From the NCBI RefSeq assembly GCF_000227295.1, contig NZ_JH165054.1, positions 1 through 61,099 on the forward strand: a stretch of DNA of 61,099 bases. The letters are read 5' to 3'. The DNA is from Cutibacterium avidum ATCC 25577 (GTDB lineage Bacteria; Actinomycetota; Actinomycetes; Propionibacteriales; Propionibacteriaceae). Of this stretch, positions 1-61,099 are shown piece by piece. The position numbers were made by a program, and so were the translations under genes. The notes under the pieces were generated by a model. The model was not told the origin of the DNA. It saw nothing but the letters and a program-made list of their open reading frames with translations, and searched no databases. The number at the start of each line of letters is the position of its first letter. Position 1 is the stretch's first letter.

Positions 1-96
1 CCCTGCCACAACCACACCCACCACGCAAATCGAGACGGAGGGACACTCGCTCAGCCCACACGATGGGCCAATACTGTGCCTGGTGGGTAAATACAG

Positions 97-136
97 CCGT
101 CCGGGAACCACCGCTGGAACGGCAGCCCCCGGACGG
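97..136 (-). terminator. Candidate terminator of tyrS
   Basis: A 9-bp perfect inverted repeat (CCGTCCGGG with CCCGGACGG) separated by 22 bases lies 19 bases beyond the tyrS stop. There is no strong T tract, so it may be a weak or factor-assisted terminator. The remaining first 96 bases show no gene I can support. Confidence 0.4.
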
Positions 137-154
137 GTCAGGTCATCGACAGAT

Positions 155-1411
155 TCAGCGGGTCAGCGCACCCACCGTCTTCTTCCCACGACGCACCAAG
201 GCAACCTGACCACACAGGAAATCGTCGTCAGTCAGACGCTGATCAGGGTCAGTCACCTTGACGTTGTTGAGGTAGGCGCCGCCCTCCGCGACAGCTCGTT
301 TGCCAGCCGACTTCGTGTCGACGATTCCAGCTGCAACCATGGCGTCAACGATCGTCGGGTACTCCCCGCCCTCATGATGAGCTGCGCCGACCTCCTCGGC
401 CAGAGAGACCACCGTCTTCTCGTCGAGGTCCCGCAACTCACCGCGTCCGAAAATGGCCTGAGCAGCAGCCTGCGCAGCCTTACGCTGCTCCACACCATGG
501 ACAAGATCAGTGAGGTCGTCGGCCAGGCAGTGCTGAGCAACACGACGCCACGGCTCCTCCTCGGTCTTGCGAGCCAACTCCTCGATCTCCTCACGCGAAC
601 GCGGACTGAAGATCTTGAGGTACTCGATGACCTTCGCATCCTCTGCATTGAGGAAGAACTGATGGAAGGCATAGGCGCTCGTCAACTCTGGGTCTACCCA
701 GACCGCTCCGGACTCGGTCTTGCCGTACTTGGTGCCATCAGCCTTGGTCAACAGCGGGGTCACCAGACCGTGCACGACGTCACCGGTCGTCCTGCGGATG
801 AATTCTGCACCCGCTGTGATGTTCCCCCATTGATCCTGAGCACCGGTCTGCAAGGTGCAGCCGTAGCGCCTGTGCAGCTCGTAGAAGTCGAGCGCCTGCA
901 GCAGGACATAGCTGAACTCGGTGTACGAGATGCCGCTCTCGAGACGTCGGGCCACGACGTCGCGGGCAAGCATCCGGTTGACAGAAAAGTACTTACCGAC
1001 GTCACGCAGGAGATCCAGAGCCGAGTACTCGACCATCCAGTCGTAGTTGTTGACGATCCGAGCAGCATTAGGCCCCTCGGTGTCGACGTACTTGCTCACC
1101 TGCGCCTTGATGGATTCAACCCACTCAGCGACCACCGCGCGATCATTCATCTGCCGCTCGCCGGTCATCTTCGGATCGCCGATGAGGCCGGTCGCCCCAC
1201 CGACGAGGAGCAACGGCTTGTGTCCGCGTTCCTGCAGCGCTCGTACCAGCATCAACTGGACGAGGTGACCAATGTGAAGACTCTTCGCGGTCGGGTCGAA
1301 GCCCACATAGAAGGTGACGGGCCCTTGGGCGAGGTGAGCCTCCAATGCCTCACGGTCGGTGGAATCGGCAACAAGCCCTCTCCACTCCAGGTCGTCCAAC
1401 AGATCCGACAC
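155..1411 (-). CDS. tyrS: Tyrosyl-tRNA synthetase
   Basis: Charges tRNA-Tyr with tyrosine in the cytoplasm. The 418-residue length is normal for bacterial TyrRS. The class I signature HIGHLVQL is near residue 47, and a KMSKS-equivalent loop (KYGKTESG) lies in the middle of the protein. The C terminus has an S4-like RNA-binding segment (SAGKRAVAEGGAYLNN). The start is GTG, preceded by an AGAGGAAG ribosome binding site. In mycobacteria tyrS lies downstream of pheST and the arginine operon. Here only argR of that operon remains beside it. Confidence 0.97.
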   Translation of the reverse strand: MSDLLDDLEWRGLVADSTDREALEAHLAQGPVTFYVGFDPTAKSLHIGHLVQLMLVRALQERGHKPLLLVGGATGLIGDPKMTGERQMNDRAVVAEWVESIKAQVSKYVDTEGPNAARIVNNYDWMVEYSALDLLRDVGKYFSVNRMLARDVVARRLESGISYTEFSYVLLQALDFYELHRRYGCTLQTGAQDQWGNITAGAEFIRRTTGDVVHGLVTPLLTKADGTKYGKTESGAVWVDPELTSAYAFHQFFLNAEDAKVIEYLKIFSPRSREEIEELARKTEEEPWRRVAQHCLADDLTDLVHGVEQRKAAQAAAQAIFGRGELRDLDEKTVVSLAEEVGAAHHEGGEYPTIVDAMVAAGIVDTKSAGKRAVAEGGAYLNNVKVTDPDQRLTDDDFLCGQVALVRRGKKTVGALTR

Positions 1412-1430
1412 GTCAACTTCCTCTCGTCAA

Positions 1431-1446
1431 GACCCCACGTGGGGTC
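1431..1446. promoter_or_regulatory. Perfect 16-bp palindrome between argR and tyrS
   Basis: GACCCCACGTGGGGTC is a perfect dyad with no loop, in the 79-base gap upstream of tyrS. A protein-binding dyad or a small RNA stem are both possible. It does not match the ARG box or any other operator I recognise. Confidence 0.3.
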
Positions 1447-1490
1447 GATTCAGCGTCAGTCTACCGACAGAGCCATCCTCCACAGTTCGC

Positions 1491-2030
1491 TCAGGCACGC
1501 ACCGGGCGCGAGAGGATCTCAGCAGGCACACCCGTGACGGCCATCTGGGAGAAGGCGTCCGCCAACTCTCCGGCGTCAACTCCCATGGCGCACATCAAGG
1601 CAATGGTGTCGTCCCCCGCGATCGTCCCCAGGATGATGTCCAGGCCCGCCTTGTCGATGGCAGATCCGTAGTACTGAGCAGCACCTGGTGGGGTCTTGAG
1701 CACCACGAGGTACTCGTTGTTTCGTACCCCGGTGCACAGCTCCTTGGTCATCCGTGCCAGCTTGATCCACGCCGGCGAGCCCGTGGTCACATCCGAGGGG
1801 TGCTCTCCCTCGGGAATTGAATAACACGGGTTTCCGACATGATCACGCCCCCGGATGGCTCCGATCTCGACGAGGTCACGGGAGAGGGTACCTTGAGAGG
1901 CGACGAAACCTTCCGAGGCCAGGATCTCGCCCAACTCAGCTTGGGATGAAATCCTTCCCTCCTGAATCAGGGCGCGGATGCGGGCATGCCGCGCTGCGCG
2001 TGAGGTCGGTGCCAAGTGCCCCTCGCTCAT
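1491..2030 (-). CDS. argR: Arginine repressor ArgR
   Basis: Transcriptional repressor of arginine genes that binds L-arginine as a hexamer. The N-terminal winged helix is visible (HARIRALIQEGRISSQAEL, then SQGTLSRDL). The C-terminal oligomerisation and arginine-binding domain contains the GTIAGDDT segment. I chose the ATG at 2030 because AAGGAGG lies just upstream; an upstream in-frame start would add 19 unconserved residues. No arginine biosynthesis gene lies in the neighbourhood, although in mycobacteria argCJBDF and argGH sit here. It may act on genes elsewhere, such as catabolic ones, and probably on itself. Confidence 0.93.
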   Translation of the reverse strand: MSEGHLAPTSRAARHARIRALIQEGRISSQAELGEILASEGFVASQGTLSRDLVEIGAIRGRDHVGNPCYSIPEGEHPSDVTTGSPAWIKLARMTKELCTGVRNNEYLVVLKTPPGAAQYYGSAIDKAGLDIILGTIAGDDTIALMCAMGVDAGELADAFSQMAVTGVPAEILSRPVRA

Positions 2031-2084
2031 GGAACCTCCTTGATCACGCACCATTGAACCGTCTGCTAAATTTTCGAAAGACCA

Positions 2085-2094
2085 CATAATTATG
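2085..2094. promoter_or_regulatory. Candidate ARG-box-like palindrome upstream of argR
   Basis: CATAATTATG is a perfect 10-bp AT-rich dyad 55 bases upstream of the argR start. It resembles an ARG-box half to full site (dyads rich in A and T around TGCAT), which suggests autoregulation. The match is by eye only. Confidence 0.35.
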
Positions 2095-2126
2095 CATCAA
2101 TACAGTGGCCCGAGTCCAACCACGAC

Positions 2127-2693
2127 TCAGAAGACGCTCTCCATACCCGCAATGAAGATTCCCAACGCAAGGTCGAAATCCGCCTCTTGTCGGGCGAGAT
2201 CGACCTCCCCCATGACGCCCAGATCATGCAACTGGGTACGCGTCTGCTCCTCCATGGTGTGGCCAAGGACGAGATGGGCGATGGCACGCGAAACTCCCCC
2301 GGCTCTATCGGCATCAACGCCATGAACTGCCAGGAATTCCCGCACCGTCACGATGGGATCAACTTCTCCCAGCCCCACCGAGATCGTCGAGGCAACCAGT
2401 TCCGCTCCGTCACGGTGGGCGAGCAGAGTCCTTCGGAAACACCGGGCCCACTCGTCAATACCTGCAGCGAGGTCAGCCTCTGCAACCGGTACGGACGTCG
2501 GTCCTCCGTCCACTGCCAAGATCTCGTCGCTCACTGCCGCCAACAGACTCTGCTTGTTGGCAACATGCCAGTACAGAGCGCCAGCCTTGACGCCGAGGTG
2601 TTCAGCGAGGCGACGCATGGAGAGGTCGCCAAGCCCATAGGTGTCGAGGATCTCAACCCCTGCCCGGACAACGTCCGCCTTGGTCAGGCTCAC
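2127..2693 (-). CDS. TetR-family repressor, BioQ-like
   Basis: A 188-residue TetR regulator. The N-terminal helix-turn-helix (LSMRRLAEHLGVKAGALYWH) is clear and the C-terminal half resembles the TetR_C ligand domain. I chose GTG at 2693 because GAGGAG precedes it by 5 bases; the upstream extension is arginine- and proline-rich and unlikely. It is divergent from bioB, with two TGAAC-N3-GTTCA dyads between the genes. That is the arrangement and motif reported for BioQ of corynebacteria and mycobacteria, which represses biotin genes. Assignment as BioQ rests on context and operator. A repressor of another function is possible. Confidence 0.85.
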   Translation of the reverse strand: MSLTKADVVRAGVEILDTYGLGDLSMRRLAEHLGVKAGALYWHVANKQSLLAAVSDEILAVDGGPTSVPVAEADLAAGIDEWARCFRRTLLAHRDGAELVASTISVGLGEVDPIVTVREFLAVHGVDADRAGGVSRAIAHLVLGHTMEEQTRTQLHDLGVMGEVDLARQEADFDLALGIFIAGMESVF

Positions 2694-2764
2694 GGTGACT
2701 CCTCGAACTCGATGACACTTTTTGTCGGGGGGTGGCCCACGTCGACCGAACCTCATGGACTACA

Positions 2765-2779
2765 TTGAACCCCGTTCAA
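2765..2779. promoter_or_regulatory. BioQ-type operator 1
   Basis: TTGAACCCCGTTCAA is a perfect 15-bp dyad with a 3-base centre. It lies in the bioQ-like/bioB divergent region and matches the TGAAC-N3-GTTCA form of BioQ operators. It forms a pair with the site at 2782-2796. Confidence 0.75.
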
Positions 2780-2781
2780 TC

Positions 2782-2796
2782 CTGAACGGTGTTCAG
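2782..2796. promoter_or_regulatory. BioQ-type operator 2
   Basis: CTGAACGGTGTTCAG is a perfect 15-bp dyad whose centre is 17 bp from that of operator 1. It ends about 30 bases before the proposed bioB start, so bound repressor would sit on the bioB promoter or transcript start. Its position argues against any bioB start upstream of it. Confidence 0.75.
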
Positions 2797-2826
2797 GACG
2801 TCTCCAGTCTCGGAAGGACCAGAGCA

Positions 2827-3921
2827 TTGCTGAATCTAGCCGACATGACCGAGCGCGGCCTGAGAGGGGAGTCGATCACCCGCGAGGAGGCTCTCGAGAT
2901 CCTTCGCAGCAGTGATGAAGAACTCATGTCGATCATCGCCGCTGCCGGAAAGATTCGTCGCCACTTCTTCGACAACCGGGTGCGCCTCAATTACCTGGTC
3001 AACCTCAAGTCGGGCCTGTGCCCCGAGGACTGCTCATACTGCTCGCAGCGCCTGGGGTCTCGTGCCGAGATCATGAAGTACTCCTGGGCCGACCCCGAGA
3101 AGGTGCACGAGGCCGTCGAAGCTGGTATCGCCGGCGGGGCCCGTCGCGTCTGCATGGTGGCCTCCGGACATGGCCCCTCCACGCGAGACGTTGAGCGCGT
3201 CAACGGCATGGTGCGCTCCCTCAAGGCAGACCATCCCGACGTCGAGGTCTGCGTCTGTCTGGGCTTCGTGGACGACGAGAAGGCCGCCTCCATCAAGGAG
3301 GCCGGTGCCGACGCCTACAACCACAACGCAAACACCGCTCGCTCCCACTACGACGAGATCTGCACTACCCACTCCTACGAGGACCGCATGGACACCGTCG
3401 AGGTCCTCAAGCGCAATGGTCTCTCCCCCTGCTCTGGCGTCATCGCTGGCATGGGCGAGACCGACGATGAATTCGTCGACGTCATCTTCGACCTGCGTGA
3501 ACACGGAGTCGACTCGGTGCCCGTGAACTTCTTGCTCCCCTTCGAGGGGACACCACTGGCCGGCGGCGCTCAGCACATCACCCCGCAGTGGTGCCTCAAG
3601 CGTCTCGCCATGGTCCGCTTCGTCCATCCGGATGCCGAGGTGCGAGCTGCCGCCGGACGCGAGCAGCACATCCGTACCATGCAGCCACTGGCCCTCGAGG
3701 TCGTCAACTCCATCTTCCTGGGCGACTACCTCACCAGTGAGGGCGCTGCCGGCGCTGCCGACCTGCAGATGATTCAGGATGGCGGCTTCGTCCCTGAGGG
3801 GGCCGACGGACAGCCCATGGTCCACACCACCGTCGATTCGTACCAGTCGGCTGACCTGCCCATCAACGCGGTTCCGATCCGTCACCGCGGCGTTGGCAGT
3901 GAGGTTCCGGCAAACGCCTGA
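2827..3921 (+). CDS. bioB: Biotin synthase
   Basis: Radical SAM enzyme converting dethiobiotin to biotin, the last step of biotin synthesis. The SAM iron-sulfur motif [10 protein letters not shown] is present, followed by the usual YNHN and C-terminal segments. The start is uncertain. TTG at 2827 has GGAAGGA 8 bases upstream and lies after both operators. ATG at 2845 has no clear site. ATG at 2722 would run through the operators. No bioA, bioD or bioF lies nearby, so the cell either has them elsewhere or takes up dethiobiotin. Confidence 0.93.
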
Positions 3922-3960
3922 GCCACACCCATCCAGATCTCAGCACCCGCCTGAACACAG

Positions 3961-3993
3961 CATGAGGGGCCGACATGATGTCGGCCCCTCATG
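3961..3993. terminator. Bidirectional hairpin between bioB and pheT
   Basis: A 15-bp perfect inverted repeat (CATGAGGGGCCGACA and its complement) with a 3-base loop sits between the convergent ends of bioB and pheT. It probably terminates both. No clear T tract follows. Confidence 0.7.
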
Positions 3994-4009
3994 GCATGTA
4001 CCAGTGGTA

Positions 4010-6529
4010 TCAGGACCTCAGCCGAGCTCCACACGCCTCCTCGGCGCGGGATACCGCAGCGTCGCGAGCCTCGGCGGCCTCGGCGTCGGTGAGAGTCCGG
4101 TCACCAGCGCGCAGACGAAGGTTGAAGGCGAGCGACTTGTGCCCTTCACCAACCTGCTCCCCCTCGTAGACGTCGAACAGCTCGACGGACTCCAGCAGTG
4201 ATCCAGCCCCCTCGATGAGAGCCTGACGGACATCCTCGCTGGCGACGGACTCGTCGACAACGAGAGCAACGTCCTCCTTGGCCACCGGGAAACTCGAGAT
4301 GGCCTTGACCTGGCCACCATGGGGAGCAGCAGCGACCAAGGCGTCAAGGTTGAACTCAACAGCGCAGGACCGCTGCGGTAGGCCGGCATTCGACACCACG
4401 GTCGGGTGCAACTCACCGGCGTGACCAATGACCTTGCCGTTCACGATGAGGGCAGCGCAACGGCCCGGATGCCAGGGGGCCTGACGGTCAGCCTTGCGCT
4501 CCAGGGGGACGCCGACGGCGTCAGCGGCCTCCTGAGCCACCAGCACCGCATGACGCCAATCCGCCTTGACAGGCTCGCCGTCCCAGCGATCCGGCAACCA
4601 GTTGCCACAGATCACCGCGGCCAACATACGCGGCTGAGCCGGCAGGGCTGCGTCGATCTCAGCAAGGACCTCGTCGGAGGGACGCTCATCGACACCAGGA
4701 CGGGGCGCCCTAGCCGGGGTCACGGCGCGGAAGACCGCACCGCTCTCGAAGACCGCGAGATCTTCCTGGGACCGCGACATGTTCGTCGCCACGGCGTGGA
4801 AGAGTCCCGGCAACAGGCTGGTGCGCAAGTAGGGGTGGGTGTCGTCAAGAGGATTGGCGAGCTTGACCGTGGCGTGACGCGGGTCATCGACGCCGACCCC
4901 GAGGGTCTGGAGATCCTTGTCACCGATGAAGGGCAAGGTGACGAGCTCGACGAATCCGGCATCGACAACCGAACGCAACACACGACGACGACTCTGCTGG
5001 GCCTTCGTCAGACCTGCGGCTCCCTGGGCGGGCGGAAGAACCGGCTCGATACGGTCGAAGCCGATCTTGCGGGCGATCTCCTCGACGTAGTCATACGCAT
5101 CAACCAGGTCCGGGCGCCATGTCGGCGGGACGAGGCTGAGGGAATCGCCCAGAGCAGTCACCTTGACACCCGAACGGGTCAGGATCTCGATGACCTCCTC
5201 GGTGGACACCTTGGTGCCGAGGATACGGCCCGGCAGCTCGGCGCTGATGGTCTGGCGGGGCATCTCGGAGAGCTCACCGACGACAGTCAGCTCACCGACG
5301 GTGGCACCACCGTATTGAGCCAGCAACTCGCCGGCACGAACCGTAGCAGTGTGGGCACACACCGGATCGACTCCACGCTCGAAGCGGCGAGAGGCCTCCG
5401 AACCCAGTTTGTGGCGTCGATACGCCCGAGCCACCGTCATGGGATCGAAGTGAGCCCCCTCGAGGATGATTGAGGTCGATTCCGAACTCATCTCGGTGGC
5501 GGCACCACCCATGACACCCGCCAGGCCAATGGCACCCGAGTCGTCCGCGATGACCAGGTCGTCGGGATCGAGGGTGCGCTCGGTGTCGTCGAGGGTGACC
5601 AGGTGCTCACCTTCGTGAGCCTTACGAACGACGATCGTCCCGCTCACCTTGTCGGCGTCGTAGGCGTGGAGGGGCTGGCCGGACTCCAGCATGACGTAGT
5701 TGGTGACATCGACGGCCAGGCTGATCGGACGCATTCCCGCCCGGGTGATGCGATCGGCGATGAAGCGTGGGGTTGGTGCGTGCGGATCCAGACCGGTCAC
5801 CGGCAGGGCGACGAACTGGCTGCAGGCATCGGACTGGATGTCCACGCCAATCGGACCGTCAACCGGGCTGATCGGCTCCTCGCCGTAGGGATCCGGGAAG
5901 TGCACGGACATGGCATGGGCCACCTCGCGGGCAATACCGCGAACCGACATGCAGTAGCCGATGTCCGGAGTGACGTCGACGTCGAGGACCTCTTCAGGCA
6001 CACCGAGAATCGGCAGGGCATCCTCGCCAGGAACCAGCTGGTGTCCCTCGACAGATGGCGGCAGAGTGATAATACCGGAGTGGTCGACACCGATGCCCAG
6101 CTCATCGGCGGCGCAGAGCATGCCGTCAGACATGTGGCCGTAGGTCCTGCGGGCGCTGATGGCGAATCCGCCGGGAAGCACCGCTCCGGGCAGGGAGACG
6201 ACCACCCAGGCGCCTTCGACGGCGTTGGGAGCACCACAGATGATGCCGCGTCCCTCGACGCCATCCTCAACGTTCTTGGGGTGTCCCTCGGCGTTGTACC
6301 GGGGACCGACGTCAACCCGGCACCAGTTGATGGTCTTGCCGTTCTTCTGCGGCTCGGGGATCGAGGACAGGATGTGACCGATGACGATCGGGCCGGTCAA
6401 CTCGCCACCGACGACCTCGACCTTCTCAACGGTCGCGGTGTGGTCGGTGAGGACCTGAGCCACCTGCTCGGTGGTGGTGCCGTCAGGCAGGTTGACCATG
6501 GCCTGCAGCCATGACATGGGGACCTTCAT
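4010..6529 (-). CDS. pheT: Phenylalanyl-tRNA synthetase beta subunit
   Basis: Large subunit of the alpha2-beta2 PheRS. At 839 residues it has normal length. In order it shows an N-terminal tRNA-binding EMAP-like domain (to about residue 160), B3/4 and B5 domains, a catalytic-like core and a C-terminal anticodon-binding FDX-ACB domain ending SLAFNLRLRAGDRTLTDAEA. Its start overlaps the pheS stop by 4 bases, so the two are translationally coupled. Confidence 0.97.
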   Translation of the reverse strand: MKVPMSWLQAMVNLPDGTTTEQVAQVLTDHTATVEKVEVVGGELTGPIVIGHILSSIPEPQKNGKTINWCRVDVGPRYNAEGHPKNVEDGVEGRGIICGAPNAVEGAWVVVSLPGAVLPGGFAISARRTYGHMSDGMLCAADELGIGVDHSGIITLPPSVEGHQLVPGEDALPILGVPEEVLDVDVTPDIGYCMSVRGIAREVAHAMSVHFPDPYGEEPISPVDGPIGVDIQSDACSQFVALPVTGLDPHAPTPRFIADRITRAGMRPISLAVDVTNYVMLESGQPLHAYDADKVSGTIVVRKAHEGEHLVTLDDTERTLDPDDLVIADDSGAIGLAGVMGGAATEMSSESTSIILEGAHFDPMTVARAYRRHKLGSEASRRFERGVDPVCAHTATVRAGELLAQYGGATVGELTVVGELSEMPRQTISAELPGRILGTKVSTEEVIEILTRSGVKVTALGDSLSLVPPTWRPDLVDAYDYVEEIARKIGFDRIEPVLPPAQGAAGLTKAQQSRRRVLRSVVDAGFVELVTLPFIGDKDLQTLGVGVDDPRHATVKLANPLDDTHPYLRTSLLPGLFHAVATNMSRSQEDLAVFESGAVFRAVTPARAPRPGVDERPSDEVLAEIDAALPAQPRMLAAVICGNWLPDRWDGEPVKADWRHAVLVAQEAADAVGVPLERKADRQAPWHPGRCAALIVNGKVIGHAGELHPTVVSNAGLPQRSCAVEFNLDALVAAAPHGGQVKAISSFPVAKEDVALVVDESVASEDVRQALIEGAGSLLESVELFDVYEGEQVGEGHKSLAFNLRLRAGDRTLTDAEAAEARDAAVSRAEEACGARLRS

Positions 6530-7635
6530 CGTGCTCCTCCCTTGAGTGAGCGGCTGAATCGGACATCACCCTCGACGAAGTCACGCAGGTCAGGGGCGTT
6601 GTTGCGGAACATCACCGTGCGGTCAATGCCCATTCCGAAGGCGAACCCGGAGTAGACACGGGTGTCGATTCCGCAGGCGATGAGCACGCGCGGGTTGACG
6701 ATGCCGCAGCCGCCCCACTCGATCCATCCCTCGGAGCGGCACGTACGGCACGGACGGTCGGGATTGCCGACCGAGGCCCCGTGACAGACGAAGCACTCCA
6801 GGTCGACCTCGGCGCTGGGCTCGGTGAACGGGAAGTAGTGCGGACGGAACCTGGTACGCACGTCACCGAACATCGCGCGGGCGAAGGCGTCGACGGTGCC
6901 CTTGAGATGACCCATCGTGATGCCCTTGTCCACGCACAGCCCCTCGACCTGATGGAAGACCGGCAGGTGGGTGGCGTCGTACTCATCGGCACGGAACACC
7001 TTGCCAGGGCTGATAATGCGCACCGGCGGCTGCTGTTTGAGCAGGGTGTGAATCTGCACCGGGCTGGTGGCGGTGCGCATGCACTTGCCATCGCTGACCG
7101 GATCGAGCCACAGGGTGTCCTGCAGGGCGCGGGCGGGATGGTCGGTGCCCAGGTTCAATGCGTCGAAGTTGAACCACTCGGACTCGGCCTCCGGGCCCTC
7201 CGCGATCTCCCAGCCCATGGCGGTGAAGACGTCGCAGACGTCGTCGATGAGGGCTGTGATCGGGTGCGGAGCGCCTTGAGGTGAGGTGACGACCGGCAAG
7301 GTGACGTCGGTCGTCTCGGCGGCGAGCCGAGCCTCCAGCTCTGCCTCGGCAAGCTCTTCCTGACGAGCCTTGAGAGCCTGGTTGACGCGGCCACGCGCCT
7401 GACCGATCCGCTTTCCGGCGTCCTTGCGGGCAGCCGGAGGCAGAGCTCCAATCTCGCGGTTGGCCAGGGCCAGCGGAGACTTGTCACCGGTGTGGGCGAT
7501 GCGCACCTGCTTGAGCTCGGCAGTGGTGGACGCCTCGGCGATCGCGTCCAGGGCCTCGGCTACCCGGGCGTCGACCTGGTTGGCGTCCAGGGTGCTCACC
7601 TGGACCGGGTCATAATTCGTGTTGGGGCCACTCAT
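6526..7635 (-). CDS. pheS: Phenylalanyl-tRNA synthetase alpha subunit
   Basis: Catalytic subunit of PheRS, 369 residues. It has an N-terminal coiled coil (about residues 20-110) and a class II synthetase core with the motif 2 region (VRIISPGKVFRAD, HLPVFHQVEGL) and motif 3 (GFAFGMGIDR). A GGGGGAAGG ribosome binding site precedes ATG at 7635. It is the first gene of the pheS-pheT operon, which has a terminator-like hairpin in its upstream region. Confidence 0.97.
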   Translation of the reverse strand: MSGPNTNYDPVQVSTLDANQVDARVAEALDAIAEASTTAELKQVRIAHTGDKSPLALANREIGALPPAARKDAGKRIGQARGRVNQALKARQEELAEAELEARLAAETTDVTLPVVTSPQGAPHPITALIDDVCDVFTAMGWEIAEGPEAESEWFNFDALNLGTDHPARALQDTLWLDPVSDGKCMRTATSPVQIHTLLKQQPPVRIISPGKVFRADEYDATHLPVFHQVEGLCVDKGITMGHLKGTVDAFARAMFGDVRTRFRPHYFPFTEPSAEVDLECFVCHGASVGNPDRPCRTCRSEGWIEWGGCGIVNPRVLIACGIDTRVYSGFAFGMGIDRTVMFRNNAPDLRDFVEGDVRFSRSLKGGAR

Positions 7636-7668
7636 GGGCCTTCCCCCTGATGGGTTGACGTTGGAAAA

Positions 7669-7687
7669 GCGCCCGTCTCCGGGGCGC
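7669..7687 (-). terminator. Rho-independent terminator upstream of pheS
   Basis: Read on the minus strand, GCGCCC, a 7-base loop and GGGCGC are followed by TTTTCC. The hairpin lies about 100 bases after the trmH stop and 34 bases before pheS. It may simply end the infC-rpmI-rplT-trmH transcript. If the pheS promoter lies upstream of it, it would act as an attenuator. Confidence 0.6.
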
Positions 7688-7788
7688 GAGTGTGCGACTG
7701 GCGTCGATCACCACAAGTCTAGTGGTGTCGACGCCGTCAATGGTTGGTGGTCGCCCGGCAATACTGAATCATGGCCGCTTCGCGGTAA

Positions 7789-8610
7789 TCAGGCGCGCTG
7801 CTCGCTGGCCGTGGCATACAACACCACGGCGGCGGCGGTGGAGAGATTGAGGGACTCAGCAGATCCCCACATCGGAACCCCGACAACCTCGTCAGCCAAG
7901 GCTCGGTCTGTCTCCGGAAGTCCCCACGCCTCGTTACCCATCAGCCACGCGATGGGCGCCTTGAGACGTCCGGACCGGGCGACGGCGTCGAGGCCGTGAC
8001 CTCCCCCGTCCGCGGCAAGCACCGTCATGTGGTGCCTGTGAGCCCACTCCACCGCATCGGCGAGGTCGACTCCGACGAGGACGGGCAGGTGGAAGATTGA
8101 TCCCACCGAGGACCGAACCGTCTTGGGGTTGTGCGGGTCCACCGACCCGCGGGTCAGGATCACGCAATCGGCACCAAAGGCATCGGCGCAGCGAATGACC
8201 GTTCCGGCGTTACCAGGGTCACGGACTTGGGCGCAGATGACGGCCAGGCGTACGTCCTTGTCAGGCAACTCGTGGCGGGTGACCTGTCGGCAGACGGCGA
8301 AGACTCCCTGACTGGTGACAGTGTCGGACAAGGCACTGACGTCCTCGTCAGTCAGTAGCACCACCCTGATCCCACGACGTTCTGCGGCTCCGACGTGCTC
8401 GGCATCACGCACCGGATCCGAAGTGGCCAGCAGATTCACCTTGCCAGGCCACGCCAGTGCCTCGCGCACCGCCTGAGCACCCTCGACGAGGAAGAGCCCG
8501 GACTCCTCACGTCCGCGCCGCGACGAAAGACGACGGGCCGAACGCAGCGACCCCTTCGAGATGCGATCCCACCTCGAAAGGTCGTCGTTCGGCCCGTCAT
8601 TCATACCCAC
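7789..8610 (-). CDS. SpoU/TrmH-family RNA 2'-O-methyltransferase
   Basis: A SPOUT-fold methyltransferase that probably 2'-O-methylates rRNA or tRNA with S-adenosylmethionine. At 273 residues it has an N-terminal substrate-binding segment, then the SpoU knot with motifs VRDPGNAGTVIRCADAFGAD, APIAWLMGNEAWGLP and VPMWGSAESLNLSTAAAVVL. It follows rplT with a 1-base gap, the same place as tsnR in mycobacteria. GTG at 8610 or ATG two codons later are both possible starts. The exact target nucleotide cannot be read. Confidence 0.93.
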   Translation of the reverse strand: MGMNDGPNDDLSRWDRISKGSLRSARRLSSRRGREESGLFLVEGAQAVREALAWPGKVNLLATSDPVRDAEHVGAAERRGIRVVLLTDEDVSALSDTVTSQGVFAVCRQVTRHELPDKDVRLAVICAQVRDPGNAGTVIRCADAFGADCVILTRGSVDPHNPKTVRSSVGSIFHLPVLVGVDLADAVEWAHRHHMTVLAADGGGHGLDAVARSGRLKAPIAWLMGNEAWGLPETDRALADEVVGVPMWGSAESLNLSTAAAVVLYATASEQRA

Positions 8611-8611
8611 G

Positions 8612-8983
8612 TCAGGCAGCAGCGTTCTGCTGCTGGCTGGCCTTGGCGACCTCGACGAGGCTGTTGAAGGCGTCGATGTCGGAAACGGCCAGCTCGGCGA
8701 GCATCTTGCGGTCGACCTCGATGCCAGCGTTCTTCAGACCGTTGATGAAACGGTTGTAGGTCATGCCCTGGGCGCGGGAGGCAGCATTGATGCGCTGGAT
8801 CCACAGCGAGCGGAAGTCGCCCTTCTTGGCGCGACGATCGCGGAACGAGTAGGTGGCCGAGTGGAGGGTCTGCTCCTTGGCCTTGCGGTACAGGCGGGAA
8901 CGCTGTCCGCGGTAACCGGAGGCCTGGTCGAGGACCTCACGACGCTTCTTCTTGGCATTCACAGAACGCTTCACGCGTGCCAT
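8612..8983 (-). CDS. rplT: Ribosomal protein L20
   Basis: Large-subunit protein needed early in 50S assembly; in other bacteria it also regulates its own operon. The 123-residue basic protein begins [15 protein letters not shown] and contains the conserved [16 protein letters not shown]-like region and [20 protein letters not shown] precedes ATG. Third gene of infC-rpmI-rplT. Confidence 0.97.
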
Positions 8984-9083
8984 GGTGATTCTCCTTGGAT
9001 CTCCCGGGTCAGTCCCGGATTGGTTCGGGGCGTATGCCGCCCAGTGGACTTGGGGACGTCGTCAGTGGCGGCGTCGGCTGTCG

Positions 9084-9290
9084 TCAGCGACCGGGGTGGC
9101 CAGCGAGCAGCTTCTTGACCTTGGCGGCCTCGCCCTTGGGCAGCACGGTCTCGCCGGTCAGACGGCGAGTGACGCGCGAAGACTTGTGCTCGTTCAGGTG
9201 GCGCTTGCCGGCCTTGCGAGCGGTGACCTTGCCCGAGCCGGTCACCTTGAAACGCTTTTTCGTCCCGGAGTGGCTCTTCATCTTGGGCAT
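9084..9290 (-). CDS. rpmI: Ribosomal protein L35
   Basis: Small basic 50S protein of 68 residues beginning [20 protein letters not shown], a classic L35 start. A longer open frame exists upstream, but ATG at 9290 with GGAGCC before it gives the family length. It lies between infC and rplT, the usual order. Confidence 0.96.
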
Positions 9291-9390
9291 GGATGGCTCC
9301 ATTCGTTCATGTGTGTCGTCCCGCGAACCGGAGGGAAGGTCCCGGGCTGGCTCACCGGCGAAGACCGGATCACCTGGTTCTGAGCAGTGC

Positions 9391-10077
9391 TCAGAGGTCG
9401 ATGTCGGGGTCCATGTTGTCGGCGGGACCCTTCTTCTTCTTTTTCTTGGCGGTGCCGGCAGCAGCTCGCTGAGCAGCCTCGTAAGCCTTGTCGGCCTCAG
9501 CGGCCTCGGCGCGCTCAGCGGCTCGACGGTCACGCTCAGCCTTCTGATCCGCCTTAGCCTCGTTCTTCTTACGAGTCGGGGCGAGGATCATGAGCATGTT
9601 GCGGCCCTCCTGCTTGGGAGGGGATTCGACGGTCGCGTACTCAGTCAGATCGTCAGCAAGACGACGCAGCAGGTTGACGCCGAGCTCCGGACGGGACTGC
9701 TCACGGCCACGGAACATGATCGTGATCTTGACCTTGTCACCGGCCTTGAGGAACCGCAGGACATGGCCCTTCTTGGTCTCGTAGTCATGGTCGTCAATCT
9801 TGGGACGAAGCTTCATCTCCTTGATGATGGAGTTTGCCTGGTTGCGTCGCGACTCCCGGGCCTTCTGGGCCGCCTCGTACTTGAACTTGCCGTAGTCCAT
9901 GAGCTTGACGACAGGGGGCCGGGCTTGCGGAGCCACCTCGACCAGGTCGAGGTCCTGCTCGCGGGCGAGTTGCAGGGCCTGCTCGACCCTGACGATTCCG
10001 ACCTGTTCGCCATTGGGGCCGACCAGGCGCACCTCGGGAACGCGGATCCGCTCGTTGATGCGGGGTTCAGTACTGAT
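9391..10077 (-). CDS. infC: Translation initiation factor IF-3, apparent ATC start
   Basis: IF-3 binds the 30S subunit and checks the initiator tRNA and start codon. The N domain begins [20 protein letters not shown]; the C domain contains [18 protein letters not shown]. There is an extra lysine-rich C-terminal tail. The frame holds no ATG, GTG or TTG before the GTG at 10032, which would remove the conserved ERI region. An ATC codon at 10077 is preceded by GGGAGG 5 bases away. Rare AUU/AUC starts are known for infC and let IF-3 repress its own translation. The product is then 228 residues. Confidence 0.95.
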
Positions 10078-10145
10078 GGGGTCCTCCCGGATGTCTGTTC
10101 ACTATGGGGACGTGTCTACGCCTCCGCGATCCGGGTACAAGAAAA

Positions 10146-10169
10146 GGCCCTCGCGGACATGCGAAGGCC
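10146..10169 (-). terminator. Leader terminator (attenuator) upstream of infC
   Basis: On the minus strand GGCCTTCGC pairs with GCGAGGGCC (one G-T pair) across a 6-base loop and is followed by TTTTCTTG. It lies 69 bases before the infC start, inside the 326-base gap between infC and the sseB-like gene (10078-10403). A terminator placed here, behind the putative infC promoter, suggests premature termination control of infC-rpmI-rplT. Confidence 0.6.
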
Positions 10170-10318
10170 TGACTCGTACTGGTGCATGAACACCTCAACG
10201 AACCCCTGGGATGGAACCCTGAGGCTCGTTGTTGACAACCCGGCGAACGGAATCCGCCCAGGTGGGGAGGTCAGGCCCCCTCTTCCACGTGACCAGTTCT
10301 GCACTGATCGCTCTGAAG

Positions 10319-10348
10319 ATGCTACGGCATCAGGCGTAGACACCACAA
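10319..10348 (-). promoter_or_regulatory. Candidate promoter of the infC operon
   Basis: On the minus strand TTGTGG (10343-10348) and TAGCAT (10319-10324) are 18 bases apart. Transcription from here would give a leader of roughly 230 bases containing the attenuator-like hairpin. Confidence 0.4.
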
Positions 10349-10403
10349 ATCGGGAGGGAAGGAACCATCTTCCAAAGCAACTCCAGACACCAAGACCCCT
10401 GCG

Positions 10404-10877
10404 TCAGGAGGGGTCCTCCCTGCGCACCCAACCCCAGCCGTCCGCGAACTTCACGAGTTTTCCGCCGTGTTCAATCGGGCCGAGGACATCTGGCCCCAGG
10501 ACGAGTGGAGCCGGACCCGCGACGTCGATGAGAAGGGCATCAGCCTGGACCTCGGTGACCGTGGCGGCCAGATCCGGTAATGGGCCGGGAACCGGTCGAG
10601 CTCGGGAGTCCCATGCCGTCAGGGAGTCGATACCGGTGAAGGCCAGCAGGGCAGTACTCCCCTGCCCATTGGTGAGTTTGACCGCGCCGATCTCACCGAC
10701 CTCGTCCGTCATGACTGGCATGAAGAGACGAACTCCCGCGCACAAGGTGGAGATCGCCTCGAGGTAGGCGTTGCGATACGTGTCGGGATCGTCGGTCAAG
10801 CAGGCGGCGAGGGCAGCGCGCACCCGGGGATCGGCGTCCCCCCTGTCGCCACCGGTGGGAGATAGTGGAGCAGACAC
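10404..10877 (-). CDS. SseB-family protein
   Basis: A 157-residue soluble protein resembling the SseB N-terminal domain family of actinobacteria (FMPVMTDEVGEIG, STALLAFTGIDSLTAWD). Function is unknown. The GTG at 10877 begins VSAPLSPTGG; the open frame further upstream is arginine- and histidine-rich and unlike the family. It is commonly found beside infC in actinobacteria. It is divergent from the membrane protein at 10981. Confidence 0.75.
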   Translation of the reverse strand: MSAPLSPTGGDRGDADPRVRAALAACLTDDPDTYRNAYLEAISTLCAGVRLFMPVMTDEVGEIGAVKLTNGQGSTALLAFTGIDSLTAWDSRARPVPGPLPDLAATVTEVQADALLIDVAGPAPLVLGPDVLGPIEHGGKLVKFADGWGWVRREDPS

Positions 10878-10980
10878 CTGCCGAACACTAGCTGACCGCC
10901 ATGACACGCTTGCCTGCCGACCATGCCCGTGGCCATGGCCACGACGCACAAATGTCACCACCGTGTGGAACAGTTGAGGC

Positions 10981-11580
10981 ATGAGCGAAACGACCGTCGT
11001 TGCCGTCGTCACCATTCTCCTGGTTGTCCTTCCGCTGTTGTGGGCCCTGTCCGGGTGGCTCTCGCGCCGCTCCTCCCGGGCCCTGTTGCGCGGATTGGGT
11101 CTGGCCCTCATCCCGACCGGCCTGGTCCTGACCGGACTGATGCGTCTGCTGGTCCGAGCGATCCGCCTCATCGTGGACTGGTTCGCCGGTACTGCCATGA
11201 CGACAGCTATCTGGATCGGCGTCATCGTCATCGCCATTGGCCTGGTGACCTGGTTCGTCGCCGGTTTCATGTCCCCGGTTGACCGCGAAACCGGACGTCA
11301 GCGTCGTCAAGGCCACGCCGCGCGCAAGCAGGCCCGAACCAAGAATGCATCCCCGGAATCCGCATCCCCTCAGAATGCTTCCCGGAGAACGACCCCGGTG
11401 ACGAGTTCTCGAACCGTCGATGCCCCGAAGACGCCGGCCACTGCCCCGGTTCGGAGCTCGCCTTCCAGCTCCTCCAGGCCAGCTTCCAGCTCCAACAAGG
11501 CGGCCCCCAATATCTCGGCCGCCGAGAAGGACGAGGACGCCGAGCTTGAGGCCATCCTGCGCAAGCGCGGGATCGAGTGA
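10981..11580 (+). CDS. Hypothetical membrane protein
   Basis: A 199-residue protein I do not recognise. Three hydrophobic segments can be seen: about residues 5-25, 38-62 and 73-95. They are followed by a long basic, serine-, proline- and alanine-rich tail that is probably cytoplasmic and disordered, ending in an acidic stretch (AAEKDEDAELEAILRKRGIE). It lies divergent from the sseB-like gene and is followed by a strong terminator. Confidence 0.75.
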   Translation: MSETTVVAVVTILLVVLPLLWALSGWLSRRSSRALLRGLGLALIPTGLVLTGLMRLLVRAIRLIVDWFAGTAMTTAIWIGVIVIAIGLVTWFVAGFMSPVDRETGRQRRQGHAARKQARTKNASPESASPQNASRRTTPVTSSRTVDAPKTPATAPVRSSPSSSSRPASSSNKAAPNISAAEKDEDAELEAILRKRGIE

Positions 11581-11601
11581 TCATTCCCCGAGACACACAG
11601 C

Positions 11602-11637
11602 AATGCCGTGGAATCCATCATTTGGGCCCACGGCATT
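11602..11637. terminator. Terminator between the membrane-protein gene and hisG
   Basis: AATGCCGTGG and CCACGGCATT form a 10-bp perfect stem with a 16-base loop, followed by TTT on the plus strand. It lies between convergent genes and may serve both. Confidence 0.7.
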
Positions 11638-11668
11638 TTTCAGTGACGGTGGAAAGTCACCGTGGCGA

Positions 11669-12523
11669 TCACAGTCGGCAGGCGGACAACTCCGTCGACA
11701 GGATGGCACGAGCGCCAGCGTCCCACAGTTCGTCCATGAGCCCTTGCACGGCCTCACGGGGAACCATGGCGCGCACGGCATACCAGCCATTCTTCGCCAG
11801 CGGCGAGACGGTGGGGGCTTCCAGGCCAGGGGTCAGCTCGGTGACGGCGCCGAGAGCCTCGGCCGGCACGTCGTAGTCAACCATGACGTAGCCACGGGCC
11901 ACCTGGACACCATCAATGCGTCGCATGAAGTGGTCGAAGGTCGTGCCACCGGTGAAGTCCCGCCGCTGGATGAGCACGGCTTCGGACTCCAGGATGACGT
12001 CTCCGAAGACCTCAAGACCAGCCTTGCGCAGGGTGGTTCCGGTCTCGACGACATCAGCGATGGCGTCAGCCACCCCGAGTCGGATCGAGGACTCGACGGC
12101 ACCGTCCAAGTGGATGAGGTGAGCGTCGATACCGCGCGTGGTCAGGAAGGATCCGAGCAGGCCCGGGTATGACGTCGCGATGCGCTTACCGGCCAGACCC
12201 TCCACGGTGTTCTCAGGACCTTTGGGCGCCGCGAAACGGAACCGGGAGCGACCAAAACCGAGACCCTTGATCTCAGCAGCATCAGCACCGGAATCCAGCA
12301 GCAGGTCGCGGCCGGTGATACCGATGTCAAGGGTCCCCTCACCGACGTACACCGCGATGTCACGCGGCCGCAGGTAGAAGAACTCCACCCCGTTGGCCTC
12401 GTCGACCAAGGTGAGGTCCTTACGATCGGAACGTTGACGGTAACCGGCCTCAGTCAACAGGGAGGACGTGGCTTCCGACAGGGCACCCTTGTTCGGTACT
12501 GCTACGCGCAGCAGGTCTGACAT
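11669..12523 (-). CDS. hisG: ATP phosphoribosyltransferase, long form
   Basis: First step of histidine synthesis, joining ATP and PRPP; feedback-inhibited by histidine. At 284 residues it is the long form with a C-terminal ACT-like regulatory domain, which does not need HisZ. It begins MSDLLRVAVPNKGALSEATS; the PRPP-site region is DAIADVVETGTTLRKAGL. GAGGAG precedes ATG at 12523. It follows hisE with a 71-base gap. The other his genes are not in this window. Confidence 0.95.
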   Translation of the reverse strand: MSDLLRVAVPNKGALSEATSSLLTEAGYRQRSDRKDLTLVDEANGVEFFYLRPRDIAVYVGEGTLDIGITGRDLLLDSGADAAEIKGLGFGRSRFRFAAPKGPENTVEGLAGKRIATSYPGLLGSFLTTRGIDAHLIHLDGAVESSIRLGVADAIADVVETGTTLRKAGLEVFGDVILESEAVLIQRRDFTGGTTFDHFMRRIDGVQVARGYVMVDYDVPAEALGAVTELTPGLEAPTVSPLAKNGWYAVRAMVPREAVQGLMDELWDAGARAILSTELSACRL

Positions 12524-12594
12524 GAACTCTCCTCGGGAGATTGAGAAATCGGGGAAATGACGATACTGGCCAGGCACAACCCGACCGGGGGAAT

Positions 12595-12861
12595 TCACAG
12601 ATGCTCGTAGACGTCGTCGAGGGTCAGGCCCTGCTTGATCATCATGACCTGCAGGTGATAAATCTCCTGGCTGATTTCCTCGGCCAGCCTCTCGTTGCCC
12701 TCGTACTCGGCGGCCATCCAGACCTCGGAGGCTTCCTCCACGATCTTCTTGCCGATGGCATGCACTCCGCGGTCAAGCTCCTCGACGGTTCCCGACCCTA
12801 CAGGGCGGGTCTGTGCCTTGGTGGACAGCTCGGCGAAGAGTTCCTCGAATGTCTTGTTCAC
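12595..12861 (-). CDS. hisE: Phosphoribosyl-ATP pyrophosphatase
   Basis: Second step of histidine synthesis, hydrolysing phosphoribosyl-ATP to phosphoribosyl-AMP. The 88-residue all-alpha MazG-like protein contains [19 protein letters not shown] and [18 protein letters not shown], holding the acidic metal ligands. A separate HisE plus HisG pair is the usual actinobacterial arrangement. Confidence 0.95.
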
Positions 12862-12945
12862 AGTGGCCAGGCTACCGACCGCGGTGGCATGACCAAGCCT
12901 GGGACCACGTGACGGACCATGCAGGGTACCGGGCCGGGCATCCGA

Positions 12946-13611
12946 TCAGGTCGCAGTCTCTCCTGCGTGCTGAGCTCGCCACCACGTCAGGAAGCCGTAG
13001 AGGCAGAAGGCTCCGTAAAAGACATACATCAGGGCACTCGGGTAGTACTGTGCGGTCGCCAGCAACGGAACGCCAACGATGTCCACGGCGATCCACACGA
13101 ACCAGAACTCATTCCAGCCGCGTGCCATCCCCCACGTGGCAAGGATCGATCCGGTGAGGATCCAGGAATCCGACAATGGGCCCCAAGAACCGAGGGCCTT
13201 GAGAACGAAGTAGAAGACGATGAGCATGACGAGAGCGGCTGTCAGGCTGAGGATGCGTTCCCGACGAGTGGCCCACCTGGGATGGACGGCCACCTGAGAG
13301 GCGCCATTGTTGCGTCGGGTGGCAGCCCACACCACCCAGCCATAGGCGCTGGTCGCGAGGAAGAAGATCTGGCGGCCAGCCTGACCCCACAGGTTGAGGT
13401 CCTGAGGAGTGTGGAACACCCCGCCCAGGAAGACGGTGAACAGGATGACGTTCCCGACGATGCCGACCGGCCAGGCCCAGACCCGACGACGGGCACCGCC
13501 GAGTGCTGATGCCAGTCCAAACAGGTTCCCGATGACCTCGCGCCACAGAATCGGCTTGCCCAGGCCCACATCGAGTTGAGCATTGAGCAGAGACGTGAGG
13601 ACATTGGACAC
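12946..13611 (-). CDS. pnuC: Nicotinamide riboside transporter PnuC
   Basis: Membrane facilitator for nicotinamide riboside uptake into NAD salvage. The 221-residue protein has about seven hydrophobic segments and PnuC features (WAWPVGIVGNVILF, AYGWVVW, ILATWGMARGWNEFWFVW). GTG at 13611 is chosen because GGAAAGG lies just upstream. A perfect hairpin at 13624-13645 abuts that binding site. Confidence 0.9.
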   Translation of the reverse strand: MSNVLTSLLNAQLDVGLGKPILWREVIGNLFGLASALGGARRRVWAWPVGIVGNVILFTVFLGGVFHTPQDLNLWGQAGRQIFFLATSAYGWVVWAATRRNNGASQVAVHPRWATRRERILSLTAALVMLIVFYFVLKALGSWGPLSDSWILTGSILATWGMARGWNEFWFVWIAVDIVGVPLLATAQYYPSALMYVFYGAFCLYGFLTWWRAQHAGETAT

Positions 13612-13623
13612 AGTTACACCTTT

Positions 13624-13645
13624 CCGACCACCGGAGGGTGGTCGG
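13624..13645 (-). other. Perfect 9-bp hairpin abutting the pnuC ribosome binding site
   Basis: CCGACCACC and GGTGGTCGG enclose a 4-base loop. On the minus strand the stem ends within GGAAAGG, the pnuC ribosome binding site. It may end the upstream transcript or affect pnuC translation. Confidence 0.45.
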
Positions 13646-13683
13646 CTCATTCTCGCAGATGATCCCAGGTAGCCTTCACCCCA

Positions 13684-14484
13684 TCACATGGGTGGCCACG
13701 GCAGGGCCGGACGCAGTCCGCTCGGCCCCGGGAATGCACCAAACTCGAGGAGGTCTGCGGCTCGTTGCCGTAACGCCTCGACCTCGGCCACGTTGATGAA
13801 CTCATCGAAGATGTCATCAGGCACAGCGACAACCTGGTCGAGCATCATCTCCTCGACCGGTTCCAGGGGTTGACCTGCCCATCCCCACAACACCGTGCGC
13901 AACTTGGGCGCAGTGTGAAAGGCCAGGCCATTGTCCACCGCCCAGACATGGGCCGTCCCGTCCAGGTCCGGATCGGGGCCGAGCAGGATGTGACCGCCCT
14001 TGCGGTCGGCGTTGTTGGCGACGGTGTCGAAGAGGGCCAGAGCACGCAGAGCAGGATGCGGAGAGTGGGCGAGCCCGATCTCGTGGTCGTCCTCGTCGAT
14101 CCCCAGCAGGAATCCGCGCCAGTGTCCCGGGAGACGTTCGGTGGTGTCTGCCACCACCAACGGATTCTCCAGATCGTCGTCAATCCATCGCTGCATCGAA
14201 CCGGCCCCCCGTGGGCCGTCCTCGATGAAGACGGTCAACGGCACCAGCGCAATACCCATGAGCTGGGACAGCAGGTAGGACGCAACCTCACGTCTGGCAA
14301 GGGTCCCGGCAGGGAAATCATGGAGACGTCGCTCGCGAGCAACCGGTTTGTACACCCACAACCGGTCGTCCGCATCGCGCACCAGGAGAGCGCCATTACT
14401 GGAATCGGGCAGGGCACCATCGATCCGCCATGGAGATCGGGGCCGAGGTGCGTGTGGCAGGTCCCAGGGGTTCGTCGAACTCAC
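13684..14484 (-). CDS. SCO1664-family protein, PI3/4-kinase-like fold
   Basis: A 266-residue cytoplasmic protein of the actinobacterial family TIGR03843, distantly related to phosphatidylinositol-kinase and HipA-type folds. Visible features are LLVRDADDRLWVYKPVARE (nucleotide-lysine strand), DTVANNADRKGGHILLG (catalytic-loop-like) and VWAVDNGLAFH (metal-aspartate-like). GTG at 14484 overlaps the DUF3090 stop by 4 bases. It is the last gene of a conserved trio with DUF3090 and the MSMEG_4193-type phosphatase. No substrate is known. Confidence 0.85.
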   Translation of the reverse strand: MSSTNPWDLPHAPRPRSPWRIDGALPDSSNGALLVRDADDRLWVYKPVARERRLHDFPAGTLARREVASYLLSQLMGIALVPLTVFIEDGPRGAGSMQRWIDDDLENPLVVADTTERLPGHWRGFLLGIDEDDHEIGLAHSPHPALRALALFDTVANNADRKGGHILLGPDPDLDGTAHVWAVDNGLAFHTAPKLRTVLWGWAGQPLEPVEEMMLDQVVAVPDDIFDEFINVAEVEALRQRAADLLEFGAFPGPSGLRPALPWPPM

Positions 14485-15062
14485 CACACCAGCGGCCTGC
14501 GATAGCCATTTGACCGGGGACACAGGTGGCCCCCTGCCGAAAGGATTTGCTGGGAACAGTACGGACAGTATTGGCGTCCCGACGCCACAATGACATTGCA
14601 CCGAGCGACGAATTGGCGAGCCTGGGAGGTCGTCATGAGGATTTCGAGGGAATCTGGTGCCGCCTCCGGAAGTGTGGTCAACAGCATCGCGGGGTCGTTG
14701 ATCATCAACTCGTCATCGCTGACGGCATACATCTCGATCTCGATGCGCTTGCTCGGGTCGTCGAAGGCCATCGCCATGGTGCCAACCGTGAATTCCCCAT
14801 CAAGGGGTGCGTCCAGCGGGGCGAGGTCATCAGGGGCCTCGATGGCCGGTGGGACAAGGACGTCGGCGGCATGGGCGGCCAAGCCGTCCAGAATCCTGTC
14901 CATCTGAAGCGCAAGCTGGCTGATCTGAGCCTTCTCGCATTGCACCGTCACCAAGCGAGAGCCTTCCCGAACCTGAAGGTGGAAGACCCGTGCACCCGGG
15001 CGACCAAGGGTGCCGACCACGACCCGATCAGGCCGTTCGAATCGGAAGGTGCGACGAGTCAT
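14481..15062 (-). CDS. DUF3090 family protein
   Basis: A 193-residue actinobacterial protein of unknown function (TIGR03847). It begins MTRRTFRFERPDRVVVGTLG and ends in a zinc-ribbon-like element, CPYC, followed by GHLCPRSNGYRR. It is the middle gene of the conserved trio. The homologous trio in mycobacteria lies near mshC, but no mycothiol gene is in this window. Confidence 0.9.
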   Translation of the reverse strand: MTRRTFRFERPDRVVVGTLGRPGARVFHLQVREGSRLVTVQCEKAQISQLALQMDRILDGLAAHAADVLVPPAIEAPDDLAPLDAPLDGEFTVGTMAMAFDDPSKRIEIEMYAVSDDELMINDPAMLLTTLPEAAPDSLEILMTTSQARQFVARCNVIVASGRQYCPYCSQQILSAGGHLCPRSNGYRRPLVW

Positions 15063-15115
15063 GTCTCCACCCTAGCCACTCGGCCCCCTCCGACACGCAC
15101 AGGCTGGGCCCCGTC

Positions 15116-15769
15116 TCACTGGGTGTCACCGCCGAGATGGCGGCCCGCGCTCGATCCTGCGCCCAGAGGTTTGTCAGGGCGCCAATTGAGGGTTTGGAGA
15201 CGCCACGTCGTACCGTCCCGGACGAGTACCGTCATGCTGGCCGGGCTGATGACCAGGGATTGGAAGAGCCGATGTGGCAGGCCCACCAGGTCGGCGACGA
15301 TGGCGCGCAACGGATCGCCGTGACTGACCACAACTGCCTCGCCATCCCGCACCTCGTCAGCGATTCTGCGGGCTGCCTTAGCCGTGCGCAGGAACATGTC
15401 AGTCATGGTTTCGCCGCCGGGGAAGGCAGCCGCGGGCGGATTGTCGACCACCGTGTGCCATTCCGGCTCGCTGCTGAGACTCGACAAGGATCGTCCCGCC
15501 CACGCTCCATAATCGCACTCGGCGATGGCGTCGTTCACGCGTATCGGGCAGGTCCACCCCGCGCCTTCGGTGATGATTGCGGCTGTTTGCCGTGCTCGGG
15601 TAACGGGGGAAGTGACGACGAGGTCAGGTTCCACATCTGTCAGTTGAGATGCCAGGGCCTTTGCGTCACGAGTACCGACCTCGTCGAGGGGATGGTTCGA
15701 GCGACCAGCGAGGATTCCCTTCGCATTGGCCTCAGTACGCCCGTGTCGAATGAGCAGAAGTCGCGCCAT
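15116..15769 (-). CDS. Histidine phosphatase, MSMEG_4193 family
   Basis: A phosphoglycerate-mutase-like phosphatase of 217 residues. LLIRHGRTEAN holds the phospho-accepting histidine; VVVSHGDPLRAIVADLVG holds the second catalytic histidine. ATG at 15769 gives the family N terminus MARLLLIRHG. Substrate unknown. First gene of the trio. Confidence 0.92.
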   Translation of the reverse strand: MARLLLIRHGRTEANAKGILAGRSNHPLDEVGTRDAKALASQLTDVEPDLVVTSPVTRARQTAAIITEGAGWTCPIRVNDAIAECDYGAWAGRSLSSLSSEPEWHTVVDNPPAAAFPGGETMTDMFLRTAKAARRIADEVRDGEAVVVSHGDPLRAIVADLVGLPHRLFQSLVISPASMTVLVRDGTTWRLQTLNWRPDKPLGAGSSAGRHLGGDTQ

Positions 15770-15863
15770 GGCGTCACTGTATTGCGCCCCAGTCCTGGCA
15801 CCTTGCCTCAAGGCCGGCTTGAGGGTGCTCCGTTAGGGTGATCTGAACGAGGAGGACGCACAC

Positions 15864-16835
15864 ATGCGCTTGAGAACCGTCGGGGCTAGCGGCCTCAAGG
15901 TGTCTGCCATTGGTCTGGGTTCCCTGACCTGGGGCGGCCAGACCGACGCTCGTGAGGCTCGCTCCATGGTGCGCCGTTTCGTCGATGCCGGTGGAAATCT
16001 GGTCGATACCGCCCCCGCATACGGTGGTGGCTTCGCCGAACAGCTCATCGGGAAGCTCATTCACACTGACATCAGCCGAGATGATCTCGTCATCGCCACG
16101 AAGGCTGGGTTCGTCGTCGAGGGGAAGAAACGGGTTGTCGACACCTCGCGAACCGCTCTGTTGCGCGACCTGGAGGGATCTCTGCGTCGCCTCCACACCG
16201 ACCACGTCGACCTGTGGCAGGTGCATGCCTGGGGAGATGCCCCCGTCGAGGAGACCTGCGCTGCCCTCGACCATGCTGTGCATTCAGGTATGGCCCGCTA
16301 TGTCGGCGTGTCCAACTTCGTCGGTTGGCAGGCGGCAACGGCGGCCACGTGGCAGCGGACGACCGGAACGCGAACTCCGCTGGTGAGCAATCAGGTCGAG
16401 TACTCCCTGTTGGCTCGTCGCGCCGAAATCGAGGTCGTTCCCTCTGCCCAATATCACGGCATGGGACTGTTGGCGTGGTCGTCCTTGGGACGTGGCGTGC
16501 TGGCTGGCCGTTACCGCAACGGTACGCCCAAGGATTCTCGTGGCGGTTCTGACCGTCTCTCCTGGTTCGTGCAGCCCTATCTGACGCCCAAGTCCCAAGC
16601 TGTCGTCAATGCCATCTCGAAGGCGGCCGACGGACTAGGAGCGACAGCTGCACAGATGGCTCTGGCATGGGTGCGTGACGCCCCCGTGGTGTCATCAGCC
16701 CTCGTCGGACCACGAACGACGACACAGCTCGAGGAACTGCTCGGCGTCGACGACGTCGTGCTGCCCCCGGAGATCACCTCGGCCCTCGACGACATCACGG
16801 GCGGGCCGAACCTGGCCCGTTCCGAGGAGTCCTGA
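15864..16835 (+). CDS. Aldo/keto reductase
   Basis: NADPH-dependent oxidoreductase with a TIM-barrel fold, 323 residues. Catalytic elements: DTAPAYGGG (Asp and Tyr), VIATKAGF (Lys), DLWQVHAW (His). GAGGAGG lies 9 bases upstream of ATG. It is transcribed alone, divergent from the phosphatase and convergent with citrate synthase. The substrate cannot be inferred. Confidence 0.92.
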   Translation: MRLRTVGASGLKVSAIGLGSLTWGGQTDAREARSMVRRFVDAGGNLVDTAPAYGGGFAEQLIGKLIHTDISRDDLVIATKAGFVVEGKKRVVDTSRTALLRDLEGSLRRLHTDHVDLWQVHAWGDAPVEETCAALDHAVHSGMARYVGVSNFVGWQAATAATWQRTTGTRTPLVSNQVEYSLLARRAEIEVVPSAQYHGMGLLAWSSLGRGVLAGRYRNGTPKDSRGGSDRLSWFVQPYLTPKSQAVVNAISKAADGLGATAAQMALAWVRDAPVVSSALVGPRTTTQLEELLGVDDVVLPPEITSALDDITGGPNLARSEES

Positions 16836-16859
16836 GGGGTCGTCGCACCGCGCCTGATC

Positions 16860-18158
16860 TCAGCGCTCACTACGAGGAACCCACGGCGTGGAGACCGGAC
16901 CGTCGTAAAGCTCACGCGGCCGGGAGATCCTCGTCATCGGGTCCTCGGCGACCTCCTTCCAGTGCGCAATCCAGCCGGCCATACGGCCAATGGCGAACAT
17001 GACGGTGAACATGTTGAGCGGAATCCCCAGGGCCCTCAACACGATTCCTGAGTAGAAGTCCACGTTCGGGTAGAGCCTGCGCTCGACGAAGTAGTCGTCA
17101 GCCAGGACGGCCTCCTCGAGTTCCATGGCGACGTCGAGCAGTGGGTCCGGCTTGTGCATGGTCTCCAGCAACGGACCGACAACACCGCGGAGAATCCTCG
17201 CCCTGGGATCCCAGTTGCGGTAAACGCGGTGCCCGAAGCCAGAAATCCTCTCCCCCGAATCCTTGGCCTTTGCCAAATACTGGCGCGGGGAGAGTCCCGA
17301 GTCATGGATACGCTGCAGAGCCCGTACCGCGTTGACGTTGGCACCACCGTGACGGTCCCCCCACAGTGCACACACCCCTGCCGAACACGAGGTGAAGAGG
17401 TTGGCACCGGATGACCCCACCATCCGCACCGTCGATGTCGAACAGTTCTGGCCATGTTCGGCGTGGAGGACGAAGAAGAGGTTGAGGGCCCTCGCGGCAA
17501 TCGGGTCAGGCTCGTAGTCGCGGTACGGCAGGGAGAACATCATGTGCATGAAGTTCTCGACGTACTTGAGGTCGTAGCGCGGGTAGATCGCCGGCTCCCC
17601 GATCGACGCCTTGTACGAGGCTGCCGCGATCGTCCTCACCTTGGACATCAGCTTGGCGGCGGCATCGGTGAAGGATTCCTCATCAGTGATGCGCGGGCGG
17701 TCATGGGTACTCATCGCATTAATCATCGACGACATGATCGCCATGGGGTGGCCGTTGGGAGGGAAGGCATTGAAGTGCAGATCCATCGACCGGTGCAAAG
17801 CAGAGTACTCGGTCAGCCGTTTCCGGAAATCGTCACGCTGCGCCTCAGTCGGCAGCTCGCCGAAAATGAGCAACCATGCCGTCTCCACGAAGGAGACCTT
17901 CTCCTCGGCAAAGGTCTCGATTGGCAGACCTCTATAGGTGAGCACTCCCTCCTCACCGTCAATCCAGGAGATGGCTGACCGACACGAGGCGGTGTTGGCG
18001 AATGCAGGGTCGAAAGCCGTCACTCCGCCGGTCATCTGACGAAGATCCGAGATGTCGATGACCCTGTCGCCGGTGGTGCCGATGATGACGGGGAGGGAGT
18101 ACTCCTGGCCGTCGAGAATGAGGGTTGCGGTGCCGCGCTGGCTTGGTTTCTGACTCAT
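16860..18158 (-). CDS. gltA: Citrate synthase
   Basis: Condenses oxaloacetate and acetyl-CoA to start the TCA cycle. The 432-residue length is that of type II citrate synthase. FVLHAEHGQNCST and SGFGHRVYRNWDPRARIL hold catalytic histidines, and the CoA/citrate region is near the C terminus. GGAGG precedes ATG. It starts 2 bases after the stop of the M20 hydrolase gene, so the two are probably cotranscribed. Confidence 0.95.
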   Translation of the reverse strand: MSQKPSQRGTATLILDGQEYSLPVIIGTTGDRVIDISDLRQMTGGVTAFDPAFANTASCRSAISWIDGEEGVLTYRGLPIETFAEEKVSFVETAWLLIFGELPTEAQRDDFRKRLTEYSALHRSMDLHFNAFPPNGHPMAIMSSMINAMSTHDRPRITDEESFTDAAAKLMSKVRTIAAASYKASIGEPAIYPRYDLKYVENFMHMMFSLPYRDYEPDPIAARALNLFFVLHAEHGQNCSTSTVRMVGSSGANLFTSCSAGVCALWGDRHGGANVNAVRALQRIHDSGLSPRQYLAKAKDSGERISGFGHRVYRNWDPRARILRGVVGPLLETMHKPDPLLDVAMELEEAVLADDYFVERRLYPNVDFYSGIVLRALGIPLNMFTVMFAIGRMAGWIAHWKEVAEDPMTRISRPRELYDGPVSTPWVPRSER

Positions 18159-18160
18159 CG

Positions 18161-19525
18161 TCAGGCCTCCTGCAGGATGTGATCGACGACTTTGGCGCCG
18201 AAGACGAGGGAGCCCACCGGGACTCTCTCGTCGACGCCGTGGAACAGACTGATGAAGTCGAAGTCGGCAGGAAGCTGCAGTGGGGTGCAGCCGTAGCAGT
18301 TGATGCGACGGCCGTCCGGGAGGACGGCGAACCCCTTGGCGTCGGTTCCTGCCGAGTTGAGGTAGGGCAGCACGACAGCTCCCGGATCCTCGGCGTCAAT
18401 GGCGCGATGGATGGCGTCGACAGCTGACCCTTCGAAGGGCGCTGCCGCGGCAGGTTTGAGGGAGATCGTCTCGAAATCGATCCCGGGACCAGCCAAGGAC
18501 TTGATCGTCGAGATCATCTCCTCTTCAGCCCCGGGAATGAAGCGGGCGTCAATCTCGGCGCTGGCCCGAGTCGGCACAACGTTGACCTTGTACCCGGCTG
18601 ACAGCACCGTCGTGGTGACGTTGTGGGAGCAGCACGCGGCAACCATGCGGGACAGCGGCCCAATCGGTGCGAGGCTCGACTCAAGGTCGTCCCGGTCGAT
18701 CGTCAGACCCCACATCTCGGAAACCTCGGCGAGGAACTCCTCCTGCACGGGGTGGCCCAGGTCGGGCCATTGATGGGAATCAATGCGCGACAGGGCTTTC
18801 AGCAAGTGGCCGACCGCGTTGTCCGGGTTGCGCATGGAGCCGTGACCGGCGCTGCCGGTGGCACTCATTCGGAACCACCACAGGCCCTTCTCGGCCGACT
18901 GGACGACGTAGACCCGCTTGCCCCCAGGGGTCGTCAGGGAGAACCCACCCACCTCGCTGATAGCCTCGGTGACGCCGTCGAAGATCTCCGGATGGTTGGC
19001 ACCCATCCAGGTGGATCCGAGCGTGCCGGATGCCTCCTCGTCAGCGAACATGATGAAGCGAATCGGACGCGACGGCACCTCACCGCGACGATGACGGGCT
19101 CGGATGGCTGAGAGCACCATCGCGAGAAAACCTTTCATGTCGATGGCTCCCCTGCCCCACATGCAGTTGTCGTGGACCTCGCCGGACAACGGGTGATGGG
19201 TCCAGTCCTCGGCTTCGAACGGCACGGTGTCGCTGTGGCCGTGAAGCAACAGGGCAGGACGACTCATGTCAGTACCTTCGGGTGCCCACTCGGCGACCAG
19301 GGTGGCTCGGCCGGGCTCGGACTCGTAGATCGAGACGTCCACCCCGATCTCGTCCAGGAGCTCGGAGACGTAGCGACACATGTCGACCTCGCCACGAGCG
19401 TCTTGTGGACCAAAGTTCTGCGAGTCGATCTGAATCATGCGCGAGCAGATGTCGACCACCTCGGCCTGCGGACTGTTCGGCCCGTCGACAAGGTCTTCGA
19501 GAGGCATGCTGAAGAGATCTGACAT
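18161..19525 (-). CDS. M20-family metallohydrolase
   Basis: A zinc-dependent amide hydrolase, 454 residues, probably cytoplasmic. Metal ligands sit in HGHSDTVPFE, WGRGAIDMKGFLAM and DEEASGTLGS; a central dimerisation domain (about 210-330) follows the M20 pattern. It could be a dipeptidase, carboxypeptidase or N-acyl-amino-acid deacylase. It is upstream of and coupled to gltA. No ribosome binding site is visible before ATG, so the message may be leaderless. Confidence 0.88.
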   Translation of the reverse strand: MSDLFSMPLEDLVDGPNSPQAEVVDICSRMIQIDSQNFGPQDARGEVDMCRYVSELLDEIGVDVSIYESEPGRATLVAEWAPEGTDMSRPALLLHGHSDTVPFEAEDWTHHPLSGEVHDNCMWGRGAIDMKGFLAMVLSAIRARHRRGEVPSRPIRFIMFADEEASGTLGSTWMGANHPEIFDGVTEAISEVGGFSLTTPGGKRVYVVQSAEKGLWWFRMSATGSAGHGSMRNPDNAVGHLLKALSRIDSHQWPDLGHPVQEEFLAEVSEMWGLTIDRDDLESSLAPIGPLSRMVAACCSHNVTTTVLSAGYKVNVVPTRASAEIDARFIPGAEEEMISTIKSLAGPGIDFETISLKPAAAAPFEGSAVDAIHRAIDAEDPGAVVLPYLNSAGTDAKGFAVLPDGRRINCYGCTPLQLPADFDFISLFHGVDERVPVGSLVFGAKVVDHILQEA

Positions 19526-19664
19526 GCCGCGATTGTGTCACCGACCGGGGTTTCCACTGTCATCAGGGACACTCGATGGACGCCGATTTGCATCGTGGCG
19601 CGAACTTCTACTAAAGTCCCGTGACTGTCCGGTTCGACGCATGAGCGAAGAACCGGAAACCCGA

Positions 19665-19750
19665 GTCCGGGTGGCGGAATTGGTAGACGCGCTAGCTTGA
19701 GGTGCTAGTGGCCGATTAAGGCTGTGGAGGTTCAAGTCCTCTCTCGGACA
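19665..19750 (+). tRNA. tRNA-Leu (anticodon GAG)
   Basis: A class II tRNA. Acceptor GTCCGGG pairs with CTCGGAC, with discriminator A at 19750. The anticodon stem CTAGC/GCTAG holds the loop TTGAGGT with anticodon GAG (19699-19701), reading CUU and CUC. A long variable arm follows. The T loop is TTCAAGT. CCA is not encoded. Confidence 0.96.
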
Positions 19751-19755
19751 CAACA

Positions 19756-19788
19756 AACCCCGTCTGACTGAACAAGTCAGACGGGGTT
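19756..19788 (+). terminator. Terminator after tRNA-Leu
   Basis: A 14-bp perfect stem (AACCCCGTCTGACT and complement) with a 5-base loop, then CACTTTTC. Confidence 0.8.
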
Positions 19789-19850
19789 CACTTTTCACCC
19801 CATTCGCGTGTTCACCCCTTGAGGAGTAACCGGCCCCTCGCGTCACCATC

Positions 19851-19866
19851 TGTGATATTTATCACC
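19851..19866. promoter_or_regulatory. CRP/GlxR-type operator upstream of the secreted hydrolase
   Basis: TGTGATATTTATCACC fits TGTGA-N6-TCAC(A), the site of CRP/GlxR-type cAMP regulators. It lies 205 bases before the hydrolase start, in the 282-base gap after the tRNA terminator. The rest of that gap shows no gene I can support. Confidence 0.45.
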
Positions 19867-20070
19867 GTGAATACACATGAAAGGCTCACTTCGGTCCACC
19901 CTTCGTGGATGTGGACAGATTCCTTCAGTTGAGTTTCCGTCTGTGCACGAAAGACCAACTCTGCCGTTCAGCCCACCATCACGAACCCCTCGGCTCATAT
20001 TGTCCTGGGCATCCGCGGTGGCCGTCACTCAAGGATGAGACGGGCACGCACGACGCGAAGGAGCATCTTG

Positions 20071-21201
20071 ATGTCATTCCCACGCAAACTCAGCGCACTG
20101 ACGATTGCCGGCACCATGGCAGTGACTGGCGTGACCATTGCGACCCCAGCCATGGCTGCTCCTGAAGGTGGTTCTCAGCCTGCCGCTGCCCCGGCGACCG
20201 ACCAGGTGAAGAAGGAGACCGGCTACTTCAAGACCACTGACAAGCTCGGGACCAAGCTCTTCTACCGCAAGGACATCGTCCCCAACGCCAAGGGGGCCGT
20301 CGTCCTGGTCCACGGTCTCATGGAGAATTCCTCCAACTACGAGTACCTGACCAAGAGCCTCACCAAGGCCGGCTACAGCGTCTACCGTTTCGACAACCGT
20401 GGTCACGGCCGTAGCGCTGCCCCGTACGTCAACAACGCCATTCCGCGTGGCCAGTTCGATGACTGGTGGAACATCGAGTCCGACATTCACCAAGTCGTCC
20501 AGACCGCGCACGAGGAGAACGCCGACAAGAAGGTCTTCCTCCTCGGCCACTCGATGGGCGGCATCGCCGTTCAGTCCTATGGAATAATGTACCCGGGCAC
20601 TGTCGACGGCATCGTCTCCTCCGGTGGCGGTACGTTCGCCAGCGTTGACGGGCCGAACACCGAGGGAGTCACCACCGTGACCCCTGACAACCTCAACTTC
20701 TTCGCCCGCCATGCCCTCCCACAGATCAGCCAGATTCTCCCGATGTCTCACCTGACGGCGTTCAACGGCCAGCTCGCCAAGGCTGCCGTCAAGGATCCCA
20801 AGAGCATCCGGATGCCATCTGGTCCGCTCTCTGCCGGCGTCATCCTCCCTGGCTACCCGGCTTACGGTCTGTGCTCCGATCCCGATGTCCGCATCGACCA
20901 CTGGCAACGTGACCCGCTGTACAACCATTACATGCGTCTCGGTCTGGTCGAGCAGCTCGGTGTCGGCGAGGCCTACAACATCATGAATGCGCATGAGTTC
21001 GACGCCCCGACCCTCATCATGCACGGTGAGAACGATGGCCTCGTGCCAAGCTACTTCGACGTGAACTGGTACAACGCCATCAATTCGAAGGACAAGAAGA
21101 TCATCCAGTGGCACGGCCTCATGCACGAGATCTTCAACGAGCCCACCAAGGACCAGGTCATCAAGACTGCTGTCGACTGGATTGACGCCCACAACAAGTG
21201 A
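20071..21201 (+). CDS. Secreted alpha/beta hydrolase, probable lipase or monoacylglycerol lipase
   Basis: A 376-residue secreted protein. It has a Sec signal peptide of about 33 residues (MSFPRKLSALTIAGTMAVTG, cleavage after AMA). Next come the alpha/beta hydrolase start GAVVLVHGLMENSSNYEYL, oxyanion and Ser elbow GHSMGGIA, Asp in LIMHGENDGLVP and His in HGLMHEIFNE. This resembles the Hydrolase_4 (lysophospholipase-like) family. ATG at 20071 has AAGGAG 7 bases upstream. Skin propionibacteria secrete lipases acting on sebum, so a similar role is plausible but unproven. Confidence 0.88.
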   Translation: MSFPRKLSALTIAGTMAVTGVTIATPAMAAPEGGSQPAAAPATDQVKKETGYFKTTDKLGTKLFYRKDIVPNAKGAVVLVHGLMENSSNYEYLTKSLTKAGYSVYRFDNRGHGRSAAPYVNNAIPRGQFDDWWNIESDIHQVVQTAHEENADKKVFLLGHSMGGIAVQSYGIMYPGTVDGIVSSGGGTFASVDGPNTEGVTTVTPDNLNFFARHALPQISQILPMSHLTAFNGQLAKAAVKDPKSIRMPSGPLSAGVILPGYPAYGLCSDPDVRIDHWQRDPLYNHYMRLGLVEQLGVGEAYNIMNAHEFDAPTLIMHGENDGLVPSYFDVNWYNAINSKDKKIIQWHGLMHEIFNEPTKDQVIKTAVDWIDAHNK

Positions 21202-21228
21202 ACTTGATCCGGCCTATTCTCTGACGAG

Positions 21229-21262
21229 GGCTGCGTCTCCCACACCTCGCGGGAACGCAGCC
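21229..21262 (+). terminator. Terminator of the secreted hydrolase
   Basis: GGCTGCGT and ACGCAGCC form an 8-bp stem with an 18-base loop, followed by TTTGTTGT. Confidence 0.7.
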
Positions 21263-21475
21263 TTTGTTGTGTCGGCATGCGACACGAACTCACACCAGTT
21301 CGCATGCTTCAGTTCTCAGGCCCTTCTCAGTCCTGTTCTAGATCATGAACAACCGTGTTCGTGGGCCCAGATCACCCGTACAACACGAACCACTGGTCAG
21401 ACTTGGGTTACCCAGTAAAATATAAATACGCCCCGGGCTGATCAGCGGTCCTGGGACTGACGAAAGGAGCCACTC

Positions 21476-21691
21476 GTGGGCCTCAGCGACAAGATCAAGA
21501 GCAAGAGCGACGAGCTCGTCGGTGCTGCCAAGGAGAAGATCGGAGATGTGACCGACAACGCCGATCTCCAGGGCGAGGGCGCCGATCAGAAGGCCAGCGG
21601 CAAGGTGGACCAGAAGGTGGATGACGCCAAGGACAAGGCGACTGACCTCAAGCACGACGTCCAGGCTGCTACCGACAAGCTGAAGGACTGA
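21476..21691 (+). CDS. CsbD-like stress protein
   Basis: A 71-residue, highly charged protein of the CsbD type (MGLSDKIKSKSDELVGAAKE, then GDVTDNADLQGEGADQK). It is rich in Lys, Asp and Ala and predicted to be helical or disordered. Homologues are general stress proteins under alternative sigma factors in Bacillus; the biochemical role is unknown. GTG start with AAGGAG upstream. The region just before is AT-rich (AAAATATAAATAC) and likely holds the promoter. A strong terminator follows directly. Confidence 0.85.
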   Translation: MGLSDKIKSKSDELVGAAKEKIGDVTDNADLQGEGADQKASGKVDQKVDDAKDKATDLKHDVQAATDKLKD

Positions 21692-21699
21692 CAACTGAC

Positions 21700-21726
21700 G
21701 GGCCGGGCACATGAGGTGCCCGGCCC
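21700..21726 (+). terminator. Terminator of the CsbD-like gene
   Basis: GGGCCGGGCAC and GTGCCCGGCCC form an 11-bp stem with a 5-base loop, followed by TTTA. Confidence 0.85.
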
Positions 21727-21740
21727 TTTACCATGTCCTC

Positions 21741-22262
21741 ATGACGATCACGGCACGGCGTTACCTCGACAACTCCATCGGGGTGTTGACGCTCACCGCG
21801 ACCCCGCAAGGGCTGGCCCAGGTCACGTTCGGCGAGGCACCAGCACCATTGACCGTCCATGAACCGTCCGAGCAACACCACATCTGCGAGGGAATCCTCG
21901 ACGACGCCGCCCACCAGTTCAGCGAGTACCTCTCCGGCTCCCGAACTGCTTTCAGTCTCCCCCTCGACCTGTCGGGAGCGACAGCCTTCCAACGAGCCGT
22001 CATCAACGGGCTACTCACGATTCCCTACGCCCAGACCATCAGCTATCGCGACCTGGCCACCCTCATCGGGCGTCCACAGGCCTCCCGAGCGGTCGGCAAC
22101 GCCTGTGCCACGAATCCATTGCCGATCGTCATCCCTTGTCACCGGATCCTACGTAGTGATGGCAAGCTCGGGGGTTACCTTGGCGGCCGAACCATCAAGC
22201 GTTTCCTGTTGGACATGGAAATCCGTCATGGTGCCATCACCTCCGATTGCCGACCAATGTGA
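21741..22262 (+). CDS. ogt: Methylated-DNA--protein-cysteine methyltransferase
   Basis: Suicide repair protein that removes alkyl groups from O6-alkylguanine. The acceptor-cysteine motif IVIPCHRIL is followed by KLGGYLGG; the DNA-binding helix is seen in GRPQASRAVGNA. ATG at 21741 gives 173 residues. No ribosome binding site is visible and the start is 14 bases after the CsbD terminator, so the message may be leaderless. Its 3' end overlaps the convergent dprA by 26 bases. Confidence 0.93.
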   Translation: MTITARRYLDNSIGVLTLTATPQGLAQVTFGEAPAPLTVHEPSEQHHICEGILDDAAHQFSEYLSGSRTAFSLPLDLSGATAFQRAVINGLLTIPYAQTISYRDLATLIGRPQASRAVGNACATNPLPIVIPCHRILRSDGKLGGYLGGRTIKRFLLDMEIRHGAITSDCRPM

Positions 22263-23376
22263 CCGACCACGTACCATCCAGGCAACATGCCGCCATGCCC
22301 AGCTGCTCGAGGACCGTCAACGCGGCTGAGCACTGAGCCACAGACACTCCCACCGACGCAGACAACTCGTCCATCCCACAAGATCCATGAGCCGGGAGCG
22401 CCTCGTGCACGGCCAGCTCCGTGGCATCCAGGACATCCGTGGGAAGACTGCGACCTTCCGGTCTTTCGGGTTCAGGAGCAAGTTCTCCGACGATCCCGCG
22501 GACATCCTCGGCATCGCGCACCAAGATCGCCTCACCGTCACGGATGAGCTTGTTCGTACCGGTCGACCTGCTCGAGGTCACGGGACCGGGGACAGCCATG
22601 ACTGCCCGGCCCAGAGCATTCGCCCATGAGACGGTGTTGATCGCCCCCGATCGCCACCCTGCCTCGACAATGACGGTTCCTGTCGTCAGCGCAGCAATGA
22701 GACGATTCCTGGCCAAGAATCCCGGACGCGTTGGATGCCGGCCTGGTGGCATTTCCGAGACCAAGGCGCCCGTTTCGGCAATGCGTTCCAGCACCGCGGC
22801 ATTTCCCCTCGGGTACAAGACGTCAAGCCCACATGCCAGGACTCCGATCGTCTTCTCGTTGACGCACAAGGTGCCTCGATGCGCAGCGACGTCGATCCCG
22901 AATGCGCCACCGGAGACGATGACCTGACGACCGGTCCCGTCGCTGTGTCCCTGAGCAAGATGGTGGGCCATCTCCATCGCGACATCCTGGCCATAGCTCG
23001 TCGCAGCTCGGCAGCCGACGATGGCGACCGACCGCTCAGACGCCTCATTGACGCGTGTCGGGCCAAGAACCCACAACCCGATGGGAACCCCACCCATTCC
23101 TGACTTCCCCACCCACGAGAGGTCATCGAGCCCAACGGGCCACTCCTCGTCTCCGGGGATGAGGAACCTCATCATGGCTTTCTCCGACCGGGCCACCACC
23201 TGGTCGACATCCGTCCCTCTGGCTCGCTCGTACCATCTCTCGTCCACATCGGTCAGCAGGCGGTGCCACATCTCTTCGGCCGTCATGTCCAGCAATCGCC
23301 GCGCCGTGACGCTGTCCCCAGGCTGGACGACTGTTGTCAGGGCAGCTCGCGCCACCCTCTCGTTGTCCCATGTCAT
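22237..23376 (-). CDS. dprA: DNA-processing protein DprA
   Basis: Binds incoming single-stranded DNA and loads RecA in transformation. The Rossmann-like core shows SVAIVGCRAATSYG, VSGGAFGIDVAAHRGTL, GVLACGLDVLYPRGN and PGRHPTRPGFLARNRLIAAL. An N-terminal helical segment and a C-terminal winged helix (GMDELSASVGVSVAQCSAAL) flank it. 379 residues is normal. It overlaps comM by 4 bases. Its presence does not prove competence, since many non-competent bacteria keep it. Confidence 0.95.
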   Translation of the reverse strand: MTWDNERVARAALTTVVQPGDSVTARRLLDMTAEEMWHRLLTDVDERWYERARGTDVDQVVARSEKAMMRFLIPGDEEWPVGLDDLSWVGKSGMGGVPIGLWVLGPTRVNEASERSVAIVGCRAATSYGQDVAMEMAHHLAQGHSDGTGRQVIVSGGAFGIDVAAHRGTLCVNEKTIGVLACGLDVLYPRGNAAVLERIAETGALVSEMPPGRHPTRPGFLARNRLIAALTTGTVIVEAGWRSGAINTVSWANALGRAVMAVPGPVTSSRSTGTNKLIRDGEAILVRDAEDVRGIVGELAPEPERPEGRSLPTDVLDATELAVHEALPAHGSCGMDELSASVGVSVAQCSAALTVLEQLGMAACCLDGTWSVTLVGNRR

Positions 23377-24896
23377 AACAATCGTCCTCGTCTCATCCCC
23401 ATGGCCTCAGCAACACATGCCTTGTCCACCTCGTCCTTGCCCTCCAAATCGGCCACGGTCCATGCGATTCGCAGCACCTTGTCCACGCCGCGGGCTGTCA
23501 GCCGACCGGTCGTCAGGGCGTCTTCGATGATGCGAGTGGCATCATTGGCCGGGAGCTTCTGGCGAAGCACCTTCCCCGGCACCTCGGCATTGCATTTCCA
23601 TGGCCTCCCCTCCCAGCGACGCGCAGCCCTCAGCCGGGCTTCTGCCACCCGGTCGTGCACGACGGCGCTGGACTCCCCTGCGGGCAACGTTGAGGCGTCA
23701 AGCAGGTGCGCCGAGGTCAGCGGGCGCATCCGTACCGTCACGTCGACTCGGTCGAGGATCGGGCCGGAGAGCCGACCCGAATACCGTTGGACCTGTTGTG
23801 GAGTGCAGGTACACCGACCGGATGGGTCGTCAGCCATCCCGCACGGGCACGGGTTGAGTGCCATGACGAGCTGAAACCGAGCTGGGAACGTCGTGTGGGC
23901 CTGAGAACGGCCAATGATGATCTCCCCCGTCTCCAAGGGCCCACGCAGCGAATCGAGGACCTTGGGGGCAAATTCCGGGGCCTCGTCGAGAAAGAGGACG
24001 CCGCGGTGCGCCAAGGAGATGGCACCTGGCTGGGCAATCCGTGCTCCTCCGCCGACCATGGCAGCCATCGACACGGAATGGTGTGGTTGTGCCAACGGTG
24101 GCCTGGTCATGAGACGCCCACTCCCCCGGCCTGCCAAGGAGTGCAGAGCCGTCACCTCGAGGGCGTCCCGGTGATCCAGGCGGGGAAGGATCCCGGGCAG
24201 CCGTCGTGCCAGCATCGACTTCCCGCATCCAGGTGCGCCGCGAAGGAGGATGTGGTGGCGTCCGGCTGCCGCCACTTCAAGGGCGCGGCGTGCTTCGTGT
24301 TGGCCGATCACCTCTGCCAGATCTACCAGACCTGGATCAGCATCGGCGGCGTCAGTCACGGGTTCCTCAGTCGCCAGTACCGGACGGCCGTGCAGGACCT
24401 CGACGACATCACGGAGATGGCCGACCGGCCAGATCGTCACCCCCTGCACCAACCGGGCCTCGGCATACTGGCCGGACGGCACCACGGCACATTCGAACCC
24501 TGCCTCGCGAGCCGCCAACAATGCCGGGAGTACCCCACGCACTGGTCGTACCCGCCCGTCAAGCCCCAGTTCCCCCATGAGAACCGTCGACCCGAGCAGG
24601 GTCTGCGGGATCTTTCCATCCGCAGCCAGGGTCGCAGCGGCAATGGCGAGATCGAAGTGAGTTCCGGCCTTCGGCAGGCCAGCGGGGGTGAGGTTGATCG
24701 TCAGGACGTTGCTCGGCCAGGACATGCCGGTGGCACCAACCGCAGCCCGACACCGATCCCGAGCCTCGTGCAGGGCCATGTCCGGAAGGCCGACGAGTAC
24801 CGTACGCGGCAGGCCCGACGATATGGCCGTCTCCACCTCGACCAAGCAGCCTTCCAACCCCATCAGGGCAACCGACCATGCGCTTGCCCCGGTCAC
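23373..24896 (-). CDS. comM: YifB/ComM family Mg-chelatase-like AAA+ ATPase
   Basis: AAA+ helicase-like protein; ComM of Gram-negatives drives branch migration during transformation. The 507-residue protein has an N-terminal ChlI-type domain (residues 1-170), Walker [19 protein letters not shown], Walker [14 protein letters not shown], and a zinc-finger-like Cys cluster (NPCPCG, then CTCTPQQ). It is coupled by 4-base overlaps to yraN upstream and dprA downstream. Confidence 0.95.
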
Positions 24897-25315
24897 TGGA
24901 TGCCCCGCACATGCGTAATCGTCGGCTGTTCGCCGGGGCGCACCATGACCCCGATGGCGTCGATCCGTACCGAGTGCATTCCTTTCTCCTGGTCGACCAA
25001 CCAGACCAACGCGAGCTCGTGAAGCTTACGGATCTTCGTCGTCGTGATGGATTCCAGGGGATCACCGAATCCAGTGCCGGACCGCGTCTTGACCTCGATG
25101 AAGACGATCGTCCGGTCATCTTGCGCGATGAGGTCGATCTCCCCCACTTGGCACGCCCAGTTTCGGGCGACGATCGTCCACCCGAGGGAATCCACGTACT
25201 GGGCGGCAATGTCCTCACCCCACGCACCGAACGCGAGTCTGCCGCCACGACGCCCACGCAAGGCTGCTCCGCGAGGGGTCGTCAGTTCTGCCGACAACGG
25301 CTTGGGTGTCATCAT
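24893..25315 (-). CDS. YraN/UPF0102 family nuclease-like protein
   Basis: A 140-residue protein with a Holliday-junction-resolvase-like fold. The core has [12 protein letters not shown], the metal-site stretch [21 protein letters not shown] and a C-terminal DAIGVMV. Function is unproven. First gene of yraN-comM-dprA. GGAGG precedes the start, directly beside a perfect dyad. Confidence 0.92.
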
Positions 25316-25325
25316 GCACCACCTC

Positions 25326-25340
25326 CGACAACAGTTGTCG
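25326..25340. promoter_or_regulatory. Perfect dyad at the start of the yraN-comM-dprA operon
   Basis: CGACAACAGTTGTCG is a 6+3+6 perfect inverted repeat. On the minus strand it is followed immediately by the GGAGG of yraN. It could be an operator or an RNA element. It does not fit the actinobacterial LexA box I know. Confidence 0.4.
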
Positions 25341-25426
25341 TCGCAGGAATGCTGATCATTCAGTTATCCACAGACAAATCTGGTCTGCCATGAACACCAT
25401 GAGTTGTCCCCAGACGATGCAGCCAT

Positions 25427-25738
25427 TTACGTGGAGGGAACCTCATCGAAGTCGGGATGCACGATCTCCTCGATCGACACATCGCGGAAGGTGAGGATCT
25501 TGGCGCTCTTGACGAACCTGGACGGCCGATACATGTCCCACACCCAAGCGTCCGCCATGGACACCTCGTAGTAGACGTCACCGCCCTCGGTACGTACCTT
25601 GAGGTCAACGACGTTGCACAGGTAGAACCGTCTCTCGGTCTCCACGGCATACTTGAAGATGCCGACGACGTCCTTGTACTCGCGGTAGAGCTCAAGCTCC
25701 ATGCGGTTCTCGTACTGTTCCAGATCCTCGGCACTCAT
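25427..25738 (-). CDS. DUF2469 family protein
   Basis: A 103-residue acidic protein conserved in actinobacteria (MSAEDLEQYENRMELELYRE start). Function unknown. Its start overlaps the rnhB stop by 4 bases, and the order rnhB-DUF2469-yraN-comM-dprA is the same in mycobacteria and streptomycetes. Confidence 0.92.
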   Translation of the reverse strand: MSAEDLEQYENRMELELYREYKDVVGIFKYAVETERRFYLCNVVDLKVRTEGGDVYYEVSMADAWVWDMYRPSRFVKSAKILTFRDVSIEEIVHPDFDEVPST

Positions 25739-26382
25739 GATGAATGCAGCCTAGCCGCTCGTTGCACATTGCCGTAGCTCATCCGATGTTGGGGTGACGG
25801 CCCCAGCTCCTCCAGACGTCGTTGGTGCAAGGCCGTCGAATATCCCTTGTGCACCGCGAAGTCATAACCAGGAATCTCCTCGTCCATGGCAATCATGATG
25901 CGGTCCCTGGCCACTTTCGCCACGATCGACGCCGCTGCCACGCAGGCGCACACTGCGTCGGCCTTCCACATTCCCAGGTCCGGAACGGTCAGTCCATCCA
26001 CGGGGAACCCGTCTGACAGCACGTACCCTGGCTCGACATCCAACCGTGCGACGGCGCGTCTCAGCCCGCTGATGTCGGCTTCTTGCATGCCCAACCGGTC
26101 GCACTCGTCGGCCTCCACGCGAACCCATGACACGGCCAACGCTTTGTCCATGATGATGTCGAACAGTCGCTCTCGTTTGACGACAGACAAGGTCTTGGAA
26201 TCGGCGAGCCCTTCGATCCGTGATGACCTGCGATCATCGAGGATCACGGAAGCGGCCACCAAAGGCCCGGCGCAGGCTCCCCTGCCGGCCTCGTCACACC
26301 CGGCGACCGGCCCCAGACCTGCTCTCGTCAGGGCCCTTTCATGGCCCATCAGGCCAGGCCCGACGCGCACCGTCACGGCCAT
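25735..26382 (-). CDS. rnhB: Ribonuclease HII
   Basis: Cleaves RNA in RNA-DNA hybrids and at single ribonucleotides in DNA. Catalytic DEAGRG motif in GCDEAGRGACAGPLVAA; LADSKTL and KADAVCACVAAASIVAKVAR follow. ATG at 26382 gives 215 residues and the normal N terminus; the longer open frame upstream runs into lepB in another frame. It starts 7 bases after the lepB stop. Confidence 0.95.
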   Translation of the reverse strand: MAVTVRVGPGLMGHERALTRAGLGPVAGCDEAGRGACAGPLVAASVILDDRRSSRIEGLADSKTLSVVKRERLFDIIMDKALAVSWVRVEADECDRLGMQEADISGLRRAVARLDVEPGYVLSDGFPVDGLTVPDLGMWKADAVCACVAAASIVAKVARDRIMIAMDEEIPGYDFAVHKGYSTALHQRRLEELGPSPQHRMSYGNVQRAARLHSS

Positions 26383-26389
26383 GGCGTCG

Positions 26390-27220
26390 TCACCGGGGCG
26401 AGCACTCGTCGCCGACGCAGATGCGCGCCTTGTCAGGGGCTGAGCCAGACCGGTCGGGAATGCCCTTGAAGGTGTCAGGGGTCCCCAGCCCGTCAATACG
26501 GTTGAGAGGCATGAGAATGGCCTTTGCCGGCCCGACGACGTTGTCGAGAGGAACGAACCCGGGAGCACCCGTGTACCCGTCAGGATCGAGGTCCTGGATG
26601 TGGTAGCGGGAATCTCCCGACGCATTGCGGTGATCCCCCATCACGAACATCCGGTCCTTGGGGACGGTGACCCGGAACTTCATCGTCGACGGCTCGACCA
26701 TCTGACCGTTCTCCGAGTACAGGTAGGAACGCTCGTCAAGGGCTTTCCCGTTGACGGTCATCTGACCCTTGACGTTGCAGCAGGCAACGGTGTCGCCGGG
26801 CATTCCGATGACGCGTTTGATGAGGTAGTTGGAGCTCGTGTTGGGCAGCAGACCCACGAACTCCAGCACCTTGCCCGGGACAGAGCGACGATCTTGAGCA
26901 GCGGGAAGCCAGTGCTCGGTGTCCCTGAACACGACGACGTCACCACGATGGAAGTCCGCTGCCTTGACGGCCACCACGCGATCACCGACCTGCAGGGTGT
27001 TCTGCATGGATCTGGAGGGAATGACGAACATCTGTCCCACGAAGGCTCGCAGGATGGCCGAGATGACGAGAGCTCCGACGATGATGAGGACGATTTCCAT
27101 CATCCCGGATCGGAACCGCTGCCATCCGCTCGGTCGTTGCGACCCAGTCGTGGCGCCTGCAGCATGCGGGCCAGCGGTGTCGCCATCAGCAGTCCTTCGC
27201 GCCTCGTAGTCATACGCCAC
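26390..27220 (-). CDS. lepB: Signal peptidase I
   Basis: Membrane serine protease that removes Sec and Tat signal peptides. Cytoplasmic N-terminal region of about 40 residues, one membrane segment (MEIVLIIVGALVISAILRAF), then catalytic Ser in VIPSRSMQNTL and Lys in GDRVVAVKAADF. Box E is GDHRNASGDSR. GTG at 27220 has GGGAGAGG 7 bases upstream and gives 276 residues. Confidence 0.94.
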   Translation of the reverse strand: MAYDYEARRTADGDTAGPHAAGATTGSQRPSGWQRFRSGMMEIVLIIVGALVISAILRAFVGQMFVIPSRSMQNTLQVGDRVVAVKAADFHRGDVVVFRDTEHWLPAAQDRRSVPGKVLEFVGLLPNTSSNYLIKRVIGMPGDTVACCNVKGQMTVNGKALDERSYLYSENGQMVEPSTMKFRVTVPKDRMFVMGDHRNASGDSRYHIQDLDPDGYTGAPGFVPLDNVVGPAKAILMPLNRIDGLGTPDTFKGIPDRSGSAPDKARICVGDECSPR

Positions 27221-27350
27221 GGCGATACCTCTCCCTCTTACCCCCGGGAACGTCCCGGCAAGTGCCAACCTGCAGTGTAACCAACGTCCAGAACACACTC
27301 TGGTCGCCTCGTCGAGCGTCGATCGACCCGGACCTCATCAGACACACGAA

Positions 27351-27380
27351 AACGGGGCCCCGCGCAAGCGAAACCCCGTT
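27351..27380 (-). terminator. Terminator of rplS
   Basis: On the minus strand AACGGGG and CCCCGTT form a 7-bp stem followed by TTTTC. It lies 16 bases beyond the rplS stop and before lepB. Confidence 0.7.
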
Positions 27381-27395
27381 ACTGTGAGGACGACG

Positions 27396-27749
27396 TCAGC
27401 GAGCCGCGCCCTTCTCCTTGATCTTGGCAGCCTTGCCGCGCAGACCGCGCAGGTAGTACAGCTTGGCGCGACGGACGGCACCGTGGCGATCAACCTCGAT
27501 CTTCTCAATGATCGGGGAGTGCAGTGGGAAGGTACGCTCGACACCCGTTCCGAAGCTCAGCTTGCGGACGGTGAAGGACTCCTGGACGCCACCACCGGTA
27601 CGCGAGATGACGGTTCCAGCGAAGACCTGCACACGGGTGCGGCTGCCCTCGACGACCTTGACGTGGACCTTCACCGAGTCGCCAGGACGGAACTCGGGAA
27701 TGTCGTCGCGCATCGAGGCCTTGTCGATCTCGTCGATGATGTTGCTCAT
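27396..27749 (-). CDS. rplS: Ribosomal protein L19
   Basis: 50S protein at the 30S-50S interface; 117 residues. Conserved [20 protein letters not shown] and [20 protein letters not shown] are present. Normally it follows trmD directly; here sdhCAB lies between trmD and rplS. The 243-base gap upstream (27750-27992) holds the sdhB-end hairpin and presumably an rplS promoter. Confidence 0.96.
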
Positions 27750-27937
27750 GGTGTTTCCTCGCCGGTGCCACAGGTCACCTGGTGCTCGTGTTCAAAAGAT
27801 GTGGTCCCCGCGCTCCGGACGATCCCCCTGTGGCAGGAGCCGGACACGGACAACAGCTGGATATTTTCCACACTCGAAGGCCTGACACCAAATTGCATAC
27901 CACGAGGCTGGATCCGTCAGCCCCATGGAACCGACGA

Positions 27938-27965
27938 GGCCCCGGCACCAGATGGTGCCGGGGCC
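27938..27965 (-). terminator. Hairpin after sdhB
   Basis: GGCCCCGGCACCA and its complement form a 13-bp stem with a very short loop, 27 bases beyond the sdhB stop. No T tract follows. Confidence 0.6.
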
Positions 27966-27992
27966 CGTGTGGTCGACCACATGGGTCAGAAC

Positions 27993-28766
27993 TCAGTCAT
28001 CCTTGCCGTCATGCTTGAACAGCGAGGCGATGAGGTCGCGGTTGAGCTGGCTGATGGACTCCAGCGGGATGCCCTTCGGGCACACCGAGGCGCACTCACC
28101 AATGTTGGTGCAGCCGCCGAATCCCTCGGCGTCGTTCTGGGCAGCCATGGCCTTGACACGACGCATCCGCTCCGGCTGCCCCTGCGGAAGCATGGCAAGG
28201 TGGGTGATCTTCGCCGAGGTGAACAGCATCGAGGAGCCGTTCGGGCAGGCAGCCACACAAGCACCACAGCCGATGCAGGTAGCGGCATCGAAGGAGCGGT
28301 CAGAGCGCTTCTTGTTGACCTGGACAGCATGGGCATCCGGGGCAGCACCGGTGTTCACGGAGATGTAGCCGCCAGCCTGGATGACGCGGTCGAGGGCCGA
28401 GCGGTCCACGATGAGGTCCCGCAGGATCGGGAAGGCACCGGACTTCCAGGGCTCAATCGTGATGGTCGAGCCATCAGCGAAGGAGCGCATGTGCAGCTGA
28501 CAGGTGGTGGTACGCACCGGCTGGGCGACGCCCATGCCACCGTGCGGCACGCCGTTGATGACGACGCCACACTGGCCACAGATGCCCTCGCGGCAGTCCG
28601 AGTCGAAGGCCACGGGCTCCTCACCTTGAGCGGTGAGGTTCTCGTTGAGCATGTCCAGCATCTCGAGGAAGGACATGTCACCGGAGACACCGTCCAGGGT
28701 GTACTCGACGAGACGGCCCTGATCCTGGGTGTTGCGTTGGCGCCAGATTCGCAGGTTGATCTTCAC
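27993..28766 (-). CDS. sdhB: Succinate dehydrogenase/fumarate reductase iron-sulfur subunit
   Basis: Carries electrons from the flavoprotein to the membrane heme subunit. The [2Fe-2S] cysteines are in [15 protein letters not shown]; [4Fe-4S] and [3Fe-4S] cysteines are in [14 protein letters not shown] and [16 protein letters not shown]. 257 residues. It overlaps sdhA by 4 bases (GTG start). Confidence 0.95.
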
Positions 28767-30790
28767 TTGTAGCTCCTCTGCTTGACCTGGATGGACTTGT
28801 AGACCAGCGGCTCCTTGTGCAGGGTCGGCTTGTGGCCCTCACCGGTCCACTCCCAGGCAGCGACGTACTGGTACTGATCGTCGTGACGCAGGGCCTCGCC
28901 CTCCTCGGTCTGAGACTCGGCGCGGAAGTGACCGCCACAGGACTCGCGACGATGCAGAGCATCAATGCACATCAGCTCACCGAGCTCCAGGAAGTCAACG
29001 AGACGTCCGGCACGCTCGAGGGTCTGGTTGAGCTCCTCGTTGACGCCGGTGACCTTGACGTTGGTCCAGAACTCGTTGCGCAGGTTGCGGATGAGACCGA
29101 TGGCCTTGACGAGGCCGGCCTCGTTGCGCTCCATGCCGCAGTACTCCCACATGATGTGGCCGAGTTCCTTGTGGATCGAGTCGACGGTGCGGGTTCCGTT
29201 GATCGTCAGGAGCTTGTTGATGCGGCTCTCGACGGCCTGACGGGCCTCGACGGCGGCCGGGTGCTTCTCGTCCACCTTGCCGAACTTCGGGGAGTCGGCC
29301 AGGTAGTCGGTGATGGTGTTGGGCAGCACCCAGTAACCATCAGCCAGACCCTGCATCAGGGCCGAGGCACCGAGTCGGTTGGCACCGTGATCGGAGAAGT
29401 TAGCCTCGCCACAGACGAACAGGCCCGGGATGGTCGACTGCAGGTCATAATCGACCCACAGGCCACCCATGGTGTAATGCACAGCGGGGTAGATCCGCAT
29501 CGGAACCTCGTACGGGTTCTCATCGGTGATCCGCTGATACATGTCGAAGAGGTTGCCGTACTTCTTCTCGACAGCATCCTTGCCCATACGCTCGATGGCC
29601 TCGGAGAAGTCGAGGTAGACACCACGGGAGCGCATGTGCTCGGTGCCGTCGGCATCGACCTCACGGACCTTCGGGCCAACGCCGCGACCCTCGTCACAGC
29701 GGTACTTGGCCTGACGAGAGGCGATGTCACGAGGAACCAGGTTGCCGAAGGACGGATAGATGCGCTCCAGGTAGTAGTCGCGATCCTCCTCGGGGATGTC
29801 ACGCGGATCCTTCTCGCAGTCCTCGGCGCGCTTCGGCACCCAGATACGACCGTCGTTGCGCAGCGACTCCGACATCAGGGTCAGCTTCGACTGGTTCTCG
29901 CCGTGCACCGGGATGCAGGTCGGGTGGATCTGCGTGTAGCACGGGTTGCCGAAGTAGGCACCCTTGCGATGGGCACGCCACGAAGCGGTGACGTTGCAGC
30001 CCATGGCGTTCGTCGACAGGAAGAAGACGTTGCCGTAACCACCGGTAGCCAGGACGACGGCGTCGCCGAACCACTCCTCGATCTTGCCGGTGACCATGTC
30101 ACGGGTCACGATGCCGCGGGCACGACCATCGGCAACGATGAGCTCGACCATCTCGTGACGGGTGTGCATGTGGACGGTTCCGGCATGGACCTGACGCTCG
30201 AGGGCCTGATAGGCGCCGATCAGCAACTGCTGACCCGTCTGTCCACGAGCGTAGAAGGTGCGCTGCACCTGGACGCCACCGAAGGAACGGTTGTCGAGCA
30301 GGCCACCGTACTCACGGGCGAACGGAACACCCTGGGCGACGCACTGGTCGATGATGTTCGCGCTGACCGCGGCCAGACGGTAGACGTTCGTCTCGCGGGA
30401 GCGGTAGTCGCCGCCCTTCACGGTGTCGTAGAACAGGCGGTAGATGGAGTCACCGTCGTTCTTGTAGTTCTTCGCAGCGTTGATGCCGCCCTGGGCGGCG
30501 ATGGAATGGGCACGACGCGGAGAGTCCTGGTAACAGAAGTTCTCGACGCGGTAACCAGCCTCACCAAGGGTGGCAGCAGCGGAGCCACCGGCCAGACCAG
30601 TGCCGACGATGATGACGGTCATCTTGCGGCGGTTGGCCGGGTTGACCAGACGAGAGGTGAACTGACGATCAGTCCAGATCTTCTCGATCGGAAGGTCGTG
30701 GTTGGCCTTCGTGTCATGAATCTCATCGCCGGTTGTCCAGTACTGGTCGGCCAGAGCGGCGTTGTTATTCGACGTAGCTGTTGCAGTCAT
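28763..30790 (-). CDS. sdhA: Succinate dehydrogenase/fumarate reductase flavoprotein subunit
   Basis: Oxidises succinate or reduces fumarate with covalent FAD. At 675 residues it is the longer B-type form. Features: dinucleotide fold [23 protein letters not shown] attachment region [19 protein letters not shown]-like, substrate site [10 protein letters not shown] and [22 protein letters not shown] at 30790 shares one base with the sdhC stop. With a single cytochrome b subunit the complex is of the epsilonproteobacterial/actinobacterial fumarate-reductase-like type and could run in either direction. Confidence 0.96.
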
Positions 30791-31506
30791 CAGGAGATCA
30801 CCCCGAACAGGATCAGGAAGGGAGGAACCATGAAGCCCACGAGGATCACGATGGCGACGATCCAGGAGCACACGCGCAGCACAGCGCGAGCGGTACCAGA
30901 GACGTTGACACCGAGGGTCGCGAAGGCGCTCCAGAAACCATGGGAAACGTGCATGCACACCGCGATGATGGCGATGAGGTAGATGAGCACGAACCACCAA
31001 TGACTGAAGGCTGTGAGCACCATGCCTGCACGCCCAGCCGCGTCAGTCGGCGGGTTGTTGAGCAGATCAGGGCTGATGGTGAACTGCAGCAGGTGAAGGA
31101 TGAGGAACGCGAAGATGATCCAACCGCCCCAGTACATCGTGCGGGCCGCGTAGGTGTTCTCCGGGGAGAGGTTCTTCTTCACGGAGTAACGACCAGCGCC
31201 ACCAGTGCCGATGCGACGCTGCTTGGTGACGCGGATCGCCGACCAAATGTGCAGCACAATCGCCAGCAGCATGAAGATTCGGAAGATCCACAGGAACGAC
31301 TCACCCGGAAGGATCGGGTTGAGAATCGTACGGAGGTAGCTGGCGTAGTCGTTGAACTCCTCGTTGCTACCGAGCAACTTCAAGTTGCCGAACATGTGCA
31401 TGAGCAGGAAGAGGACCAAGATGATGCCGGTGACGGCCATGAGGGCCTTCGCCGCGACAGTTGATCGCACTGCTCTCTGATGAGTAGTAAGTGTTGTAGT
31501 CGCCAC
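30790..31506 (-). CDS. sdhC: Succinate dehydrogenase cytochrome b subunit
   Basis: Membrane anchor with two hemes b and the menaquinone site. The 238-residue protein has five hydrophobic helices with candidate heme histidines in [22 protein letters not shown] and [15 protein letters not shown] at 31506 is the likely start, with no clear ribosome binding site. The 166 bases upstream are unusually AT-rich and probably hold the promoter. The sdhCAB operon interrupts the usual trmD-rplS neighbourhood. Confidence 0.93.
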
Positions 31507-31672
31507 GGGGCAAAGACTATCCAATCAACAGTCCCTTTGCCTCACGACCCCCAGTGTTTTCAAAATCTCCTTACAACTGCACTCTGACTACCTGTTTTAG
31601 TTCATATTAACGCAACATTTTTGGTTCGAATTTAGGGTATTAGCGACTTCGAATACGTTGTCTCCCTGAGTC

Positions 31673-32371
31673 CTAATCAGTCAAGTCCGGGCGACGATCA
31701 CGAGTGAGCAACAACGACTCCTCTCGTCTCCATTCGGCGATGCGGCCGTGGTGCCCACTCATGAGGACCTCAGGGACATCCATCCCTCGCCATGACACCG
31801 GTCGGGTGAACAGCGGGTACTCCAGCAGTCGTTCCTGCCCCGGCGAGAACGACTCCTCCGCGAGGGACTCCGGATTGCCCATGAATCCCGGGATCAGACG
31901 GACGACGGCTTCGGTGATGGCCAGGGCAGCGACTTCTCCCCCGTTGAGGACGTAGTCGCCCAGACTCAGTTCATGGACGGTCCACATGGTTCGCGCGTAG
32001 TCGATGACCCGGTGATCGATGCCCTCGTAGCGTCCGCAACAGAAGACGACCCGCTCAACCGTCGACAGCTCCTGGGCAGCGGACTGTGTGAACGGAATTC
32101 CGGAGGGAGTCGGGAAGATCACGTGGACCGACGGATCGGGTTCAATACCAATGATCCCGTCGAAGGCCTCGCCCCAGGGATCAGGCTTCATGACCATGCC
32201 GGCGCCACCGCCGCACGGGGTGTCGTCGACAGTGCGATGACGATCGTGGGTCCAGTCGCGCAGGTCATGGGCGTGGACCTCGACCAAACCGTTGTCGACG
32301 GCCTTTCCCAACAGGGAGATGTCGAGAACGTCGAAGTATCCGGGGAAGATCGACAGGTAGTCCAGCCTCAT
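31673..32371 (-). CDS. trmD: tRNA (guanine37-N1)-methyltransferase
   Basis: Methylates G37 next to the anticodon to prevent frameshifting. Trefoil-knot features: [36 protein letters not shown] terminus [14 protein letters not shown] fits the family from ATG at 32371; a GTG two codons upstream overlaps the rimM stop by 4 bases and is an alternative start. Confidence 0.96.
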
Positions 32372-32373
32372 CG

Positions 32374-32913
32374 TCACCTTGCCTCCTCGGCATCGTCGTC
32401 AAGAAGTCCAGGGATACTGGCGACAACGATCTGACCGGCAGCGACGTCAACGGTGGGAACGAGCTGGCGAACGAACGGCACCAGATGTTCGTCGCCGTCG
32501 ACATCGATGACGAGCACGTCCTGGGCCGGCATGTGGAGAATGTCCTTGACGGTTCCCCGGGCCTGACCGGACTCGTCAACCACTGCCAGCCCCCGCAACT
32601 GACGGTCCCAGAACTCTTCTGGATCAGCTGGCTCCTCATCGGCCTCGACGTCAACCACCAACACCGAACCTCGCAGCTCCTCGGCGCCATTTCGATCGGC
32701 GACCTCCTTGAAGGCGACAATCAGGCTACCCCTGGCCCATCGCGATCTGGTAACTGTCAACTCCCGCCGCGTGCCTTCGATGCAGACTGTCGCGCCAACG
32801 TCGAACCTCTCGTCGGGCTCGTCGGTACGAACCTCGACGACGACGTCTCCCCGCAGACCATGGGCACGCCCCACCCGGCCGACGACAACCTCCACTGTTG
32901 CCTGCTGTTCCAC
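32374..32913 (-). CDS. rimM: 16S rRNA processing protein RimM
   Basis: Assists 30S assembly near S19. 179 residues: an N-terminal RimM barrel ([20 protein letters not shown]) followed by a PRC-barrel-like domain ([18 protein letters not shown]). Its stop overlaps the potential GTG start of trmD. A hairpin separates it from khpA. Confidence 0.95.
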
Positions 32914-32978
32914 TGTGACTCCTGAAGCTCATGGGTATTGCCGCGTCAGCGGCTGGACAAGAATGTCGAACACGACAA

Positions 32979-33016
32979 ATGGGCCGTAGCCCCACCTAAG
33001 CGGGACCACGGCCCAT
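32979..33016 (-). terminator. Hairpin between khpA and rimM
   Basis: ATGGGCCGT and ACGGCCCAT form a 9-bp stem with a 20-base loop in the 139-base khpA-rimM gap. It may uncouple rpsP-khpA expression from rimM-trmD. Confidence 0.55.
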
Positions 33017-33052
33017 ATTGCCAATTGATTGGCGTATCAGAGGATTAGCGGC

Positions 33053-33331
33053 TCAGTGACGACGGCCACGGTGCTCGGAACGGCGTCCCGAACCACGGCG
33101 GTCGACGTCGACGAAGTCGATCCTGATCTGCTCATCACCGGCCAGGGCATCGATGACCGTGCGCAGCGAGGAGGCCGTACGGCCCTGACGACCGATGACC
33201 TTGCCGATGTCGGAGGGGTTGACACGCACCTCGAGCATCCGGCCGCGTCGCAGGTCCTTCTCCCGAACCCGGACGTCGTCGGGATTGGCGACGATGCCGG
33301 AGACGAGATGTTCCAGGGCGTCGGCAAGCAC
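33053..33331 (-). CDS. khpA: KH-domain RNA-binding protein KhpA
   Basis: A 92-residue protein with one KH domain: NPSDIGKVIGRQGRTASSLR carries the GxxG loop (GRQG). KhpA works with KhpB in RNA binding linked to cell shape in other Gram-positives. It begins 2 bases after the rpsP stop. The C terminus is Arg/Gly-rich (RRGSGRRSEHRGRRH). Confidence 0.92.
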   Translation of the reverse strand: MLADALEHLVSGIVANPDDVRVREKDLRRGRMLEVRVNPSDIGKVIGRQGRTASSLRTVIDALAGDEQIRIDFVDVDRRGSGRRSEHRGRRH

Positions 33332-33333
33332 GA

Positions 33334-33777
33334 TCAGGCCTCAGCCTTCTCGTCGGACTTCTCCTCGGCGGCCGGCTCAGCAGCCTCCTCGGCAGCGGGC
33401 TCCTCAGCCTTCTTGGTGATGGCCTCGCGCGGGGCGTCGTCAGCCTCGGCCAGAGCGGCGTTGAACAGGTCGTCCTTGTTGGAGCGCTCAGCCTGCGGGG
33501 TCACGCCCGAGGCCGAGGTGTCGCCGGTGAACTTCTGCCAGTCACCGGTGCGCTTGAGCAGGGCGACGACGGCCTCGGTCGGCTGGGCGCCGACGCCGAG
33601 CCAGTACTGGACGCGCTCGGAGTCGATCTCGATGACCGAGGGGTCGTTCTTCGGGTGGTACTGGCCGATCTCCTCGATGGCACGACCGTCGCGCTTGGTG
33701 CGCGAGTCCATGACGACGACACGGTAGTGCGGGGTGCGGATCTTGCCGAGACGCTTCAGACGAATCTTGGTAGCCAC
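33334..33777 (-). CDS. rpsP: Ribosomal protein S16
   Basis: 30S assembly protein. Core of about 85 residues ([20 protein letters not shown]) followed by an Ala/Glu/Lys-rich tail to 147 residues, typical of actinobacteria. GTG start with GGAGA upstream. Confidence 0.96.
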
Positions 33778-33968
33778 GTGTGTGGTATCTCCTGTAGTGA
33801 CACGCCCGGGATGAAACCCGGGAAGTTACGGGTGAGCGCGGATTGCGATGTGGGGACACCGCGACCGCACTCGGGTGGAACCGTCCGCCGGCTAGAGAGG
33901 GCACCGAACGGACAGAAGCTCTCGACATTGTGCCACATCCAGAGCGTCGACGCGAGTCCGGCGACCCG

Positions 33969-35132
33969 TCACCGAATGACGACTCGACCCCTCAGCAGGA
34001 TGTGCGTGGGAGACTCCAGGACTCCGATGTCCACCCTCGGGTCGCGATCGAGGACGAGAAGGTCGGCGGAGTCCCCAATCCCCAGTTGTTCCCCGCCCAA
34101 CCAGGTTCGAGCTCGCCAGGATGCTGCCCCCAATGCCATCTCCGCTCCTCCGACTGCGGCCAGCAACCGCACCTCCGAGGCAATCAGACCGTGTTCGATG
34201 GTGCCGCCGGCGTCAGTACCTGCGTAGATCGGAACCCCGGCATCGACAGCCTTGCCGATGGTTTCCATCCGGTGAGCATGCAGATGACGCATGTGGGCTG
34301 CGTAGGTGGGGAACTTGGCGTCGGCCTGGGCTGCGATGGACGGGAAGGTCTCAATGTTGACCAGGGTCGGGACGAGTCCGACCCCACGCTCGGCCATGGT
34401 GGCGATGGTCTCGTCAGTCAGTCCGGTGCCGTGCTCGATGCAGTCGATGCCTGCGTCGACGAGCTGGGCCGGAGCCTCCTCGGAGAAGCAGTGGGCCGTG
34501 ACACGGGCGCCGAGTTCATGAGCACGATCGATTGCTTCCTTCGCGATGTCAGCCGGCCACAGCGGTGCCAGGTCCCCCTCAGCACGGTCGATCCAGTCAC
34601 CGACGAGCTTGACCCAGCCGTCACCTGCTCGAGCCTGACGATCCACCTCGGCGACGAGGTCTTCCAGGTCGACCTCGGCTGCGTAGTTGCGGATGTAGCG
34701 CTTGGGACGAGCGATGTGACGTCCGGCGCGGATGACTCGAGGCAAGTCGTCGCGATCGTCAATCCAATGGGTGTCACTCGGGGACCCAGCGTCGCGGATG
34801 AGGAGGGTGCCGGTCCTCGTCTCGGTGCGAGCCTGGTCCTCAGCCGTCTCCTTGTCGACGGCACCATGGCCGTCCAGCCCGATGTGGTTGTGAGCGTCAA
34901 CCAGGCCCGGGATGATCCAACAACCGTCGGCGAGGGTGCGAGCGCCTGGCAGTGGCCCCTCGACAAGAACGCCGTCGTGAACCCATAGCTCACGCTCCTC
35001 CACGTCGGGCAGGACAACTCCCCGGATGCGAAGATCCTCGGCAGGAGCAGTCTGGGCCTCGGGAGCTACGTGAGTGTGTGTCCACCCGTCATGGGTATGA
35101 GTGTGGAACAGCGGCTGGGTGTCCTTATCCAT
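33969..35132 (-). CDS. Amidohydrolase family protein
   Basis: Metal-dependent hydrolase of 387 residues with a TIM barrel. Metal ligands: DAHNHIG, probable carbamylated Lys in GWVKLVGDW, TAHCFSEEAP, IEHGTGL and the catalytic Asp in YAGTDAGG. The N terminus has a His-rich extension (HTHTHDGWTHTHV). The substrate is unknown, with imidazolonepropionase- or prolidase-like enzymes as relatives. It sits between rpsP and ffh, as in several other actinobacteria. Confidence 0.88.
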   Translation of the reverse strand: MDKDTQPLFHTHTHDGWTHTHVAPEAQTAPAEDLRIRGVVLPDVEERELWVHDGVLVEGPLPGARTLADGCWIIPGLVDAHNHIGLDGHGAVDKETAEDQARTETRTGTLLIRDAGSPSDTHWIDDRDDLPRVIRAGRHIARPKRYIRNYAAEVDLEDLVAEVDRQARAGDGWVKLVGDWIDRAEGDLAPLWPADIAKEAIDRAHELGARVTAHCFSEEAPAQLVDAGIDCIEHGTGLTDETIATMAERGVGLVPTLVNIETFPSIAAQADAKFPTYAAHMRHLHAHRMETIGKAVDAGVPIYAGTDAGGTIEHGLIASEVRLLAAVGGAEMALGAASWRARTWLGGEQLGIGDSADLLVLDRDPRVDIGVLESPTHILLRGRVVIR

Positions 35133-35207
35133 GTCCTCATCGTGGCACGAGGCTGCAGAAGACGAAACGTCAAACCCGCGACCTCGTGAGGCATTGCCAA
35201 CGTCAGA

Positions 35208-36794
35208 TCAGCGCGGGCCCTTGTTGGTCTGGTTGAACATCTGCTGCATCGACGGCGGCATCTTGAACTCGCTCATCGCCTTCTGCAGATCTTCCTGGCT
35301 CGGCTGCTGCTGACCGGGAACACCGAATGCCTCGCCGCTGTTGTGCTGCGGCTTCTCAGCCACTTGACGGGCCTGGGCCGCGCGCTTCGCTGGGTTACCA
35401 GAACCCTTGCGGTTCTTCTGCTTCTTCTTGGACTGCTTGGAGCCGCGTTTGGCCATCGACCCCATCATGCGACCAGCGCCCGGACCCATCATCTGGCCCA
35501 TCTGGCTCATCATCTTGCGGGCATCGACGAAGCGGTTGACGAGGTTGTTGACGTCGCGGACCTCGACGCCGGAGCCCTTCGCGATACGGGCGCGACGCGA
35601 ACCGTTGAGGATCGAGACGTCGGCACGCTCTGCCGGGGTCATGGCACAAATGATGGCTTCGATACGGTCGATCTCCCGCTCGTCAATGTTCTCGATCTGA
35701 TCCTTCATCTGACCGACGCCAGGCAACATGCCCATGATCTTGGACATCGGACCCATGCGGCGCATCTGGCGCATGAGCCCGAGGAAGTCGTCGAGACCGA
35801 ACTCCCCCTTGCCGGCCATGAGTTTGACCGCAGCGGCTTGAGACTGTTCCTGGTCGAAAGCCTTCTCAGCCTGCTCGATGAGGGTGAGCATGTCACCCAT
35901 GTCGAGGATGCGTGAGGCCATCCGATCGGGATGGAAGACGTCGAAGTCCTTGAGCCCCTCACCGGAGGAGGCGAACATGATCGGCTTGCCGACGACCCGG
36001 GCGATGGATAGGGCGGCACCGCCACGGGCGTCGCCGTCGAGCTTGGTGAGGACGACCCCGTCGAAGCCGACTCCCTCCTGGAAGGCCACTGCGGTGTTGA
36101 CCGCGTCCTGACCGATCATGGCGTCGACGACGAACAGCGTCTCGTCAGGGTTGGTGGCCGCCTTGATGTCGGCAGCTTGGGCCATCATCTCGGCATCGAC
36201 ACCCAAGCGTCCGGCGGTGTCGATGATGACGACGTCATAGAGCTTGCGTTGGGCCTCGACGACGGCGTCACGAGCCACCTGGATGGGATCGCCAACACCG
36301 TTGCCGGGCTCAGGAGCGAAGACATGCACACCGGCTCGCTCACCGACGACCTGCAACTGGGTGACCGCGTTGGGACGCTGCAGGTCACAGGCGGCCAGCA
36401 GCGGCGAGTGCCCCTCCTCCTTGAACCACCGAGCGAGCTTGCCCGCCAGGGTCGTCTTACCGGCACCCTGAAGTCCAGCGAGCATGACGACGGTGGGCGG
36501 GGTCTTCGCGAACCGGACGGTGCGGGTCTGACCGCCAAGGATCTCGACGAGCTCCTCGTTGACGATCTTGACGATCTGCTGAGTAGGGTTGAGCGCCTTC
36601 GACAATTCCTCGCCGTGACAGCGTTCCTTGACCGCCGCAACGAATTCCTTGACGACCGTCAGGTTGACGTCGGCCTCGAGGAGGGCGATGCGGATCTGGC
36701 GAGTCGTGGCGTCGATGTCGGCATCGGTGAGACGTCCCTTGCCACGCAGTCCCTTGAAGGTGGATGCGAGGCGGTCCTGGAGAGTGTCGAACAC
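35208..36794 (-). CDS. ffh: Signal recognition particle protein Ffh
   Basis: GTPase that binds signal sequences and 4.5S RNA. N domain (1-90), G domain with GLQGAGKTTLAGKLA, DTAGRLGVD and TKLDGDARGG, and a methionine-rich M domain with MSKIMGMLPGVGQMKD. 528 residues with a basic Gln/Lys tail. GTG start. Confidence 0.97.
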   Translation of the reverse strand: MFDTLQDRLASTFKGLRGKGRLTDADIDATTRQIRIALLEADVNLTVVKEFVAAVKERCHGEELSKALNPTQQIVKIVNEELVEILGGQTRTVRFAKTPPTVVMLAGLQGAGKTTLAGKLARWFKEEGHSPLLAACDLQRPNAVTQLQVVGERAGVHVFAPEPGNGVGDPIQVARDAVVEAQRKLYDVVIIDTAGRLGVDAEMMAQAADIKAATNPDETLFVVDAMIGQDAVNTAVAFQEGVGFDGVVLTKLDGDARGGAALSIARVVGKPIMFASSGEGLKDFDVFHPDRMASRILDMGDMLTLIEQAEKAFDQEQSQAAAVKLMAGKGEFGLDDFLGLMRQMRRMGPMSKIMGMLPGVGQMKDQIENIDEREIDRIEAIICAMTPAERADVSILNGSRRARIAKGSGVEVRDVNNLVNRFVDARKMMSQMGQMMGPGAGRMMGSMAKRGSKQSKKKQKNRKGSGNPAKRAAQARQVAEKPQHNSGEAFGVPGQQQPSQEDLQKAMSEFKMPPSMQQMFNQTNKGPR

Positions 36795-36869
36795 GGTTGT
36801 CCTTCAGCGCACTAGTTCCTTACCGGGACAGCCTACCGTCCCGGTCTGACATGATGATTCAGAGCGAGG

Positions 36870-38051
36870 TCACAGACCAAACTGGCCCAGCCATTCCAGA
36901 CACTGCTGGACGTAAGGCATGTACACGGTGTTGCGATGCCCACCTCCGTGCAGCACGATGAAGGTGAACTGCTTCATGCCTTTAGCCACATGGTGAAACT
37001 GGCCTCCGTCCGGGCCTATCTGACCGTTGGCAACTATGGGGTGACGACCGGGTCCCCAACTCTGCAGATCACTGCGATTGAGCACAGACAAAAAGCGCAC
37101 GCTGCGGTTAACCTTGCGTTCCTGCGCCCGACGGACTACGGAATTTTCAGCCATCGAGGACCGAGCCATGTCCGCGATGGGCGTTCTCTCAAACATCGGA
37201 TGGTAATACCCACCCAACGAAAATCCGGAATTAAACATTCTGTGGTACTTCGTCGAGAGATTGGCAGCGCAGTAGCCGCCAGTGCTCCACCCACCGATGA
37301 AGCGTGACCCACGCTCATGGCCAACCCGGTAATGCGACTCGATCTGCGGAATAACAGTCTTCATGATCCACGTCTCGTGCTTGTACGGACCAACATCAAC
37401 GCATTCGCTGTCGACGCCGTTGCGAATCCTGCCTGGCAAGAACGCAATGACGAAGGGATTGACCTTCTTGCTCTTAATGAGCTCGACGGCAGGATCAAGG
37501 ATGTCAATCGATACATTGTCGCGCTCGCCGGTGTCATTAACACCTCCGATGTAGTACAACACCGGAAAGCGGGTGCCCTGCTCCGACTTCTCGAAGTACT
37601 GTGGTGGCAACCACACGGGAATGCGCGCATATTGAGAATCCGCACCGGGCATCGTCATGCCAACCATCTGCCCATTGGGGTGTGGGTTGGACTTACTGAT
37701 CGGGATGTTCTCCACCTTCGTACGCCGAATTGGAACCAGATCATGAACAGGTGCCTGGGGCTCAGCCTCGCCCAGGAGGTCATCCCAGGAGGTGAAAAAT
37801 CCATAGTCATGGTTGACGTAGAGAAAGACCCCTGTAATCAGTAACGCCTGTGCGAGCACAATTACGACGAAATGTCCGAGGCCACGCAGGGCCTTCAGCC
37901 ACCAACTACCGGTCCCCACGATGGCTCGCCATGTAACAAATGCCAGCGGCAGAACGAACGCAGCAATTAATACCGCTACACACAGCTTTCGGCTGAGAAT
38001 ACTCACCATCATGGCCCCGCGTATCGAGGCAGACGACGCGATGCCTGTCAT
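36870..38051 (-). CDS. Membrane-anchored esterase-like alpha/beta hydrolase
   Basis: A 393-residue protein of the esterase/putative-esterase family (PF00756-like; related to mycolyltransferase and tributyrin esterases). Two hydrophobic segments near residues 25-45 and 58-80 anchor an extracytoplasmic catalytic domain. Nucleophile elbow GGWSTGGYCA; catalytic His probably in HGGGHRNTVYMP. GAGGA precedes ATG at 38051 by 8 bases. Base composition is visibly lower in GC than ffh and ftsY on either side, suggesting acquisition. The substrate is unknown; cell-envelope acyl transfer is possible. Confidence 0.8.
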   Translation of the reverse strand: MTGIASSASIRGAMMVSILSRKLCVAVLIAAFVLPLAFVTWRAIVGTGSWWLKALRGLGHFVVIVLAQALLITGVFLYVNHDYGFFTSWDDLLGEAEPQAPVHDLVPIRRTKVENIPISKSNPHPNGQMVGMTMPGADSQYARIPVWLPPQYFEKSEQGTRFPVLYYIGGVNDTGERDNVSIDILDPAVELIKSKKVNPFVIAFLPGRIRNGVDSECVDVGPYKHETWIMKTVIPQIESHYRVGHERGSRFIGGWSTGGYCAANLSTKYHRMFNSGFSLGGYYHPMFERTPIADMARSSMAENSVVRRAQERKVNRSVRFLSVLNRSDLQSWGPGRHPIVANGQIGPDGGQFHHVAKGMKQFTFIVLHGGGHRNTVYMPYVQQCLEWLGQFGL

Positions 38052-38062
38052 CTATTTGGTCC

Positions 38063-39250
38063 TCAGCGTTCGGAGGGGTCATCGCCCATGAGACCGGCAA
38101 CGAAGTCGTCGGCGTCAAAGGGGGCTAGGTCGTCGGCACCTTCACCCAGACCGATGAGCTTGACCGGAACGCCCAGCTCGCGCTGCACCTGTACGACGAT
38201 GCCGCCCTTGGCAGAGCCATCGAGCTTGGACAGCACGATGCCGGAGACGTCGACGACCTCGGAGAAGATACGAGCCTGGGTGAGACCGTTCTGGCCGGTG
38301 GTCGCATCGAGAACGAGCAGGACCTCACTGACCGGGGCCAGTTTCTCGATGACGCGCTTGACTTTGCCCAGCTCGTCCATGAGACCGGCCTTGGTGTGAA
38401 GACGGCCAGCAGTGTCGACGAGCACGACGTCAACGCCTTCGTCGATACCGGCCTGAACAGCTTCGTAGGCTACCGAGGCGGGATCAGCCCCTTCGTCCTT
38501 GCGAACGGTGCGCACGCCGACGCGCTCCCCCCAGGTTTCCAGCTGTTCCCCAGCTGCGGCGCGGAAAGTGTCTGCGGCACCGAGGAGGACCGTCTTGCCC
38601 TCGGCGACCAGGACGCGGGCCAATTTGCCGCAGGTCGTCGTCTTACCCGTGCCATTGACTCCGACCATGAGGACGACTGCCGGCTTACCCTCCGCATGAT
38701 CGAGGTTGATGGACCGATCCATGTCTGGTCCGACAAGTTCGACCAGTTCGTGGTGCAAGATCCCGCGAGCCTGGGCCGGCTCGGAGACGCCGTCAATCGC
38801 CAGTTCCGAGCGCAGCTTCTCGACCAGTTCCGTGGTCGGGCCCACGCCAAGATCAGAGGTGATGAGGGTGGCTTCGAAGTCATCCCAGGTGTCGTCGTCG
38901 AGCTTGTCGGCGCTCAGGAGCTCTGCCAGACCACGGGCCAAGGCGTTGTTGCTGTTGGCCAGACGGCGACGGAGTCGTGCCATCCGCGAGCCCGCGGCCT
39001 CCGGAGTCTCAACCCTGGGTTCGGACGGTGCCTCAGGCTCGAGCGCAGGAGCAGGGGCCGCGGTCGCACCGGCCTCAGGCTTCTCCTCACCAGTGGCCTC
39101 GGGTTCCTTGGTCGGGGTCGGCTCAACCTCCGCAGGCTTGGAACCCTCACGAAGCGCCTTACGTCGTGAGATGCCAGCGGTGATGGCGGCAACCACCGTC
39201 ACGAGGACGAGGATGCCGAGAATGATCCAAATCAGGTAAGTCAGGTCCAC
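38063..39250 (-). CDS. ftsY: Signal recognition particle receptor FtsY
   Basis: SRP receptor GTPase at the membrane. It begins with a transmembrane helix (LIWIILGILVLVTVVAAITA), then a Pro/Glu/Ala-rich acidic linker (to about residue 90) and the NG domain with GVNGTGKTTTCGKLARVL, DTAGRLHTKAGL and SKLDGSAKGG. 395 residues, GTG start. smc usually lies upstream of it in actinobacteria; it is not here. Confidence 0.96.
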   Translation of the reverse strand: MDLTYLIWIILGILVLVTVVAAITAGISRRKALREGSKPAEVEPTPTKEPEATGEEKPEAGATAAPAPALEPEAPSEPRVETPEAAGSRMARLRRRLANSNNALARGLAELLSADKLDDDTWDDFEATLITSDLGVGPTTELVEKLRSELAIDGVSEPAQARGILHHELVELVGPDMDRSINLDHAEGKPAVVLMVGVNGTGKTTTCGKLARVLVAEGKTVLLGAADTFRAAAGEQLETWGERVGVRTVRKDEGADPASVAYEAVQAGIDEGVDVVLVDTAGRLHTKAGLMDELGKVKRVIEKLAPVSEVLLVLDATTGQNGLTQARIFSEVVDVSGIVLSKLDGSAKGGIVVQVQRELGVPVKLIGLGEGADDLAPFDADDFVAGLMGDDPSER

Positions 39251-39300
39251 GTCCGCCGATACTAGCCGCTCACATCACGGCACCAAGGATTCGCAACGCC

Positions 39301-39468
39301 TCAACGGCGTCTGACACCACTGAGATCCTCCCCAACTCGGGTGGCAGTATGACGCCAAAAACTCGCATCGGGGTCGTCACCAGGATGGCGCAAACCAAAC
39401 ATCACCACGGCACAAACGCCCAGCGCGACCGCCAGGATAAGAATCATCGCGATGATGAAAACGACCAT
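39301..39468 (-). CDS. Candidate small single-pass membrane protein
   Basis: A 55-codon open frame beginning MVVFIIAMILILAVALGVCA, giving one membrane helix followed by a short polar tail (RHPGDDPDASFWRH) and a TGA stop at 39301. GGAAAGG lies about 10 bases before the ATG. It fills the gap between gtrA and ftsY on the same strand. No family is recognised; it could be chance. Confidence 0.45.
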   Translation of the reverse strand: MVVFIIAMILILAVALGVCAVVMFGLRHPGDDPDASFWRHTATRVGEDLSGVRRR

Positions 39469-39529
39469 CCGAGCACGACCTTTCCGTCAACGGGGTACCG
39501 AATTCAGGGTACCTGATGCGAAGCGTCTC

Positions 39530-40162
39530 TCAGACGTGCTGACGCGCCTCGGACGAGTCGTCCGCGTCAAGATTCTCCGGAGAAACAGCGGGACCCACCA
39601 TGGGAACCTCACCAGAGTGCTTGACCGCTCGGAACGTCCACAACTTGTTGACGACGAAGTTGATGGGCATGGTCACGATGATGGCGAAGATCTGCGACCA
39701 GTACTCACGAGAGTGAAATCCCTTGCTCTCATGGAACCACGGCTCGGGGAGGTAGATCGGAGAGGTTGGATTGGTGAACAGAATCTTGATGAACATGCCG
39801 ATGATCGCTGCCACGGACCCCACGGCGAAGAAGGGCCAGAACTCGCGCCACCAGCCGCGGCGATGCTCCCGTTTGAAGGTCCAGGAGCGGTTGAGCTGGA
39901 AGTTCGTGACGTTTGCCACCACGAAGCCCACCAACCAGACGAGGCTGGTGAAACGGAAGTTCCATCGTGTCCCCGCCAAGTTGAACAGGATGTCCTGGGC
40001 ATGCTCGGTGCCACCATTCACCTTGTTCATGATGATGGCAACGACGATGTTGATGACGAATCCGGAGCCACCCACGATTCCGAACTTCAAGAACTCGATG
40101 AAGTGACGCTTCTTGATGCGTCGTCTCGCAGATACAGATGGCTCAGTGGTCACCCGCGACAT
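39530..40162 (-). CDS. GtrA-family membrane protein
   Basis: A 210-residue integral membrane protein with four hydrophobic segments (FLKFGIVGGSGFVINIVVAI first) and the family pattern NFQLNRSWTF and NFVVNKLWTFR. GtrA proteins are thought to flip polyprenyl-linked sugars or act in surface polysaccharide synthesis. ATG at 40162 fits the family; an upstream in-frame start would add 17 residues. No glycosyltransferase partner lies nearby. Confidence 0.85.
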   Translation of the reverse strand: MSRVTTEPSVSARRRIKKRHFIEFLKFGIVGGSGFVINIVVAIIMNKVNGGTEHAQDILFNLAGTRWNFRFTSLVWLVGFVVANVTNFQLNRSWTFKREHRRGWWREFWPFFAVGSVAAIIGMFIKILFTNPTSPIYLPEPWFHESKGFHSREYWSQIFAIIVTMPINFVVNKLWTFRAVKHSGEVPMVGPAVSPENLDADDSSEARQHV

Positions 40163-40505
40163 GATATGCCCGACGAGGAAGGACCAAGAAATGGGTGTGC
40201 CCATCAGCAACACCCGAGGGCGGAGACAACACGTGCGATTGTGGAGGCTTGATCCTGACAGGCTTGACCGACGAAGCCACTGAGCGCGGCTACCGCTTTG
40301 ACCGGACGAGGATCACATCCGATCCAGCGCCATGAAGGTCACTCACTGTGACCTCTGAACAGCTCGATCACGAGATGGAGCACCTTCATGCCAAGGTCAC
40401 CGCCAGATCACCGGAGTGGCCTCCCCACCTCGACGCGCCGCGACCTCGCCCACTGTTCGTCGTCGTACCAGGACCTGTCGAGGTCTGGGAACGGACATGA
40501 CCGGG
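40163..40505. other. Noncoding or decayed stretch beside the mutM fragment
   Basis: No frame here resembles a known protein and none has a convincing start and ribosome binding site. Together with the mutM fragment that follows, it looks like eroded DNA at an insertion boundary. Confidence 0.5.
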
Positions 40506-40649
40506 TCACCGACGCGAGCGCTGACACCGGGGGCACCGGTGCGACGACCTGTTCGCGAAGGACTCCCGAACTATGACGGTGCAGCGACGTCGACATTCCT
40601 TGCCCTGGCGTCCGTACACGTCAAGGGTCCGATCGAAGTAACCCGACTT
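40506..40649 (-). pseudogene. Fragment of a second, diverged mutM (3' end only)
   Basis: On the minus strand 47 codons read [18 protein letters not shown], then [20 protein letters not shown], and end at a TGA. This matches the C-terminal zinc-finger end of formamidopyrimidine-DNA glycosylase, including SGYFDRSLDAYGREG and MNRSSFRCPRCQ of the intact mutM at 41666-42508. The first zinc-finger cysteine pair is degraded. Upstream the similarity continues weakly and out of frame. At base level it differs widely from the intact copy, so it is not a recent duplicate. Confidence 0.8.
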
Positions 40650-40718
40650 CACGACCTTGTGACGCTGAGGTCATCGACGCGTACTGATCTGTGCCGGACA
40701 TCATCGGAATCCAGCGTT

Positions 40719-40755
40719 GTCACGATTCAGAAGTCAGTAGCCTTTGAATCGTGAC
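40719..40755. repeat. 11-bp inverted repeat over the start of the kinase-like gene
   Basis: GTCACGATTCA and TGAATCGTGAC are perfect complements separated by 15 bases. The right arm contains the GTG at 40751. It may be an operator, an RNA hairpin or an insertion scar. Confidence 0.6.
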
Positions 40756-41638
40756 GACAAGAGGGATGTCGATACGATCCTGCGATCGAAGCGAGCTGGA
40801 GCCAGTACTGAATGCCCTCGAACTGAGCGACCGACAATTGCTGGGAAAATACATCGATCTGGGTTTTGAGAAAGAGTACAACGTCTACCTCGCCGCAGGA
40901 AACCCGCGGCTCGTGGTCAAACTCGACGATGGCCAAGGCGTCGTCTACGAGCGATGGCTTGACGGGCAGCCCGATCTGCCTGTGCCTCAGTTGCTCGGAA
41001 CCGCAGTTGTAGACGGCCACACGTGGCATGCGTTCGAGGAGCGAGGCGGCGAGGATCTCCAGTGTCTGCGCAGGGAAACTGCAACCGCCGCAGGGAAGAG
41101 TTTGGCACGCCTCCATGCACGGTTTTGGTCAGAGTCCCCCGCCACGAACGTCAACGGAACCAGAGCCGAGAAATTCGCTCTGGTCGCAAAACATTTCCCG
41201 GAGCTATCCGTAGCCCTCACTGAACTGGCTGATCGCGCGGCGAGCGCACCATCGACGTTGTGCGAGAACGATCTGCTTCCGATGAATGTGCTCTGGGATG
41301 GGCATGACGCCACAATCATCGATTTCGGTCATGCTGATATCAGCCCGTACTTCGGCGATCCCGCACGATTCGTTGCTTTTGGCAAGCCCGAAGGTGGCTA
41401 CTACGTTCAGCCGACAGACGCTCGCGAAAAGTTTCTCACCCAATACTTCGAGATCATCCGCTCTATGGCGGGAACAACTCTCGACCGAGCGCGCTTCGAC
41501 CGAGACATTGCGCTCGGCGAAATCGCCGAGTTGTCCCTCGTCTTCGCTGCATACATCCGGCGAACGACGAAATTCGCTGATGTTGCCTCGCAGCCAGAGT
41601 TTGAACGCATCCTGCAACTTGCCCACACCCTCGGGTAG
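40751..41638 (+). CDS. Aminoglycoside-phosphotransferase-fold protein
   Basis: A 295-residue protein of the APH/choline-kinase-like fold. It shows a lysine strand (NPRLVVKLDDGQG), a catalytic-loop-like stretch (LCENDLLPMNVLWDG) and a metal-aspartate motif (ATIIDFGHADISPYFGDPAR). The usual His before the catalytic Asp is replaced (END rather than HGD). GTG at 40751 or ATG at 40766 may start it. It is on the plus strand amid minus-strand genes, has lower GC than they have and is flanked by a mutM fragment and intact mutM. Substrate unknown; no evidence of drug resistance. Confidence 0.78.
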   Translation: MTTRGMSIRSCDRSELEPVLNALELSDRQLLGKYIDLGFEKEYNVYLAAGNPRLVVKLDDGQGVVYERWLDGQPDLPVPQLLGTAVVDGHTWHAFEERGGEDLQCLRRETATAAGKSLARLHARFWSESPATNVNGTRAEKFALVAKHFPELSVALTELADRAASAPSTLCENDLLPMNVLWDGHDATIIDFGHADISPYFGDPARFVAFGKPEGGYYVQPTDAREKFLTQYFEIIRSMAGTTLDRARFDRDIALGEIAELSLVFAAYIRRTTKFADVASQPEFERILQLAHTLG

Positions 41639-41665
41639 AACACGGTCGCCCCGCGCTCACCGAGG

Positions 41666-42508
41666 TCAACGCAACTGCTGACACCTCGGGCAGCGGAACG
41701 AGCTGCGATTCATAAAATGCTCACGTACCATCATCGTCCCGCAACGCTTGCACGGGAGCCCCTCCCGGCCGTAAGCGTCCAGCGAGCGGTCGAAATACCC
41801 CGACTCACCATTGACATTGACGTACAGGGCATCAAAGGATGTCCCACCCTGGGTAATCGCCTCGGACATCACCTCACGAGCTGTCTCCAACAACTCCACA
41901 GCCTTGCGCTGGCTGAGGCGCGAGCACGGGGTCTCCGGGTGACGACGAACCCGCCACAGGGTTTCGTCGGCATAAATGTTGCCGATACCGGATACCAGTG
42001 TCTGGTCGAGCAGGCTGCGCTTGATGGTCGACCTGCGTGCGCGCAGTCGTCGCGCAACCTCATCGACGCCAAAGGAATCCTCGAAGGGATCAGGGGCGAT
42101 GTGGGCGACTGGGCCGGGCACATCGTCAACCAGCGGGGCGAGAGTGAGTCCGCCGAAGGTGCGCTGATCCAGAAAACGTAGATCACGGTCGTCACCAAGG
42201 CCAATGACAACACGGGTATGGCGATGCCGTGGGGCTTCCCTGTCGACGACACGGAACTGTCCGCTCATCCCTAGGTGGGCCAGCATCGCCGTGCCGTCGT
42301 CGAGGACGAACCACAGGTACTTGCCCCGGCGATTGATGGCGGTGAACTGGCGACCAGTCAGAATCGTCTCGAAGGTTCTGGCTTCTTCTGAACCACCGGT
42401 TGTGCGCAAACCGCGGACATCGACGACGTCGACACGCTCGACGACGGAGGGGATGACGAGGATCTCGAGTCCGGCTCGCACCGTCTCGACCTCAGGAAGC
42501 TCAGGCAC
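41666..42508 (-). CDS. mutM: Formamidopyrimidine-DNA glycosylase
   Basis: Excises 8-oxoguanine and related lesions. The N terminus PELPEVETVRAGLE carries the catalytic Pro and Glu; the helix-two-turn-helix region is GIGNIYADETLWR; the C-terminal zinc finger has CKRCG and CPRCQ. 280 residues, intact. It overlaps the rnc stop by 8 bases. Confidence 0.96.
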   Translation of the reverse strand: MPELPEVETVRAGLEILVIPSVVERVDVVDVRGLRTTGGSEEARTFETILTGRQFTAINRRGKYLWFVLDDGTAMLAHLGMSGQFRVVDREAPRHRHTRVVIGLGDDRDLRFLDQRTFGGLTLAPLVDDVPGPVAHIAPDPFEDSFGVDEVARRLRARRSTIKRSLLDQTLVSGIGNIYADETLWRVRRHPETPCSRLSQRKAVELLETAREVMSEAITQGGTSFDALYVNVNGESGYFDRSLDAYGREGLPCKRCGTMMVREHFMNRSSFRCPRCQQLR

Positions 42509-43238
42509 CAGTGCGAGGAGGGATCAGTGCGGCAACCGCAAGCTGGGCCGCTCCCTGCTCGGCCTCCTTCTTGTTGTGGCCAGTGTAGGCAGCGTGCAGC
42601 TTGCCATCCACTTCTGCCCTGGCGCAGTAGCGGCGATTGTGGTCCGGGCCTGATCCGACGATGTCGTAGCGCGGAGCCTCAAACCCCTGCTCAGCGCAGT
42701 ACTCCTGGAGAACTGTCTTCCAGTCGGTACCGGCTCCGGATCGATCCGCCTCGTCAACGAGGGGATCGAAGAGATGATGGACGAGGCGCAGAACGTCCGG
42801 CAGTCCCGAGGACAGCTCGACGGCACCCAGCAGGGCCTCGGTGGTGTCGGCCAGGATCGACGTCTTGTCGTGGCCGCCGGTACGTTCCTCGCCCTTGCCC
42901 AGCTTGATACGCGGCCCGATGCCGAGGCGACGAGCCAACCGCCCCAAGGACACCGTGCTCACGACGGCTGACCTCAGCTTGGCGAGCTGACCTTCCGGTT
43001 TGTCCGGGAAGGCGCGGTAGAGGTAATCAGTGACGCCGACCTCGAGGACGGCGTCACCGAGGAACTCCAACCTCTCGTTGGTGGGAATCCCACCGTTCTC
43101 AAAGGCATAGGAGCGGTGCGTGAGCGCGAGATCGAGGAGTTGGGGGTCACATCTGATCCCCAACTCCTTGAGAAGACCCAGGAAAGGCCACTCCCCGTAC
43201 TCGGGTGAACTGACGTTCTGGTCCTTTCGTGCGCTCAC
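42501..43238 (-). CDS. rnc: Ribonuclease III
   Basis: Cleaves double-stranded RNA in rRNA and mRNA processing. Signature NERLEFLGDAVLEVGVTDYL; second acidic residues in DTTEALLGAVEL; a C-terminal dsRNA-binding domain ends AEQGAAQLAVAALI. GTG at 43238 gives 245 residues. It follows rpmF by 10 bases. Confidence 0.95.
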   Translation of the reverse strand: MSARKDQNVSSPEYGEWPFLGLLKELGIRCDPQLLDLALTHRSYAFENGGIPTNERLEFLGDAVLEVGVTDYLYRAFPDKPEGQLAKLRSAVVSTVSLGRLARRLGIGPRIKLGKGEERTGGHDKTSILADTTEALLGAVELSSGLPDVLRLVHHLFDPLVDEADRSGAGTDWKTVLQEYCAEQGFEAPRYDIVGSGPDHNRRYCARAEVDGKLHAAYTGHNKKEAEQGAAQLAVAALIPPRTGA

Positions 43239-43248
43239 GGTGCTGATC

Positions 43249-43440
43249 TCAGACCTCGGCAACCTGGCGGCGATCACCACGCGGGCCGTACTCGCCGCAC
43301 GCGGGGCATGCGGTGTGAGGCAGGTGCTTCTCACCGCACGCCGGATTGGCACAGGTGACGAGATTGGTGGCAACCGTCTTCCATTGCGAACGACGGTGCC
43401 GGGTATTGCTGCGGGACATCTTCCGCTTCGGGACGGCCAC
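43249..43440 (-). CDS. rpmF: Ribosomal protein L32
   Basis: 63-residue 50S protein, [20 protein letters not shown] at the start. Zinc-binding form with two CxxC-type pairs (CANPACG, CPACG). GTG at 43440 with AAGGAG upstream. Confidence 0.95.
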
Positions 43441-43505
43441 GATCTTCTCCTTGGTGTGCTTCAGGTGTGGCATCCGTATGATACGGACGCCGTTGAGGGG
43501 AACGT

Positions 43506-44066
43506 TCAGGACTTGTCCGAATCATCCTCGCTGACGAGCCCTTGCAGAGCCGCCCAACGTGGATCGATCCGATCCGGATGGTCATGGTCCGGGTCCTCGT
43601 TGAGGTTGGCGCCGCAGTCTGGACAAAGTCCCTCACAGTCGTCGCGGCACAGCGGGCTGAACGCCAGGTTCAGCACCACCGCAGCACGGACGACAGGGTC
43701 AAGGTCGATCGTTTCCTCGGCACTGACCCGACTAGCGTCCTCCTCAGCCTCCTTGTCCGGGTAGAAGTACAGCTCCTGGATGTCGAGGACGAGATCCTCC
43801 TCGATGGGATCCAGACAGCGAGAGCACTCCCCCTTCAGGGTGGCTTCGACGGCCCCGGTGACGAGAACTCCTTCACCCACTGATTCCAACCGAAGGTCGA
43901 GATCGAGAGGGGAGTCCTCGGGAACGCCGATCATGTCGACACCGAGATCCGCCGGAGCGGGCACCGTCCGTTGAACCCGGGTCATCTGACCCACCTGCCG
44001 ACGCAGCGAATGGGTCTCGATGACGAGATCCGAGTGTGCGTCGGGGTGGCGATGGGTGGTATTCAT
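43506..44066 (-). CDS. YceD/DUF177 family protein
   Basis: A 186-residue protein paired with rpmF across bacteria and thought to influence 23S rRNA or ribosome assembly. It has a [17 protein letters not shown] segment and cysteines [13 protein letters not shown] near the C terminus. In other actinobacteria coaD and rsmD lie directly upstream; here the sugar locus separates them. Confidence 0.93.
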
Positions 44067-44191
44067 CGCAAAGATCCCTTCGACCAGTGGAACACGACGA
44101 GGTCATGACCGACTGGCCACTGTACAACGGAGATCGACGCCAGACCAAAACTGTGTGTCAGCTTGACTGTGCACGCCGTTTCAGGCACTCT

Positions 44192-44211
44192 GAACTAAAG
44201 CGTATTAGTTC
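44192..44211. promoter_or_regulatory. LacI-type operator upstream of the sugar-binding protein
   Basis: GAACTAAAGCGTATTAGTTC is a palindrome with 7-bp arms and a central CG, 70 bases before the binding-protein start. It shares its ACTAAA(G/C)CGTATTAGT core with the site before the GH38 gene. Confidence 0.75.
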
Positions 44212-44280
44212 GCTGGGATTCGACACCGACGCTGGAGTCGGATCCCACTGGGGACCCCCTTCAAGGAAGAAGTAGAGAAC

Positions 44281-45591
44281 ATGGCAAACCTCACCATCGG
44301 CCGACGTCAACTTCTCGGTGGTACGGCCGCACTGGCAACTGTCCTGGCTGCCAGCGCATGCGGCATGAGCGGATCGGGAGACAAGCCGTCGGGCCAGGCA
44401 TCCATCGACTCCTCCGCCAAGCTCGAGGGCAGCATCCAGTTCCAGACCTGGTCGCTCAAGAACGAGAAATTCACCCCGTACTTCGAGAAGCTCGTCAAGT
44501 CCTTCGAGAAGGAGCATCCCGGCACGACCATCAAGTGGATTGACCAGCCGGGTGAGGGCTACGAGGAGAAGGTCCAGCAGCAGGCCACCGCCGGTCAACT
44601 GCCCGACGTCGTCAACATGCCCCCGAACTTCGCATGGCAACTCCTCAAGGCCAACAAGGTCATGGACCTCAAGAAGGCCGATACCAAGACCATCGACACA
44701 TACACCAAGGGCGGCATCGATGCCTACACCTTTGATGGTCACGACGGGGTCTACGGCTACCCGTGGTACCTCGGCACCGACCTCAACTGGTGGAACACCC
44801 AGGCCTTCGAGGAGTACGGTCTCGACCCCAAGAAGCTGCCGACCACCCTTGACGAGCTCTACGAGCAGGCCATCACCATGGCTGAGAAGTCCGGCGGCAA
44901 GATGCCCCTCATCTCCACCGCTCCAACCCTCGGCGATCTCGCAGCCCAGGACGTCGAAGTCTTCAAGGACGGCAAATTCACCTTCAACACCGACAAGGCT
45001 GTCAAGATCATCGAGAAGTACGTCGAGCTCTATGCCAAGAAGGCCATGCCGCCGGAGGTGTTGCAGAACAACTACCTGGGCAACTCCAAGCTCTTCATCC
45101 AGGGCAAGGTTGCCTGGACCACCGGCTCGGCCTCCTTCCCGATCGATCTCAAGAAGGACGCCCCGAAGCTCGCTCCTCACGTCGCGATGACGAAGCGCAT
45201 CGGCGTTCCACCGCTTTTCGTCCAGGGTATTTGCGTCTCGAACGATTCCAAGAACCCGAACCTGGCGCTGGCCTTCGCCAAGTACGTCACCAACAACGCG
45301 AACCAAGTCGAGTTCGTCAAGCTGGCCCAGGGCTTCCTGCCCGGCACCAAGGAGGCCAACGAGAACCCGGAGTCCTTCACCTCGGTCATCGATGATCCAC
45401 AGATGAAGAAGGCTGCCGAGGCCCTCGCGGAGGAGATGAAGGATGCGCAGATCGGCGAGCCGATGGCTTACACCGACGCCATGAAGACCTACGTCGGCCA
45501 GCAGATTTCCTCGGCCATGCGTGGTGACATCAAGGCCAAGGACGCCCTCGATAACGCCGTCAAGTACTGCAACGACCACATCGCGAAGTGA
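44281..45591 (+). CDS. Sugar ABC transporter substrate-binding lipoprotein
   Basis: Extracellular solute-binding protein family 1, 436 residues. The signal has a twin-arginine motif (IGRRQLLGG) and a lipobox ending LAASAC with lipidated Cys27, so it is probably exported folded by Tat and anchored in the membrane. The mature part has the usual two-lobe pattern with PDVVNMP and YPWYLGTDLNWWN in the ligand cleft. It heads binding protein-permease-permease behind a LacI-type operator. The ligand may be a mannose-containing oligosaccharide, judged only from the neighbouring hydrolases. Confidence 0.93.
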   Translation: MANLTIGRRQLLGGTAALATVLAASACGMSGSGDKPSGQASIDSSAKLEGSIQFQTWSLKNEKFTPYFEKLVKSFEKEHPGTTIKWIDQPGEGYEEKVQQQATAGQLPDVVNMPPNFAWQLLKANKVMDLKKADTKTIDTYTKGGIDAYTFDGHDGVYGYPWYLGTDLNWWNTQAFEEYGLDPKKLPTTLDELYEQAITMAEKSGGKMPLISTAPTLGDLAAQDVEVFKDGKFTFNTDKAVKIIEKYVELYAKKAMPPEVLQNNYLGNSKLFIQGKVAWTTGSASFPIDLKKDAPKLAPHVAMTKRIGVPPLFVQGICVSNDSKNPNLALAFAKYVTNNANQVEFVKLAQGFLPGTKEANENPESFTSVIDDPQMKKAAEALAEEMKDAQIGEPMAYTDAMKTYVGQQISSAMRGDIKAKDALDNAVKYCNDHIAK

Positions 45592-45596
45592 TCCTC

Positions 45597-45627
45597 AGCC
45601 GGCCCCGCTCCCCGCGCGGGGCCGGCT
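45597..45627 (+). terminator. Stem-loop between binding-protein and permease genes
   Basis: AGCCGGCCCCGC and its complement form a 12-bp GC-rich stem with a 7-base loop, 5 bases after the binding-protein stop. Such hairpins often stabilise the binding-protein message and reduce read-through to permeases. No T tract. Confidence 0.6.
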
Positions 45628-45673
45628 CACCTCCCCGCTGACAACGCCCCTACCCCGCCAAGGATCTGCGCCC

Positions 45674-46630
45674 ATGAACTCCCACCGCTGGTACACCCCG
45701 TGGTTGTTGGTGGCTCCGGCAGTCGTGTGGACCGTCGTGTTCGCCCTCTACCCCTTCATCAACACGATCATTCTGTCCTTCACGAACACCCGGCCCCTCG
45801 TCGGCGGGGAGTTCATCGGCTTCGACAACTACGTCGAGCTGTGGCACGACGACATGTTCTGGAATGCCATGGCGACAACCTTCATCTACGTCATCGTGTG
45901 CATCCCACTGTTGACGATCCTGCCGTTGCTGTTGGCCTTGCTCGTCGAGAAGAAGATCCCCGGGATCTCGTTCTTCCGTACCGTGGCGTACTTCCCGGTG
46001 ATTGCCTCGGTCGTCGTCGTGGCCCTCATCTGGAGCTGGATGTTCGACTCCCGTGGTCTCATCAACCAGTCCCTGCAGTGGATGGGTGTCGCGAACAGCT
46101 CCATCCCCTTCCTCGTCGATCGGTGGAAGCTGTTGGGCTGCGCAATCCTGCTGACGGTGTGGAAGGGCCTCGGGTACTACATGATCGTCTACCTTGCGGC
46201 GCTCGGAAACGTCGACCATGACCTCCATGAAGCCGCCGCCCTCGATGGCGCAAGCAGCTTCCAGCGGTTCCGCAACGTCACCATCCCCGGGATCAGGCCG
46301 GCCATGGTTCTCATCATCGCCCTCATTGCGGTGTCCGGGATGAGGATCTTCTCCGAGCTCTACGTCCTCACGAATGGAACTGGTGGCCCAGGCGGTGAGG
46401 ACTCCAGCCTCGTCATGATCATCAAACAGGTCGGTACCGGTCTGTCCGGACAGCTCGGCTATGCGTCGGCCCTGTCAGTCGTGCTGTTCTTCCTCACCCT
46501 CATTCCGCTAGCAACCATCGGTTGGGCGAACAACAAGGACCTGCGGTCTGGCCGCAAGCCCAAGCAGGCTGGCCGTCGTGCCCGCCGGGCAGCAGCCGTC
46601 CAGGCCACCACGAAGGAGACGATGGCATGA
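45674..46630 (+). CDS. Sugar ABC transporter permease, MalF type
   Basis: A 318-residue inner-membrane permease with six hydrophobic segments and the ATPase-contact EAA loop (EAAALDGASSFQRFRNVTIP). ATG at 45674 begins MNSHRWYTPWLLVAPAVVW. It overlaps the next permease by 4 bases. No ATPase gene is in the cluster, so a shared MsiK-like ATPase elsewhere is likely. Confidence 0.93.
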   Translation: MNSHRWYTPWLLVAPAVVWTVVFALYPFINTIILSFTNTRPLVGGEFIGFDNYVELWHDDMFWNAMATTFIYVIVCIPLLTILPLLLALLVEKKIPGISFFRTVAYFPVIASVVVVALIWSWMFDSRGLINQSLQWMGVANSSIPFLVDRWKLLGCAILLTVWKGLGYYMIVYLAALGNVDHDLHEAAALDGASSFQRFRNVTIPGIRPAMVLIIALIAVSGMRIFSELYVLTNGTGGPGGEDSSLVMIIKQVGTGLSGQLGYASALSVVLFFLTLIPLATIGWANNKDLRSGRKPKQAGRRARRAAAVQATTKETMA

Positions 46631-47523
46631 GCACCTCCAGCCCAACTCGTCCTGTCAAGCAGAAGCCGTGGCGTAGCCGGCGAGCATTCGACCCAACCCG
46701 CCCTACCCTTGCCGGACTCATCGGGCGTTACATCCTGCTGATCTTCGTGGTCATCATCTCGGTCGGCCCCTTCCTGTGGCAGCTGTCCACCTCCCTCAAA
46801 GGCGTCAGCGAGGACGTTTACTCCTTCCCGCCCCATCTCATCCCCCAAGACTTCAGCGTCGACGCCTACCGTCGCGTTGCCCATGTCGTCCCGATCTTCA
46901 GTTACGCCTGGCATTCGGTCATCGTCGCCGCGGTCTGCGTCATCGGCAACGTCGTGCTGGCCTCCCTGGCAGGTTATGCGCTGACCTGCATGAAATTCCG
47001 CGGCAAGAAGGTCGTCATGGGCATCCTGCTGTCGGTCCTCCTACTTCCCGGTGAGGTCACGCTGACCAGCCAGTACCTCGTCATCAAGGGCATGGGCCTG
47101 GCGAACACCTTGGCCGGCGTCGCCATCCCCGGTGTCGTCGGTGCCATCAACGTGCTCCTCATGGCCACCGCCTGTCGGGCGGTCCCTCCGTCGGTCCTCG
47201 ATGCGGCGACCGTTGACGGAGCCAACACATGGGACAAGATCCGGCACGTGGTCTGGCCCAACATCAAGGGGATGGCCTCGGTGGTTGCGGTGTTCTCCTT
47301 CATCGGGGCCTGGGACGACTTCCTGTGGCCATTGGTCGTCCTCAACGATCCTGACAAGTACACCCTGACCGTCGGCATGCAGTACCTCAGTTCAACGATG
47401 TCGACCGACCCGCGTGAGGTCGCAGCCGGAACGATCATCGCCCTCATACCGATCATCGTCGTCTTCGCCTCGATGCAGAAGGTCTTCTTCCGTGGCGTGG
47501 AGAGCGGCGGCGTGAAAGGCTGA
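46627..47523 (+). CDS. Sugar ABC transporter permease, MalG type
   Basis: Partner permease of 298 residues with six hydrophobic segments (YILLIFVVIISVGPFLWQL first) and an EAA-like loop (LDAATVDGANTWDKIRHVVW) whose first residue differs. Coupled to the upstream permease by ATGA. Confidence 0.93.
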   Translation: MSTSSPTRPVKQKPWRSRRAFDPTRPTLAGLIGRYILLIFVVIISVGPFLWQLSTSLKGVSEDVYSFPPHLIPQDFSVDAYRRVAHVVPIFSYAWHSVIVAAVCVIGNVVLASLAGYALTCMKFRGKKVVMGILLSVLLLPGEVTLTSQYLVIKGMGLANTLAGVAIPGVVGAINVLLMATACRAVPPSVLDAATVDGANTWDKIRHVVWPNIKGMASVVAVFSFIGAWDDFLWPLVVLNDPDKYTLTVGMQYLSSTMSTDPREVAAGTIIALIPIIVVFASMQKVFFRGVESGGVKG

Positions 47524-47544
47524 GCGACCCACACCCAAATCAGG

Positions 47545-47577
47545 AGACGGTCGGAACCAGAAGGGTTCCGACCGTCT
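47545..47577. terminator. Terminator between permease and lacI-type genes
   Basis: AGACGGTCGGAACC and its complement form a 14-bp stem with a 5-base loop between convergent genes. It probably works in both directions. Confidence 0.8.
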
Positions 47578-47617
47578 TGTCGTTGGCCAATTCCAATGTC
47601 CCGGGGCAGGCAGACGT

Positions 47618-48625
47618 TCAGAGCTGCCCTGTGGAACCCCGGACGACGAGTTCAGGCGGCTGCTCGGTGATGTCCTCCACGTCCTGGCCATCAATGATGC
47701 TCATCAACATCGCGACGGCGTCCCTACCCAGAATTGACGGATCACGACGCAGAGCGGTAATTCCGGGCGGTATCACTCGACATGTCGGGGAATCCTCGAA
47801 GGACACGACCGAGACGTCAGCAGGAATCCGCAACCGGTGTTGCGTCAGGGAGGTGATGCCCCCCAGAGTCAATACTTCATTGTCATAGACGATGGCGGTG
47901 GGACGGTCAGGCCTGGAAAGAAGAGCGCTGGTCTCCTGAATTCCGGACTGCTCGGAGTAGTCGCTGGCCGCTGCCTCGATGACGACCACTCCGCGACTCT
48001 CCGCCTCCTGGGCGAAGACCTGGCGTCGGACCATGCTGTGCTCAAGGGTCGGGTCACCGCCGATATGGGCAATGCGACGATGCCCTTGGTCGGCCAAGTG
48101 GTTGACGATGCTCCGCGCAGCAGTGGCGTCATCGATATGAATGCCGGGCAACGGGGTGTCCTCCGTGGCTCCGACGACGGTGCACGGCATGTTGATCTCC
48201 GACATGAGGGACCACCGCGGGTCATTGCGGGCCGGGTCGACCAGGACGACACCGTCGACACGATGCTGAGCCCACCACTGTCGATGGACCTCACACTCCT
48301 CCTCAGGAGAGCCCACCAGCTGCAACACCAAGGCGATTCGAGCAGGAGTGAGAACCTCCTCCATCCCCGCGATGAGGTGCAGGAAGAACCCTTCCCCGGC
48401 GAAACTGCGATCGTCACGGGCGATGACGAGACCGACAGCACCGGCTCGATTGACCGACAACGCCTTCGCGGCGACGTTCGGACGCCATCCCATGTCCTTG
48501 GCCACAGCCTTGATACGAGCTCGGGTAGCCTCAGAAACTCCAGGCTTGTCATTGAGGGCAAAGGACACCGCGCCCGGCGACACACCGGCGACTCTGGCGA
48601 TGTCCTTGATCGTCGTCCTGCCCAT
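47618..48625 (-). CDS. LacI-family transcriptional regulator
   Basis: A 335-residue sugar-responsive repressor. The N-terminal helix-turn-helix and hinge is TTIKDIARVAGVSPGAVSFA; the rest is a periplasmic-binding-protein-like effector domain (GLVIARDD, VVSFEDSPTCRVIPPGITAL). ATG at 48625 gives the family N terminus. It is divergent from the GH31 gene and convergent with the permeases. Three CG-centred palindromes in the locus are its probable operators. The inducer is unknown. Confidence 0.93.
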   Translation of the reverse strand: MGRTTIKDIARVAGVSPGAVSFALNDKPGVSEATRARIKAVAKDMGWRPNVAAKALSVNRAGAVGLVIARDDRSFAGEGFFLHLIAGMEEVLTPARIALVLQLVGSPEEECEVHRQWWAQHRVDGVVLVDPARNDPRWSLMSEINMPCTVVGATEDTPLPGIHIDDATAARSIVNHLADQGHRRIAHIGGDPTLEHSMVRRQVFAQEAESRGVVVIEAAASDYSEQSGIQETSALLSRPDRPTAIVYDNEVLTLGGITSLTQHRLRIPADVSVVSFEDSPTCRVIPPGITALRRDPSILGRDAVAMLMSIIDGQDVEDITEQPPELVVRGSTGQL

Positions 48626-48745
48626 GAAGCCACGGTCCCTTCCGGAAGCATGAATGCCCTGATGGGCGCAGGTCACAAGGCATCCTCGCCCGGGAGCACA
48701 TGGCCTTCACCCGCGCAGCATCATCCTAGGGCCAAACCGGAGAAT

Positions 48746-48763
48746 GGGTAAAACGTTTCAGCG
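48746..48763. promoter_or_regulatory. Possible LacI-type operator in the lacI/GH31 divergent region
   Basis: GGGTAAAACGTTTCAGCG has an AAACGTTT dyad core centred on CG. It shares TAAA-N-CGT and the downstream AG with the two strong operators. It lies 121 bases upstream of the regulator start and 72 bases before the GH31 gene, so it could control both. Confidence 0.5.
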
Positions 48764-48834
48764 ATGTCTTCACGATGCCCTCCAGAACGGTTCATTGGCT
48801 ATTAGGGTGAGAGTCCCCAACGCTGGGAGACGTC

Positions 48835-51162
48835 ATGCCTCAGACAACCTGTCTTGCCACAGATCACTACCGCATAACCCTCATCACTGATCGACTCATT
48901 CGCTGTGAGTGGCGCGATGACCCTACGGAGCCCTTCGAGGACCGACCGACACAGGTGGTCGCGGACCGCACGCCCCACGAGGTCACCAACACCATTGATG
49001 AGGCGAATGGCCATATCATCATTCGAAACCGGTATTACGAGCTTCGCTACGACGGCATGGAGTTTTCCCCGGAAGGGCTGCACGCATCGATAACGAGCGT
49101 CGGCAATTACCACGCCGTGTGGCACTGGGGCGATGACCCACTCTCGCAAAACCCATTCGGAATCCCCACCAATCTGGGCGGGACCGCTCGCACTCTCGAC
49201 TGCGTCGACGGCCGTTGTGACATGGGCGCAGGTGTGGCGAGTGCGCAGGGATGGGCCGTCCTCGATGATTCTCATTCACTCGCACTGGAGGATGACGGAC
49301 CCACCCGATGGTCTCAACCGGTACGTCGGTACAACCCAGCTGATTCCGGTGGCAAGGATGTCTATCTCTTCCTCCACGGCCATGACTATGCTGCCGCAGC
49401 CGCAGATTTCTACCGCATCACCGGACCGCAACCGGTTATTCCGCGATGGGCCCTGGGCAACTGGTGGTCTCGCTACCACAATTACAGCGCCGACGAGTAC
49501 GAGACCCTCATGGATCGATTCGAGGCGGACGGAATCCCGCTGTCGGTGGCCGTCATTGACATGGACTGGCACCTCACCGACATCGACCCAGTTCTGGGAC
49601 ATGGCTGGACTGGATACACATGGAATCGAGAACTCTTCCCCGACCCTCGCGCCTTCCTTGCCAGCCTTCACCAGCGGGGATTACGGACCTGCCTCAATCT
49701 GCACCCGGCCGATGGCATCCGTCGTCATGAAGAGTGTTACCGACAGGTCGCCACTGACATGGGAGTCGACCCAGACTCAGGCGATCCCATCCCCTTTGAC
49801 ATTGCCGATCCACACTTTGCCACGGTGTACGTCGATGACGTCCTTCATCCCATGGAGGACGAGGGAGTCGATCTGTGGTGGGTGGACTGGCAGCAAGGAC
49901 AGACCTGCTCGGTACCCGGACTGGACCCACTGTGGATGCTCAACCACGTTCACCACATCGACTCGGGACGCCCCCGCCCGGATGGCCGTCGCCGCCCGCT
50001 GACCTTCTCGCGTTACGCGGGACCCGGGTCTCACCGCTACCCCATTGGTTTCTCGGGCGATTCCGTCATCTCCTGGGAAACTCTGGACTTCCAGCCCGAG
50101 TTCACGGCCACCGCCTCCAATATCGGTTACGGATGGTGGAGCCACGACATCGGTGGGCACATCTTCGGGTCCCGCGATGACGAGCTCATGGCTCGATGGG
50201 CGCAGTTCGGGGTGCTCTCTCCCATCAATCGACTGCACTCGACCAAGAACGAGTTCGGGTCCAAGGAGCCGTGGCATTACCGCACTGAAACCGAGATGGT
50301 CATGACTCAGTGCCTGCGGATGCGTCACCGTCTCATCCCGTATCTGCACAGCGAGAATCTGTCAGGCCATCGCGACCTGTGCCCTCTCCTCCGACCTACC
50401 TACTGGACTCACCCAGAGTGGGAGGAGTCCTATGTCGATCGCAATGAGTACTGGTTCGGCAGCCAGCTCTTGGTGCGGCCGGTCACCAGCAAACGCGACC
50501 CCGTCACGGGACTCGCGACCACGCGTACCTGGTTACCCCCTCTCGATGATGGTCTTCGGTGGGTCGACCTCCTCACTGGGCTCACCTACTCGCCACAGCG
50601 TTTCGTCACCATGTCTCGCACCATCGACGAGGTTCCTGTCCTTGCCAAACCTGGAACCATCATTCCGACTGCCACCGACCCGTTGGCCAGAGGAGACGTG
50701 ACGACCGATCTCACTCTGGTCGTCGTCCCGGGCGCTGCCGGCCACTTTGACTTGCTTGAGGACGACGACAGCCTGCGGACGACTCCTCTCGACCTCGACT
50801 CCGATGGACGGCTGCGAATCGGTCCATGCGAAGGTCCACACACAGCTGTGATGCGGCGATGGCGCGTGAGCGTCCACGCAGGAGGGCGTCCCGTCACGAT
50901 TGATCTCGGGCAGCATCGTCTGGACGAGGTCGTCGAAACCACCATCTCGGCCTCGTCCGACTGCGCCGATGACCTCATGACGAGAGCCATCACGCTCATC
51001 GATGCTGCTCAGATCGAATTCACCACGAAAACTCGCTTGGCAGACCTGTTGCGAAGCGGCCGTCCTCCCCTCGACCTCACCGCAATGCTGCTGGACGAGG
51101 ATGCGCCCGACTCTCTTCGCAACGCTCTGTTGGAGATCGTCTGGGCACTTTCTTCCGAGTGA
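48835..51162 (+). CDS. Glycoside hydrolase family 31 protein
   Basis: A 775-residue retaining alpha-glycosidase without a signal peptide, so probably intracellular. The TIM barrel carries the likely nucleophile Asp351 in DLWWVDWQQG and acid/base Asp409 in IGFSGDSVISW; the substrate region DMDWHLTDIDP and IGYGWWSHDIGGH follow the family. GH31 includes alpha-glucosidases, alpha-xylosidases and others, and I cannot tell which this is. GGGAG precedes ATG. The last 100 residues are less conserved and may be an added beta domain. Confidence 0.9.
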   Translation: MPQTTCLATDHYRITLITDRLIRCEWRDDPTEPFEDRPTQVVADRTPHEVTNTIDEANGHIIIRNRYYELRYDGMEFSPEGLHASITSVGNYHAVWHWGDDPLSQNPFGIPTNLGGTARTLDCVDGRCDMGAGVASAQGWAVLDDSHSLALEDDGPTRWSQPVRRYNPADSGGKDVYLFLHGHDYAAAAADFYRITGPQPVIPRWALGNWWSRYHNYSADEYETLMDRFEADGIPLSVAVIDMDWHLTDIDPVLGHGWTGYTWNRELFPDPRAFLASLHQRGLRTCLNLHPADGIRRHEECYRQVATDMGVDPDSGDPIPFDIADPHFATVYVDDVLHPMEDEGVDLWWVDWQQGQTCSVPGLDPLWMLNHVHHIDSGRPRPDGRRRPLTFSRYAGPGSHRYPIGFSGDSVISWETLDFQPEFTATASNIGYGWWSHDIGGHIFGSRDDELMARWAQFGVLSPINRLHSTKNEFGSKEPWHYRTETEMVMTQCLRMRHRLIPYLHSENLSGHRDLCPLLRPTYWTHPEWEESYVDRNEYWFGSQLLVRPVTSKRDPVTGLATTRTWLPPLDDGLRWVDLLTGLTYSPQRFVTMSRTIDEVPVLAKPGTIIPTATDPLARGDVTTDLTLVVVPGAAGHFDLLEDDDSLRTTPLDLDSDGRLRIGPCEGPHTAVMRRWRVSVHAGGRPVTIDLGQHRLDEVVETTISASSDCADDLMTRAITLIDAAQIEFTTKTRLADLLRSGRPPLDLTAMLLDEDAPDSLRNALLEIVWALSSE

Positions 51163-51163
51163 G

Positions 51164-51191
51164 TTGACTAAACCGTATTAGTCACTACACT
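51164..51191 (+). promoter_or_regulatory. Candidate promoter of the GH38-GH5 operon
   Basis: TTGACT (51164-51169) and TACACT (51186-51191) are 16 bases apart. The LacI-type operator spans the -35 box and spacer, which would allow direct occlusion of RNA polymerase. Confidence 0.6.
51165..51184. promoter_or_regulatory. LacI-type operator upstream of the GH38 gene
   Basis: TGACTAAACCGTATTAGTCA is a palindrome with 7-bp arms and a central CG. Its core matches the operator at 44192-44211 in 14 or more positions, which ties the transporter and the mannosidase genes to one regulator. Confidence 0.78.
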
Positions 51192-51241
51192 TCAATTCTG
51201 AAATTATCCGTTGTCAATGTCGCAACCGCCAGGGACTCCCC

Positions 51242-54200
51242 ATGCATGATCACGCCCCCATTCTTGACGGTCGGGTGCGCCGTCATCTCGCTGAGAAGAT
51301 TCGCCCCGCCGAGACCACCACGGTGTGCCCACTCGACGTCGAGTGGGCTCCCGTCACTGACACCACCGAGGGACCGAACAGTCGCCCCGGAGTCCGCGGA
51401 CAGGGAGAGCCCATCTCGATCAGCGAGGGGCTGTCGCTGAGCTATGAGCCGTTCCGGGTGGGAGACAAGTGGGGCCCGCCATGGGGAACGACCTGGCTCC
51501 ATCTCATGGCCACCGTTCCGCCGGAGCATCGCGACGACCATCTCGAGATGATCGTCGACCTCGGGGGCATCTGGGACTCCCCCGGGTTCCAGTCCGAGGG
51601 CCTCGTGGTGCGTCCGGACGGGTCGGTCATCAAGGCTCTCAACCCGCGAAACACGTGGATTCCCGTCGAGATCGACACGGAAGGTCACATCGACATCTAC
51701 GTCGAGGCTGCCTCCAACCCGATCCTGTTGGCCCAGCCTCCCTTCCAGCCAACCGAGGACGGGGACAAACTCACTGCCTCGACTGACGCCTACTACACCC
51801 TCAAGCGAGCTGATCTCGTCGTCGTCCACGACGAGGTCCGCGAGCTCATCGCTGACATCATAACTCTGTCCGGTTTGGCTTCCCAGCTACCGGAGGATTC
51901 CGAGCGCCGGTGGGAGATCCGTCGTGCTCTGGATCGTTCCATGGACAGAATCGATCTCTTCGACGTTGCCTCCACAGCATCAGCTGCTCGGGCCGAGTTG
52001 GCCCCAGTCCTCGCTCGTCCTGCCCACGACTCTGCCCAGACGATGACGGCCATCGGCCATGCCCACATTGACTCCGCCTGGTTGTGGCCGCTGCGCGAGA
52101 CCCGACGCAAGGTCGCTCGAACCATCTCCAACCAGCTCAATCTCATCGAGAATGACCCCACCCATCTCTTCGCCTTCCCTGCTGCTCAGCACTCGGCCTG
52201 GCTGGAGGAGGACCATCCTGACCTCTTCGCCAGATTGCAGAAGGCAGTCGCCGACGGCCGGATCATCCCGGTTGGAGGCATGTGGGTGGAGTCTGACGCC
52301 AACCTGCCTGGTGGGGAAGCGATGTGCCGTCAGCTGCTGTACGGGCAGCGGTACTTCATGAAGAAGTTCGGCCACCACTGCCCCGAGGTGTGGCTGCCTG
52401 ATTCCTTCGGCTACTCGGGAGCCCTACCGCAGCTGGCCAAGCTGGCCGGTGCCCAGTGGTTCCTGACCCAGAAGATCTCGTGGAACCAGGTCGACAAGTT
52501 TCCCCACCACTCCTTCTGGTGGGAGGGAATCGACGGCACCCGCATCTTCACCCATTTCCCGCCGGCTGACACCTACGGTTCTGACCTCTCGGCCCGCGAC
52601 CTCGAACACGCCAGGTCCAACTTCCAGGACAAGGGCCGCGCCAATTCCTCCTTGGTGCCCTTCGGCTATGGAGATGGCGGCGGTGGTCCCACCCGCGAAA
52701 TGCTCGCCCAGGCCCGTCGTGTCGCCGATCTTGACGGATCCCCCAAGCTGACCATCGAGCCTCCGGCCACGTTCTTCAGCCGCGCCGAGGCCGAGCACGA
52801 GGATCCGGGCGCCTGGGTTGGAGAGCTCTACCTCGAGCTGCATCGCGGCACGTTCACCAGCCAGTACGAGGTCAAGAAGGGCAACCGTCGCAATGAGCAC
52901 CTGCTGCGCGACGCCGAGCTGTGGTGCGCCACCGCAGCGGTACGCGGCCTGATGGACTACCCCGGTGAGTGGTTGGCCGAGATCTGGCGGACCATCTGTC
53001 TCTACCAGTTCCACGACATCCTGCCTGGATCGGCGATCGCGTGGGTGTATCGCGAGGTCGTCGCCGATCACCGGCGCATCTCTGACGAACTCACCGAGCT
53101 CATTCACCATGCCCAGGAGCTGCTAGCCGGAGAGGGTGACGAGCAGGTCGTCTTCGATTCTGCTCCTATGACTCGTCCGTGGGCTTCCACCGTGGCCATG
53201 GGTGCCGGAGTTGCTCCGGCAATTGCCCACGGGGTTCAGGCTGAGGATGCGGCTGACGGATTCGTCGTCGACAATGGCCTGCTGCGTCTTACCGTTGACG
53301 AGCACGGCCTCATCACCCACCTCGTCGACCCTGCTTCCGGTCGCGACGCCATCCCAGCTGGTCAGCGTGGCAATCTTCTCCAAATTCACCCTGACTTCCC
53401 GAACATGTGGGACGCGTGGGACATCGATCCCTTCTACGCCAACAACGTCACCGACCTGGATGATGGCAAGGCCACCATGTCCCGCAACGGTGATTCGGTG
53501 ACCATCAGCGTCACAAGGACGTTCGGGGATTCCCGCGCTACCCAGTCGCTGACCGTGAATCCGGGAGATCCGCGCGTCAAGGTACGCACCCATGTCGACT
53601 GGCACGAACGAGACAGTCTGCTCAAACTGGCCTGGCCGGTGGACGTCCACACCGATCACGCCGACTACGAGATCGAGATGGGTCACATCACCCGCCCCAC
53701 CCACACCAACACCTCGTGGGATGCCTTCCGCTTCGAGGTTCATGCCCATCGCTGGGTGTACATCTCCGAGCCCGGATTCGGCGTCGCCATCGCCAACTCC
53801 GGTACCTATGGGTGGAATGTGTCCCGCCATCCCAAGGACAACGGTGGCACGTGGTCGATGGCCCGCGCCTCCCTTCTCAAGGGAGCCCGCTACCCCGACC
53901 CGCGCGCTGACGAGGGAGAGCATGACTTCTTCCACACTCTGCACGTCGGAGCCGATCTCACCGATGCCGTGCGTGACGGGTATGCCGCCAACCTGTGCGT
54001 ACGTCGTCGTCAGGGATCGCCGGTCGATCCACTGGTCAGCGTCGAAGGCATTGCGGTCGAGGCCGTCAAATTGGCTGAGGATGGCTCTGGTGACGTCATC
54101 GTCCGGTTGTACGAGCCCTACGGGCGTCATGTTCACACCACTATGACGGTGGGCTTTGGCGCCACGTCCGCCGTCGAGTCCGACCTGCTCGAGGAACCCC

Positions 54201-54325
54201 TTGAGGGCAACCCGCACGCCCAGGCCGGTCCGTCAGTCATCACCGCTGACCTTGCTGACGACACGATCGGTCTGTCCATGCGTCCCTTCCAGGTTGCGAC
54301 CTTGAGGTTGGGACGCAACCGATGA
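51242..54325 (+). CDS. Alpha-mannosidase, glycoside hydrolase family 38
   Basis: A 1027-residue zinc-dependent alpha-mannosidase without a signal peptide. Domains: an N-terminal beta domain (about 1-260), the GH38 catalytic barrel (about 265-530) with metal ligands in GHAHIDSAWLWP and probable nucleophile Asp352 in MWVESDANLPGGE, a three-helix middle domain and C-terminal beta domains. Zinc-site HDILPGS lies near residue 595. It probably trims alpha-linked mannose from imported glycans. The stop overlaps the next gene by 4 bases. Confidence 0.94.
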   Translation: MHDHAPILDGRVRRHLAEKIRPAETTTVCPLDVEWAPVTDTTEGPNSRPGVRGQGEPISISEGLSLSYEPFRVGDKWGPPWGTTWLHLMATVPPEHRDDHLEMIVDLGGIWDSPGFQSEGLVVRPDGSVIKALNPRNTWIPVEIDTEGHIDIYVEAASNPILLAQPPFQPTEDGDKLTASTDAYYTLKRADLVVVHDEVRELIADIITLSGLASQLPEDSERRWEIRRALDRSMDRIDLFDVASTASAARAELAPVLARPAHDSAQTMTAIGHAHIDSAWLWPLRETRRKVARTISNQLNLIENDPTHLFAFPAAQHSAWLEEDHPDLFARLQKAVADGRIIPVGGMWVESDANLPGGEAMCRQLLYGQRYFMKKFGHHCPEVWLPDSFGYSGALPQLAKLAGAQWFLTQKISWNQVDKFPHHSFWWEGIDGTRIFTHFPPADTYGSDLSARDLEHARSNFQDKGRANSSLVPFGYGDGGGGPTREMLAQARRVADLDGSPKLTIEPPATFFSRAEAEHEDPGAWVGELYLELHRGTFTSQYEVKKGNRRNEHLLRDAELWCATAAVRGLMDYPGEWLAEIWRTICLYQFHDILPGSAIAWVYREVVADHRRISDELTELIHHAQELLAGEGDEQVVFDSAPMTRPWASTVAMGAGVAPAIAHGVQAEDAADGFVVDNGLLRLTVDEHGLITHLVDPASGRDAIPAGQRGNLLQIHPDFPNMWDAWDIDPFYANNVTDLDDGKATMSRNGDSVTISVTRTFGDSRATQSLTVNPGDPRVKVRTHVDWHERDSLLKLAWPVDVHTDHADYEIEMGHITRPTHTNTSWDAFRFEVHAHRWVYISEPGFGVAIANSGTYGWNVSRHPKDNGGTWSMARASLLKGARYPDPRADEGEHDFFHTLHVGADLTDAVRDGYAANLCVRRRQGSPVDPLVSVEGIAVEAVKLAEDGSGDVIVRLYEPYGRHVHTTMTVGFGATSAVESDLLEEPLEGNPHAQAGPSVITADLADDTIGLSMRPFQVATLRLGRNR

Positions 54326-55548
54326 GGATTGGCGTCAATCACACACCGTCGCAGGGATGGTTCCACAGCTGGCTTGACCTCGATATCGATGCGACACGAC
54401 GCGACTTCGAAGCAATTGCACGACTGGGCCTCGATCACGTACGGATCTTCCCACTGTGGCCGTTGTTGCAGCCCAATCGCGGTCTGGTGCGTCCCCGCGC
54501 CCTCGATGACGTCGTCTCCGTCGTGCGCGCAGCTGGCGAATTCGACCTTGAGGTCACCGTCGACGCCCTCAACGGACATCTGTCGAGTTATGATTTCCTG
54601 CCCTCCTGGGTGGTCACATGGCACGAGTCAAATCTCTTCACCGATCCGCTCGTCAAGGCTGGCCAGACCGAACTCATCAGCCAACTGGCAACACGCCTGC
54701 GGGAAGAGCCGAACGTCACCGGCATGACGGTGGGCAATGAGTTCCCGCAGTATGCGGCTCTGGCCCCGGGGCATCATCATCCGACGCGCAGCGGGTGCAC
54801 CATCGATGAGGCCCAGACGTGGTTGGAGACGATGCTCGGGACCATGCGGGACCAGTGGCCAGACGGACGATTCTGGTTCGGGTTCGACGACGACCTCTGG
54901 TTCGTTGACGATCATCCCTTCACCCCGCGTCACGCCGTCACCCTGGGCTCCTCGACGACCATCCATTCCTGGGTGTTCGCTCAGGTCGGACCGCACTTCG
55001 GGGAGGGACATCCCGCCCTGACGTGGTTCCCGCGCTATCTGCTCGAACTGGCCCGGGCCTGGAGCCCTGATCCCCACCGTCCACTCTGGCTGCAGGAAAT
55101 TGGTGCGCCTCGCAGCCACGTTCCCGACGACCGGGCAGCGGACTTCGTCACGTCGTCCTTGGCCTCGGTGGCCACCACCCCGAGTCTTGAGGCGGTGACA
55201 TGGTGGTGCTCCCACGACGTGTCAGACCAGCTGTTGGATTTCCCGAAGCTGGAGTATTCGCTCGGCCTGTTCACCAACGACGGCAAGCCAAAGCCGGAAG
55301 CCTTGGCCATGTCGGACATGCTGCCCGATCTGCACAACGCCCAGCCTCAGGAACAGACCGATGAGCCGCTGGAATTCAGCGCGGACTGGGACACCGGGGC
55401 GGGACGGTCGGTGTCCTTCCCCATGGGCGATCTCTTCGCCCGGTGGGTTGATGAAGCCATACAGACCGGACGAGCGCCCAAGCTCGTCCTTCATCCCACC
55501 CATGGGCTCACAGACCGAGAGGCCCTCACCAGTGCTCTAGCCCGCTGA
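54322..55548 (+). CDS. GH5-like glycoside hydrolase, possible beta-mannosidase
   Basis: A 408-residue TIM-barrel hydrolase of clan GH-A without a signal peptide. It begins MRIGVNHTPSQGWFHSW. The likely acid/base is Glu140 in MTVGNEFPQ and the nucleophile Glu259 in WLQEIGAP, spaced as in GH5. The pattern recalls subfamily GH5_18, whose Bifidobacterium members are beta-mannosidases acting on the Man-beta-1,4-GlcNAc core of N-glycans; that placement is from memory. It is coupled to the GH38 alpha-mannosidase by ATGA, which supports a mannoside substrate. Confidence 0.82.
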   Translation: MRIGVNHTPSQGWFHSWLDLDIDATRRDFEAIARLGLDHVRIFPLWPLLQPNRGLVRPRALDDVVSVVRAAGEFDLEVTVDALNGHLSSYDFLPSWVVTWHESNLFTDPLVKAGQTELISQLATRLREEPNVTGMTVGNEFPQYAALAPGHHHPTRSGCTIDEAQTWLETMLGTMRDQWPDGRFWFGFDDDLWFVDDHPFTPRHAVTLGSSTTIHSWVFAQVGPHFGEGHPALTWFPRYLLELARAWSPDPHRPLWLQEIGAPRSHVPDDRAADFVTSSLASVATTPSLEAVTWWCSHDVSDQLLDFPKLEYSLGLFTNDGKPKPEALAMSDMLPDLHNAQPQEQTDEPLEFSADWDTGAGRSVSFPMGDLFARWVDEAIQTGRAPKLVLHPTHGLTDREALTSALAR

Positions 55549-55613
55549 CCTGCTGACTGCGACCTCATGGTCGACTCCCAGAGGACTGGCCATGGCCCAA
55601 GAACACCCGGTAG

Positions 55614-56090
55614 TCATGAGTGCGGGAACCTCTCTCGCAGCGCGGCATCGACGATGGCTGGCACGAACTCTGAGACGTTGCCCCCGTTGCATGCCGCCGA
55701 GCGAATCATGGAGGAGCTGATCGTCCCGAATTCGCGCCCAGCCGGCAGCAGGATCGTCTCAATCCCGCTCATGGCCTTGTTGAGGTGGGCCATCTGGAGC
55801 TCGTAGTCAAAATCCCCACCAAAGCGCAGGCCACGAATGATCGCGTCAGCTCCTTGCTCGGTGCAGAAGTCGACGAGCAACCCATCGACGAGGGCGACCT
55901 CGACACCCGGGATGTCAGCGACGGCATCCCGGACAAAGGTCACCCGCTCCTCCATGGAGAAAATGCCGTTCTTGGCCGAGTTGACCGCCACCCCGACGAC
56001 GACCTCGTCAACAAGCTCGGCGGCTCGCGTCACGATGTCGACGTGGCCGAGGGTGATGGGGTCAAAGGATCCTGAAAAAACTGCTTTCAC
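55614..56090 (-). CDS. coaD: Phosphopantetheine adenylyltransferase
   Basis: Fourth step of coenzyme A synthesis. 158 residues with the nucleotidyltransferase motif SFDPITLGHVDIV, RGLRFGGDFDYELQM and TISSSMIR. Overlaps rsmD by 4 bases. Confidence 0.96.
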   Translation of the reverse strand: MKAVFSGSFDPITLGHVDIVTRAAELVDEVVVGVAVNSAKNGIFSMEERVTFVRDAVADIPGVEVALVDGLLVDFCTEQGADAIIRGLRFGGDFDYELQMAHLNKAMSGIETILLPAGREFGTISSSMIRSAACNGGNVSEFVPAIVDAALRERFPHS

Positions 56091-56680
56091 TGCTGCTCCA
56101 TGGGCTCGCGGTTGCGCTGGGCGTAGTAGACGACGGTTTCACCGTAACGAGAGTTCCACGACTCAAACCCTTCCGGAAAGTGAGGGGTTCGGCTGCGGCG
56201 CGACCTCTCCACCACGACCAGTCCGTCATGGGCCAGGGCGTTCTGAATCGTGGCGGCGATGAGGCCATCCATGACGTCGTCGGCCAAGTCGTAGGGTGGG
56301 TCGAACCAGACGACGTCAAAGGTCTGCCGGTTGTCGGAGAGAAATGTCGAAACCGTCTGGGCGGCCACCTGAATCCGCAGGCGCGTGGTCCGGGCGTTCT
56401 CCGTCATGACATGACACGCTGAGCGGTCCCGGTCGACGGCAAGGACCGTCGATGCACCGCGACTGGCAGCCTCGAGGGCCACCGCTCCGGACCCAGCGAA
56501 CAGGTCGCAGAAGGCTTGCCCGGCAAGCTGGTCCTCGGGAGCCTCATCAGACGTTCCGTTCCAGGCTGCCAATGCAGAGAAGACAGCCTCGCGCACCCGA
56601 TCGGTCGTAGGACGTGTGAGACGTCCTGGCGGGGTGGCCAGACGCTGTCCGCCAGCACGACCCGAGATAATCCTGCTCAT
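56087..56680 (-). CDS. rsmD: 16S rRNA (guanine966-N2)-methyltransferase
   Basis: SAM-dependent methylase of 197 residues. SAM motif FCDLFAGSGAVALEAASRGA; catalytic DPPY in VVWFDPPYDLADDV; N terminus RIISGRAGGQRLATPPG is typical. Upstream member of the rsmD-coaD pair. Confidence 0.95.
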   Translation of the reverse strand: MSRIISGRAGGQRLATPPGRLTRPTTDRVREAVFSALAAWNGTSDEAPEDQLAGQAFCDLFAGSGAVALEAASRGASTVLAVDRDRSACHVMTENARTTRLRIQVAAQTVSTFLSDNRQTFDVVWFDPPYDLADDVMDGLIAATIQNALAHDGLVVVERSRRSRTPHFPEGFESWNSRYGETVVYYAQRNREPMEQQ

Positions 56681-56856
56681 CCCTCCAGGCTAGCGGTTTC
56701 GCTCGATCCTGCCCGCATCGTCGCCGTACCCATTGCATCCACTCCTGGACCGCGCGGGCCCCTCGACATGGTCATGTGGCGAGCCATCCTCACCAATATC
56801 GGCAACTTTGTGCCGGTCGGCTCCCGAAATGGGCCGTGTTCAGGAAGAATGGCTCC

Positions 56857-57279
56857 ATGATCAATGAGGAGAACCCGATCACCGAGGTCCCGGAGGACAG
56901 CTGCTGGGGCTACCTTGACACGGCTGAGGTCGGCCGCCTGGCCACCAGCGTCAATGACCAGCCCGAGGTATTCCCCGTCAACTACGTCGTCGACGGGCAG
57001 AGCATCGTCTTCCGCACCGCCGCTGGAAGCAAGCTTGAGGACATCGTCACCAACAACCGTGTGGCCTTCGAGGCCGACGGCTGGACCGAGGAGACCGGCT
57101 GGTCGGTCGTCGTGCGCGGCAGCGCCGAGGTCATCACCGACGAGGCCGAGCTCGCGCTGTGCGACAAGATGCCCCTGCTGCCGTGGGTGCCGACCGTGAA
57201 GCGCAACTACGTGCGTGTCCAGGCCGATCAGATCACCGGCCGTACCTTCGCCTTCGGCCCGGAGCCCAAGGACAACTGA
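56857..57279 (+). CDS. Pyridoxamine 5'-phosphate oxidase-like flavin-binding protein
   Basis: A 140-residue split-barrel protein of the PNPOx-like superfamily. Core: GRLATSVNDQPEVFPVNYVV, FEADGWTEETGWSVVVRGSA. Members bind FMN, F420 or heme and reduce small molecules; the substrate is unknown. ATG at 56857 gives MINEENPITEVPEDSCWGYL. It lies alone on the plus strand between recG and rsmD. Confidence 0.85.
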   Translation: MINEENPITEVPEDSCWGYLDTAEVGRLATSVNDQPEVFPVNYVVDGQSIVFRTAAGSKLEDIVTNNRVAFEADGWTEETGWSVVVRGSAEVITDEAELALCDKMPLLPWVPTVKRNYVRVQADQITGRTFAFGPEPKDN

Positions 57280-57290
57280 CAGACCACTCG

Positions 57291-57327
57291 CGAAGGTCCG
57301 GATCGTCATCAACGTTCCGGACCTTCG
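57291..57327. terminator. Terminator between the PNPOx-like gene and recG
   Basis: CGAAGGTCCGGA and its complement form a 12-bp stem with a 13-base loop between convergent genes. Confidence 0.7.
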
Positions 57328-57342
57328 TCACGCCTGGGCAGC

Positions 57343-59571
57343 TCATCCCTGTTCCATGAGATCGCCCTCAGCCAGCATTTCCGTCGCGGTGACGACGTCG
57401 AGCAGCCGGGGATCCTCAGGTTCCTCTTGCACCCACCGTTCGGCGAGATCCTTGGACGCAGTGACGATCTCGGCGTGGTCGAGCACCCGCAACAACCGCA
57501 GCGGCGAGGAATACCCCGACTGGGAGGATCCGAGCACATTGCCCTCGTGACGCTGGGCCAGGTCCAATTCGGCCAGCTCAAAGCCGTCACGGGATGATGC
57601 CACCGCGGCGAGCCGCTCACGGGCCGTCGTTCCGGGCAGGGCCGTCGTCACCAGAAGACACAGGCCCGGCAGTTTTCCCCGCCCGATACGTCCGCGCAAC
57701 TGGTGTAACTGGGAGACGCCGAAGCGGTCGGCGTCCATGATGACCATCATAGTGGCGTTGGGGACGTCGACGCCGACCTCGATGACCGTGGTGGAGATGA
57801 GGACCTGGGACTCACCGTCAGCGAAGCGATCCATGACGGCCTTCTTCTCATCGGCGTCCAGCCGAGAATGAAGGACGTCGATGCGCAGTCCTGTGAGCGG
57901 ACCGGAGGCCAGCTGAGGAGCGATCTCCTCGACCGCAGCCGTCGGCGGGCGACCACTCTCGACGTCGTCAGCGTCATCGCTGCTGATACGAGGACACACC
58001 ACGAAGACCTGATGCCCGGCCTCGCACTCCTCTCGGATGCGCTCCCAGGCGCGGGCGAGCCACGAGCGGTGGGCTGGCAGATCAACCACAGTGGTTTGGA
58101 TGTCGGCACGTCCGGACGGCAGTTCTCGCAAGGTCGACACCTCGAGATCACCGAAGACCGTCATGGCAACCGTGCGAGGAATCGGCGTTGCAGTGAGAAC
58201 GAGCTCGTGAGGTCGAGCACCGTCACCAGTCGTCAAGACACTGCGCTGCTCGACGCCGAAGCGGTGCTGCTCGTCCACGACGACCAGACCGATGTTGTTG
58301 TAGATGACCTTGCCTGACAACAGGGCATGGGTTCCGATGACGATTCCGGCCGCTCCCGAGGCGATGTCGGCCAAGGCGGTTCGGGTTCCAGCCGTCTTCA
58401 TCGAACCCGTGAGCAGGGCAACTCCGGTGGAGTTCTCCGGGGCATCCAGGCCACCGCCAGCGGCCAGCTCCCTCAGCATCCCGGTGATCGTGGCGTAATG
58501 CTGCTGGGCGAGAACCTCAGTGGGTGCCAGCAGAACGGCCTGGTACCCGGCGTCGACGACTTGGAGCATGGCGCGTAAGGCCACGAAGGTCTTGCCGGAA
58601 CCCACCTCCCCCTGCAGCAGTCGATGCATGGGGTGATCGGAAGACAGGTCAGCGTCGATGGCCTGGCTGATCTCGTCCTGGCCTGCCGTCGGGGTGAACG
58701 GGAGTCTCGACTCAAAGGCTGCCAGCAGGCCGTCGTCATGACGTCGACACACCGGCGCATCATGACTCTCGGCATCACGTCGACGCACCGCCATCGTCAC
58801 CTGGGTGGCGATGGCCTCCTCCCACACCAGTCGTTCGGCACCGCGATTGGCTTCCTCCACCGAATGCGGGTGGTGGATGGCGTGGTAGGCCTGCCACAGG
58901 CTCGGCAGATCAGCCTCCTGACGCAGCCATCCGGGCAGGGTGTCCTCAAGTTCGGGGGTGGACTCGAGCAGCATCGACTCCACCGAGGCGATCTCCCAGG
59001 TGCGCAACTTCGAGGTCTGCGGGTAGAGACCAAGCAAACCGTGACGCTGCACCTGCGCAGCCATCACCTTGCCCTCCTCACGACCCGCCACGACCTTGCC
59101 GTTGCGGTCAACCATGACGAAGTCAGGATGGACGAGCTGCGGATTGCCCCGGAACTCCCCCACCTTGCCGACGAAGATGCCGTGAGTGTGGGCAGAAAAA
59201 ATGCGCTGCCAGTAGGACACGATGTGAGGTTTGCCGAAAAAGGTGACGGGCAGACGTGCGTTGCCGTCGGACAGCATGACTTCCAGCCGCTGACGCGGTC
59301 GCCTCTCTCGACCTGTCACGGTCTTGTTGGTGTGGACCTCGACGCCGACGACGTCGGCCACCAAGGCGACTTCGGTGTCAACGACGAGGTGGGACAAATC
59401 CGTGGTTTCGGTACCGGTGAGGTAACGACGCGGAAGGTGACCGAGGGCCTCGCCCACCGTCTCGACGTGCATCGCAGCAAATGCTTTGGCCGTCTTGGCT
59501 CCCACCGCCTCCGCCAAAGGGCGATGAAGCTCCTGCTGGCTGCGGGTGTGCCACCTGGTCACTGCATTCAC
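57343..59571 (-). CDS. recG: ATP-dependent DNA helicase RecG
   Basis: Remodels stalled replication forks and branched DNA. Wedge domain in the N-terminal half; helicase motifs: Walker A LLQGEVGSGKTFVALRAML, DEQHRFGVEQRSVL, TATPIPRTVAMTVFGDLE, and HQLRGRIGRGKLPGLCLL. GTG at 59571 gives 742 residues and clears the rpmB terminator; a GTG at 59604 is 8 bases after that hairpin and less likely. Confidence 0.95.
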   Translation of the reverse strand: MNAVTRWHTRSQQELHRPLAEAVGAKTAKAFAAMHVETVGEALGHLPRRYLTGTETTDLSHLVVDTEVALVADVVGVEVHTNKTVTGRERRPRQRLEVMLSDGNARLPVTFFGKPHIVSYWQRIFSAHTHGIFVGKVGEFRGNPQLVHPDFVMVDRNGKVVAGREEGKVMAAQVQRHGLLGLYPQTSKLRTWEIASVESMLLESTPELEDTLPGWLRQEADLPSLWQAYHAIHHPHSVEEANRGAERLVWEEAIATQVTMAVRRRDAESHDAPVCRRHDDGLLAAFESRLPFTPTAGQDEISQAIDADLSSDHPMHRLLQGEVGSGKTFVALRAMLQVVDAGYQAVLLAPTEVLAQQHYATITGMLRELAAGGGLDAPENSTGVALLTGSMKTAGTRTALADIASGAAGIVIGTHALLSGKVIYNNIGLVVVDEQHRFGVEQRSVLTTGDGARPHELVLTATPIPRTVAMTVFGDLEVSTLRELPSGRADIQTTVVDLPAHRSWLARAWERIREECEAGHQVFVVCPRISSDDADDVESGRPPTAAVEEIAPQLASGPLTGLRIDVLHSRLDADEKKAVMDRFADGESQVLISTTVIEVGVDVPNATMMVIMDADRFGVSQLHQLRGRIGRGKLPGLCLLVTTALPGTTARERLAAVASSRDGFELAELDLAQRHEGNVLGSSQSGYSSPLRLLRVLDHAEIVTASKDLAERWVQEEPEDPRLLDVVTATEMLAEGDLMEQG

Positions 59572-59612
59572 AGTGTCACCGTACCGACGGGCAATGACAC
59601 CCACAACGACAA

Positions 59613-59636
59613 AGAACCCGCCTTACGGCGGGTTCT
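59613..59636 (-). terminator. Terminator of rpmB
   Basis: AGAACCCGCC and GGCGGGTTCT form a 10-bp stem with a 4-base loop, followed on the minus strand by TTTG. Confidence 0.8.
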
Positions 59637-59654
59637 AACGTCGAACGCAATTGC

Positions 59655-59840
59655 TCAGCGGCTGACTCGGCCAGCCTTGAGGCACGACGTGCACACGTTC
59701 ATGCGCTTGTGCGTGCCGTTCTCGACGACACGGACGCGCTGGATGTTCGGGCTCCACCGGCGATTGGTCTTCTTCTTCGACCAGGGGACGTTGTGTCCGA
59801 AACCGGGGCGCTTGGCGCAGATGTCACACACAGCAGCCAC
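59655..59840 (-). CDS. rpmB: Ribosomal protein L28
   Basis: 61-residue 50S protein beginning MAAVCDICAKRPGFGHNVPW. Zinc-type with CDIC and CTSC pairs. GGAGAT precedes ATG. Confidence 0.95.
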   Translation of the reverse strand: MAAVCDICAKRPGFGHNVPWSKKKTNRRWSPNIQRVRVVENGTHKRMNVCTSCLKAGRVSR

Positions 59841-59924
59841 TGGGAGATCTCCTGTTCAGGGCCGGGTGCATGACGCACCCGACGCAATCGTTGGGTTCGG
59901 GGGTTCCTTCGGGAACTGAACAAG

Positions 59925-59952
59925 AATATACGGTTACCTGCCCTGAACCCAA
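59925..59952 (-). promoter_or_regulatory. Candidate rpmB promoter
   Basis: On the minus strand TTGGGT (59947-59952) and TATATT (59925-59930) are 16 bases apart, about 85 bases before rpmB. Confidence 0.45.
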
Positions 59953-60034
59953 ATCGACGCCTCACCACCTCGGCGCGGCCCCACAACGATGTGCCAACAA
60001 TGAGCAGTCGATTGGCCACCTGGCAGACACATAG

Positions 60035-61099
60035 TCAGATCGGCAACTCAGGAAGTGACCTCACGATATTGACGGTTTCAACCGACACCCGGGTCACCCG
60101 CTTCACCAAGTCGACGATGTAGTAGCCGAGGTTGGTGTGGTGAGGGGTGGGAAAGATTGATTCCAACCGATAGACCATATCGTTAAGCGGACGGTCAAAG
60201 TAGACGCTCTGCTTGGTGAAAGGCCGGTAAGTCGCCGCCGGATAACGACGCTCCGAACGATATTGGTGATGGCGGCCGCAGAGGGCATCGGCGACGAGCC
60301 CTCGGCTCCAGCTGATCCTCGTGGGGTTGTTGTCGAGCTGCTCAGCCTTGGTGTGTCCGGCTGCGGTTTCGGCATTGTATGTGTCGAGCATGCGTCGCAT
60401 ATTGTGCTCGACTTTGTCGGCCGAAAAGTTGTAGCACCACGCGTCCCGGCTAGTCGCTATGCCTCGCGAATGCAGGGTGAAATGGCGCAAGCTGGGATCC
60501 TTGACATCCTTAATACCGATAGCGGGGAAGGTGGCGAAGCTCTCGTCACGCTGGTTCAGCCAGTCCCCGTCCTCGTTAGGAGTGATGGTGCGCCAACCGA
60601 CGGTAGACAGACACGCCTCATCAAGGTCGGAGAGTTTTTCCTCGCGGGTCTGGTAGTCGGGCACACCGTGGTAATGGATGCGGGCCGTCCCGGTGCGGGC
60701 GGGATTCTTGACGGCAATGAGCACGGCGACGCCAGTCCGGGCCCCGGAGTCAAAGATGCCGCCGCCCTCCTGCCGCCTAAGTATCCCGGCAGTGCGAGCA
60801 TTCCCCCGTAGGTTATAGAGGTAGACATCGCTGAAGTCGTCCGCAAAGCTCCTGCGGATGCCGTCGGCGGTGTTCCCGTCAACCCAACCATTATTAGAGA
60901 CGAACGCAAGGACACCCTGCTCCCCGAGCCGATCGGTGGCCCAACGGAAGGCGCGGATGTAGGAGTCATAGAGGCTGTTCTTGTTGGTGCTAGTCGATCG
61001 GGCGGCGTAGGTGCCGACGATCCTGGCGTCCAACGTCGGGTACTTGAGGTTGGCATTGTTGTCGTTCGCGCTGGTCTGGCCAGCGCTATAAGGCGGGTT
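60035..61099 (-). pseudogene. Type ISP restriction-modification enzyme, partial and C-terminally truncated
   Basis: The reading frame enters from the right edge with NPPYSAGQTSANDNNANLKY, the catalytic NPPY motif of an N6-adenine DNA methylase. It continues through VLAFVSNNGWVDGNTADGIR and FDSGARTGVAVLIAVKNP, as in the fused helicase-methylase (type ISP) enzymes. After NLGYYIV near 60121 the similarity to the family appears to stop. A short unrelated tail runs to the stop at 60035, so most or all of the target-recognition domain is missing. The helicase and nuclease part would lie beyond this window. Probably inactive for specific recognition unless another subunit supplies it. Confidence 0.75.

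What the first reader, a model, noticed from the sequence alone, without database searches (positions are those of the whole stretch)
44192..55548. Self-contained mannoside (possibly N-glycan) import and breakdown locus inserted into a core operon
Seen: Tat-type binding lipoprotein, two permeases, LacI regulator, cytoplasmic GH31, GH38 and a GH5-like hydrolase lie together between yceD and coaD, which are neighbours in other actinobacteria. Known: GH38 enzymes are alpha-mannosidases, and Bifidobacterium GH5_18 enzymes cut the beta-mannosyl link of the N-glycan core. Inferred: the locus imports mannose-rich oligosaccharides, such as those freed from host glycoproteins, and removes alpha- then beta-linked mannose inside the cell. 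The role of GH31 is open.
Basis: partly seen in the sequence, partly recalled or inferred. Interest (0 to 1): 0.78.

Follow-up and report, generated by a model that had tools for sequence, protein, structure and literature searches.

The report
N-glycan scavenging locus, extra glucosidase
A gene cluster in a Cutibacterium (relatives of the acne bacterium) imports mannose-rich sugar chains of the kind cut from glycoproteins and digests them inside the cell; its core was already described in C. acnes, but a shared DNA switch that links it to secreted glycan-cutting enzymes in sister species, and an extra glucosidase that most sister species have lost, appear to be new.

Summary
In detail: a Tat lipoprotein, two permeases, LacI, GH31, GH38 and GH5 lie at 44281-55548 between yceD and coaD, close neighbours in most family members examined. 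The N-glycan reading is right in the main, but its core is in print: the GH5 protein is the ortholog of C. acnes CaMan5_18, shown to cut Man-beta-1,4-GlcNAc (PMC6160142).

Additions: (1) A palindrome, ACTAAASCGTATTAGT, lies before the importer and before GH38-GH5_18 and, within two mismatches, nowhere else in this genome. In nine genus genomes 23 of 25 such sites lie before these genes or before secreted endo-beta-N-acetylglucosaminidases (EndoH-like GH18, GH85). Six of seven distant Actinomycetes loci examined carry the module together with an endoglycosidase. (2) The window's genome has neither GH18 nor GH85, so 'self-contained' fails; it probably scavenges glycans released by others. (3) GH31 is a GH31_u1-type alpha-1,3-glucosidase, intact in 2 of 9 genus genomes and broken, remnant or absent in the rest. 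It may remove glucose from monoglucosylated high-mannose glycans; this is inferred, and GH31_u1 elsewhere is not linked to N-glycan genes.

Regulator binding, ligand and enzyme activities were not tested.

The parts
43506..44066 (-). yceD (DUF177), left flank of the insertion
44194..44209 (.). O1, LacI-type operator ACTAAAGCGTATTAGT before the importer genes
44281..45591 (+). Tat-type lipoprotein, sugar-binding protein of an ABC importer
   Evidence: 37-47% identical homologs in 6 of 7 distant GH5_18 loci
45674..46630 (+). ABC importer permease 1 (start chosen at ATG 45674)
46627..47523 (+). ABC importer permease 2 (start chosen at ATG 46627)
47618..48625 (-). LacI-family regulator, proposed repressor of the regulon (start chosen at 48625)
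48747..48762 (.). O2, weaker operator-like palindrome GGTAAAACGTTTCAGC between lacI and GH31
   Evidence: two mismatches to RCTAAANCGNTTTAGY; a like site in G001, G002, G004 and G006, two of which have no GH31 there
48835..51162 (+). GH31 (GH31_u1 type), predicted cytoplasmic alpha-1,3-glucosidase
51167..51182 (.). O3, operator ACTAAACCGTATTAGT before GH38-GH5_18, between a -35-like TTGACT and a -10-like TACACT
   Evidence: the promoter scan as a whole is no better than its shuffles
51242..54325 (+). GH38 alpha-mannosidase, cytoplasmic
54322..55548 (+). GH5_18 exo-beta-1,4-mannosidase, ortholog of CaMan5_18 (PDB 6gvb)
55614..56090 (-). coaD, right flank of the insertion
   Evidence: name by recall
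56087..56680 (-). rsmD, next core gene
   Evidence: name by recall

Best explanation
The locus is the import-and-digest half of a LacI-controlled N-glycan regulon. Outside the cell an endo-beta-N-acetylglucosaminidase releases Man(n)GlcNAc from glycoproteins; the Tat lipoprotein and two permeases, with an ATPase encoded elsewhere, import it; cytoplasmic GH38 removes alpha-linked mannose; GH5_18 splits the remaining Man-beta-1,4-GlcNAc. LacI represses from palindromic operators before the importer and before GH38-GH5_18 until an imported sugar relieves it. In sister species the same operator lies before the secreted endoglycosidase; the window's species lacks that enzyme and most likely scavenges glycans freed by other organisms. 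GH31 most likely removes an alpha-1,3-linked glucose that would block the mannosidases, as on monoglucosylated high-mannose glycans. Shown here: gene content, homology, operator conservation, absence of GH18 and GH85 matches. Inferred: ligand, repression, order of steps, location of the enzymes (signal peptides read by eye), GH31 substrate.
For: GH5_18: 87% identical to the G001 protein, whose letters equal the 6gvb chain over the 407 aligned residues; 9 of 9 active-site residues named in the paper are the same; the C. acnes enzyme acts on Man-beta-1,4-GlcNAc (abstract). Operator, up to 2 mismatches: 2 hits in the whole own genome, both in this locus; 25 hits in 8 of the 9 genus genomes, of which 8 lie before the binding protein, 7 before GH38, 4 before an EndoH-like GH18, 4 before a GH85 and 2 elsewhere; none in G003, which lacks the locus; the reversed pattern hits once in the nine (places read). 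With the symmetric consensus RCTAAANCGNTTTAGY, written after seeing these sites, all 7 GH85 and all 4 EndoH-like genes found in the genus have a site with one mismatch, roughly 33-68 bp before the start of the match, and GH38 of G008 has one too. EndoH-like: PDB EndoH at 1.2e-76; GH85: PF03644 at 1.5e-47. Distant Actinomycetes: of 7 GH5_18 loci fetched (7 of 34 non-genus carriers, picked by hand), 6 hold the binding protein, both permeases and GH38, 5 of these also LacI, and the same 6 hold an endoglycosidase: GH85 in L097, L099, L103 (PF03644 6e-68 or better), EndoH-like GH18 in L100 and L101, EndoS-type GH18 in L102. Palindrome at 2 mismatches: 13 sites in these 7 loci (140 kb), 0 in 13 GH31_u1 control loci (259 kb), 0 in 260 kb of the own genome outside the locus; six other palindromes gave 0 or 1 (one of them lacks the degenerate ends).
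Against: No binding, expression or enzyme data. No GH18 or GH85 match in this genome, so the species may use another mannoside. Regulator and palindrome are paired by neighbourhood and conservation only. PNGase and the transporter ATPase were not searched for. L098 has GH5_18 without the rest. Two of 25 operator hits have no such gene beside them (G004:C2:253801, G007:C4:431520); neither fits the symmetric consensus at 2 mismatches. At 3 mismatches the counts in L097, L099, L100 and L103, taken singly, do not exceed the highest of 20 mononucleotide shuffles. GH31 is intact in only 2 of the 8 locus-bearing genomes, so the pathway can do without it.
Confidence: 0.8

Rival explanations
1. GH31 is not part of N-glycan digestion: it is a glucosidase for nigerose or alpha-1,3-glucan oligosaccharides that was captured into the locus and uses the same or another importer.
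For: GH31_u1 elsewhere is not linked to N-glycan genes: GH5_18 beside it in 0 of 80 named loci (the best 80 of at least 589; 28 of the 80 are shorter than 20 kb) and in 0 of 13 unnamed non-genus loci; GH38 in 2 of 80 and 1 of 13. Of 394 Actinomycetes genomes 36 have GH5_18 (E 1e-30) and 16 this GH31 (E 1e-80), 3 have both: two of this genus and G233, there on different contigs. The authors of the characterised L. lactis enzyme argue against N-glycan as its substrate and name mutan and fungal glucan. GH31 lies at different places in G000 and G008.
Against: In both genomes where it is intact it lies inside this locus; an operator-like site lies before it in the window; monoglucosylated N-glycans are known from mature material (GlcMan7GlcNAc2 and GlcMan8GlcNAc2 from hen egg yolk, passages of PMC10913092).
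Confidence: 0.45
2. The locus in this species serves a different mannoside, for example fungal mannan fragments or plant beta-mannosides, and N-glycan use is the sister species' trait only.
For: No GH18 or GH85 match in this genome; the place that GH85 has in G006 beside a recombinase gene is empty here (about 0.3 kb between the neighbours, L239:11358-11656), and no EndoH-like match lies beside aceE.
Against: Importer, regulator, GH38 and GH5_18 are 80-95% identical to those of the sister species that have the endoglycosidases, 63-85% in G008; the C. acnes ortholog of GH5_18 cuts the N-glycan core bond, and a review lists GH5_18 among the families that do so (passages).
Confidence: 0.15
3. The LacI protein encoded in the locus is not the factor that binds the palindrome; another LacI-family protein does.
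For: The palindrome has a general LacI-family shape with a central CG (recalled); no binding was tested.
Against: The palindrome is missing from G003, where the locus with its regulator is missing from this site (the rest of G003 was not searched for the regulator). In five distant loci a palindrome lies in the LacI-SBP or LacI-GH38 spacer (L099-L103).
Confidence: 0.1

Closest known systems
C. acnes proposed N-glycan degradation locus 1 (Reichenbach et al. 2018, PMC6160142; abstract, passages and section 19 seen)
   Same: Same GH38 + GH5_18 pair with ABC importer and a regulator; in G001, C. acnes by identity of its GH5_18 with 6gvb, at the same yceD/coaD site
   Different: Strain 266 adds GH20 and GH18; G001 also has a second transporter there and only GH31 remnants. 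The window has an intact GH31 and none of those. The words GH31, LacI and operator do not occur in the paper's main text
GH31_u1 alpha-1,3-glucosidase of Lactococcus lactis (PDB 7wj9, PMC9061262; abstract and sections 4, 8, 9, 11 seen)
   Same: E 1.6e-175, next GH31 1.2e-38; Y99, H280, D341, Q343, F391, D394 and H427 identical
   Different: M122 is Cys, S455 is Thr, position 429 differs (the paper calls it Asn, my mapping with an offset of 20 finds Gln in the chain and Phe here); other subsite -1 residues were not mapped. The neighbourhood is an N-glycan locus, not a nigero-oligosaccharide cluster
Bifidobacterium longum high-mannose N-glycan operon (Cordeiro et al. 2022, not read; known through passages of the review PMC10154615)
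   Same: GH38 mannosidases after endoglycosidase release; GH5_18 for the core bond
   Different: Three GH38 and a GH125 in one operon; here one GH38 in the locus and a GH38/GH125/GH20 set at a second locus (L020), and no endoglycosidase of GH18 or GH85
Streptococcus pneumoniae N-glycan system (PMC5215778, search listing only; content recalled)
   Same: Endoglycosidase, ABC import, GH38
   Different: Regulation and core enzymes differ; not compared here
NagR regulon of Bifidobacterium infantis for milk oligosaccharides (PMC9599254, search listing only)
   Same: A sugar regulon that ties import to glycan digestion
   Different: Other regulator name and substrates by its title and abstract start; not compared here

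Membership tests
GH5_18 exo-beta-1,4-mannosidase | Full-length similarity to a characterised GH5_18 enzyme | tested here: met
   6gvb E 2.8e-254, residues 1-407; next hits ScGH5_18, BlGH5_18, BlMan5B
GH5_18 exo-beta-1,4-mannosidase | Catalytic Glu140/Glu259 and pocket residues | tested here: met
   9 of 9 residues checked identical (residues)
GH5_18 exo-beta-1,4-mannosidase | Hydrolysis of Man-beta-1,4-GlcNAc | not testable with these tools
   Shown for the C. acnes ortholog only (abstract)
C. acnes N-glycan locus 1 | GH38-GH5_18 pair with ABC importer | tested here: met
C. acnes N-glycan locus 1 | GH20 and GH18 in the locus (strain 266 form) | tested here: not met
   GH5_18 ends at 55548, coaD begins at 55614, no gene between; no GH18 match in the genome. 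The paper says these two genes vary among strains
GH31_u1 alpha-1,3-glucosidase | Closest characterised protein is GH31_u1 | tested here: met
   7wj9 E 1.6e-175 against 1.2e-38 for the next distinct GH31; no tree of all GH31 subfamilies was made
GH31_u1 alpha-1,3-glucosidase | Catalytic and substrate-contact residues | tested here: met
   7 of 10 mapped positions identical, both catalytic Asp among them; 122, 429 and 455 differ
GH31_u1 alpha-1,3-glucosidase | Activity on Glc-alpha-1,3 bonds | not testable with these tools
   needs an enzyme assay
Complete N-glycan utilisation system (release, import, digestion) | Own endo-beta-N-acetylglucosaminidase (GH18 or GH85) | tested here: not met
   0 matches for PF00704, PF03644 and for both sister-species enzymes in the own genome
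Complete N-glycan utilisation system (release, import, digestion) | PNGase as another way of release | not tested
LacI-controlled N-glycan regulon | Operator before importer and digestion genes, rare elsewhere | tested here: met
   2 of 2 genome-wide hits are here; 2 hits in the window at 3 mismatches against 0.07 in shuffles
LacI-controlled N-glycan regulon | Binding and derepression | not testable with these tools
   needs EMSA and expression data

The most novel reading that the evidence does not exclude
Cutibacterium and distant Actinomycetes share an ancient LacI-operator N-glycan regulon; the window's species has become a scavenger that kept importer and digestion but not the secreted endoglycosidase, and kept a bacterial counterpart of glucosidase II (GH31_u1), so that it can also open monoglucosylated high-mannose glycans that relatives without GH31 cannot.
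Probability: 0.3. Interest if true: 0.62.

Novelty: new variant of a known kind. Interest (0 to 1): 0.5.

Why it matters
The shared operator ties the cytoplasmic enzymes to secreted endoglycosidases, which turns a proposed C. acnes pathway into a regulon with defined members that can be tested by EMSA and RNA-seq. It offers a motif by which N-glycan systems in Actinomycetes can be found, and it suggests a division of labour: species with the endoglycosidase release glycans, a species without it may take them up. A GH31 acting on glucosylated N-glycans would be a bacterial step in this pathway that I did not find described.

Tried and rejected
Rejected: placing GH31 in N-glycan digestion by neighbourhood alone, since GH31_u1 in 93 other loci shows GH38 in 3 and GH5_18 in none (13 of 14 unnamed non-genus carriers were used, G116 on a 3.6-kb contig was left out). 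Rejected: that the GH5 is a generic cellulase or mannanase. Rejected: chance for the palindrome.

PMC7309569 gave nothing on natural monoglucosylated glycans. Gain or loss: in a three-gene tree (coaD, rsmD, yceD) G003 (empty site) groups with G008 (has the locus) at 99, so G003 may have lost the locus or it came more than once; not settled. dN/dS by a simple count: GH31 G000-G008 0.22 (GH38 0.17, GH5_18 0.21); pieces of the broken G007 copy 0.08 and 0.10 (GH38 0.08, GH5_18 0.07); synonymous sites are near saturation.

Full report
What is there. Between yceD (43506-44066, minus) and coaD (55614-56090, minus) lie, on the plus strand unless noted, a Tat-type lipoprotein, two ABC permeases, a LacI regulator (minus), GH31, GH38 and a GH5-like hydrolase. 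The locus holds no ATPase gene. coaD lies within 1.5 kb of yceD in 21 of 25 non-genus family loci examined, and in G003 of the same genus the two are about 165 bp apart with nothing of the locus between. The other 8 of 9 genus genomes hold the locus at this place, G005 across a contig break.

Prior knowledge. The GH5-like protein is the ortholog of C. acnes CaMan5_18 (PDB 6gvb), for which activity on Man-beta-1,4-GlcNAc was shown and an N-glycan locus with GH38 and an ABC importer proposed (PMC6160142: abstract, passages and section 19 seen). G001 is C. acnes: its GH5_18 carries the letters of the 6gvb chain, and it has a GH20 and a GH18 between GH5_18 and coaD, as the paper tells for strain 266. 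The paper's main text holds no GH31, LacI or operator; it names a second GH18 (AEE72208) as a possible release enzyme and mentions GH85 once.

A shared operator. Comparing the sequences before the importer and before GH38 in the genus showed one palindrome, ACTAAASCGTATTAGT. In the whole own genome it occurs, with up to two mismatches, only at 44194 and 51167. O3 at 51167 lies between a -35-like and a -10-like hexamer (the scan finds one promoter-like site where shuffles give 2.3, so this is weak by itself). In the nine genus genomes there are 25 such sites: 8 before the binding protein, 7 before GH38, 4 before an EndoH-like GH18, 4 before a GH85 and 2 elsewhere; G003, without the locus, has none; the reversed pattern hits once. 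Both kinds of endoglycosidase begin with what reads by eye as a signal peptide. With the symmetric consensus RCTAAANCGNTTTAGY, which I wrote after seeing these sites, the other three GH85 genes (G001, G005, G008) also carry a site with one mismatch at about the same distance, so 7 of 7 GH85 and 4 of 4 EndoH-like genes have one. The G001 GH85 is broken: three pieces with stops.

Distant relatives. Of 394 Actinomycetes genomes 36 have a GH5_18 at E 1e-30. I fetched 20 kb around 7 of the 34 outside the genus, picked by hand across families. Six hold GH38, the binding protein and both permeases; five of these also hold a LacI of 42-46% identity; one (L098) holds GH5_18 alone. The same six hold an endoglycosidase: GH85 in L097, L099 and L103 (tblastn, Pfam), EndoH-like GH18 in L100 and L101, EndoS-type GH18 in L102. 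L100 and L101 also hold GH92. Palindromes at two mismatches: 13 in these seven loci, none in 13 GH31_u1 control loci, none in 260 kb of the own genome outside the locus; six other palindromes gave 0 or 1. At one mismatch the sites are in L100, L101 and L102 only; at three mismatches the counts of L097, L099, L100 and L103, taken singly, do not exceed the highest of 20 shuffles. So the operator is well supported in the genus and in L101 and L102, and suggestive in the others.

What is missing in the window's genome. PF00704 and PF03644 find nothing (both models do recognise the sister-species proteins), nor do the sister-species enzymes as queries. The place that GH85 has in G006 beside a recombinase gene is empty here (about 0.3 kb), and beside aceE no EndoH-like match is found. 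So 7 of 8 locus-bearing genomes have at least one intact endoglycosidase gene of these two kinds and the window's own is the exception. A second locus of the own genome (L020: GH4, GH38, phosphodiesterase-like, HAD, GH125, GH20, PfkB, ABC genes, DeoR) resembles the paper's 'locus 2' and could supply GH125 and GH20.

GH31. Its closest characterised relative is the GH31_u1 alpha-1,3-glucosidase of L. lactis (PMC9061262: abstract and sections 4, 8, 9, 11 seen). Seven of ten mapped active-site positions are identical, both catalytic Asp among them. In the genus it is intact in G000 and, at another place, in G008; broken in G007 (stops inside, a middle part missing); remnants are left in G001, G004 and G005; none is found at the locus in G002 and G006, and G003 has no match at all. 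Most genus genomes, the own one included (C1:1114646), also hold another GH31 of about 30% identity, which is not this gene. Pairwise dN/dS of GH31 is as low as that of its neighbours. Outside the genus this GH31 lies in other contexts: GH5_18 in 0 of 80 named (best 80 of at least 589; 28 shorter than 20 kb) and 0 of 13 unnamed loci, GH38 in 2 and 1. If it cleaves Glc-alpha-1,3 bonds as its relative does, its place in an N-glycan pathway would be the glucose of glucosylated high-mannose glycans; such glycans are reported from hen egg yolk (PMC10913092, passages). The L. lactis authors think N-glycans unlikely for their enzyme. I give the N-glycan role about even odds.

Print check. Searches, judged by their listings, show no paper on an operator or LacI regulon for N-glycan use in Cutibacterium, or on this GH31; the library holds open-licence papers only.

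Verdict. Observation confirmed; interpretation right in the main, already known in its core, wrong on 'self-contained'. The operator-defined regulon, the missing endoglycosidase and the decaying GH31 are the additions.

Noticed in passing
L020:4871-19150 (G000:C1 about 1194870-1209150): Second GH38 locus of the own genome with GH4, GH125, GH20, phosphodiesterase-like, HAD and PfkB genes, DeoR regulator and ABC importer genes; resembles 'locus 2' of PMC6160142.
   Followed up: partly
L014:3486-6535: In G007 about 4 kb lies between permease 2 and lacI, with an ABC-ATPase-like protein (by eye) and a 787-aa protein without Pfam match.
   Followed up: partly
L012:16796: In C. acnes (G001) an operator-like site GGTAAACCGTTTCAGT (two mismatches) lies about 45 bp before the GH20 gene, so GH20 may belong to the regulon.
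   Followed up: no
G004:C2:253801 and G007:C4:431520: Two operator hits (two mismatches each) with no N-glycan gene found beside them; neither fits the symmetric consensus at two mismatches.
   Followed up: partly
L100:15277-18399 and L101:13214-17236: GH92 alpha-mannosidases beside the same module in distant Actinomycetes; in L100 a palindrome lies just before the gene.
   Followed up: partly
L251 (G001:C1:1919000-1927000): The GH85 endoglycosidase gene of this C. acnes genome is in three pieces with stops, while an operator-like site before it is still present.
   Followed up: no
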